Shown here one piece after another: positions 1 to 32,458 of a DNA stretch of 32,458 nucleotides. The stretch covers positions 1 to 32,458 of the IMG/VR virus record IMGVR_UViG_3300048592_001390; one strand, given 5' to 3'. This DNA comes from a virus. The position numbers and the translations under genes were made by a program. Within the stretch, counting starts at the first letter, position 1. Every line of letters starts with the position of its first letter. Under the pieces are notes generated by a model, which was given only the letters and a program-made list of their open reading frames with translations, was not told the DNA's origin and ran no database searches.

Positions 1-506
1 GACCCTTCCCCAATGCACTGCCGGTACTCGGCCTCGCGCCGCGTGGCCAGTCCACCGCACAGGCGCGCGTTGGCGGGCAGCGCGCAGTCCTTGCCCTGGA
101 AGAAGCGCCAGCGCAGCAGCTCGGCGCAGGCCCCGGCGTAGTCCTCGGCGTTGAGCTTCCTGACCAGAGTGGACTGGCAGAACGCACGGCTGCCGACGTT
201 GTAGGAGAAGCTCACAAAGGCGTCGTACTCGTGCTGGGCCAGGGGCACGGTCACGCATTGCTTGAGCGCACCCTCGAACTGCTGCACATCGGCGAGTGCG
301 CGAGCCAAAGCCTTCGGTGGCGTGGTGGTGTCGCCGATTTTCACCCCGGCGGTGGTGCCGAAGCCGATCGTCGGCACATCACCCTTGGCCGGAATCACTG
401 CCTGGTCGGTGTAGCCCTCGTGCAGCACGATGCCGACCAGGGCGGCGGCGGACAGCGTCAATCCGGCAACCGCCCGACGCATCACCGGTGAAGGGGCCGG
501 GGTCAT
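1..506 (-). CDS. Phage lysozyme (GH24-like endolysin), C-terminus cut by window edge
   Basis: This is an endolysin that would cleave peptidoglycan glycan strands at lysis. 168 residues are visible and the C-terminus lies beyond the left edge. Residues 29-31 are H-E-G, with Glu30 the likely catalytic acid, and residues 42-50 read GDVPTIGFG, giving the Asp and Thr seen at the active site of T4-type lysozymes. The motif LAQHEYDAFVSFSYNVG matches the conserved second half of the family. Residues about 12-28 (AVAGLTLSAAALVGIVL) are a weakly hydrophobic Ala/Leu/Gly segment directly before the active site, as in signal-arrest-release endolysins; that topology is inferred. Several Cys residues follow. 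The ATG at 506 overlaps the holin-like stop by 4 bases (ATGA), so the lysis genes are coupled. The spanins expected in a lysis cassette are not in this window. Confidence 0.9.
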   Translation of the reverse strand, partial: MTPAPSPVMRRAVAGLTLSAAALVGIVLHEGYTDQAVIPAKGDVPTIGFGTTAGVKIGDTTTPPKALARALADVQQFEGALKQCVTVPLAQHEYDAFVSFSYNVGSRAFCQSTLVRKLNAEDYAGACAELLRWRFFQGKDCALPANARLCGGLATRREAEYRQCIGEG

Positions 507-730
507 CGGCGCATCTCCGGCTGCGCCACGATGCGAGCAATGGTGGCGCCGATGCTGGCGGCAAAGGCCAGCAGCACGAACGCACCACGCGGCAGAACGT
601 CACCGAACAGCGGCACCACCACTTCCGCCGCTGTGAAGGCGGCTGCCAGCAGGGAAAGCCGGATGCTCCACGCACGACGCAACACGCGGCGCCAGTCGTC
701 GAGCAGACAGAACTTCGGCGGTGCGGTCAT
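503..730 (-). CDS. Small two-helix membrane protein, probable holin
   Basis: This is a 75-residue protein just upstream of the lysozyme gene. It has two predicted membrane helices, roughly residues 20-42 (WSIRLSLLAAAFTAAEVVVPLF) and 48-69 (GAFVLLAFAASIGATIARIV), and a charged N-terminus beginning MTAPPKFCLLDDWRRVLRRA. Size, topology and position between another small membrane protein and a lysozyme fit a holin, which forms the inner-membrane hole at lysis. The sequence resembles small phage proteins grouped under DUF7940 as I remember it; I could not check this. Its ATG at 730 overlaps the upstream gene's stop by 4 bases and its own stop overlaps the lysozyme start. It could instead be an accessory lysis membrane protein. 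Confidence 0.75.
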   Translation of the reverse strand: MTAPPKFCLLDDWRRVLRRAWSIRLSLLAAAFTAAEVVVPLFGDVLPRGAFVLLAFAASIGATIARIVAQPEMRR

Positions 731-1026
731 TGCGCGCCTCCCATCAGCTTCAACTTGATGGCGGCGGCGACCAGCAGCGCGGCCAGGATGCCGGTGGTCA
801 CGACCTTGATCGTGGTCTGCCAGGCGGTGCGGCGCGCGTCGCGCCATGCTTCGAGCAGGTCGCGCAGTTCGCGGATGTCGCGCGCGGCGTGGCCGTTCTC
901 CAGGCCGAGGTGCGCAAGGCAACGCTCGGCGCCGCGTTCGGCCGCGCGGTTCAGCAGTTCGTTGAAGTCCTCATGGCGCAGCAGCAGGGTCGAGTCGTTG
1001 GTCGGTGCATCGGTTTCTTCGGTCAT
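727..1026 (-). CDS. DUF6127-like small membrane protein of the lysis region
   Basis: This is a 99-residue protein with a soluble N-terminal helical part (HEDFNELLNRAAERGAERC ... DIRELRDLLEAWRDARRTA) and one C-terminal membrane helix at about residues 72-92 (KVVTTGILAALLVAAAIKL). The DIRELRDLL..WR.ARRTAWQT region followed by a single TM is the pattern I associate with the phage family DUF6127, found beside holins; that assignment is from memory. It is the first gene after the terminator at 1047-1079, so it probably opens the lysis operon. A second holin or a holin regulator is possible, but nothing in the sequence settles this. Confidence 0.75.
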   Translation of the reverse strand: MTEETDAPTNDSTLLLRHEDFNELLNRAAERGAERCLAHLGLENGHAARDIRELRDLLEAWRDARRTAWQTTIKVVTTGILAALLVAAAIKLKLMGGAQ

Positions 1027-1046
1027 CGTCGGTCTCCAGAAATGAC

Positions 1047-1079
1047 GAAACCCGCCCAGCGCGAGCCGGAGCGGGTTTC
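1047..1079 (-). terminator. Intrinsic terminator between tail and lysis genes
   Basis: The 9-base arms GAAACCCGC (1047-1055) and GCGGGTTTC (1071-1079) are perfect inverted repeats around a 15-base loop. On the minus strand the stem ends in a T-rich stretch (GTTTCGTCATTTC). With A and T tracts flanking a GC core, it could work in both directions. It lies in the only sizeable gap (81 bases) of the tail-lysis region, after the last tail gene, so it would end or attenuate tail-operon transcription before lysis. Confidence 0.75.
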
Positions 1080-1107
1080 AGGGGTGTAGCGGTTGAATGG
1101 GCGCGGG

Positions 1108-1329
1108 TTAGATGTCGATCACTTCGAGGGGCAATGACGGCGCCTCGCCTTCGATGACGCCATTGCGCACGAACACGGTTTGGCCGAGCGTGGCTTCGCC
1201 GCGGGCATGGATCAGGCCACCACCCGGCAAGGCGATCACGACGCGGTTTGCGCCCGCCTCGATCACGATGCCGGCTTGCAGCGGTGGCTCGGGCAACAGC
1301 TGCCGGAACTGTCGGTAGAGGTTATGCAT
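1108..1329 (-). CDS. Small beta-rich tail/baseplate protein, OB-fold-like
   Basis: This is a 73-residue protein. After a short amphipathic start (MHNLYRQFRQLLPEPP) the rest alternates beta-strand-like segments and turns (AGIVIEAGANRVVIALPGGG, IHARGEATLGQTVFVRNGVI), which looks like a small OB-type barrel as used in tail spikes and hub caps. The ATG at 1329 lies inside the end of the 628-aa hub gene (8-base overlap), so the two are translationally coupled. That suggests this protein works at the tail tip with the hub. It is the last tail gene before the terminator. The fold is inferred from the pattern only. Confidence 0.75.
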   Translation of the reverse strand: MHNLYRQFRQLLPEPPLQAGIVIEAGANRVVIALPGGGLIHARGEATLGQTVFVRNGVIEGEAPSLPLEVIDI

Positions 1330-3208
1330 GGCACTCGACGCCCAGTGTTTGCCAGACCTCGGGGAAGCCGGCTTCGATGCGCGTGGAGCGCACGATCCCG
1401 AGCCGCGCGACGCGGCCGTCCTGGTACTCGACGAACGTGCCCGGCTCCACGATGCCGGTCTCGGGCAGCACCGGCAGGCGCAGGCCCACTTCGAACTGCT
1501 GGCCGGTGTCGGCCAGGATCGCCGTACCACGCTGGCGCGCCGCCACGGCTTCGGTGATCAGCGCATCGACGACCATCGGTGCGACTCGGTTGCCTGCCGT
1601 GCCAGTGCGCGTCACTTGGCCCAACACACCGGCACTCTGGCCAGACACGAACACCCGGTTGTAGGCCGGCTTCTCCAGCCAGTGCAGCGATTCGCGCGAG
1701 ACCGCGTCGACGGGAAGAATCAGATCAGGTGTGACGGCATGCCAGTCCCACGGCGCTACCGGGTAGCGATGACGCACGCGCATCGTCGCATCGGATGGAT
1801 GCGGCAACAGGTAGCCACCGGCAGCACCAGCAATGGCGGCCAGCGCATCGATCCAGGTGCCTTGCTGAGTGAACACGCCTGCCGGCACGTTCCAGTCGGT
1901 CAGGCCCCAGTCGATGGCCCAGCCGAGTGGCACGCCGTTGATCGTCAGCACATCGTCCATCAGCTGCCGCGCGGTACGCGGGTCGGCATTGGCGAAGTTC
2001 ACGACGGGGGCATAAGGCGCCGACAGGACCGCGGAACGGCCCCGGCCGGAGAGTCGCAGGCTGGTGTCGCCGAAGCTGCGCTCGCGACTCAGGTTTTCGG
2101 CGAGCACGCGGAAGTTGGTGCCGTTGACGTGCGCCACCAGTTCCACCGGCGAGGCGCCATCTTCGGGCGCGACCAGCGTTTCGGCGATCCCGGGCAAAGT
2201 GGCCTCGAAGCCCCATGCCCAGGAATCAACGTCGAGACTCAGCGATAGCGAGATCACCGGCACCTGCGCCCCGTCTGGCCATCGATGCAAGGTCACGTGG
2301 TTCAGCACGACGTAAACCCTCCGAACCGGAACGACGACAGGAGCATCCTGGCCAGGCCCGGGATGGTTCTCGCACACGAAGACCAGGTGGCCATCCGTGG
2401 CCGCCAGCGCTGCGAAGCGCAGGTTGGGATTCGGGGTGTAGCAACGGATGGGCGGCGGATCGCCGTCGTCGGGACGCGTCGAATGCCGGCCAGGCGGTGG
2501 ACGCATGGCGTTCTGCCAGCGGGCCTTCGTCCAGCGCCGAAGCGCGACCGCGATCTGGATCGCCTCGAAGAAGCGTCGACTCGGAAGCGGTGCCGCGACG
2601 CCAAAGCGCGAGGTCGTCGGCCGATGGCGATCCCGCAGACCGTCTTGATGGTGCAGACGCCGCTGCAGGCCATCCATGCGCACCGCGTTGGCATGGACGA
2701 ACAGTCCTGCTGTGCGCAGTTGCAGCGCATCACTGTGCGCGACGCCGATGGCGCCCGGCGATGTCGGCGACGCGATGTTGAACCGCACCGTGGCTGTGAT
2801 CGGCAGTCGCGCCAACCTGGCCCTGCGACGCGCCTCGACACCCGCAACGTGACCTGTCGCCGGTTGCCAGCCGGTTTGCGCTTGCACGGGCGCCTGCTGA
2901 GTCGACGACGTTCGAAGCTCGGCACCGTGCTCGAACCCGCGACCGCGCTGCAAGGTCGAGTAGGTGCTGCCCACCAGCGGACGCGCGGTCCGCGAGGCAT
3001 AGCGCGCCTCGACCAGCATCTCCATCGCCGGGAAGGTGCCGACGAGTGTGGCCGATGCATTGGGGATGGCGAGCGCTTCGAAGCGCAATGCCGGCAGTGC
3101 GCCGACGAGTTGCGCATCGACGGGTGGCGGCGCCCCGGCCAGATCGCCGCCCAGCACCAGATGCACGCTGCCCGGGGGATGGGCGAAGCGCAGATCGACA
3201 GCCGTCAT
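1322..3208 (-). CDS. Large tail-tip/hub protein (628 aa)
   Basis: This is a distal tail protein, probably the baseplate hub or central tail protein. The C-terminal half, roughly residues 280-628, carries the recognisable part: VPVRRVYVVLNHVTLHRW, SLSLSLDVDSWAWGFEATLPG, a stretch resembling gp27-like hub domains (RTARQLMDDVLTINGVPLGW...WNVPAGVFTQQGTWIDALAAIA), and a final beta domain ending in VECHA. The N-terminal half is low in conservation and repeats short R/W/A-rich segments (about residues 65-240), as seen in other phage proteins of this type that I recall. ATG start at 3208. It follows the 129-aa gene after 6 bases and overlaps the 73-aa gene by 8. Function is inferred from domain pattern and from its place between tape measure and lysis genes. 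Confidence 0.8.
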   Translation of the reverse strand: MTAVDLRFAHPPGSVHLVLGGDLAGAPPPVDAQLVGALPALRFEALAIPNASATLVGTFPAMEMLVEARYASRTARPLVGSTYSTLQRGRGFEHGAELRTSSTQQAPVQAQTGWQPATGHVAGVEARRRARLARLPITATVRFNIASPTSPGAIGVAHSDALQLRTAGLFVHANAVRMDGLQRRLHHQDGLRDRHRPTTSRFGVAAPLPSRRFFEAIQIAVALRRWTKARWQNAMRPPPGRHSTRPDDGDPPPIRCYTPNPNLRFAALAATDGHLVFVCENHPGPGQDAPVVVPVRRVYVVLNHVTLHRWPDGAQVPVISLSLSLDVDSWAWGFEATLPGIAETLVAPEDGASPVELVAHVNGTNFRVLAENLSRERSFGDTSLRLSGRGRSAVLSAPYAPVVNFANADPRTARQLMDDVLTINGVPLGWAIDWGLTDWNVPAGVFTQQGTWIDALAAIAGAAGGYLLPHPSDATMRVRHRYPVAPWDWHAVTPDLILPVDAVSRESLHWLEKPAYNRVFVSGQSAGVLGQVTRTGTAGNRVAPMVVDALITEAVAARQRGTAILADTGQQFEVGLRLPVLPETGIVEPGTFVEYQDGRVARLGIVRSTRIEAGFPEVWQTLGVECHA

Positions 3209-3214
3209 CGGCGA

Positions 3215-3604
3215 TCACCCCAGCAGTCCCGTCAGGATGCGGGTGTAGCCGCCCGCGTACAGCGTGGTCGTCGGCAACCGCAGCTCGCCGGCACCCTCGA
3301 GGTCCGATGCGTCGCAGTCCCAGGCCAGCGCGCCCTGACCGTTGACGATGCGCGCCCACGTCGCCTCGCCGGTGGTCAGGATCAGCGCTTCGTTGGTCGC
3401 GGCCACTTCGAGCACGCCGTCGACGACGGTGCCAAACGGCTCGGCGAGAACGATGGAGGCCAACAGCGGGCCCTGCGGCGGCGCACCGAAGCTCGGCCGC
3501 GCCCCCGCGTACACGTGGGCGCGTGCCTGTTCGGTGCCGAGTGCCAGAAAGGTGATAACGCCCTGCAGCCGGTAGCCGTTGAGCGCGTTCGAGATCTCGA
3601 TCAC
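3215..3604 (-). CDS. Tail protein of unknown function (129 aa)
   Basis: This 129-residue protein begins MIEISNALNGYRLQGVITFL and is predicted to be mostly beta strand (ASIVLAEPFGTVVDGVLEVA, ARIVNGQGALAWDCDASDL). It has no membrane segment or catalytic motif. The GTG start at 3604 overlaps the stop of the preceding 322-aa tail gene by 4 bases (GTGA), and the hub gene follows 6 bases later. Its position within the distal-tail gene set makes a structural or tail-tip assembly role likely. I do not recognise the family. Confidence 0.7.
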   Translation of the reverse strand: MIEISNALNGYRLQGVITFLALGTEQARAHVYAGARPSFGAPPQGPLLASIVLAEPFGTVVDGVLEVAATNEALILTTGEATWARIVNGQGALAWDCDASDLEGAGELRLPTTTLYAGGYTRILTGLLG

Positions 3605-4569
3605 GTCGGCGTCTGCATCGGTTGAGCGCGCAGGTTGTCGGCGATGACGGCACGAAAGTTGTGCTTGTAGTCATAGGCAATCACGACGTAGCGCGGCACG
3701 ACGCTGATCTTGTCGAAGCAGTAGGCGCCGGTGACCGGATCGCTCCAGGTCTCACCTACGACGACGTAAGTGCGTTCGTCGAACAGCAGCACGCGGCGCG
3801 CTACGGGTCGGTCATCCGGAACGCCCTTCTCCTTCACCGTGCCGGTGATCTGGTGGGTGCCGGCGTAGTAGTGGTTGCGCGTGCCGGCCAGGCGGTGGAA
3901 GGCGCGGTGCGAGTAGCGCAGTAAGCCGGCCAGGTCCGGTACCGGCTGCGTGCGCGCCACGACGGCCGGCAGCGCCCTGTAATGGGGAGACGGCGCGTCC
4001 GGCAAAGCGCTTGGCATGCCACCCGACACCCGATGCACGCGCAGGGTCAGGCCGTAGCCGTAGATTGATGGCCGGAAGCGCGCGTAGTGCCGCTTGTAGC
4101 CTTCCCACACGATGCCGTCGTTGTCGCTCACCCGGTATTGCCAGATGCCGTCGTTGCCCCGCTTGGCATCGACCCGGATGGTGCGGCGAGCGCCGGTCAC
4201 GGCCCACGGCGCTGCGGCATGGGCGGTCATTTCGTACTGATTGCCGCCCGCATCCCAGAAGCTGTGATGCCACTGCTGCTGCCACGCGATCAGTCGGTGG
4301 CCCTCATACGTTCCCGAGCCCGTCCAGAGCCAGAAGCCGAAGCAGGCCGATGAGTAGGTGATGGCCATCACTTCGGCATCGATCTCGAACCAGAAGTTCT
4401 CGACGACCTCGGCCGCATCGATGCGCCAGAAGTTCTGCGCCTGCGAGAACACCAGATCGACGGCCTGTGCCGCCTCGTTCCAAGTCGGCGTGACGCCGCC
4501 CGCGCCACCCGCGCTGGCAAATCCCGCGGGAATGCCAGCGACGAAATCCTCGTTCAGGGGAAAGGCCAC
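3601..4569 (-). CDS. Distal tail/fibre protein with C-terminal beta-sandwich (322 aa)
   Basis: Residues about 1-190 look like a concanavalin/LamG-type jelly-roll, rich in aromatics and beta strands (NFWRIDAAEVVENFWFEIDA, FGFWLWTGSGTYEGHRLIAW). Residues about 235-322 resemble a carboxypeptidase-regulatory-like/Ig-like beta domain (GTVKEKGVPDDRPVARRVLL, ETWSDPVTGAYCFDKI, YVVIAYDYKHNFRAVIADN). Such domains are common on phage tail tips and may bind surface glycans; that role is inferred. The start is GTG at 4569 with a GGAG sequence about 10 bases upstream. The stop overlaps the next gene's GTG by 4 bases. Confidence 0.75.
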   Translation of the reverse strand: MAFPLNEDFVAGIPAGFASAGGAGGVTPTWNEAAQAVDLVFSQAQNFWRIDAAEVVENFWFEIDAEVMAITYSSACFGFWLWTGSGTYEGHRLIAWQQQWHHSFWDAGGNQYEMTAHAAAPWAVTGARRTIRVDAKRGNDGIWQYRVSDNDGIVWEGYKRHYARFRPSIYGYGLTLRVHRVSGGMPSALPDAPSPHYRALPAVVARTQPVPDLAGLLRYSHRAFHRLAGTRNHYYAGTHQITGTVKEKGVPDDRPVARRVLLFDERTYVVVGETWSDPVTGAYCFDKISVVPRYVVIAYDYKHNFRAVIADNLRAQPMQTPT

Positions 4570-4572
4570 GAC

Positions 4573-5838
4573 TCAAGGTCTCCAGGGCCCGGTGATGTCG
4601 AACGCGAAGCCGCTGGTATTGCCCTCGTGGGCGTAGTCCAGGGTGACGATGAGGAACTTGCGCCCGGGGTAGCCGAGCACCTGGTCGATCAGCGTCAGGT
4701 GCGCGTAGGGCTGGTTTTGATGAATCCAGTACATCCCGGGCAGCATCCCGCGCAGATGACCGGTGCTCTCGCGCAGGTAGATCGGGTGCAGGATCAGGCC
4801 GTAGTCGGGACCATTGGGGAACGGAATGCTGCCCGAGCGCCCTGAGACGTTCTGGTTGTTGCCGTCGTTCAACGAGAACAGGCCAAGGCGCGCATTGCCG
4901 CCAACCTGGGTGTAGTCGCGCATGCAGATCTTGCCGGTCGTATCCAGCGAGTGCGTCGAGTACGTGTCCTGGTTGGGGTAGCTGTTCGGCCACTCGCTGG
5001 CCGTGCGGTAGCGATCGGAGGCGGTCAGGAACGACGCGTAGTTGTCGCCGGGCTTGTAGCTGTCGAAATCGGTGAACGTGTAGAGCACGCGGCGATCACC
5101 ACCCCAGCCGGACGCGCACGCCAGGAAGAAGCCGCGGTCGTCGCCGACGAGCACCCAACTGCGGGCGCCGGGGCCATTGTCACCGTAGGTTTCCGCCGTG
5201 TTGTTGCGGGCGAAGTACCACTTGAACCAGCCCGAGTACATGGAGGTGCCGCTGCCCGAGGGTAGTTCATTGCGCGTCGGCGCCGCCGGATCAAACGGCG
5301 CGCGCGCACCGACGAAGGTCTCGATGTCGACCATGTCCTCGGCCAGCGTGACTCGACCGAACTTCGCCCAGGTCGTGGTGTAGCCGTCGGGCAGGCTGTC
5401 GTCGACCCGCAGGAACGGTCGGGTCGAGAGCGGGTTCGGGCTGCGATAGGCGCGCTTGTTCTCGCCGGTGAAGGCGATCTCGAAGCCGAGCGGTGCGATC
5501 TTGGCGGTGATACCGAGCACCGTCGTGGCTGGCGTTTGGGGTGAGCCAGCGACGGCGAACTGGATGCTGTCTTGCGTGGTGGCGGTGATGGTGAACTCGC
5601 CGTTGTACTCGGGTTCCTCCGCACCCTCGATGCGGACCACTTGATCGACCAGGTAGCCATGCGCCGAACCGACGACAGCAGTCGCGATGTCGCCTTCCCG
5701 GGTCAGCGCCGACACCGGCTTCAGGTGAAAGCCGTTGACGAGCAGCGCATCGAGCAGCGCGGTCAGACTGCCCCAGTTGTTGGTCAGCACCGGCGCGCCC
5801 GTCATGCCGCTGTGCATCCATTTGACCTTGTTGCTCAC
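4573..5838 (-). CDS. Tail-tip/fibre protein (421 aa)
   Basis: This 421-residue protein starts with GTG at 5838 (a GAGGA ribosome binding site lies 9 bases upstream) and begins MSNKVKWMHSGMTGAPVLTN. Residues about 35-110 contain a repeat-like beta segment (GYLVDQVVRIEGAEEPEYNG, FTITATTQDSIQFAV) resembling tail-fibre repeats. The remainder is rich in Tyr, Trp, Gly and Asn with no enzyme motif. It sits between the very large 1201-aa protein and the 322-aa beta-sandwich protein. A tail-tip or receptor-contact role is likely by context. I cannot assign a named family. Confidence 0.75.
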   Translation of the reverse strand: MSNKVKWMHSGMTGAPVLTNNWGSLTALLDALLVNGFHLKPVSALTREGDIATAVVGSAHGYLVDQVVRIEGAEEPEYNGEFTITATTQDSIQFAVAGSPQTPATTVLGITAKIAPLGFEIAFTGENKRAYRSPNPLSTRPFLRVDDSLPDGYTTTWAKFGRVTLAEDMVDIETFVGARAPFDPAAPTRNELPSGSGTSMYSGWFKWYFARNNTAETYGDNGPGARSWVLVGDDRGFFLACASGWGGDRRVLYTFTDFDSYKPGDNYASFLTASDRYRTASEWPNSYPNQDTYSTHSLDTTGKICMRDYTQVGGNARLGLFSLNDGNNQNVSGRSGSIPFPNGPDYGLILHPIYLRESTGHLRGMLPGMYWIHQNQPYAHLTLIDQVLGYPGRKFLIVTLDYAHEGNTSGFAFDITGPWRP

Positions 5839-5867
5839 AAGTCAGAGTCCTCGAAGTGGGTGGCTGG

Positions 5868-8800
5868 TCACGGGCGATCCACGTCGCCGCGCACCAGCAG
5901 GGTGAAGGCATCGCGGGTCACGGTTTCCGGGCCCTGCTGGATCGTGCGCACGACCCACACCGGGAACAGCGCACCAATGGTGTTGAACCGCAGCACGTTG
6001 CCGGCCGCCCAGCCCGAGCCCCAGCCCAGCGCGCGCAGCGTGAAGTAGGGTTTGCCGGTCGCCGGGTTGGTCGGCGCGAGATCGTTGGCGGTGGTGCCAG
6101 TGGCGATCACGCCGACGTGCTCGCCGATGACCTGGAACGCCGTGGTGTTGGTGAACTGGATCGCCCAACGCTCGGTGATGGCGCCGGCGTTCGTCACCGT
6201 GATCGGCGCCAGCACATCGTTGAACGTGGCGGTCGCCGCGTTGCCGACCAGCGCATCGGTGAACGCGCCGTTCCAGGTCGCCTGATCGAACAAGCGCGAC
6301 ACGTAGGCACGCAAGTCGCCCGAGACGAGCGCCGAGGAGATGCAGGAGCCGGTGGGGTAGTCGTGGGTGATCTGGCGGGTGAACGCGAGACGCCCGGAGA
6401 TCTGCACATCCGACACCTGGGCCATGTCCTCGATGCGGTGCTCGACGGTGACCGGCTGAGCGATGCCGGTGACGTCGGTGAACGTCACGCGGCCCGCTTC
6501 CAGGTCGACGGTGTAGCCGGCGGTGACCACAACGCCGTTGGCATCGAGCACCCGCACGCGCGACAGGCGCACGCGATGGCAGTCGATCACCTGGCCGGCG
6601 CTGGCGGTCAGCGGGCCGACCGTTTCGGTGTGGCCGATCACTGCGAAGTCGCCCATCCGGAAGATCGGCACCCGACCGTCCTGCGGCAGTCGCACCGGAT
6701 CGAGCCCGATCAGGTCAGCATCGAGCGGCAGGTAGGAGTACGCGACGGCGTTGTATTTGATGGTGTCGGCGAACACCGGCGCCGGCTTGAACACCTTGGG
6801 TACGCCGTCGAGCACGACGACGCCATCGGGATCGAACCAGATCTCGTCCTCGTTGCCGGCCGCCACGACCCACGACCCGAATCGAGCGCGGACCACGCCG
6901 GTCTCATAGTCGATGGCGCCCGTGATGCCTGCGCCGGCGATGACTCCATGGTTGTCGGCGCTGACATTGATGGTGCCGCCGGTCAGCCGCGTGGCCAGCA
7001 GTTGCAGGCTCGATGGCCGCACCGGCGAGGCCGGGATGCGGAAGGTGACCTCATCGACCGGCGTGCCATCGAGGCTGGTGAGCAGCGAACGCAGCTGGAC
7101 CGCCGTGCCTTGGCCCGGCACCCACGCACTCAAGGTCACCGCGCCGGTGGCGTAGTTGATGGCGCCGGCCAGGGTTGCGGCGCCCGTGACGGGATTGAGG
7201 TCGTAGTACAGGCTGCCGAGCCGGTCGAAGTAGGTCTTGCCACCGAGCGTGAAGCCGACGCTGCCGGGCACGATGGCCTCGGCAAAGCTCGGCGTCAGAT
7301 CGAGCGTCAGACCACTGGCCGTGAACGGCTGGGTGACCGAGTTCGAGGTGCCAGCGGCGCGATAGCGCACCTTGGCCCATGCGGTCTCGTCGATGGGCAT
7401 GGCGGCGCCCGCGGTCACGTACTCCCAGTGCGAGAACACGTTGCGATAGACCGGCACCAGCGTCCCGTCTGCGTTGCGCGTCATGCCGATCTGGGTCACC
7501 AGGTAGCGCGCCACGGGGATGCGCACGGTGGTGTCGGGCAGGAAGCGCACGACGCCGGTGGCGTAGTTCACCGTGCCGTAGAGGAAGCCCTGCGTGTCCT
7601 TGAGGTTGCCGTTGCGGTCGTCGCGGACGATCTTGATCGGATCGACCGGGCGCACGAGTTGCAGTTCGGCCGGCGTGGTCGAGATGTAGTCGAAGGTCTC
7701 GATCAGCAGATTCCATTCCAGCTCCACCGTACCCGGAATCAGGCCATCGAACTCCACCTCGAGGTCGATGTAGCCGTTGCCATCGCGCATCGGCGCGTGG
7801 AACTCCTCCTCGGTCGGCGGGCCCCAGGTGTAGGCGACGCTGTAGGTCTGGCCACCGGCCGGCAGCGCCGCGGGCGTGAACTGGATCAGGCCCGACTGGT
7901 AGTGGATGGTGCCGGTGGCCGCGCCGGTGATGCGCCCAGCGCCATCGTCGGTAGCGGTGCGCGCGACGCCATCGTTCCAGGTGATCGTCACCGACTCTGG
8001 CGTGATGCCGGATTGCGCCAACTGCAGCGACACGGCAGGTGGCGCGATGGTCTGATCGGAGCGGTTGAAGTAGTTGGCCTTGCCGCCCCACGCGTAGACG
8101 ATCTCGCTGCCGACATCGGGCAGCGCGCCCACGGTGACCGCGACTGTGCCGGAGCCGTAGTTCACAGTGCCGACGCCGTACTCGGGGCTAGTGCCCTTGA
8201 GCACGCCGGCGCCGTTGTCCCGCAGGTCGTACCACTTGCCCTGGGCGCGGTAGCTGACCTGCAGCGTGCCGGGCGCCGGGCTTGGCAGGATCGTCAGCAC
8301 GTAGTTGTACGCGCGGTTCTCGATGTCGACGCGCACACCGGCGGTGTCGGCGACACGGATCGGTGCGGCGGCGGGTCGGAAGGTGATGGTCTTGGTGCCG
8401 CCGTAGTTCGGCGCGCTGGTCGCCATCGCGATCTGACCGCGGGCGTAGTTCACCGTGCCGATCACTGTGGCGCCGGCCATCAGCTGGCCGCCGTTGTCGG
8501 TGAGCGTGGCGCCGCTGACGCTGATTGACAGCGTGCCGGGTTGAATCGCATTGCCGACCGACAGGATGGTGGAGGCGTTGAAGCCGACCGAGGTGGTGTA
8601 GCTCACCGTGCCATTGGCCGACTCGACCAGGGTTTCGGAGGTTCCGCCGGCGGTCAGGTCGAGAAGCGGCGTTTCGGTCTGAGCCGAGGGCACCAGCTGG
8701 GTGAAGATGCTGCTGACGCTGGCGGCCACATCGCCGATGGCGATCGGCTGGGTGGTCTTGACCACACCGCAGTACTTGGCGGCATCGGCGACGACGGTGT

Positions 8801-9473
8801 CGCGGGTCTTGGTCTTGCCCGCGGCCATCGTGAACAGGCGATCTGGCGGCGAGCCCGGAAAGTCGAAGCGCAGCGCGTCCGACAAATCGCAGGTGACCAC
8901 GACCGCTTCGTAGTCGACGATGCCGCTGCCCGAGCCGTAGCTGAAGGTGCGCGTTTCCGAGGCGACCCGGGTGATGCGGATGTACTGCGAGAACTCGTTA
9001 GCCAGCCCCTCATGGGCGACCAGGTAGAGCGTCTTGCCGATGGCGGGCAGTTCGGCGCCGACGCGCTGGAACAGCTGGATGCTCCGCTGGCCGGTGATGT
9101 GGTTTTCCAGCAGATAGCCGTTCCAGAGCGAACCCTTGTTGAGGTAGGCCTCGATGCGGTCGCGCGCATTGGTGCGCCGGTCGAAGACTTCCTCCGTCGA
9201 GAAGATCGTGACCGCGACACGCGGATCGCTCGGCGCCTCGGCGACGATGACGTTGCCGCCGAGGTAGGTGTCGGTGGTGTCGGTCTGCACGCTGGCGAAC
9301 ACCTTGCGCAGGTTGACGCGGCCGCCGGCGCGGTCCATCTCCGAGATGTCGTTGAACAGCGAGTTGCTGGTGCCATCGACGATGACGGTCGAGGTGGGCG
9401 CGCCGCCGCCTTCGGCGACGTCGTCCATGACCTGGCTGGCGACGAGCTTCACGTCGCCGACGAGAATGGGCAT
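5868..9473 (-). CDS. Giant tail protein with repeated Ig-like domains (1201 aa)
   Basis: The N-terminal about 270 residues form a non-repeated globular part (MPILVGDVKLVASQVMDDVA...). The middle, about residues 290-900, carries at least six diverged copies of a beta-rich module. Its hallmark is PG(T/S)(L/V), later a D-N/D-G-x-G turn, and a closing GT(V/I)(N/H/D)Y-x-x-G-x-(V/I). Examples are QPGTLSISVSGATL...IGTVNYARGQIAM, TPESVTITWNDGVA...GTIHYQSGLIQF and IPGTVELEWNLL...YGTVNYATGVVRF. The C-terminal part is again non-repeated. Beta-sandwich arrays of this kind build tail tips and fibres. ATG at 9473; the flanking gaps are 16 and 29 bases. Role inferred from position just after the tape measure and the 135-aa distal protein. 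Confidence 0.85.
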   Translation of the reverse strand: MPILVGDVKLVASQVMDDVAEGGGAPTSTVIVDGTSNSLFNDISEMDRAGGRVNLRKVFASVQTDTTDTYLGGNVIVAEAPSDPRVAVTIFSTEEVFDRRTNARDRIEAYLNKGSLWNGYLLENHITGQRSIQLFQRVGAELPAIGKTLYLVAHEGLANEFSQYIRITRVASETRTFSYGSGSGIVDYEAVVVTCDLSDALRFDFPGSPPDRLFTMAAGKTKTRDTVVADAAKYCGVVKTTQPIAIGDVAASVSSIFTQLVPSAQTETPLLDLTAGGTSETLVESANGTVSYTTSVGFNASTILSVGNAIQPGTLSISVSGATLTDNGGQLMAGATVIGTVNYARGQIAMATSAPNYGGTKTITFRPAAAPIRVADTAGVRVDIENRAYNYVLTILPSPAPGTLQVSYRAQGKWYDLRDNGAGVLKGTSPEYGVGTVNYGSGTVAVTVGALPDVGSEIVYAWGGKANYFNRSDQTIAPPAVSLQLAQSGITPESVTITWNDGVARTATDDGAGRITGAATGTIHYQSGLIQFTPAALPAGGQTYSVAYTWGPPTEEEFHAPMRDGNGYIDLEVEFDGLIPGTVELEWNLLIETFDYISTTPAELQLVRPVDPIKIVRDDRNGNLKDTQGFLYGTVNYATGVVRFLPDTTVRIPVARYLVTQIGMTRNADGTLVPVYRNVFSHWEYVTAGAAMPIDETAWAKVRYRAAGTSNSVTQPFTASGLTLDLTPSFAEAIVPGSVGFTLGGKTYFDRLGSLYYDLNPVTGAATLAGAINYATGAVTLSAWVPGQGTAVQLRSLLTSLDGTPVDEVTFRIPASPVRPSSLQLLATRLTGGTINVSADNHGVIAGAGITGAIDYETGVVRARFGSWVVAAGNEDEIWFDPDGVVVLDGVPKVFKPAPVFADTIKYNAVAYSYLPLDADLIGLDPVRLPQDGRVPIFRMGDFAVIGHTETVGPLTASAGQVIDCHRVRLSRVRVLDANGVVVTAGYTVDLEAGRVTFTDVTGIAQPVTVEHRIEDMAQVSDVQISGRLAFTRQITHDYPTGSCISSALVSGDLRAYVSRLFDQATWNGAFTDALVGNAATATFNDVLAPITVTNAGAITERWAIQFTNTTAFQVIGEHVGVIATGTTANDLAPTNPATGKPYFTLRALGWGSGWAAGNVLRFNTIGALFPVWVVRTIQQGPETVTRDAFTLLVRGDVDRP

Positions 9474-9489
9474 GTGGGTCCTGTGGGTG

Positions 9490-9897
9490 TCAGAGCTGCA
9501 GCAAGCGCAGCGTCAGTCGGTAGCGGTCGGCATCGGATCGCGCCGGAAAGCCGAGCACGGGCTCGGCTTCGACGCAGACTTCGTCATGGCGGAAGGCGAC
9601 CTCGAAACTGCGGCCATCGTGCAGGCGTAGCTCGAAGCGCCCGACGTCCGCGGTCAGCGGTACCGCCGCCCAGGCATGCAGCGTCGCCACCGTCGCGCGC
9701 GTGACCCACGCCATATCGAAGGCGCCTTCCAGCGTGATTGGCCTGCCGGCTTGCCGCGTAGCGGACTGCACCAGCAACGCGCCGGTGATCAGGTAGCTCG
9801 TCGACGCCACAGCGGGTGTCCACGCGTGCTCGTCGACCCAGAGCAAATCATCGGGAAGCGCCAGGACATCGCCGCTGGCGAGGTGTTCGAGTTGCAT
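9490..9897 (-). CDS. Distal tail protein, Dit-like (135 aa)
   Basis: This 135-residue beta-rich protein follows directly after the tape measure gene, which is the usual place of the distal tail (Dit-type) protein that caps the tail tube. The visible sequence (LALPDDLLWVDEHAWTPAV, ITGALLVQSATRQAGRPITL, VGRFELRLHDGRSFEVAF, YRLTLRLLQL) fits a small beta barrel with no catalytic residues. ATG at 9897, 10 bases after the tape measure stop. Dit-like is an inference from order and predicted fold. Confidence 0.75.
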   Translation of the reverse strand: MQLEHLASGDVLALPDDLLWVDEHAWTPAVASTSYLITGALLVQSATRQAGRPITLEGAFDMAWVTRATVATLHAWAAVPLTADVGRFELRLHDGRSFEVAFRHDEVCVEAEPVLGFPARSDADRYRLTLRLLQL

Positions 9898-9907
9898 GAG
9901 GATCGGA

Positions 9908-12900
9908 TCAGCGCGTCCGGGTGCGCGCAGCGTTCAGCAGGTGGAGCAGTCGAGCTTCGTCGTGTTCATCGATGCTGGCGGCCACTTTGTGCGCTCCGGC
10001 TGCCAGTTCCACGCGCACGGTGCGCGTGGGCCGGCCCTCGCCGAGCATGGCGGGGCGCGTCACAGGAGCGCCCACCGGCTTTACCAGTCCGCCACTCGCA
10101 TAGCCCTGTACGCCGCGCAGGGTGCGTGCCGCGAGCGCCTGGGTCGGCGCAGACATTCGGTTGATGGCCTCGAAGAAGCCCGCGCCATACTTCGCCACCG
10201 TGGATCGATTCACCACGTACTCGCCCGGCGTCAGCAGCGCCGGTACGGTATCCGAGGAGGCGATGCCACCGCGCGCGAAGAACTGGCCCTCCAGGCTCTC
10301 CATGTAGGTGATCAGGTCCCGCTCGAGGTCCTTGCCGACGAGCAGCGCCTGCGCCATCGCCGAGCGCCAGCGGCGCTTGATGCCCTCGACCATGCCGCCT
10401 TCGAGGCCGGTCAGCGTCTTGGTGCCGAGCAGCGGCTCCAGGTAGCGCTTGTCGACGCTGGCCTGCTTGCCGTAGTGGCGTTCGGTGTTGAACCGGAACA
10501 AAGGACTGATCGCCGCGCCGCCTGACCGGGCCAAGGCCGAGGCGTAGCTCATCATGCCCTGATAGCCCAAATCGACGAGCTTCAGGGCTTCGACGACCGA
10601 ACGATTCCGCTTGGGGCGCTCGGGCGGTTCGCGATTCGGTGCGCGATTCGGCGCCGAGGGCGGCGGCTCCGGCGAGATCCCGGCCGGGCCACCACTGGCA
10701 AACCGCGCGACCTTCGTCAGACGCGCCAGAGCCGCAATGCCGTACTTGCGCACGGCCGCCTTGCGGATCACGAACGCGCCGGCATCGAGCGTGCGCGGCA
10801 CCGTGTCCTGGTCGCCGGAGCCCGGCACCTTGCCGCCGGCCATACGCGGGAACAAGGGCCGAACCTGGCCACCGCTGGCGAAGCGCGGAAGCCCACGACC
10901 CACCAGGCCGCCGGTGGCGTTGGTTTCGACCTTGGTGACGTAGATCGTGTGCGTGCTGGTGGTGTGCATGCCGGCCAGGCTCATGACCTCGGCCCGGGCG
11001 GCATCGGCGTTGTGCTGGACCAGATGGCGCGATTCGGTCTGCAGCTGCGCCAGCGCGCCGATCTGGCGCTCGACGTTGGTAACGGCGGCCTGGGCCTTGT
11101 CCGTCGACACCTTGAGCTCGAACTGTGCAGATTCGTTGGCGTAGACCTTGAGCCGGTCGAGCGCTTCCTGCGCCTTGCTGAAATCAGCGTTCACCGGCAG
11201 CGTCTGGCCTTCCTTGAGCCGCTGCTCGTAGTCGCGCAGGGTCTGCTCGGCTTCCTGCAGATCCGCCTGAATCTTTATCAGGTACTGCTTTTCCTCCAGC
11301 GCCGCATCCAGTCGCTCCAGGGCTTCATCGAGACGCTCGGTGTCGGCTCGAACGGTGACGGTGAGGCCGTCGCGGAGCTTGGCGGTGAGCGAATCAATCT
11401 GCGATTCGGTATCGGCCAGGGTGCGTTGGATTTCGCTGCGCGCCGAACGCGCGGCATCGGCGGCGCTGCGATGCGCCTGCGCTTCGGCGTCCAGTGCTCG
11501 ATTGAGGATCTCCTCGGCCTCGCGAATGCGGTCGATGGACTGGCGCACGCCGTCCTTGCCTTGGGCGATCTGCTGATCAGCCTCACGCGCCTTGGCGGCC
11601 ATCTGCGCCCGCAGGTCATTGGCCTGCTGCATCAGGCTGTTGGCGGTGTCGAACTCCTTGCGGGCGCTTGCCTCGCGGGCCTGAGCCTGCAACTGCGCGA
11701 TCTGCGTCGCCGTTTGCTCGGCCTGCTGGCGCGCCTGCTCGCCACGCTTGGCCTCGGCAGACTGCGTGTTGGCGACCTGGACCGCCAGGTCCATCGCCTT
11801 CTGCGCCAACTGCCGCGCCTGCTCGAACTCGCCTTGGGCCAGAGCTTCCCGTGCCTTCTGTTGCAGTTCGGCGATCTGGCGCTTGCGGTCCTCGGTAGCC
11901 TCGTACTCGCTCATGCCCTGACGACGGATCTCGCGGATGCGTTCCTCCGTCGTCATCGTCAGCTGACGCTTGGCCTCCTCGATGCGCTGGACCTCGGCGA
12001 GGTGTCGATTGACCTCTGCGTTCAGCGCATCGATGTGCTGCCGGTACTCGCCGAGCGCCTGAGCGAGGGTCTGGCGCTTGGTCGCGAGGATGTCGTTCTC
12101 GACGCGCTGGACATTGGCCAGGCGCTCGTCCTCGGTTTGACCCTGGCGCGCCGCCGCCTCTCGGCGGGCGGTGGATTCGGCATCGATCAGTTGCAGGAGC
12201 TGGGTCGCGGCTTGCTGGCGCAGGGTTGCCTGCTGGGTCAGGGCGTCGGACAGGATTTTCGTCGATTCGATGATGCGTTCCCGCTCCGTGGTGCGGGTGG
12301 TCTGCAGCTCCGCCTGTTCCTGCGCAAAGCGTTCTTTCACCGCGGCGACCTGCTGTTGCAGGTTCGCTTCGACCAGCGCGGTGAAGCCCTTGTAGGCCTC
12401 GGCCATCTTCGCGGTGGCGTCGTTGACCGTGCCGGAGGCTGCACCTGCGGCCTGTTCGACTTCACCGAGGCGGGTCTTCAGCTTCTCGACCGCGCCGTGG
12501 ACCGCTTCGATGCCGCGCCCAACCGCCTCCTGCGTGCCCTGGCGCACAGCCTCCAGTCGCTTGGCGATCTCTTCGGCCGCGCTTGCCGCGGTGTTCATCG
12601 CGCCCTTGGCGGCTTCGCTGCCTTGCTGGGCGTCGGCGTACATGTCGCGGAAGATCTGGTTCATTTCCGCGAGGCGCGCTTGGTGACGTGCGGTGGCATC
12701 GGCCATCGTGTCGCCGGTGAAGATCGCGGCGAACGACTCCCATTGGTACTGCAGGTACTCGATGCTCTTCATGAGCACCTCGACCATGGCCACACCCGCC
12801 ACACGGACGACGGCGAACTTCTCGCGCAGCCAGGTGCCGATCTCCCAGCCGATGATTGCGGCGGCCAGCACCGCGAATGCCGCCCGCAGCTTGCCGACCG

Positions 12901-13957
12901 TCGCGATGGCATTGGTCAGCGACAGGTTCGCCGCCGCCCACGCTGCGCTGGTCGTGGTCGCCGCGGTGACGGCGGCGGCACCTGCGGTCTGCCAGGCGAT
13001 GATGAGCGCCGGGATCATTCGGTAGATCAAGACGCCGAGGCCGATCTCGGCCACGCGGGTCAACCAGCGCATCACGGTATCGAGGTTGTCCGCGAGCCAG
13101 GTCAGCGCTTCGGCGAGCTTCTTGGTGAATCCGGTGGACTCGTCGACGCGACTGATCCACTGGCCGAAGGCATTGGTGAGGCGCGTGAATGCCGCACTGA
13201 CCGTCTGCGGCAGCTGGGTGTACTCGGCTGCGAGCACGTCCTTCTGGCTCATCAGCGCATCGATGACGACATCGGCGGTCAACCGACCTTCCTCGGCGAG
13301 CTTACGCAGGCGACCGATCGGCACATCAAGACCATCGGCGAGCGCCTTGGCCAGCCGCGGACTGTTCTCGACGACCGAGTTGAACTCCTCGCCGCGCAGC
13401 ACGCCAGCCGAGAGCGCCTGCCCGAACTGCAGCAGGGAGGACTGCGATTCGGCCGCCGAGGCGCCCGAGATCCGCAGCGCCTGGGAGATGCTTTCGGTGA
13501 GTTCGATGGCCTGCTGCTGCTCGCCACCCAACTGGCGCACAGCCTGCTGCAGCTTGCCGTAGAGCGTCGCCGTTTCCTGGATCGGCACGCCGATGCGCTG
13601 CGCGACAGCGAAGAGTTCGCGCTGTGCGGTCACGTACTCGCGCTGTCCGGCGGTCGCCAACGACAGGCGCGCCGACATCATGTTCCAGGCATCGGCGACC
13701 CGGATCAGCTCCTGGACTTGGCCGGCCGCCCAGTTGATCGTCAAGAAGGCGAGCAGTTGGGTCTTGGCACGGGCGATCTGATCGCCGAAGGCGGACATGC
13801 CGGCCTTGACCTCGGCCATGCCGGCCGCGGCCTTGTCGCCGGCCGTCTTGGCGCTGGATGCCAGTTCACCCAAGCTGCGCTCAGCCGAGGTGATCGCGCG
13901 CTTGAGACCCTCATCCGCGCCATCGAGCGCGACGAGGACCGAGATGCGTTTGGCCAC
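9908..13957 (-). CDS. Tail tape measure protein (1349 aa)
   Basis: This is the tail length ruler and DNA-ejection protein. Residues about 80-270 match the conserved tape-measure N-terminal domain (ADAWNMMSARLSLATAGQRE, RGEEFNSVVENSPRLAKALA, RKLAEEGRLTADVVIDALMS). Residues about 300-400 are strongly hydrophobic (GVLIYRMIPALIIAW, AFAVLAAAIIGWEIG). Residues about 440-1000 are a long Glu/Gln/Ala/Arg-rich coiled coil. The C-terminal third has two copies of a FA(S/R)GG...D(T)VP..L..G..V(I/V)(N/R)...V.KYG motif, also typical. At the common rule of about 0.15 nm per residue the tail would be near 200 nm (inference). GTG start at 13957, three bases after the preceding stop. Confidence 0.95.
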   Translation of the reverse strand: MAKRISVLVALDGADEGLKRAITSAERSLGELASSAKTAGDKAAAGMAEVKAGMSAFGDQIARAKTQLLAFLTINWAAGQVQELIRVADAWNMMSARLSLATAGQREYVTAQRELFAVAQRIGVPIQETATLYGKLQQAVRQLGGEQQQAIELTESISQALRISGASAAESQSSLLQFGQALSAGVLRGEEFNSVVENSPRLAKALADGLDVPIGRLRKLAEEGRLTADVVIDALMSQKDVLAAEYTQLPQTVSAAFTRLTNAFGQWISRVDESTGFTKKLAEALTWLADNLDTVMRWLTRVAEIGLGVLIYRMIPALIIAWQTAGAAAVTAATTTSAAWAAANLSLTNAIATVGKLRAAFAVLAAAIIGWEIGTWLREKFAVVRVAGVAMVEVLMKSIEYLQYQWESFAAIFTGDTMADATARHQARLAEMNQIFRDMYADAQQGSEAAKGAMNTAASAAEEIAKRLEAVRQGTQEAVGRGIEAVHGAVEKLKTRLGEVEQAAGAASGTVNDATAKMAEAYKGFTALVEANLQQQVAAVKERFAQEQAELQTTRTTERERIIESTKILSDALTQQATLRQQAATQLLQLIDAESTARREAAARQGQTEDERLANVQRVENDILATKRQTLAQALGEYRQHIDALNAEVNRHLAEVQRIEEAKRQLTMTTEERIREIRRQGMSEYEATEDRKRQIAELQQKAREALAQGEFEQARQLAQKAMDLAVQVANTQSAEAKRGEQARQQAEQTATQIAQLQAQAREASARKEFDTANSLMQQANDLRAQMAAKAREADQQIAQGKDGVRQSIDRIREAEEILNRALDAEAQAHRSAADAARSARSEIQRTLADTESQIDSLTAKLRDGLTVTVRADTERLDEALERLDAALEEKQYLIKIQADLQEAEQTLRDYEQRLKEGQTLPVNADFSKAQEALDRLKVYANESAQFELKVSTDKAQAAVTNVERQIGALAQLQTESRHLVQHNADAARAEVMSLAGMHTTSTHTIYVTKVETNATGGLVGRGLPRFASGGQVRPLFPRMAGGKVPGSGDQDTVPRTLDAGAFVIRKAAVRKYGIAALARLTKVARFASGGPAGISPEPPPSAPNRAPNREPPERPKRNRSVVEALKLVDLGYQGMMSYASALARSGGAAISPLFRFNTERHYGKQASVDKRYLEPLLGTKTLTGLEGGMVEGIKRRWRSAMAQALLVGKDLERDLITYMESLEGQFFARGGIASSDTVPALLTPGEYVVNRSTVAKYGAGFFEAINRMSAPTQALAARTLRGVQGYASGGLVKPVGAPVTRPAMLGEGRPTRTVRVELAAGAHKVAASIDEHDEARLLHLLNAARTRTR

Positions 13958-13960
13958 GGC

Positions 13961-14605
13961 TTAGTCCAGCGTCTCGATCTGCTGCTGGATCGCTGCCGAC
14001 AGCCGCGGGATGTGGCCGGCGACCAGGCGCTCGATGTTCAGCCGCTTGCGCAACGCCACGCGCGGCACCAAGACGGCGATGGGGATGTCGTCGCCGCGCT
14101 TGAGCTTGCCGATGCCTTCGGCCTTGCGGTAGCGGCGCTTGAAGCCGGCGAGCGTGCGGTCGTGGTCCTTGATGTTCTCGGCCATCAGCACGATGTTTCC
14201 TCGCTTGTTCTTGATGAAGTAGGCATTGCCACCCCGCATGAGGGCGGCGATCTGAGCTTTGAACTTCTTGCGCCCAACCCGACCGTGCAGTGGGATCAGC
14301 ATTCGGCCGTTGATGCGGGTGCCGTACTCGTGCACGCCGGCCCAACTGATGCCCGAGCCCACGTACAGCGCCGGCAGTCGGTTCTTGTCGCGGTCGAGCA
14401 CCTTGGCGGTGAAGCCTTTGACGAAGGACTTCTTCACCACGGTCAGGCTGCTGGCGACATGGGCACGCACGGCTTGTTTCACCTCGCCGGCTTGCGAGGC
14501 GATCCCTCGTGCGACCGCCTTGTGCGCCTTGGCGCGGAACTCGCCGCCCCAGCGGCGCAACTGCGCTTTCGCCGCGGCACTATCGAGGCGGATCGAGATG
14601 CGCAT
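13961..14605 (-). CDS. Minor tail/neck protein, DUF6441- or gp10-like (214 aa)
   Basis: This 214-residue basic protein lies between the tail chaperone and tape measure. It begins MRISIRLDSAAAKAQLRRWG, continues with an Ala-rich helix, and then has a beta part including SWAGVHEYGTRINGRMLIPL and GNAYFIKNKRGNIVLMAENI, ending in VLVPRVALRKRLNIERLVAG. The pattern is close to phage minor tail proteins filed as DUF6441, or more loosely HK97 gp10-like; this is from memory. The ATG at 14605 overlaps the -1 frameshift extension of the chaperone by 26 bases. Confidence 0.75.
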   Translation of the reverse strand: MRISIRLDSAAAKAQLRRWGGEFRAKAHKAVARGIASQAGEVKQAVRAHVASSLTVVKKSFVKGFTAKVLDRDKNRLPALYVGSGISWAGVHEYGTRINGRMLIPLHGRVGRKKFKAQIAALMRGGNAYFIKNKRGNIVLMAENIKDHDRTLAGFKRRYRKAEGIGKLKRGDDIPIAVLVPRVALRKRLNIERLVAGHIPRLSAAIQQQIETLD

Positions 14606-15190
14606 GCGTGGTCAGTCGGTCGAGGGTCTGGTCCAGGTGGCGGCCATCGCCGCGGGTACCGAGTGCGATCAGCGACAGCAGCCGAGCGTCATGCGCGGCC
14701 TCGAACCGGCTGACCGCCGCCAGGAAGCCGCGCACCTGCGCCAGGGTGTAGTCGTGGATGTCGCTGAGGCGGTGGCCGTGGCCGATCAGGGACTGGGCGG
14801 CGTCGAACCAGCTGGTGTCGTCGCGTCGCCCACCTGGGCGAACAGCGCGGTGAGGCGCGGCATCACCTGGCGGGTAAAAAAATCCGCGTTGACCTCGATG
14901 ACCGTGGACGCGAGCAGCACCGCCTCGTCGGCGTCGAGGTCATCGACCCAGTCACGCGGCTTGCCGACCGCAATCGCGATGGCCGACAGCAGATCGCCAC
15001 CGCGCTCGCCGATCACCGCCCACCAATCGATGCCCACCCCGGTGATCTGCTGCATCACCGGGGTGATCGCGCGCAAAAAGCCGGGCAGCTGTCCGACCTT
15101 GAGCGGCTTGACGGTCAGGGTCTCGCCCGCAACGGTCAGGGACACGCCTTGGGGGATGAGTTTCTCCAGTTCGCTCATCGTCGTGCTCAC
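14580..15190 (-). CDS. Tail assembly chaperone, -1 frameshift fusion (GT-like)
   Basis: A second protein is encoded in the -1 frame overlapping and running past the short chaperone, with its stop TAG at 14582-14580. This frame has no ATG of its own at its 5' end but is clearly protein-like after about 14809: DTSWFDAAQSLIGHGHRLSD, DYTLAQVRGFLAAVSRFEAA, LLSLIALGTRGDG. It is open from the T7 run at 14882-14876 to the stop. A -1 slip there would give a protein of about 203 residues (105 + 98). G/GT-type pairs made by -1 frameshifting are well known in long-tailed phages. The exact slip point is uncertain, because the zero frame still looks coding up to about 14820. The extension overlaps the next gene by 26 bases. 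Confidence 0.75.
14786..15190 (-). CDS. Tail assembly chaperone, short form (134 aa)
   Basis: This is the zero-frame product between the tail tube and tape measure genes, the standard place for gpG-type chaperones that hold the tape measure during tail assembly. It is a soluble helical protein: GVSLTVAGETLTVKPLKVGQ, a central LSAIAIAVGKPRDWVDDLDA, then ASTVIEVNADFFTRQVMPRL. The start is either GTG at 15190, which overlaps the tube gene's stop (GTGA), or ATG at 15178; neither has a strong ribosome binding site. The zero frame ends just after a Pro/Thr/Ser-rich tail (TTPAGSTPPSP). Confidence 0.85.
   Translation of the reverse strand: MSTTMSELEKLIPQGVSLTVAGETLTVKPLKVGQLPGFLRAITPVMQQITGVGIDWWAVIGERGGDLLSAIAIAVGKPRDWVDDLDADEAVLLASTVIEVNADFFTRQVMPRLTALFAQVGDATTPAGSTPPSP
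14876..14882 (-). promoter_or_regulatory. Candidate -1 frameshift slippery heptamer (T TTT TTT)
   Basis: On the minus strand the zero-frame codons read GAT TTT TTT ACC, so the run has the X XXY YYZ layout (T TTT TTT) needed for tandem -1 slippage. A seven-T run is striking in such GC-rich coding sequence. The -1 frame is open from here to 14580. I did not identify a clear downstream pseudoknot by eye, and slippage closer to the end of the zero frame remains possible. Confidence 0.6.
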
Positions 15191-15939
15191 AGCTGCACGA
15201 TCCGGCCGAACTGGCCCAGCAGCGCGTCGAAGGGCTTGGTCGTATCGGCGAGCAGCGAGCCTTCCAGCTCGAACTTGTTGTACTCGTCCGAGATGAACGA
15301 GATCTCCTTCAGCGGATCGAAGGCGACGCGGTAGAGCTCGGCCAGGACCTTGGCGTTGCTTTGCGCCGTGTTGATGCCTTCCAAGCGCAAGAAGCGCTCG
15401 GGCAGCGCCTGCGTGAAGATGCCGATCTCGGTCGCGGTCCCGAAGGTGTAGCTGGCCTTGAACGGCGGCGTGAACCCGGTGATGTCCAGAAACTGGAGGG
15501 CACCGAAGTCGGTATCGGCCGTGTAGTGCGTGCCGGCCGTCAGGGTTGCGGGGCTCGCGGCCGAATCGGTCAGGACCAGCGCGGCCACCTTGGGGTGGGC
15601 GAGGAAGTAGCGGTCGCCGACGATGGGCATCAGGCCGCCGACCGGTTCATCGGTGACCGAGCCACCAGCGCCGGTGACGTGGTTGCCGTACAGCGCGAGC
15701 GCCAGGTTCTCTTTGGTGAACTCCTCGATGGTGAGATTCACGGTGGCCGATTTCTGCTTGACCATGCGGTGGTCGAGCGAGCGCTGGCCGGTCTGGCTCT
15801 CGAAGTGTTCGAGCACATCGGTCTTGAGCGAGAGCTTGAGCTCGGCGACGTTGCCGGGCGAACGCACCTCGAGCGGATTGCCGGCGAGGTCACGCTTGCC
15901 GAGGTAAACGCGCCCCTGAAAACTGGCGTAGGTACTCAT
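15187..15939 (-). CDS. Major tail tube protein (250 aa)
   Basis: This 250-residue protein is in the tube position between the tail terminator region and the tail chaperone. It begins MSTYASFQGRVYLGKRDLAG and has the beta-rich pattern of long-tailed phage tube proteins (NVAELKLSLKTDVLEHFESQ, KQKSATVNLTIEEFTKENLA), an inserted central domain (YFLAHPKVAALVLTDSAASP ... YTFGTATEIG), and a closing helix-strand part (NAKVLAELYRVAFDPLKEIS). It would polymerise around the tape measure to form the tail tube. ATG at 15939 with AAGGAA 8 bases upstream, overlapping the previous stop by 4 bases. Confidence 0.88.
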   Translation of the reverse strand: MSTYASFQGRVYLGKRDLAGNPLEVRSPGNVAELKLSLKTDVLEHFESQTGQRSLDHRMVKQKSATVNLTIEEFTKENLALALYGNHVTGAGGSVTDEPVGGLMPIVGDRYFLAHPKVAALVLTDSAASPATLTAGTHYTADTDFGALQFLDITGFTPPFKASYTFGTATEIGIFTQALPERFLRLEGINTAQSNAKVLAELYRVAFDPLKEISFISDEYNKFELEGSLLADTTKPFDALLGQFGRIVQL

Positions 15940-16175
15940 GCTTTGGGTTCCTTGATGCGGTGGGTGGTCTTGGTCGGGGCGGTCGCCGCGGCGGCATCGG
16001 CGCCGACTTCCTCGTAGTCCTTCTCCAGCGGGGATCGCGCTGCGGCAGCGTCGCGTTGCGCGATGCCTTGGGCGATCAGCCAGTCAGTCGTGGCGGGCGA
16101 CACCGTGAGGCGGTCGCCAGGGGAATGCGCCTTGCCCGCATGGGTATGTGGGCGCAGCAGAACGAGTGGGGTCAT
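15936..16175 (-). CDS. Small tail-region protein (79 aa), DUF7210-like
   Basis: This 79-residue protein begins MTPLVLLRPHTHAGKAHSPG and continues DRLTVSPATTDWLIAQGIAQ, then a charged, Ala-rich, likely disordered tail. Small proteins with a hydrophobic strand, a H.H.G..Y/S..G turn and a W-L-I/A-G helix are common beside tail tube genes; I recall them as DUF7210 but cannot confirm this. ATG at 16175, 4 bases after the upstream gene. Its stop overlaps the tube gene start by 4 bases, so the two are probably co-translated. No specific function is known. Confidence 0.7.
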   Translation of the reverse strand: MTPLVLLRPHTHAGKAHSPGDRLTVSPATTDWLIAQGIAQRDAAAARSPLEKDYEEVGADAAAATAPTKTTHRIKEPKA

Positions 16176-16179
16176 GGGG

Positions 16180-16626
16180 TCATCCTTGGATGGCCAGGTC
16201 CTGGGCCAGGGTTCGGTAGGTGATGGCGTAGCGCGCCGGCAGCGCGACCACGAGCGTGTCGGCCTCCTCGATCTCGAACTCGCCGTCCTGTTCGCGGATA
16301 CCGAGCGCCAGATCGCCGAGCGTGCCGTCGCGCATCAGTGCGGCATGGGCGACGGTGAGCAGGCGATCGGCCTCGGACTCGGGGATGGCCGGTGGCACCG
16401 CGCGAGCGAGCGCCACCAGGCGGATCGTCAGCTGCCGGGTGACGCGGTCATTGGCGCGCTCGGTGATGGCATCGGCCTCGGGGAAGACGACGAGCGCTGG
16501 AGACTCATCGCGGGTGATCGCCACCGCAGGCGAGCGATGCACGCTGGCACCGAGCGCCTGCGCCGGGCCACGCACGGCATCGAGCACCGCGAGCAGGATT
16601 CGCTCGCGCACAGAGTTCGCCGCCAT
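16180..16626 (-). CDS. Tail terminator/completion protein (gpU-like, 148 aa)
   Basis: This 148-residue alpha/beta protein lies between the head-tail joining gene and the tail tube, the usual position of the tail terminator that caps the tube and joins it to the head. Visible features are an N-terminal helix (SVRERILLAVLDAVRGPAQA), a strand pattern (ALVVFPEADAITERANDRVT followed by TIRLVALAR), a helix EADRLLTVAHAALMRD and C-terminal strands DTLVVALPARYAITYRTLAQ. This order fits the gpU/minor tail protein Z fold. The assignment rests on gene order and predicted fold. ATG at 16626. Confidence 0.75.
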   Translation of the reverse strand: MAANSVRERILLAVLDAVRGPAQALGASVHRSPAVAITRDESPALVVFPEADAITERANDRVTRQLTIRLVALARAVPPAIPESEADRLLTVAHAALMRDGTLGDLALGIREQDGEFEIEEADTLVVALPARYAITYRTLAQDLAIQG

Positions 16627-16629
16627 GAA

Positions 16630-16932
16630 TCAGATCCGCGAGAGACGCGCGCGGCGCTCGGAGCCATCGCCGACCGACCGCAGATCGCGAATCTGGAAGG
16701 CGATGCCGTCGATCACGACACCATCGCGCACAGCGATGCCGACGAACGCCGAGGCCGGAAACGTCATCTCGAAGTCGGTGCCGAGCGCGAGGCCGTCGAG
16801 CATCGTCGTGTCCGGCGCCGAGAAGCCCACCGGACGAGTCTGCGGGGCGCTGCCGTCAGCGGGTTGCCAGACGGCGGTCTTGAGCAGGCCCGCGCGCGCG
16901 GCGGCAGCGAAGATCTGTTCGACGAAGCCCAT
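16630..16932 (-). CDS. Head-tail joining protein, gpFII-like (100 aa)
   Basis: This is a 100-residue protein directly after the capsid gene; its ATG at 16932 shares one base with the capsid stop. It has an N-terminal helix (FVEQIFAAAARAGLLKTAVW) and then a beta domain with MTFPASAFVGIAVRDGVVID followed by GIAFQIRDLRSVGDG. The 'GD.V.IDG..F.IR' ending is what lambda FII-type head-tail connectors show. It would complete the head so that tails can attach. The assignment is from order and pattern rather than a strong motif. Confidence 0.7.
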   Translation of the reverse strand: MGFVEQIFAAAARAGLLKTAVWQPADGSAPQTRPVGFSAPDTTMLDGLALGTDFEMTFPASAFVGIAVRDGVVIDGIAFQIRDLRSVGDGSERRARLSRI

Positions 16933-17936
16933 CAGAGCGTCAACTTCACCAGCACGCCCGGGCGGTGACACATCGGCAGCGGGTTCGATTGCGTGTGCAG
17001 ATCGGTACCGCGGTCGAACTTGCGCGGCTCCTGCTTGGCGTACAGCGGCTGGCCGAGCGTGTTGACGGTCTCGTTGAAGTCCGCCGGCGCGAAGTAGGTG
17101 CCGAAGGTATCGAGGGTGCCAAGCGGGAACGCATGCGCTTCGCCGGCCGCGATAAAGCGACGCGCGTCGCCAGTCTCGGGATCGTTGGCCTGGCCGCGGT
17201 ACTCCTCGAAGGTGATGCCGCCGAAGGTAAAGCCGCGGCGAACATCGTTGATCAGGATCGCGCCGTTCTGCCAGTTCTCGAAGGCCTTCTCGACATTCCC
17301 GTGGCTGGTCAGTGCGGTGAAGAACTCCGGCGAGCACAGGCAGTGAACGCCGTTCATGTATTCGCCCTTGAGCCCTTCCTCGATGGCGGCCAGGGTGGCA
17401 ATGCACTTGGGCTTGACCTTGGTGTTGGCGTTGCCGAGGTCGAAGGCGATGGTCTTGGGGGTGATCTTGAACTCGGCGAACAGGTCGTAGAGCACCGAGC
17501 CATCGGCATCGAGAATCACGCCCTTGAGCGCGCCCATGCGCAGGTGCTCCAGCGTGATCGCATGCTTGTTGCGCATGGTGTCGAGGTGTCGCGCGATGAC
17601 GCCAGCCAGGGTCTCGGCTTCGGTCTCCGAGCCGAACGCGCGCAATCCCTGGACTTCGTCCGGAAGCACCACGTCATCGTGCGGGATGTGCGGCACGACG
17701 AAGGAGCGCAGCGTGCGCTTGCCGCGGATGCCAACCGTGCCCGGCGAACCGGGCGGCTGGGTTGGCAGCAGGTTCAGCACGCCGTTGCGTTCTTCGACCA
17801 GGATCTGGCGCTGACGCACCGGCTTGGCCGGCATCAGGTTCAGCTGCTCGAGGCGGCCGTAGCGGTTGGGCAGCAGGTTGATGGCCGCGGTCAGCGAGGC
17901 CATCGAGAACGCGGGATTGGCGAAGGGATTGTTCAT
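16932..17936 (-). CDS. Major capsid protein, phage protein E family (334 aa)
   Basis: This is the main shell protein of the head, 334 residues compared with 341 in lambda gpE. Recognisable parts are the N-terminal INLLPNRYGRLEQLNLMPAK, the E-family segment RTLRSFVVPHIPHDDVVLPD, the helix ITLEHLRMGALKGVILDADG and the late domain RRGFTFGGITFEEYRGQAND. It follows a lambda D-like decoration protein and an S49 protease with internal scaffold, which is lambda head-gene order. ATG at 17936, 3 bases after the decoration gene. Confidence 0.93.
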   Translation of the reverse strand: MNNPFANPAFSMASLTAAINLLPNRYGRLEQLNLMPAKPVRQRQILVEERNGVLNLLPTQPPGSPGTVGIRGKRTLRSFVVPHIPHDDVVLPDEVQGLRAFGSETEAETLAGVIARHLDTMRNKHAITLEHLRMGALKGVILDADGSVLYDLFAEFKITPKTIAFDLGNANTKVKPKCIATLAAIEEGLKGEYMNGVHCLCSPEFFTALTSHGNVEKAFENWQNGAILINDVRRGFTFGGITFEEYRGQANDPETGDARRFIAAGEAHAFPLGTLDTFGTYFAPADFNETVNTLGQPLYAKQEPRKFDRGTDLHTQSNPLPMCHRPGVLVKLTL

Positions 17937-17939
17937 GGC

Positions 17940-18317
17940 TCAGGCTCCGTGGCGAACGAGCACGCCGAGCGCCTTCAACTGCGCGAGCGCAGTCAGGGTT
18001 TCGGCAGCGGTGATGCCTTCGGGCCACTGCAGCGCGTGCTGGGCGACGATGGCGTGGCGCGCGACGATCAAGGCGTCGTCGCGGTCGATGAGGGTGGCGT
18101 CGCAGGCCTGCAGCAGGACGCCAGCGGCGACCTGGCGGCCATCTGTCGCCGACGGATCGATGCGCGCGTACTGGCCGCTCGCGGTCACCAGGCCCACGAC
18201 CGCGCCGAGCGGCAGGCTCTGGCCAGCACCGACCGTGACGCGGTCACGCGAGTAGAAGTGCGGCGCCTCGTACTTGAGCAGGTCACCGAGATTCATCGAT
18301 TCGATCATCTCGGCCAT
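17940..18317 (-). CDS. Head decoration protein, gpD-like (125 aa)
   Basis: This protein binds the outside of the expanded capsid and stabilises it. Of its 125 residues, YEAPHFYSRDRVTVGAGQSL followed by PLGAVVGLVTASGQY is the typical N-terminal part of the lambda D family, and GVLLQACDATLIDRDDALIV RH is the C-terminal beta part. It sits between the protease and the capsid gene, as in lambda. The ATG at 18317 has GGAGG 8 bases upstream and is one base from the protease stop. A second Met at residue 4 could also serve. Confidence 0.88.
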   Translation of the reverse strand: MAEMIESMNLGDLLKYEAPHFYSRDRVTVGAGQSLPLGAVVGLVTASGQYARIDPSATDGRQVAAGVLLQACDATLIDRDDALIVARHAIVAQHALQWPEGITAAETLTALAQLKALGVLVRHGA

Positions 18318-18318
18318 G

Positions 18319-18663
18319 TCAGTGACCTCCGGTGGTGGCGTTCGCGGTCGCCGCGAGCTTGCGGGCGGCGTCGATCAGCGGATTGCTGGCGGAGGGACGC
18401 GGCGCCTGCGCGTCAGGTGCGATGCGACTGCTGATTTCGGGGCTGTCCTCAGCGAGAACAGCGAGCAGATGCCGGCGCACGGCGTCCGGTGCGGTTTGGG
18501 TTTCGAGGAAGCCGGCGATCAGCTGTGGGCGGCCGGCCAGCGTGCAGATCTGGGCGATCTCCAGCGACTCGGCGAGACCGTAAGCACTGGTCGAGACGGC
18601 CGGCGCAGGTGGGGGGGCGCTGTCCGCCAGGGCGGCGGCAACGGGTTCTGTTTCGGTGGACAT
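18319..18663 (-). CDS. Internal in-frame scaffold protein (Nu3-like, 114 aa)
   Basis: Inside the protease gene, in the same frame, an ATG at 18663 (MSTETEPVAAALADSAPP) has a strong ribosome binding site: GGAG followed by 6 bases before the ATG. The 114-residue product would be the C-terminal tail of the protease alone, Ala/Pro-rich then helical (SLEIAQICTLAGRPQLIAGF...). Lambda makes its scaffold Nu3 in just this way from the end of gene C. The internal start and its ribosome binding site are seen; its use is inferred. Confidence 0.65.
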   Translation of the reverse strand: MSTETEPVAAALADSAPPPAPAVSTSAYGLAESLEIAQICTLAGRPQLIAGFLETQTAPDAVRRHLLAVLAEDSPEISSRIAPDAQAPRPSASNPLIDAARKLAATANATTGGH

Positions 18664-19548
18664 GGATGACTCCAGCAGTGCGGAACGAGTGAGGCCCGGC
18701 GCACGCATGGCGGGCGTCGGGAGGGACAGCGAAGCGGTCAGTTGCGCGAGCGCTTCATCGAAGCTGCCGACGGCGTCGGCCAGGCCCGCCGACACCGCGT
18801 CGGCGCCGAAGAACAGGCCAGCCTCCCAGGCGCGTACCTGGTCGGCAGTGAGGCCGCGATGCATCGCCACGGTCTCGACAAACAGGCCGAACACCCGCTC
18901 GACCTCACGGGTCAGGACGGCTTGCGCCTCGTCGGAGATCGGCTCGTGGGGCGACAAGTCGTTCTTGCGCGCCCCGGCAAAGATCGGGGTGTAGCGAACG
19001 CCCTCCTTGGCATCCTTGGCCGAGTGATCGGCATGCAGGGCGATGACACCGACCGAGCCGACGCCGCCGGTGCGCGCGACGAACACGCGGTCGGCCGCCG
19101 AGGCGAGTGCATAGGCGGCGGAGAAGGCTTGATCATTGGCGACGGCCCACACGGGCTTGACCCGGGCCGCGGCGCGCACGCGATCCGCGAGATCGAAGAC
19201 ACCACCGGATTCACCACCGGGCGAGTCGACATCGAGCAGGATCGCCCGCACCTGCGGATTGGCGAGCGCGGCGTCCAGTTGATCGGCGAGTGCAAGGTAA
19301 CTGGTCAGGCCCGAACTCGCTTCCAGGCCGACCGTGCGCCGCACCAGCGTCCCGTGGATCGGGATCACGGCAATGTGCGGCGGATGCGCGCCGTGAACAC
19401 GCGTTGGCGGCGCTGAGGGCAGCGGCGCGTCGTGGTCGGTGACGCCGATGCGCGCGCCAAGGACCGAGACGATGACGTCGAGCTTGGGACGATGGATGGC
19501 CAGGGGCACGCCGAAGAGGCGCGCCGCCAGGTGGGGCAGCACGGTCAT
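18319..19548 (-). CDS. S49 (SppA/ClpP-like) head maturation protease (409 aa)
   Basis: This is a prohead protease of the lambda gpC type. Residues about 104-114 (LLDVDSPGGES) form the S49 oxyanion region. Ser143 in NDQAFSAAYALASAAD is the likely nucleophile, followed by TGGVGSVGV, and Lys195 in AGARKNDLSP is the likely general base. This Ser-Lys layout is that of short SppA enzymes. Residues about 290-409 are a Pro/Ala-rich linker and a helical tail that can act as scaffold; an internal start there is listed separately. Lambda gpC is 439 residues, so the length fits. ATG at 19548, 20 bases after the portal stop. Confidence 0.92.
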   Translation of the reverse strand: MTVLPHLAARLFGVPLAIHRPKLDVIVSVLGARIGVTDHDAPLPSAPPTRVHGAHPPHIAVIPIHGTLVRRTVGLEASSGLTSYLALADQLDAALANPQVRAILLDVDSPGGESGGVFDLADRVRAAARVKPVWAVANDQAFSAAYALASAADRVFVARTGGVGSVGVIALHADHSAKDAKEGVRYTPIFAGARKNDLSPHEPISDEAQAVLTREVERVFGLFVETVAMHRGLTADQVRAWEAGLFFGADAVSAGLADAVGSFDEALAQLTASLSLPTPAMRAPGLTRSALLESSMSTETEPVAAALADSAPPPAPAVSTSAYGLAESLEIAQICTLAGRPQLIAGFLETQTAPDAVRRHLLAVLAEDSPEISSRIAPDAQAPRPSASNPLIDAARKLAATANATTGGH

Positions 19549-19568
19549 GGATTTCCTTGCGTGGTGAT

Positions 19569-21065
19569 TCAGGCGTCGGCGTCGTCGGGCGACGAAGCCG
19601 GTCGCGGCGGTTGGGTGCTGCCGCCGTCCTTGGAGGTGCGGCGCGGATCGGAATCGAAAATCAAGCCGAGGTCATCGGCGCGCTGGTTGTCGGCGGCGAT
19701 CTCGCGGTCGATGTCCTCGGCGTCGTAGCCGTTCGCCGAGATCGCTTCCGAGCGGCTCATCAGGCCCGAGCGGATCGCGAGCAGCATCGCCTTGTATTCC
19801 TTCTCGGGATCGACCCACTGCCAGCCCTGCGGAATCCACTTCACTTGCAGGTAGTGCCGCCGCCGCGCCGGGCCACCGTGTGCGAATCCGGGCGCCAAGA
19901 GCGCGCCGGACAGCACGGCTTGCTTCATCCACGCGGCCCAGATGGGACGGCACAGCTGATGGACCAGCACGGCGTGCTGCACCATCTCGCAGCGGCGTCG
20001 AAACTCCAGCAGGCCTGCGCGGATCGAGGAGTAGTTGACGCCGGTGAGGTCACCGGTCAGCTGCTCGTAGGTGATGCCGATCGCCGCCGCGACGGCCCGA
20101 AACTGCGTGCGCAGGAACTCCGAGTAGGCGCTGCCCACATCGGCCGGATCGGAGAACTTGATGTCCTCGCCGGGCTCCAGGATCTGCAGCGTGCCGGGCT
20201 CCAGGCTCGCCACCGAGATGCCCTCGGCATCCGGCGTGCCTTCGCCCATCAGCGAGTCCTCGGGGTTCTGGCGGGTCACGAAGCCCGCGAACATCGCCGC
20301 GGTCTTCTTGCGCACCAGTTCGGCGTCGTCGTACTGGTCGAGCTCGTTGAGCTTGACTAGCGCACGCGACAGCCAGGGCTCGCCACGGATCTGACCGGGG
20401 CGAAGCACGCGATACAGGTGCGCGATCTCGCGTGCATCGACCCGAACCGTGTCGAGACCGCCTTGGCCGGACATCGGCGCGAGGCGGCCGTCTTCGGGAT
20501 GCGCGCGGTAGAGGTGATAGGCGACGCGCCGGCCGAGTCCATCGAACTCGATGCCGGCGCGCACGACGTTTCCGTTCGCCAGATCGGTGTTGAGGTGCAT
20601 CGGCAGATGCTCGGGTTCGAGCAACTGGATCTGCAGCGGCACCGCCAGACCATCTTCCGGGCGGCGTGGACGCAGCCGGATCAAGCATTCGCCGCCTTCG
20701 AGCATGGCGCGGCAGGCGAGCGCCTGCAGGCCATAGAAATCGGTCTGGCCGGCAGCGTCAGCATCGTCCGTCCAGTCGCGCCACAGGGATTGCACGTCGG
20801 CGCGGAAGCGCTCATCGGGCGAGAGGCTCTGCGGCTTGATGCCGGTGCCGACCGCGTTGGCGACGAAGGCCTCCAGCGCCGCCTGCGCCCAGGCATTGCG
20901 GCGGACCAGGTCGCGGCTCTTGATCCGCAGATCGACGCCGGTCGCCAGCATCGCGGCCACGGCGCCGGGATTGCCTGGCATCCACGCCAGCGACCGGCGC
21001 CCGCGACCCGCTGCCTCGTGCACCGGGCTGCCGAAGAAGCTGCGCAGTTTCCCGAACCAGGACAT
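19569..21065 (-). CDS. Portal protein, lambda B family (498 aa)
   Basis: This protein forms the ring at the head vertex through which DNA is packed. Its 498 residues begin MSWFGKLRSFFGSPVHEAAG. Family-typical features are SLAWMPGNPGAVAAMLATGV, the helix SRDLVRRNAWAQAALEAFVA NAVGTGIKPQ, ALACRAMLEGGECLIRLRPR, and the core EFLRTQFRAVAAAIGITYEQLTGD-(L)TGVNYSS. The start MSWF at 21065 is chosen because it follows the gpW-like stop by one base and the family begins here. Upstream is the gpW-like connector and downstream the protease, as in lambda. Confidence 0.94.
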   Translation of the reverse strand: MSWFGKLRSFFGSPVHEAAGRGRRSLAWMPGNPGAVAAMLATGVDLRIKSRDLVRRNAWAQAALEAFVANAVGTGIKPQSLSPDERFRADVQSLWRDWTDDADAAGQTDFYGLQALACRAMLEGGECLIRLRPRRPEDGLAVPLQIQLLEPEHLPMHLNTDLANGNVVRAGIEFDGLGRRVAYHLYRAHPEDGRLAPMSGQGGLDTVRVDAREIAHLYRVLRPGQIRGEPWLSRALVKLNELDQYDDAELVRKKTAAMFAGFVTRQNPEDSLMGEGTPDAEGISVASLEPGTLQILEPGEDIKFSDPADVGSAYSEFLRTQFRAVAAAIGITYEQLTGDLTGVNYSSIRAGLLEFRRRCEMVQHAVLVHQLCRPIWAAWMKQAVLSGALLAPGFAHGGPARRRHYLQVKWIPQGWQWVDPEKEYKAMLLAIRSGLMSRSEAISANGYDAEDIDREIAADNQRADDLGLIFDSDPRRTSKDGGSTQPPRPASSPDDADA

Positions 21066-21066
21066 C

Positions 21067-21288
21067 TCAGAAGCCCTTGCGGGTCGTGACCCGGATCTGA
21101 CGCGGCGCGCCGGGCCAGAGGCCGGTGCTGGCCGCCTGTTCGGCAATGCCCCGCTTGACTTCACGGATCGCCGCGAGGAGTTCCTCGACGGAGCGGTACT
21201 CGACCGTGTTGCCGCCAAAGGTGACGCGGCGCTCGCCCTTGGCCAGCGCAGCCTCCAGCGCCTCGAGGTGGTCGGAGGTGAAGGCCAT
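21067..21288 (-). CDS. gpW-like head-tail connector (73 aa)
   Basis: This 73-residue protein of helix-hairpin-helix character begins MAFTSDHLEALEAALAKGER; next comes a short beta hairpin (RVTFGGNTVEYRSVEELLAA) and a second helix (IREVKRGIAEQ). This is the layout of lambda gpW, which stabilises packed DNA and makes the surface for joining the next head protein. The ATG at 21288 overlaps the previous stop by one base (TGATG), and the portal follows after one base. Lambda W is 68 residues and lies just before the portal gene, matching here. Confidence 0.87.
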   Translation of the reverse strand: MAFTSDHLEALEAALAKGERRVTFGGNTVEYRSVEELLAAIREVKRGIAEQAASTGLWPGAPRQIRVTTRKGF

Positions 21289-21680
21289 CAGCGGTACACC
21301 ACGACGTTGACCTCGGCCGAGTCGGTGAAGGTCGATGCGGCGGTCGCGCAGCTGACGTCGAGGAAGCGTGCGGTCTTGAGATCGTCCTCGGCGCGCACGA
21401 CGGCGAACCGTTGCTGTCCGCGATCCACCGAACTGCGCGCGAGCGCCGTCCAGCAGTAGTGGGTATCCGGCAGCCGCATGGCGAAGTGGATGCGGTAGCG
21501 CCCGGCCGCGAGGCGGTCGACCGCCAGAACCTGGTAGGCCGCGCGGATGACGACCTCGCCATCGATCACGCCAAAGCACACCCATGCCCGCGCCACACCC
21601 GGATGCATGGCGTCGATCTTCGACGCCAGCACCCGACCGATGCGGATAGCGAGATCAGCGATGCGGTCGACCAGCGCCAT
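21288..21680 (-). CDS. Fibre-type beta-domain protein in the head gene cluster (130 aa)
   Basis: The 130 residues start with a helix (MALVDRIADLAIRIGRVLAS K) that resembles the start of the adjacent upstream gene product (SLASRIESLVIRVAQEFI). A compact beta domain follows: ARAWVCFGVIDGEVVIRAAY, then GRYRIHFAMRLPDTHYCWTA and the ending FTDSAEVNVVVYR. This 'AWV.F....IR..Y.V......GRY...F....PD..YCW' pattern is found at the C-termini of many tail-fibre proteins. The start at 21680 is chosen because it lies one base after the upstream stop. The shared N-terminal helix with its neighbour suggests both attach to the same site. A head-fibre role is inferred. Confidence 0.75.
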   Translation of the reverse strand: MALVDRIADLAIRIGRVLASKIDAMHPGVARAWVCFGVIDGEVVIRAAYQVLAVDRLAAGRYRIHFAMRLPDTHYCWTALARSSVDRGQQRFAVVRAEDDLKTARFLDVSCATAASTFTDSAEVNVVVYR

Positions 21681-21681
21681 G

Positions 21682-22173
21682 TCAGGCCAGCGCCGCCTCG
21701 AAGACCGCGCTGAAGTCGGTCTCGGGATCGCCGACATCGCTGCTGGCGATGGCGCCGATGTTGCTGCGGACCTGCGCCTGCTCCTCACTGGTCAGCGCCT
21801 GCGCGGCGTCGAAGCGGACGCGGTTGTTGACCGCCGCCAGCAGCGCATCGAGGCCGGTGCTGCCCGAGGTCAGCAGTTCCTGGATCTCCAGCAGGGTGTC
21901 GTAGGCGGCATCGGCACCGCCGAGGATCTCCGCCTTCAGGGTGTCGAGCAGATCGACGATCTTGCTCGACGAGTAGGTCGTGCTGGTCGAGACCTGGCCA
22001 TCGTCGATGCTGCTGGTGGCGGTGACGGCGTCCTTGAGCTCATTGATCGCGGCGACGAGGTTGGACTTGTCGGTGGTGGCCAACTGGGCCAGGTTGCCGG
22101 TCTTCGCGCGCACGTCGATGAACTCCTGCGCGACGCGGATGACCAGACTTTCGATACGGGAAGCCAGACTCAT
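21682..22173 (-). CDS. Head-fibre-like protein (163 aa)
   Basis: The N-terminal helix MSLASRIESLVIRVAQEFID leads into repeat-type sequence of fibres: TGNLAQLATTDKSNLVAAIN ELK, SSKIVDLLDTLKAEILGGAD, and LTSEEQAQVRSNIGA, a motif met many times in tail and head fibres. No enzyme motif. It lies between TerL (31-base gap) and a second protein that starts with a similar helix. Position among head genes rather than tail genes suggests a capsid or neck fibre; this is inference. ATG at 22173. Confidence 0.75.
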   Translation of the reverse strand: MSLASRIESLVIRVAQEFIDVRAKTGNLAQLATTDKSNLVAAINELKDAVTATSSIDDGQVSTSTTYSSSKIVDLLDTLKAEILGGADAAYDTLLEIQELLTSGSTGLDALLAAVNNRVRFDAAQALTSEEQAQVRSNIGAIASSDVGDPETDFSAVFEAALA

Positions 22174-22203
22174 GAAGCACTCCTTGAGATGGGGATGGAT
22201 CGG

Positions 22204-24162
22204 TTACGACAGCCATCGGCTTTTGACGACGCGCCGCCGGATGGGCGCGCCCGGGTGGGCCTGGCCACCGCGTGGGGTGGCCGGGTCGTGGATCGGTAGT
22301 GCGAGGGCAGGTTCGGGCGCGCGTTCGACGCCGAGAGAGCGTTCCAGCTCGCGCCAGTGGCGTTCCTCAAAGCGGTCGAGGCCTGCGGCGGCCGCCGCGG
22401 CGCGGGCGTAGATGTAGCAATCGAGCGCTTCGTTGCGCTCGCGCACCTTCTGCCACTCACGTACCGGAAACCCATTGCGGTCGCGGCGCGTGATCAGCTG
22501 CTCGGCGCACAACTGCTGCACGAACTCCGCATCGATCTGCGGCAGGTGCACGAAGCCAGACGGGAACGTCAGGCTCACATCGTCGTCGCCGACCGTCGCG
22601 CTCTTGCGCAGGTTGTTGTAAAGCTCGAGCTTGGCAATCCCGACCGCCACGGAGAACACCTTGATGCCGCGGCGAAGGCGCTTGCCGTCGCGCGAGACAT
22701 CGACCGCAGTCGGCGTGCCGATCAGGGCTGCGCCGCGTGCCGCGCCCTTGACGGCCATCACGCGCGCATCGCGGCAGGCACGCACGAAGGCATAGGCCTC
22801 CTGCGTGGCGAAACCGGTGTCGAGCGCGAAGCGCACCAGCGGCATCAGCGCACCGGAGGCGTGGGTCCAGTGCTCATCAAGCAGGGCTGAGAGCGCCCGC
22901 CACACGCCCTCGCGTGCGGTGTCGCCCATCAGCACTCGGTGCTCGACCAGCCAGGACTCCTTGCCGCGGCCGAAGGCCCAGATCGAGACTTCGATGCGGT
23001 CCTTCTGCACGTCCGCGCCGCCGACCAGCAGCAGGCCACCGAGCGGTACGGTGCCGACGCGATAGTCCTCTCGGCGCTCGACCAGGCGCTGCCAGTCCGG
23101 GGCCTCACCTTCTTCGACCCAGGTCTCGCCGAGCTCGGTGTTCTTGAAGGTCTTGATTGCCGAGGCCGATCCGGACTCCTTGTTGACCGCGGCCTCCCAG
23201 GCTGCGGCGATATCGCGCCAGGCTCGCCAGCCCACCGGGCTGTAGAGCGAGGACAAGTGGAAGCCTGCGGTCTTGCCGACGACCTCTACGGTCGCGCGCC
23301 ACTCGCCGTGTTCGAGCATCCAGGTCTTGTGGTGCTCGGCAATCGCGGTGTCGCAGGCCTCGCAGATGTAGGCGGCCGTCTCCGGCGCGCCCTTGTCCCA
23401 GCGCAGCTGCTCGAAGCGTAACCATTGCCGGTGCGCGCAATGTGGGCACGGCAGGAAGTACCGACGCTGGTCGCTGGCCTCGTACTCGCGCTCGATGGCC
23501 GAGGCGCCGGCAATCGTCGGCGTCGAGACGATGAAGATCTTGCGGCGCGCAAAGGTGCGCGTGCGCGCCTCGGCGAGCGAGATCGCATCGCCTTCGCCCT
23601 CGACGTCGAGCGGGTAGCCATCGACCTCGTCCAGAAACAGGTAGCGCACCGGCATCGAGCGCAGACCGACCGCGCTGTTCGCGCCGGTCATGACCAGCAC
23701 GCCGCCGCGGAACTCCTTGGCCAGAATCGTGTTGCCCGAATCACGCGAGCGCGCCGGCGCGATCAGTTCCGCGAGGACGCCTGACTCCTCGATCAGCGGG
23801 TCGATGCGCTGCTTGGAGTTACGCTTGGCCATCTCAACGGTCGGCCAGACCGCCATCATCGGACCGGGCGCGTGGTGGATCACGTAACCGATCCAGTTCG
23901 AGCCCATCTCGGTGGCGCCGAGCTGCGCCGCCTTCATAAACACCACGCGCTCGACCGGCGAGGTCGGCGACAGGCAGTCCATGATGGCTTTGAGATACGG
24001 CGTGCGGCTGGTCCGCCAGCGCCCGGGCTCGGCCGAGGCCTTGCTCGACAGCATCCGGTGCCGATCCGACCACTCCGAGACGGTCAGTAGCGGGTCGGGG
24101 AGCAAGCCCTCGCGCCAGGCGCGTTCGAGCTCGGCGGCGCCCTCGTAGATCGTGTCGATCAT
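22204..24162 (-). CDS. terL: Terminase large subunit, GpA family (652 aa)
   Basis: This is the packaging motor: ATPase plus DNA-cutting nuclease, acting at the portal. Residues 77-87 (KAAQLGATEMG) form the Walker A-like loop, 174-181 (YLFLDEVD) the Walker B, and 213-219 (STPTIAG) the coupling motif. CPHC at 239-242 and CEAC at 267-270 form the zinc ribbon of this family. GGADVQKDRIEV at 381-392 starts the RNase-H-like nuclease with its first acidic residue. 652 residues compares with 641 in lambda gpA. The ATG at 24162 overlaps the TerS stop by 4 bases. GpA-family terminases usually belong to cos phages; no cos site could be recognised here. Confidence 0.95.
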   Translation of the reverse strand: MIDTIYEGAAELERAWREGLLPDPLLTVSEWSDRHRMLSSKASAEPGRWRTSRTPYLKAIMDCLSPTSPVERVVFMKAAQLGATEMGSNWIGYVIHHAPGPMMAVWPTVEMAKRNSKQRIDPLIEESGVLAELIAPARSRDSGNTILAKEFRGGVLVMTGANSAVGLRSMPVRYLFLDEVDGYPLDVEGEGDAISLAEARTRTFARRKIFIVSTPTIAGASAIEREYEASDQRRYFLPCPHCAHRQWLRFEQLRWDKGAPETAAYICEACDTAIAEHHKTWMLEHGEWRATVEVVGKTAGFHLSSLYSPVGWRAWRDIAAAWEAAVNKESGSASAIKTFKNTELGETWVEEGEAPDWQRLVERREDYRVGTVPLGGLLLVGGADVQKDRIEVSIWAFGRGKESWLVEHRVLMGDTAREGVWRALSALLDEHWTHASGALMPLVRFALDTGFATQEAYAFVRACRDARVMAVKGAARGAALIGTPTAVDVSRDGKRLRRGIKVFSVAVGIAKLELYNNLRKSATVGDDDVSLTFPSGFVHLPQIDAEFVQQLCAEQLITRRDRNGFPVREWQKVRERNEALDCYIYARAAAAAAGLDRFEERHWRELERSLGVERAPEPALALPIHDPATPRGGQAHPGAPIRRRVVKSRWLS

Positions 24163-24695
24163 TCGATGCGCGGGCGCAACTCGCCCAGCTCCTGCAGGTG
24201 TTCGCGCACAGCCGCCTCCAGGGCGACGTGCAAGGTGTGCGGATCAACGCCGAGGCGTGCGGCCATCTGCGCCGAAATGCGCGCGGGCCAGTTCAACCAG
24301 GCATCGCGCTCGGTGCGCGCCAGCTTGAATACATGCGCGATGGCCTGGTTGCGGTCGACCAGTTCGCCCTTGAGGCGGGCGAGGCGCACCTTGTTGGTCT
24401 GTGCCTTGACCACCTCGTTGACCGTGCGCGCTTGCAACAGGGACGCGCCGCCCGCCGGGAGCGCGGAACCCGCATCGCCTGCGGGGGAAACGTCGGCCGG
24501 AACGGGCGCCCGCGGCGCCGGCGTGCGCGAGCCCACGCGCGGGGCCTCGGTGTTGCGCGACCACTGGGCATCGGCCTGCGTCGGGTCCAGCGTGCCGTCG
24601 GCGTTGGGCGTGATGCGGCCTGCAGCAATGGCTTTGCGCACGGCGGCATCCGATACGCCCCGGTGCCGCGCGTAGGCGCGAATCGACAGTCCCAT
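24159..24695 (-). CDS. terS: Terminase small subunit (178 aa)
   Basis: This is the DNA-recognition subunit of the packaging enzyme. The N-terminus is a helix-turn-helix of Nu1 type (LSIRAYARHRGVSDAAVRKA IAAGRI). After a Pro/Ala linker come ARTVNEVVKAQTNKVRLARL KGELVDRNQA, a helix seen in Nu1-like proteins that contacts the large subunit, and a C-terminal region WLNWPARISAQMAARLG. ATG at 24695 with AAGGG close upstream. It is the last minus-strand gene before the oppositely oriented small-gene island, so it may have its own promoter in the 97-base gap. Confidence 0.9.
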   Translation of the reverse strand: MGLSIRAYARHRGVSDAAVRKAIAAGRITPNADGTLDPTQADAQWSRNTEAPRVGSRTPAPRAPVPADVSPAGDAGSALPAGGASLLQARTVNEVVKAQTNKVRLARLKGELVDRNQAIAHVFKLARTERDAWLNWPARISAQMAARLGVDPHTLHVALEAAVREHLQELGELRPRIE

Positions 24696-24792
24696 CGGCC
24701 CTTTTCAATCAAGTCGAACAAACGACGAAAAGCGCTTGGCTTCACCTCCGCACAGCGCGTTCATCGCCGTCCCCGATCACGAGGACGAGCCG
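24696..24792 (+). promoter_or_regulatory. Divergent gap between TerS and first island gene
   Basis: These 97 bases separate two genes transcribed away from each other, so any promoters for the packaging operon (minus) and the island (plus) could lie here. The stretch 24704-24732 is relatively AT-rich for the window. Repeat copy 1 occupies 24733-24765. I could not assign convincing -35/-10 boxes or a cos site. Confidence 0.4.
24733..24765 (+). repeat. 33-nt cargo element, copy 1
   Basis: Matches CGCTTGGCTTC-N6-GAACAGCGCGTTCATG with GCAC in place of GAAC and C as last base, the most diverged 3' half of the set. It lies 27 bases before ATG 24793, which has GAGG as ribosome binding site. The downstream gene is the one that appears broken. 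Confidence 0.85.
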
Positions 24793-25064
24793 ATGAACCT
24801 CTCGAACATGGACACGCTGGCGAAAGCACTGGCCAACGCCGCGATGACGGTGTTGGTGCGCTCCTGCCGCGAGGAAGTTGCTGGCGCCAGCCACGCGCGC
24901 CTGGACGAGGCCTGGCCGCGATGCGCGCCAAGGCGCGCCCGGTGCTCGACCAACTGCTCGACGAAGCCCGTTCGGCGCCCTGGGTGGCCGAGGCGGCCTT
25001 CGCCGCTGCGGCCCTGGAACTGGCGCAGACCGGCATCGCCGCGCTGAAGGCCTCTGAAGCCTGA
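24793..25064 (+). pseudogene. Small island gene 1, apparently frameshifted
   Basis: The ATG at 24793 (GAGG 8 bases upstream) begins MNLSNMDTLAKALANAAMTV LVRSCREEVAGASHARLDEA in frame 1, after which that frame turns into low-quality Arg/Pro/Ser-rich sequence up to a stop at 25047. From about 24909 the frame one base back becomes protein-like: GLAAMRAKARPVLDQLLDEA RSAPWVAEAAFAAAALELAQ TGIAALKASEA, stopping at 25064. The two parts join sensibly as one helical protein of about 90 residues if one base is dropped. It may be a frameshift mutation, a sequencing error, a programmed -1 shift, or two genes, the second starting at ATG 24921 (47 aa, GAGG 10 bases upstream). I do not recognise the family. 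Confidence 0.5.
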
Positions 25065-25080
25065 ATTTGCTGGCGAACAA

Positions 25081-25113
25081 CGCTTGGCTTCAGTGCGGAA
25101 CAGCGTGTTCATG
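25081..25113 (+). repeat. 33-nt cargo element, copy 2
   Basis: CGCTTGGCTTC-N6-GAACAGCGTGTTCATG, one mismatch to the consensus. It lies 42 bases before ATG 25156. The end of the upstream gene contains CTGAAGCC (25054-25061), a perfect inverted repeat of GGCTTCAG (25086-25093) inside this copy. Confidence 0.9.
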
Positions 25114-25155
25114 TGTCCCGCAACGAGCACATCCACACCATCACGGAGCACCACC

Positions 25156-25407
25156 ATGAGCACGACAGCCGCCAAGCGCCAGGAGATCGTCGACGAACTC
25201 GGCGAGATCCAATCTCAGATCCTGGACCTGGTCGAGCAGGCGCGCGCGCTATTGCGCCGCAACGGACTACAGGGGGCGATGATGCGTGCCGAGTCCTACT
25301 GGATCGCGCATGTCATCACCGCAGTGAGCAACGACCACGGCTACCTCGGCGGATCGATGGTCAGCCTGCAGAACACCATCGACGAGATCAAGAACGACGA
25401 CGACTGA
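25156..25407 (+). CDS. Small island gene 2, helical protein of unknown function (83 aa)
   Basis: This 83-residue protein begins MSTTAAKRQEIVDELGEIQS and continues QILDLVEQARALLRRNGLQG, AMMRAESYWIAHVITAVSND and ends QNTIDEIKNDDD. It is likely all-helical, soluble and acidic at the C-terminus. The start is ATG 25156 with GGAG 7 bases upstream, 42 bases after repeat copy 2. The frame is open further upstream through the repeat, but repeats elsewhere in the island stand in other frames, so the upstream part is not counted as coding. No known family or function recognised; the setting suggests phage or mobile-element cargo. Confidence 0.8.
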   Translation: MSTTAAKRQEIVDELGEIQSQILDLVEQARALLRRNGLQGAMMRAESYWIAHVITAVSNDHGYLGGSMVSLQNTIDEIKNDDD

Positions 25408-25414
25408 GCGCAGC

Positions 25415-25438
25415 GCCGGGTGGGTCATCCCGCCCGGC
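25415..25438 (+). terminator. Strong GC hairpin after island gene 2
   Basis: Arms 25415-25424 and 25429-25438 pair over 10 positions (one G-U pair) around the tetraloop TCAT. It starts 7 bases after the stop codon. There is no T run after it, so it may protect the 3' end of the message or act with Rho rather than be a classical intrinsic terminator. Confidence 0.5.
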
Positions 25439-25454
25439 CAGCCCCGCCGATGTC

Positions 25455-25487
25455 GCTTGGCTTCACCAACGAACAGCGCGTTCATCA
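25455..25487 (+). repeat. 33-nt cargo element, copy 3
   Basis: CGCTTGGCTTC-N6-GAACAGCGCGTTCATC, differing from the consensus only in the last base. It lies 33 bases before ATG 25521. Unlike copies 2, 4 and 5 it has no complementary arm just upstream; the GC hairpin at 25415-25438 precedes it. Confidence 0.9.
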
Positions 25488-25520
25488 CGCGCACATCCAC
25501 ATCAAACCAGGAGCAACACC

Positions 25521-26126
25521 ATGAGCACGATCCAACTGACCTCGACCCAGCACTTCATCCTGGATACCGCCATCAAGCACACCGAGGGGCGCATCGAACA
25601 ATTCCCCGACAACGTCAAAGGCGGCGCGCGATCCAAGGTACTCGATGGCCTCTTCAATCGCGCGCTGATCACGCCCGATGGCGAGGGCTGGCGCGTGGCC
25701 GCCGAGGGCTACGACGCGCTGAACTACCCGCGCCCGGGCATCAACCCGAAGCGCATGTCGGCCTTCGAGGCCAAGCTCGACCAGGTCATCGCCAACGCCG
25801 AGGCGGCGGCGCAGGCCACACCAGACGCCACAACGGACGCCGTGGACGACGTTGCGATGGAAGACGCGGTTGCCAGCGCCGAGGCGAGCTTCGCGGCGAA
25901 CGATGCGCCCCGCGCGCCACGCACCCGCCAGAACAGCAAGCAGGCGGAAGTCCTGCGGATGCTGCGTCGGCCCGAGGGCGCGACGATCAGCCAGATCTGC
26001 GAGAGCACCGGCTGGCAGGCGCACACGGTCCGCGGGACCTTCGCCGGGGCCTTCAAGAAGAAGCTAGGCCTGGTGCTGACCTCCGAGAAAGCGACGGGCG
26101 CGGAACGGGTGTACCGGGTCGCTTGA
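25521..26126 (+). CDS. DUF3489-like winged-helix protein (201 aa)
   Basis: Residues about 137-200 (SKQAEVLRMLRRPEGATISQ ICESTGWQAHTVRGTFAGAF KKKLGLVLTSEKATGAERVY) match the DUF3489 domain, a small helix-turn-helix/winged-helix unit frequent on proteobacterial mobile elements. Residues about 5-70 (STQHFILDTAIKHTEGRIEQ, ARSKVLDGLFNRALITPDG) look like another winged helix. The two are joined by an Ala/Asp-rich, probably flexible linker at about 90-135. DNA binding is inferred from fold; no target is known. ATG 25521 has AGGAG 8 bases upstream and repeat copy 3 before it. It is the largest gene of the island. Confidence 0.88.
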   Translation: MSTIQLTSTQHFILDTAIKHTEGRIEQFPDNVKGGARSKVLDGLFNRALITPDGEGWRVAAEGYDALNYPRPGINPKRMSAFEAKLDQVIANAEAAAQATPDATTDAVDDVAMEDAVASAEASFAANDAPRAPRTRQNSKQAEVLRMLRRPEGATISQICESTGWQAHTVRGTFAGAFKKKLGLVLTSEKATGAERVYRVA

Positions 26127-26151
26127 ACATGATCGAGAAGCCAGGCGGAAA

Positions 26152-26184
26152 CGCTTGGCTTCTCGTTCGAACAGCGCGTTCATG
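26152..26184 (+). repeat. 33-nt cargo element, copy 4
   Basis: Perfect match to CGCTTGGCTTC-N6-GAACAGCGCGTTCATG. It lies 31 bases before ATG 26216. CGAGAAGCCA (26134-26143), just after the previous stop, is a perfect 10-base inverted repeat of TGGCTTCTCG (26156-26165) in this copy, with a 12-base loop. Confidence 0.92.
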
Positions 26185-26215
26185 GGGTCGTTGCCACACG
26201 ACCCGGAGACCTCCC

Positions 26216-26422
26216 ATGAGCACCAATGACCTCTTCACCCGCATCGCCCAGACGCATCTCCACATTGAGACCCTGGAGACGCGCCACCGCGACAGCCTGG
26301 ACTTCCACGACGTGGGCGTCTGGTGCGTGCGCGACGCCCTGCAGGCCGCCTTTGAGGCGGGCGTTGCGGAAGGCCTCCGCCAGGCGGGTCGGATGAAGAA
26401 GGTGGGCAAAGCCAAGCAGTAA
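26216..26422 (+). CDS. DUF6900-like small protein (68 aa)
   Basis: This 68-residue protein begins MSTNDLFTRIAQTHLHIETL ETRHRDSLDFHDVGVWCVRD ALQAAFEAG and ends in a basic tail KKVGKAKQ. The 'LETLETRH.DSLDFHDV.VW...ALQAA..AG' pattern is what I know as DUF6900, a short family of unknown function common on plasmids, integrative elements and phages of Proteobacteria; assignment from memory. ATG 26216 has GGAG 7-8 bases upstream. The last codons (AAAGCCAAGCAG) pair with the next repeat copy, so gene end and element 5 are physically linked. Confidence 0.82.
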   Translation: MSTNDLFTRIAQTHLHIETLETRHRDSLDFHDVGVWCVRDALQAAFEAGVAEGLRQAGRMKKVGKAKQ

Positions 26423-26423
26423 T

Positions 26424-26456
26424 TGCTTGGCTTCCGTCGCGAACAGCGCGTTCATG
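26424..26456 (+). repeat. 33-nt cargo element, copy 5
   Basis: TGCTTGGCTTC-N6-GAACAGCGCGTTCATG, one change in the first base, which still allows a U-G pair with AGCG. It lies 29 bases before ATG 26486. AAGCCAAGCA in the end of the previous gene is a perfect 10-base inverted repeat of TGCTTGGCTT here, separated by only 5 bases that include the stop codon. Confidence 0.92.
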
Positions 26457-26485
26457 CATCCACACCCAACAACACCGAGATCCCC

Positions 26486-26794
26486 ATGATCGAGAGCATC
26501 AAAGTCCGCTTCGCCCGCAAGCCCAGCGATCTGGCCGACGTCCTGGCCAGCCTGCGTTACGGCGACCTTGCGAACTACGTCGACATCGAGTCGCGCCAGG
26601 CCATGACCGAGGCCGAGTACGACGCGTTCACCGGCGCATTGCTGGCCGACCGCGATTGGCTCGCGGGGCGCGGCGGATTTCTGGAGGGCGGCGGGCGCAG
26701 CGTCGTCGAAGTCACCGCGCCCAATCGCACCACGCTCTACGTTGATCCGTCCGGATCGAGCTACGGACGCTACGTGGGAATCCGCGCCGATTGA
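26486..26794 (+). CDS. Small island gene 5, unknown function (102 aa)
   Basis: This 102-residue protein begins MIESIKVRFARKPSDLADVL and has LRYGDLANYVDIESRQAMTE AEYDAFTGALLADRDWLAG, a Gly-rich turn (GRGGFLEGGGRS) and a final beta part (VVEVTAPNRTTLYVDPSGSS YGRYVGI). It looks like a compact soluble alpha/beta protein without membrane segment. The ribosome binding site is weak (CGAGAT before ATG 26486). Small proteins like this recur on plasmids and integrative elements, but I cannot name a family or function. Confidence 0.8.
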   Translation: MIESIKVRFARKPSDLADVLASLRYGDLANYVDIESRQAMTEAEYDAFTGALLADRDWLAGRGGFLEGGGRSVVEVTAPNRTTLYVDPSGSSYGRYVGIRAD

Positions 26795-26803
26795 CTCGGC
26801 GCG
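26783..26803 (+). terminator. GC hairpin spanning the stop of island gene 5
   Basis: CGCGCCGA (26783-26790) and TCGGCGCG (26796-26803) are perfect 8-base inverted repeats around a 5-base loop that holds most of the TGA stop. No T run follows. It is a likely 3'-end stem of the message rather than a classical terminator. Confidence 0.45.
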
Positions 26804-26830
26804 AGAAAGATCGAAGATCGTTCGCAAGAA

Positions 26831-26863
26831 CGCTTGGCTTTGGGGTGGAACAGCGCGTTCATG
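26831..26863 (+). repeat. 33-nt cargo element, copy 6
   Basis: CGCTTGGCTTT-N6-GAACAGCGCGTTCATG, one mismatch (T for C at position 11). It lies 32 bases before ATG 26896. Directly upstream, CGTTC (26819-26823) and GAACG (26828-26832) form a small hairpin with a GCAA tetraloop that overlaps the first two bases of this copy. Confidence 0.9.
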
Positions 26864-26895
26864 GACGCGTCGCCACCCACACCACGGAGTCCTCC

Positions 26896-27267
26896 ATGAG
26901 CCAGACCACCGACATGATCCCCGCCACCCGCAACCAAGGATGGGGCTTCCACGGCACCATGAACGAGCACGCCGAGGCCGCCTGGCCGCTGGCAATGACC
27001 GAAGTCGCCAACGCCACCGGCGAGTCCCTCGAAACGGTCCGGGTTTTCCTCGACAGCCGATTCGGCCGCCACTTCGCGGACGACGTCCTCAACGCCGTTG
27101 AGGAAGGCACGACCCTGGCGGGCGCCATTGAGGCGGCCACGCGCAGGTGGATGGGATGGACGATTGGCCGCCAGACCAGCAAGGACTACGGCATCCCGCG
27201 CGGGTTGCCTTACCTGACTGGCTTTGTGGTCCATTGCGCGATCCTGGACGAAGATCTCGCCGCTTGA
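26896..27267 (+). CDS. Small island gene 6, mobile-element-type protein (123 aa)
   Basis: This 123-residue protein carries GWGFHGTMNEHAEAAWPLAM TEVANATGESLETVRVFLDS RFGRHFADDV, then AGAIEAATRRWMGWTIGRQT and GIPRGLPYLTGFVVHC. The 'AAW..A...VA..TG.....VR.FLDSR.GRHFADDV' and 'RWMGW.IGR' strings recur in proteins I remember from plasmids and integrative elements, always of unknown function. It is soluble, with no catalytic motif visible. ATG 26896 has GGAG 7 bases upstream. Confidence 0.82.
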   Translation: MSQTTDMIPATRNQGWGFHGTMNEHAEAAWPLAMTEVANATGESLETVRVFLDSRFGRHFADDVLNAVEEGTTLAGAIEAATRRWMGWTIGRQTSKDYGIPRGLPYLTGFVVHCAILDEDLAA

Positions 27268-27288
27268 GGGAGCGCAGTCGCGCCTCCC
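27268..27288 (+). terminator. GC hairpin just after island gene 6
   Basis: GGGAGCGC (27268-27275) pairs with GCG-C-CTCCC (27280-27288) with one bulged C and an AGTC loop, starting right after the TGA. It is followed by AATAAAA, not a T run. Probably a 3'-end stem of the message; terminator function is uncertain. Confidence 0.4.
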
Positions 27289-27294
27289 AATAAA

Positions 27295-27327
27295 AGCTTG
27301 GCTTCGGGTAGGAACAGCGCGTTCATG
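27295..27327 (+). repeat. 33-nt cargo element, copy 7
   Basis: AGCTTGGCTTC-N6-GAACAGCGCGTTCATG, one change in the first base. It lies 27 bases before ATG 27355. It is the last copy; no further copy was seen on either strand of the window. Confidence 0.9.
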
Positions 27328-27354
27328 TGCGCACACCCACCACGGAGCACAACG

Positions 27355-27618
27355 ATGCAAGCACGCACCACCGATGAACTCGCCGACGGCCTGCACGCCT
27401 ACCTGACCGGCTACGGCAACCGCGAGCCAGGCAAACTCGACGTCCTGATTGCCTACGATCGCTGGCGCGAAATCGCGCGCGCTGAGCTCGAGCGACGCGC
27501 CCAGGAAGTGATCGGTCGCCTCGATGTCGATACGCTGCAGGCCATCGCCCGCGGGGATTTACAGGTCGAACGCATTGCCCAGCGAGTGCGCAGCGAGCTG
27601 ACTGGCGCGGAGTCATAG
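27355..27618 (+). CDS. Small island gene 7, unknown function (87 aa)
   Basis: This 87-residue helical protein begins MQARTTDELADGLHAYLTGY and continues LIAYDRWREIARAELERRAQ EVIGRLDVDTLQAIARGDLQ and VERIAQRVRSEL. It is Arg/Glu-rich and soluble, with possible coiled coil in the middle. ATG 27355 has GGAG 8 bases upstream and element copy 7 before that; an in-frame TTG further up would extend through the element and is not preferred. It ends 27 bases from the oppositely oriented methyltransferase stop, so the island and the methyltransferase operon converge here. Function unknown. Confidence 0.8.
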   Translation: MQARTTDELADGLHAYLTGYGNREPGKLDVLIAYDRWREIARAELERRAQEVIGRLDVDTLQAIARGDLQVERIAQRVRSELTGAES

Positions 27619-27645
27619 CCAGATCGCGCGTGCGACGAGGTGGCG

Positions 27646-28887
27646 TCAGACCGACGCCGCCTCCGCGCCTGCCTCAACACGCGTCGCGGTCCTCCCCGTG
27701 AACGCCTCCCAGCGGCGCACGATCACATCGGCGTACTTCGGGTCCAATTCCATCAGGCGCGCGACGCGCCCGGACTTCTCGGCGGCAATCAGCGTGGTGC
27801 CGGAGCCGCCAAATGGATCGAGCACCACAGCGCGCGGCCGCGAACTGTTGCGCAGCGCGCGCTCGACCAGTTCGACCGGCTTCATGGTCGGGTGCAGATC
27901 GTTCTTCTGCGGCTTCTTGATCTGCCAGACGTCGCTCTGGTCGCGGTCCCCGCACCAGTGGCGCTCGGCGCCCTCGGGCCAGCCGTAGAGGATGGGCTCG
28001 TACTGGCGCTGGTAGTCGGCACGGCCGAGCGTGAAGGTGTGCTTGGCCCAGATGATGAACGTCGACCAGTGGCCGCCAGCGGCACGGAAGGCGGCCTGCA
28101 GCGCATCCAGCTCGCTCGACGACATCGCGACGTAGATCGCGCCATCGCAGCGCGCGAGCATCGGCGTCAGCGCAGCCAGCAGGAAGTCGTAGAACCCGTC
28201 ACCCAAGTTGTCGTTGAGGATCGCGCGGTCCTTGCCACGCAGCTTGTCCTTGGCGCTGTTGGCGTAGTTCACGTTGTACGGCGGATCGGTGAAGACCATG
28301 GCCACGCGCTCGTCGCCGAGCAGCGCGTCGTAGCTCGCCGCCAGGGTCGCGTCGCCGCACAGCAGGCGATGCGGGCCCATGTGCCAAATGTCGCCGGCGC
28401 GGGACACCGGCGCATCGGACACCTCCGGGACGGCATCCTCATCGGTCTGCCCGGACACCTCTGGCTCGTCGCCAGCCATCAGTTCTGCGAGCGCGTCGGC
28501 GTCGAAGCCGGTGATGTCGAGGTCGAAGCCAGCGTCCTGCAGATCAGCGAGTTCGACCCGCAGGAGATCCTCATCCCAGGTCGCGTTCTCGGCGATGCGG
28601 TTGTCGGCCAGCACCAGCGCGCGGCGCTGCGTCGGCGTCAGATGGTCCAGCACCACGACCGGCACCGTGATGAGCCCAAGTTTCTGGGCCGCGGCCAGGC
28701 GTCCGTGCCCGGCGACGATCACGCCGTCGCTGCCCGCAAGGATCGGGTTGGTGAAACCGAACTCCGCGATGCTGGCGGCGATCTGCGCCACCTGTGCGTC
28801 CGAGTGCTGGCGGGCATTGCGGGCGTAGGGGATGAGCTTGGCGGTCGGCCACGGCTCGATCTTTTCGGCGAGCCAGGAGCGCGTCAT
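27646..28887 (-). CDS. ParB-domain DNA methyltransferase, DPPY type (413 aa)
   Basis: This is a fusion of a ParB/Srx-like N-terminal domain (residues about 15-100, with VIVAGHGRLAAAQKLG) and an S-adenosylmethionine-dependent DNA methylase. DPPYNVNY at 201-208 is catalytic motif IV of adenine-N6 type enzymes, HPTMKPVEL at 332-340 and LDPFGGSGTT at 356-365 are typical of the beta group, where the target motif comes before the AdoMet-binding motif. Such fusions are common next to phage terminase genes; they may protect phage DNA against host restriction or mark it for packaging (inference). ATG 28887 overlaps the stop of the upstream methyltransferase (ATGA). Confidence 0.93.
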   Translation of the reverse strand: MTRSWLAEKIEPWPTAKLIPYARNARQHSDAQVAQIAASIAEFGFTNPILAGSDGVIVAGHGRLAAAQKLGLITVPVVVLDHLTPTQRRALVLADNRIAENATWDEDLLRVELADLQDAGFDLDITGFDADALAELMAGDEPEVSGQTDEDAVPEVSDAPVSRAGDIWHMGPHRLLCGDATLAASYDALLGDERVAMVFTDPPYNVNYANSAKDKLRGKDRAILNDNLGDGFYDFLLAALTPMLARCDGAIYVAMSSSELDALQAAFRAAGGHWSTFIIWAKHTFTLGRADYQRQYEPILYGWPEGAERHWCGDRDQSDVWQIKKPQKNDLHPTMKPVELVERALRNSSRPRAVVLDPFGGSGTTLIAAEKSGRVARLMELDPKYADVIVRRWEAFTGRTATRVEAGAEAASV

Positions 28888-30284
28888 GCGCTGGCTCCGG
28901 CGCGCGCCGCGGCCACGGCATCGAAACTCTCTCCGGTCGCGTGCAGGCGCACCGGCACGTCTGGAAAGGACTGGCGAAAGCGCCGGATCGCCACATCGAC
29001 GTACTGCGGCGCGATCTCGACCGCGCGCGCGACTCGGTTCGTGCGCTGCGCCGCCAGGATCGTCGTGCCTGAGCCGCAGAACGGCTCGAACACGATCTCG
29101 CCCTCAGCCGAGTAGGCCTCGATGACGAACTGCGGCAGCGCCACGGGAAACACCGCTGGGTGGTCGATGCCTTCCCCGATCTTGCCCTTGTGGCGCATGA
29201 CCCGGATGACCGAGTCGGGGATGCGGTGGTCCTGTGTGGGCTGGCCGGCATGGGTCCAACCCCCAACGTCGCCATCCTTGCCGCGCAGTGCAGTGGACGA
29301 GCCGTCCGCGCGCAGGTGCGTTTCTTGCCCGGCGAACTTGCAGGGCACGATCTTGTTCGGCTTGCGCGTGTCGCGGTTGAAATGGAAGATGAACTCGAAG
29401 CTCGGCGCGAGCCGGCCGGCCCAGTCGCCCGGCATGCCCGGGCCCTGGTCCCAGACGTACCAAGCGAAGCGCCGCCAACCCTGGGTGCGCATCCAGCCGA
29501 GCCAGGCATCCCAATAGGGGATGAACTCGTTGTCGCGATGGATGAGGCCGAGGTTGACCAGGACCTGGCCATCGTCGGCCATCGGCAGCGGCGCGAACAC
29601 GCCGCGCATCAGTGCATCCCAATCGGCGATGCCACCGGTGGTGTAGTCGCGCTGGTTGCCGTAAGGCGGCGAGGTGAAACACAACTGTGCCCGGTCATCC
29701 TGCATGAGCGCGGCGATTACGTCGCGGTCGCTGGCGTCGCCGCAAGTGAGGCGATGCGCGCCGAGCAGCCAGACGTCGCCCAGGCGCGATACCGCAACCG
29801 TCGGTGCGTCGGGCACCTGGTCGGCCGCGTCGTCCTCTTGCGGCGCTTCCTCGGTTTCCTCGGGATCCGCGTCCTCGACGTCGGTGAGCAGCGACTGCAG
29901 CTCAGCGTCTTCGAAACCGGTCAGGGCGAGGTCGAACCCGGCCTCGGTGAGGTCAGCGAGTTCCAGCGCCAGCATTTCCTCGTCCCAGCCAGCATCGAGC
30001 GCCAGGCGGTTATCGGCGATCACGTAGGCGCGCTTCTGCGCCGGCGACAGATGGGTCAGCTCGATCACCGGGACGTCGGCCAGCCCCAGCTTGCGCGCGG
30101 CGGCCAGACGCCCGTGACCGGCGATGATGCCGTGGTCGGCATCGACCAGGATCGGCGTGGTCCAGCCGAACTCGGCGATGCTCGCGGCGATCTTGGCGAT
30201 CTGCGCATCGTTATGCGTGCGCGGATTGCGGGCGTAGGGGATCAGCGTCTCGACCTGGCGGTACTCGACGTGGAGCGGATTCAC
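28884..30284 (-). CDS. ParB-domain DNA methyltransferase, TSPPY type (466 aa)
   Basis: Like its downstream partner, this protein starts with a ParB-like domain (IIAGHGRLAAARKLGLADVP at about 53-72) followed by an acidic linker (about 125-160) and a methylase domain. Here motif IV is TSPPYGN at 204-210 and the AdoMet motif is FEPFCGSGTT at 399-408. TSPPY is typical of cytosine-N4 type enzymes, so the two tandem enzymes probably modify different bases. The start is the GTG at 30284, chosen because the ParB domain begins there and upstream sequence in this frame is Arg-rich non-coding; an AGGG lies 11 bases upstream. The two ParB domains are clearly similar, suggesting duplication or shared ancestry. 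Confidence 0.92.
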   Translation of the reverse strand: MNPLHVEYRQVETLIPYARNPRTHNDAQIAKIAASIAEFGWTTPILVDADHGIIAGHGRLAAARKLGLADVPVIELTHLSPAQKRAYVIADNRLALDAGWDEEMLALELADLTEAGFDLALTGFEDAELQSLLTDVEDADPEETEEAPQEDDAADQVPDAPTVAVSRLGDVWLLGAHRLTCGDASDRDVIAALMQDDRAQLCFTSPPYGNQRDYTTGGIADWDALMRGVFAPLPMADDGQVLVNLGLIHRDNEFIPYWDAWLGWMRTQGWRRFAWYVWDQGPGMPGDWAGRLAPSFEFIFHFNRDTRKPNKIVPCKFAGQETHLRADGSSTALRGKDGDVGGWTHAGQPTQDHRIPDSVIRVMRHKGKIGEGIDHPAVFPVALPQFVIEAYSAEGEIVFEPFCGSGTTILAAQRTNRVARAVEIAPQYVDVAIRRFRQSFPDVPVRLHATGESFDAVAAARAGASA

Positions 30285-30310
30285 GCGGATGCGGGCCCTG
30301 AAAATGAAAG

Positions 30311-30336
30311 ACCCGCCGACGAAAGCCGTGGCGGGT
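30311..30336 (-). terminator. Intrinsic terminator/attenuator before methyltransferase operon
   Basis: ACCCGCC (30311-30317) and GGCGGGT (30330-30336) form a 7-base GC stem. On the minus strand it is followed by CTTTCATTTTC, a T-rich tail. The tail ends only about 15 bases before the GTG at 30284, so transcripts coming from the right would be stopped before the methyltransferases unless read-through or antitermination occurs. Confidence 0.7.
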
Positions 30337-30357
30337 GGAGTGGAATCGGTGGGGTAG

Positions 30358-30406
30358 TGCGAACCGGGTGCGAACCTGCGAACCCTGCGAACCTCGGTTC
30401 GCACCC
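30358..30406 (-). repeat. TGCGAACC repeat array with inverted copy
   Basis: TGCGAACC occurs at 30358-30365, 30369-30376, 30377-30384 and 30386-30393, then inverted as GGTTCGCA at 30396-30403. The last two are mirror images around TC, giving an 18-base palindrome. A wider pair, GGGTGCGAACC (30366-30376) and GGTTCGCACCC (30396-30406), is a perfect 11-base inverted repeat. It looks like a protein-binding array or a structured leader. Confidence 0.85.
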
Positions 30407-30490
30407 TGACGCTAGGGAAGCATCGCGCTCGCGCCCCCCGCATGGCACTTCCGGCAGGAAGGACCCCTTTTGCCCCGCGAGCCTCGCGGC

Positions 30491-30507
30491 GAAGCCACTG
30501 TGGCTTC
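30491..30507 (-). promoter_or_regulatory. 17-base palindrome, operator-like
   Basis: GAAGCCAC-T-GTGGCTTC is a perfect dyad with a single central base, flanked by GGC and GCC a few bases out. The one-base centre makes a DNA-binding dimer site more likely than an RNA hairpin. No regulator gene is in the window. Confidence 0.55.
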
Positions 30508-30562
30508 ATCGCCACTGCTCCCGAGCATGGAGGAAATCCTACGACGGATCGCCGAAAATGTT

Positions 30563-30582
30563 GCGCGGCCTCATCGCCGCGC
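30563..30582 (-). terminator. GC hairpin after the DUF6362-like gene
   Basis: GCGCGGC (30563-30569) and GCCGCGC (30576-30582) pair around a 6-base loop. On the minus strand it is followed by AACATTTTC. It lies about 56 bases after the stop of the upstream gene and may end the early transcript; the short T run makes this moderate evidence. Confidence 0.5.
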
Positions 30583-30617
30583 ATTTCCCATCGCCACCGC
30601 ATTCGCGGTGAGCGTTC

Positions 30618-30637
30618 CGCCAAAACACGCCAAAACC
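30618..30637 (-). repeat. Tandem 10-base direct repeat
   Basis: CGCCAAAACA and CGCCAAAACC lie head to tail directly after the stop codon of the 130-aa gene (on the minus strand GGTTTTGGCG then TGTTTTGGCG). Purpose unknown. Confidence 0.6.
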
Positions 30638-31030
30638 CTACGCGATGCACGCACCGTTGAGCTTGGCGGCAACGTGTGCGAGTGCTGCCTGCCAACGCCG
30701 CCACGCGGTACTGCGGTCGCAGGCGAAGCGGATGGTGATGTCGCGCCAGCCGTAGCGCTTGGCGCGCATCCACACCAGATGGCGCTGCTCCTCGTCGAGC
30801 CATTGCACCCAGTGCATCGTCTCCAGCATGCGGTCGATGGCCGCAGGTGACGGTGGGAACGGGCGATAGACCTTCTCGTCGGCCGAGAAGGCTTCCCACG
30901 CACTGCGGGCGATCACCGGCCAGGTGTTGAAGTACCCCTGCACACGCACGGGCGGCAGGCGGCGGCTGGTACTGGCTGCTTCTTCGAAGCGTGCGGCCAC
31001 CGCATCAATCGTCCAGGTCCGGTCAGCCAC
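30638..31030 (-). CDS. DUF6362-like helix-turn-helix protein (130 aa)
   Basis: This 130-residue protein carries AVAARFEEAASTSRRLPPVR VQGYFNTWPVIARSAWEAFS near the start and a C-terminal helix-turn-helix of sigma-region-4 type (VWMRAKRYGWRDITIRFACD RSTAWRRWQAAL). The RLP..RVQGYFNTWP string matches what I remember as DUF6362, frequent in proteobacterial phages near terminase genes; from memory. It may bind DNA as a phage transcription regulator (inference). The GTG start at 31030 overlaps the upstream stop by 8 bases. It is the last gene before the long repeat-rich control region, whose dyads it could bind. Confidence 0.8.
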   Translation of the reverse strand: MADRTWTIDAVAARFEEAASTSRRLPPVRVQGYFNTWPVIARSAWEAFSADEKVYRPFPPSPAAIDRMLETMHWVQWLDEEQRHLVWMRAKRYGWRDITIRFACDRSTAWRRWQAALAHVAAKLNGACIA

Positions 31031-31226
31031 GGCGCGCGCCTCCGTAGAGCCGCTCGCCGATGGCCTTCACGAACTCCCGCTCGAAGTAGTCGAGCCGGTC
31101 GTCGGTCAGGTGGACGACGAGGATGTGCTGGTCGCGCCAGCCGCGTTGCTTCATCGCCTCGAGGTCCGTGGTCTCGGGCTGGATGCGCGCCAAGGGGCAG
31201 CGATAAGTGGGCGTCGGGATCTTCAT
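31023..31226 (-). CDS. Small conserved-looking phage protein (67 aa)
   Basis: This 67-residue protein begins MKIPTPTYRCPLARIQPETT DLEAMKQRGWRDQHILVVHL and continues TDDRLDYFEREFVKAIGERL. One beta strand (HILVVHLTDDRL) and helices; the RGWRDQHILVV string looks constrained. The ATG at 31226 has AGGAGG 8 bases upstream, inside the end of the resolvase gene, and lies one base after its stop. Its own stop overlaps the next gene by 8 bases, so the three genes are tightly coupled. Function unknown. Confidence 0.8.
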   Translation of the reverse strand: MKIPTPTYRCPLARIQPETTDLEAMKQRGWRDQHILVVHLTDDRLDYFEREFVKAIGERLYGGARRG

Positions 31227-31227
31227 C

Positions 31228-31692
31228 TCACGCCTCCTCGCTGGCGGTGGCCCAGTGCAGCAGGGCCAGGGCGTCGGCTTCGTTGTCGTCAGCCGGTGCG
31301 TGGCCGAGTGCGGTCATCGCCGCGATCATGAGGTCCTTGCTGGCATTGCCCTTGCCGGTCGCGTGCTTCTTGATCGTGCCGACCGGCACGCCCTGGTAGG
31401 GAATCTGGTGGTGCTCGCACCACGCGGTGAGCGTGGCGAGGAATCCGCCGTAGGCGTGCGCTGCGTCGGTCGAGACGTGCCGTCGCACTTCCTCGAAGTG
31501 CAGCGCATCGATGCCGCCGGTCATGTCCTTGAGCTCTGCGAGCCAGCGCTTGAAGCGCAGGAAGCGCATGCCGCCGCCTTCGAAGCGCTGCGGTCGGAAG
31601 CTCTCGCTGCCGCTGGTGATGGCGCCGTCGCTGCCGCGCAGCGCCCAGCCGGTGGTGGTGCCCAGGTCGAGGGCGAGGATCGTCGTGGTCAT
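31228..31692 (-). CDS. RuvC-like Holliday junction resolvase (154 aa)
   Basis: This is an RNase-H-fold nuclease expected to cut branched DNA formed in replication or recombination before packaging. MTTTILALDLGTTTGWALRG holds the first acidic residue, IDALHFEEVRRHV the second, and DDNEADALALLHW the final acidic pair typical of RuvC-like phage enzymes. GTIKKHATGKGNASKD is the conserved K-rich loop before the last motif. The start is ATG 31692 because AAGGA stands 8 bases upstream and family members begin at this strand; an upstream ATG at 31767 lacks support. About 150 residues is normal for the family. Confidence 0.9.
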   Translation of the reverse strand: MTTTILALDLGTTTGWALRGSDGAITSGSESFRPQRFEGGGMRFLRFKRWLAELKDMTGGIDALHFEEVRRHVSTDAAHAYGGFLATLTAWCEHHQIPYQGVPVGTIKKHATGKGNASKDLMIAAMTALGHAPADDNEADALALLHWATASEEA

Positions 31693-31716
31693 GGGTGCAG
31701 TCCTTGATTCGGTGCG

Positions 31717-31815
31717 GACTGACGGATTGGACGGATCACATCGAAACCCTCCATGAGGTGCGCGCACGTCTCGCGCGCGTAGGAGTTACGACGTAGTCCG
31801 TCACATCCGTCAGTC
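31717..31815 (-). repeat. Long-range imperfect inverted repeat between primase and resolvase
   Basis: The arms 31717-31737 and 31795-31815 are inverted copies matching at 17 of 21 positions, with an uninterrupted 11-base part starting GACTGACGGA. Each arm itself holds two copies of a GACGGA-type unit about 9 bases apart. They enclose 57 bases in the 142-base gap between the primase stop and the resolvase start. Nothing else is seen in this gap apart from the resolvase ribosome binding site. Confidence 0.65.
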
Positions 31816-31834
31816 GTGTCTGTCGGCATGGCGG

Positions 31835-32458
31835 TCAGTTGTCGGCATAAGGGGTGTAAGCGGGCGTGGGCGGGCTCTTGAGGCCGATGCCGCGGAAGCC
31901 ACGCAGGCCCACCGTGTTGCGCCACTTCTCGACGCCGCGTGCGATCAGCAGATCGGAAAATCGCTTCTGCGAGCCGATGAACTCGCCCGTGGCGTCGGCC
32001 CACTGTTTCCAGTCGTTGAACAGCTCTGCGGCCAGCGACTTGGCGTTGCTCTCGCGCACGCAGCGCTCGTCGAGCCAACGGCCCAACGCGTCTTCGGCTT
32101 CGAAGTACTCCTCGGTGGCCTCGAGGACCTGCTGTGGCGGTTCGAGCCGGCCGAGGCGCTGCCAGTCGAGGCAGCCCTGCACGGCCCAGGCGAGGATGCC
32201 GTCGCGCTCGGCCAGCAGCTTCTGCTGCAGATGCTTGTCGCGACGCTCGGGCGGCACCGTGATCGTGAACGGGATCAGGTGCAGGCGCCGCTTCATCGCT
32301 TCGTCGATGTTGCGAATGGCTGGCTTGTGGTTGCCAGCCACCACGAGCTTGAACTGCGGGAAAAACTCGAAGAAGTCCTGCCGCATGAAGCGCGCGGAGA
32401 TCTTGTCGCCGCCGGTGAGGTTCTTGACCTTGGACTCGGCCCAGCGCCGACCCTGTTC
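31835..32458 (-). CDS. Phage primase/helicase (P4-D5 type), C-terminal part
   Basis: Only the C-terminal 207 residues are present; the N-terminus lies beyond the right edge. The first residues EQGRRWAESKVKNLTGGDKI S and KLVVAGNHKPAIRNIDEAMK RRLHLIPF are the sensor and arginine-finger region of superfamily 3 helicases as in phage P4 alpha and D5-like proteins. IPFTITVPPERRDKHLQQKL and GILAWAVQGCLDWQRLG follow, then a C-terminal winged-helix-like part (AAELFNDWKQWADATGEFIG SQKRFSDLLIARG). This would be the phage replication enzyme, opening DNA and, in its missing part, probably priming synthesis. Confidence 0.93.
   Translation of the reverse strand, partial: EQGRRWAESKVKNLTGGDKISARFMRQDFFEFFPQFKLVVAGNHKPAIRNIDEAMKRRLHLIPFTITVPPERRDKHLQQKLLAERDGILAWAVQGCLDWQRLGRLEPPQQVLEATEEYFEAEDALGRWLDERCVRESNAKSLAAELFNDWKQWADATGEFIGSQKRFSDLLIARGVEKWRNTVGLRGFRGIGLKSPPTPAYTPYADN

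What the first reader, a model, noticed from the sequence alone, without database searches (positions are those of the whole stretch)
24733..27327. Seven copies of a 33-nt element, one in front of every gene of a small-gene island
CGCTTGGCTTC-N6-GAACAGCGCGTTCATG occurs at 24733, 25081, 25455, 26152, 26424, 26831 and 27295, each 27-42 bases before an ATG. The N6 varies freely while its length and both flanks are fixed. The element stands in different frames relative to the genes downstream, so it is not a shared N-terminus. As RNA it can fold two exclusive ways: CGCU/AGCG plus UUC/GAA closing the N6 loop, or GAAC/GUUC around AGCGC. After it comes a G-poor CA-rich leader, usually with GGAG. It could be a cis-regulatory RNA, a binding site for one regulator of all cargo genes, or a recombination site that shuffles gene modules. 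From memory, the setting (leaders of mobile-element genes in Proteobacteria) recalls the radC RNA motif.
Basis: partly seen in the sequence, partly recalled or inferred. Interest (0 to 1): 0.8.

Follow-up and report, generated by a model that had tools for sequence, protein, structure and literature searches.

The report
Mobile promoter-like repeat before phage genes
A 31-base DNA signal, repeated in front of every small gene of a phage island and found in front of many other phage and mobile-element genes in several bacterial groups, looks like a portable, unusual promoter that puts integration and cargo genes under one control.

Summary
The seven copies are real; none is expected by chance. 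The element reaches far beyond the window: 597 sites with at most 6 mismatches (duplicates included), none in a reversed control, in 236 loci. Its geometry is rigid: TTGGCT and GTTCAT/GTTACT lie 17 bp apart in 565 of 569 pairs; a start codon follows after 33-37 bases in 430 of 574 copies. Behind it stand 49 protein clusters and DUF2924-serine-recombinase operons: 25 of 27 such loci, drawn without regard to the element, have a site. The island runs against the late genes; in 125 of 137 measured loci its first copy starts 27-65 bp from the divergent terminase gene, leaving little room for another promoter. Neither RNA fold covaries; no relevant Rfam match. Best reading (0.6): a mobile, non-canonical promoter or activator site of a phage accessory regulon. 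Modules are also gained or lost at it: two relatives carry a hybrid of window copies 1 and 2. Transcription and the recognising factor are unproven. Closest known kind: ESAS/SAS of cluster K mycobacteriophages.

The parts
24733..24765 (+). element copy 1, before gene 1; 38 bp from the divergent terminase small subunit start at 24695
25081..25113 (+). element copy 2
25454..25486 (+). element copy 3, before the DUF3489 gene
26152..26184 (+). element copy 4 (no mismatch to the quoted 33-mer), before the DUF6900 gene
26424..26456 (+). element copy 5
26831..26863 (+). element copy 6
27295..27327 (+). element copy 7
24793..25047 (+). gene 1 (family E, phrog_36268, unknown); reading frame departs from homologues about one third in (by eye)
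25156..25407 (+). gene 2 (family J, unknown)
25521..26126 (+). gene 3, DUF3489 protein (201 aa), winged-helix-like, possible DNA-binding protein
26216..26422 (+). gene 4, DUF6900
26486..26794 (+). gene 5 (family D, phrog_21303, weak)
26896..27267 (+). gene 6 (family C, phrog_8020, unknown)
27355..27618 (+). gene 7 (family U)
24159..24695 (-). terminase small subunit, divergent from the island
27646..28887 (-). ParB-like / DNA methyltransferase gene, convergent with the island

Best explanation
The element is a mobile, non-canonical promoter (or the DNA site at which one dedicated activator plus RNA polymerase starts transcription). It serves a phage accessory and integration regulon. Its left block (CTTGGCT) sits in the -35 position and its right block (AGCGCGTTCAT) in the -10 and upstream-of-10 position, with a fixed 17-bp spacer that contains the variable N6. 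A pyrimidine-purine step lies at the expected start point seven bases after the right block. From there a G-poor, CA-rich leader of about 28-30 bases with an AGGAG site leads to the ATG. In the window each small gene has its own copy, so element plus gene behaves as a plug-in cassette. The same site heads the DUF2924-serine-recombinase operon and single accessory genes, so integration and cargo genes share one control and, where I could see it, run opposite to the lytic genes. Shown: repetition, rigid spacing, position, strand layout, breadth, association with recombinase operons, modular gain and loss. Inferred: transcription start, -35/-10 assignment, a dedicated recognition factor, timing (lysogeny or its establishment rather than late lysis).
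For: (2) Layout: 137 of the 141 loci with a terminase small subunit could be measured, and in 125 of the 137 the first divergent element starts 27-65 bp from that start codon (many loci are relatives). A consensus sigma-70 scan finds no other promoter in the window island, 0 found against 0.3 in shuffles. (3) Position: median 35 bases from element end to start codon, 430 of 574 at 33-37, ATG in 563 of 574. (4) Pyrimidine at position 36 in 98% and purine at 37 in 86% of 443 distinct leaders. (5) Diverged forms: of the 25 sites found before DUF2924 genes 24 keep TTG and 20 end in GTTCAT or GTGAAT while the rest changes, for example TTGATA or TTGCTA at -35; similar forms. (6) It heads the recombinase operon in AcaML1, where the four copies found lie opposite to the replication, terminase and structural genes. 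(7) Neither RNA fold covaries. (8) A one-base error in my spacing took the hits from 59 to 8 of 250 genomes.
Against: The -10 hexamer GTTCAT lacks the A at the second position that sigma-70-type promoters need, and no sigma factor that I can recall reads this motif. No Sigma70_r2 protein was found in 20 of 20 phage records, some of them fragments. The conserved information is more than a simple promoter needs. No transcript data were available. The tight distance to the ATG would also suit a translational element. High pyrimidine-purine frequencies also occur elsewhere (0.83 at 28/29 inside the element, 0.74 at 39/40), and the leaders are partly homologous. Not each such gene has its own copy: 14 of 30 DUF3489 genes have none directly in front, 7 of 20 DUF6900 genes none. 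7 of 25 element-bearing genomes lack DUF3489 and 5 of 25 lack DUF2924, so no single linked factor was identified. The ungapped scans cannot show spacer changes in diverged forms.
Confidence: 0.6

Rival explanations
1. It is an operator or stoperator: an asymmetric site for a phage immunity repressor that silences cargo and integrase genes in the prophage, with the promoter elsewhere or overlapping.
For: Many asymmetric, same-strand copies in short gaps between genes (164 of 166 multi-copy loci on one strand) resemble L5-type stoperators, which are read by a monomer with two DNA-binding domains and vary most in the middle (PMC9283540, passages seen). The DUF3489 protein is modelled as two confident parts, winged-helix-like, joined by a poorly predicted stretch.
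Against: The distance to start codons is fixed, which stoperators do not need. Copies stand in front of cargo and recombinase genes and on the strand opposite to the lytic genes, where a lytic repressor would not be expected to act. No repressor was identified.
Confidence: 0.17
2. It is a recombination site, used by the DUF2924-linked serine recombinase or by homologous recombination, that shuffles gene modules.
For: L168 and L237 carry one hybrid element: left flank like window copy 1, right half and leader like window copy 2, gene 1 absent. Island breakpoints lie within 50 bp of an element centre in 52.7% against 15.6% for random places. The element stands just upstream of recombinase operons.
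Against: A recombination site needs no fixed distance to the ATG. In AcaML1 the element of the recombinase operon lies at 3045 of the record; the attachment repeats reported for AcaML1 are 10-base direct repeats with attB in srrA (PMC3826726, table passage), and nothing there ties them to this element. The breakpoint figure is inflated because alignments extend through any conserved element, and the pairs are not independent.
Confidence: 0.12
3. It is a cis-acting RNA or translation element in the leader, read by a protein or small RNA.
For: Tight spacing to the start codon and a CA-rich leader with AGGAG. 56 of 271 copies have an upstream inverted repeat of the left block, against 13 in shuffles.
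Against: No covariation in either fold. Variants GTTACT and GTGAAT break the GAAC/GTTC stem. No relevant Rfam match. The spacer does not vary in length. The upstream inverted repeat is absent from most copies.
Confidence: 0.1

Closest known systems
SAS and ESAS of cluster K mycobacteriophages (PMC3203893, PMC12699233, PMC11373665; passages read)
   Same: Repeated, asymmetric (SAS), mostly one-orientation sites in front of many unrelated small phage genes. ESAS are 46-47 bp, contain putative SigA-like -35/-10 hexamers 17-18 bp apart plus an inverted repeat.
   Different: No sequence relation seen by eye. ESAS has SigA-like hexamers and 17-bp inverted repeats, which are not present here. SAS lies 3-9 bp from the start codon and ours about 35. 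Ours occurs in loci of many proteobacterial and some other genomes and also heads recombinase operons.
Stoperators of cluster A mycobacteriophages (PMC9283540, passages)
   Same: Multiple asymmetric sites, many in short intergenic gaps, oriented with transcription; middle of the site variable.
   Different: 13 bp rather than 31, a known repressor; a fixed distance to start codons is not part of their description in those passages.
17-bp dyad repeats of cluster O mycobacteriophages (PMC4351075, passages)
   Same: Many copies; deletions by recombination between copies were inferred there.
   Different: Symmetric, about one third inside genes, not closely tied to starts.
Lambda CII-activated promoters pRE, pI, paQ (recalled, no call)
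   Same: Activator-dependent promoters that coordinate integrase and lysogeny genes against the lytic direction.
   Different: TTGC-N6-TTGC direct repeats are absent here, and lambda has few sites per genome.

Membership tests
   0 matches of 4227 families in the window; six chance-like matches at E 0.55-8.2 in the island, none of them at the elements' family scores; in 15 related loci only an unrelated ALIL pseudoknot. That radC RNA is among the families is recalled.
cis-regulatory RNA | compensatory changes in the proposed stems | tested here: not met
   79 sequences: pairing 59.2% against 59.7% shuffled, and 71.8% against 70.7% (29 of 500 shuffles reach it); covariation scores within shuffles
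sigma-70 promoter | TTG of a -35 box and a 16-18 bp spacer | tested here: met
   17-bp spacer in 565 of 569 pairs. TTG in 24 of 25 sites before DUF2924 genes; in the main set TTG was part of the search pattern, so its invariance there is no test
sigma-70 promoter | TATAAT-like -10 with A at position 2 and T at position 6 | tested here: not met
   T at position 6 in 448 of 450, but T, not A, at position 2 in 445 of 450 (set found with patterns that end in GTTCAT); 0 sites in the consensus scan
promoter in general | transcription start at the element | not testable with these tools
   no transcript data
ESAS | 17-bp imperfect inverted repeats and SigA-like hexamers | tested here: not met
   element asymmetric; upstream inverted repeat of the left block in only 56 of 271 copies; no sigma-70 consensus site
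SAS | GGGATAGGAGCCC within 3-9 bp of the start codon | tested here: not met
   distance median 35, different sequence
stoperator | bound by the phage repressor, stops elongation | not testable with these tools
   binding not testable
site-specific recombination site | exchange at a fixed point between sites | tested here: inconclusive
   one hybrid element in two relatives does not separate site-specific from homologous exchange
shared protein N-terminus | element in frame with all genes | tested here: not met
   TTG of the element is in frame with the ATG in 3 of 7 window genes (read)

The most novel reading that the evidence does not exclude
A promoter class of its own, with a fixed 17-bp bipartite architecture and a GTTCAT -10 that is not sigma-70-like, read by a still unknown phage or mobile-element factor (candidates encoded inside the regulon: the DUF3489 protein or the RAMA-like DUF2924 protein). 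It has spread over phages and mobile elements of several bacterial groups as a plug-in module that enrols any gene placed behind it, including integrases and a DUF499 gene, into one regulon.
Probability: 0.35. Interest if true: 0.8.

Novelty: new variant of a known kind. Interest (0 to 1): 0.62.

Why it matters
Temperate phages carry many accessory genes whose control is mostly unknown. A single recognisable signal that marks dozens of unknown small gene families, recombinase operons and at least one defence-like gene would let one collect phage cargo from sequence alone. It would also make a concrete question testable: which factor reads it and when. If it is a promoter that ordinary sigma-70 does not read, it points to an undescribed regulator. 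The cassette behaviour also gives a simple route by which phages could gain genes that are expressed at once.

Tried and rejected
Shared N-terminus or leader peptide: the element is in frame with the gene in only 3 of 7 window genes. Sigma-54 and sigma-32 readings: the spacing or the -10 does not fit (by eye, consensus recalled). Gram-positive LexA-like GAAC-N4-GTTC (recalled): spacing here is 5, and variants break it. Phage sigma factor: no Sigma70_r2 in 20 of 20 phage records. DUF3489 as the obligatory factor: 7 of 25 element-bearing genomes lack it. DUF2924 as the obligatory factor: 5 of 25 lack it. Upstream hairpin as a general part: only 56 of 271 copies against 13 in shuffles, with a weak N6 pairing excess (2.74 against 2.38 of 6 pairs in 61 copies). 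Fold search of DUF3489 gave only weak winged-helix matches, none with E at or below 0.001.

Literature. Searches: sequence strings (20 of 129 papers listed), DUF3489 (20), AcaML1 (37), SAS (38), repeated promoters (42, 94: no paper), DUF2924 (61), stoperators (93), ZoeJ/ESAS (99), and a mixed query with serine recombinase and Burkholderiales (101). In these listings I saw no paper that describes this element; that is not proof of absence, and only open-licence papers are held. Seen as passages only: PMC4520260, PMC3203893, PMC5567305, PMC3826726, PMC4351075, PMC9283540, PMC12699233, PMC11373665. The AcaML1 genome paper itself was not seen.
Full report
WHAT IS IN THE WINDOW. The window is a 32,458-base viral record. 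Structural genes (tape measure, major tail and head proteins, head maturation protease, terminase) and a RuvC-like resolvase and a primase lie on the minus strand. Between the terminase small subunit and a ParB/DNA-methyltransferase gene lies an island of seven small genes on the plus strand. Each has one copy of the element in front; there are seven copies in all and none expected by chance. The genes are mostly of unknown function. Named domains are DUF3489 (gene 3) and DUF6900 (gene 4).

HOW WIDE IT IS. Record titles include Burkholderiales, Rhodocyclaceae, Lysobacterales, Pseudomonas, Nitrospira and Geobacter, many of them MAGs. Five of five of these genomes searched whole (Caldimonas, Pseudomonas indica, Nitrospira defluvii, a Geobacter MAG, a Burkholderiaceae MAG) carry 4-12 sites. 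In the loci plus the window, 597 sites have at most 6 of 25 fixed positions changed; a reversed control has none up to 6 and 3 at 7. Overlapping and repeated stretches are included; without identical copies 450 remain in 201 loci. In 250 genomes of one order (that of the Caldimonas genome G021), 59 have a match with up to 2 mismatches, some of them plainly chance at 2, against 2 genomes with a match in the control. In the phage collection a blastn search with a composite element found only AcaML1 of Acidithiobacillus, in three records.

GEOMETRY. TTGGCT to GTTCAT/GTTACT is 17 bp in 565 of 569. By accident I also searched with a spacing one base short: 8 of 250 genomes matched, against 5 in the control. 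From the end of the element to the start codon there are 33-37 bases in 430 of 574 copies, ATG in 563 of 574, and an AGGAG match of at least 4 of 5 in 532 of 574. The start was chosen by a score that favours ATG, AGGAG and a long frame, so these counts lean towards such starts; 19 further copies had only a frame under 30 aa and 4 none. The leader is G- and T-poor. In 164 of 166 loci with more than one copy all lie on one strand.

RNA OR DNA. In 269 deduplicated copies the pairs of both proposed folds occur about as often as expected from independent columns. In a gap-free alignment of 79 copies, chosen for divergence and including DUF2924 sites and the window, the GAAC/GTTC stem pairs in 59.2% of cells against 59.7% when shuffled, and the CGCT/AGCG plus TTC/GAA fold in 71.8% against 70.7% (29 of 500 shuffles reach it); covariation scores lie within shuffles. 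Rfam gives nothing relevant. An upstream inverted repeat of the left block exists in 56 of 271 copies against 13 in shuffles: real but optional and unexplained.

WHY A PROMOTER. Of 141 loci with the terminase small subunit, 137 could be measured, and in 125 of these the first divergent element starts 27-65 bp from the terminase start codon (many of these phages are relatives). The first gene therefore has little room for another promoter unless transcription comes antisense through the terminase gene. The window island holds no sigma-70 consensus site. The blocks sit where -35 and -10 would. Of the 25 sites before DUF2924 genes, 24 keep TTG and 20 end in GTTCAT or GTGAAT while other bases change; similar forms are seen. 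A pyrimidine-purine step is found at positions 36/37 in 85% of 443 leaders, but also in 83% at 28/29 and 74% at 39/40. Against the promoter stands the -10 sequence itself, which lacks the A at the second position; I therefore propose a non-standard or activator-dependent promoter and leave the factor open.

THE REGULON. In AcaML1 four copies were found, all on the minus strand; positions 29,568-44,999 were not scanned. Three are in the small-gene island and one, at 3045, is in front of gp4 and the recombinase gene gp3. The start of gp4 reads like that of the L251 protein, which is DUF2924 by Pfam. The replication, methylase, terminase and structural genes shown lie on the plus strand. In 250 genomes 34 have a DUF2924 match. 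I examined 27 loci (one for each of 27 genomes, taken without regard to the element; three loci with short partial domains were left out): 25 have a site with 2-9 changes at the expected place; L334 and L342 do not. In random 160-bp stretches the best site has 10 or more changes in 491 of 499 draws. Of three further second copies one has a clear site (L349), one a partial one (L348) and one none (L350). In another class search 4 of 114 genomes had DUF2924. In one of them (G275) 7 of 8 stretches have a site with 3-8 changes and one has none; of the other three genomes one has a site with 8 changes (L295) and two none. For DUF3489, 16 of 30 loci have a copy with 0-6 changes directly before the gene itself. 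Counting copies 300-800 bp before the domain, which often head the preceding gene, 21 of 30 have one with 0-7 changes and three more a diverged but recognisable one, L351, L367, L378. For DUF6900 it is 13 of 20, seven without. In 25 genomes chosen because they carry the element, 18 have DUF3489 and 20 DUF2924. Single copies also head a small gene of unknown function beside what look like restriction genes (by eye) and a DUF499 gene.

CASSETTES. The 574 proteins behind the element fall into 49 clusters, 21 of them single proteins, in 71 different orders, many from fragments. The N6, the GTTACT variant and the leader are partly typical of the gene family, so the element travels with the gene behind it. 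Compared with the window, L168 and L237 lack gene 1 and have one element whose left flank matches window copy 1 and whose right half and leader match window copy 2: a recombination between elements, in one direction or the other. L084 has an extra gene without its own element before element 6 and lacks gene 7. Breakpoints cluster at elements (52.7% of 3360 within 50 bp against 15.6% random), but that number is inflated because any conserved element extends an alignment and the pairs are not independent.

FACTOR. Unknown. No sigma factor domain in 20 phage records. DUF3489 is modelled with two confident parts and a poorly predicted middle (mean pLDDT 81, pTM 0.38) and has weak winged-helix matches. 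A two-domain monomer that reads an asymmetric site is known for L5-type repressors (PMC9283540, passages), so DUF3489 is a fair candidate, but not obligatory. DUF2924 has a RAMA match below the family's cut-off.

COMPARISON. The nearest known kind is the SAS/ESAS system of cluster K mycobacteriophages: repeated start-associated sites, ESAS with hexamers 17-18 bp apart (passages). Ours shares the logic, not the sequence or the inverted repeats. I therefore file it as a new variant of a known kind. If the recognition factor proves to be new, the novelty would rise.

Noticed in passing
24793-25047: Gene 1 leaves the reading frame of its homologues about one third in (by eye), so the window copy may be broken or misassembled.
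   Followed up: no
L245 about 7294 / JX507079 22274: In AcaML1 an element with one change lies inside the annotated terminase small subunit gene, on the other strand; the annotated starts of some neighbouring small genes also ignore their elements, so the annotation there is probably off.
   Followed up: partly
L130, L220, L255: The element stands in front of long frames; the one in L130 has a DUF499 domain (Pfam), and those in L220 and L255 look alike by eye. I recall DUF499 as part of candidate anti-phage systems.
   Followed up: partly
L021, L046, L088, L094, L106, L156, L183, L213, L234: A 96-98-aa protein family (MSNRF... or similar) with an element in front, often next to prophage ends or restriction-like genes by eye; the one member tested has no Pfam match.
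   Followed up: partly
26409-26433 and upstream of many elements in other loci: Optional inverted repeat AAGCCAAGC...GCTTGGCTT that includes the end of the preceding gene; in some loci it extends into the N6.
   Followed up: partly
L247 3302 and 4153: A DUF3489 island on an alphaproteobacterial plasmid with the same terminase/methylase layout has a different 78-base repeat in front of two of its genes, perhaps a counterpart of the element.
   Followed up: no
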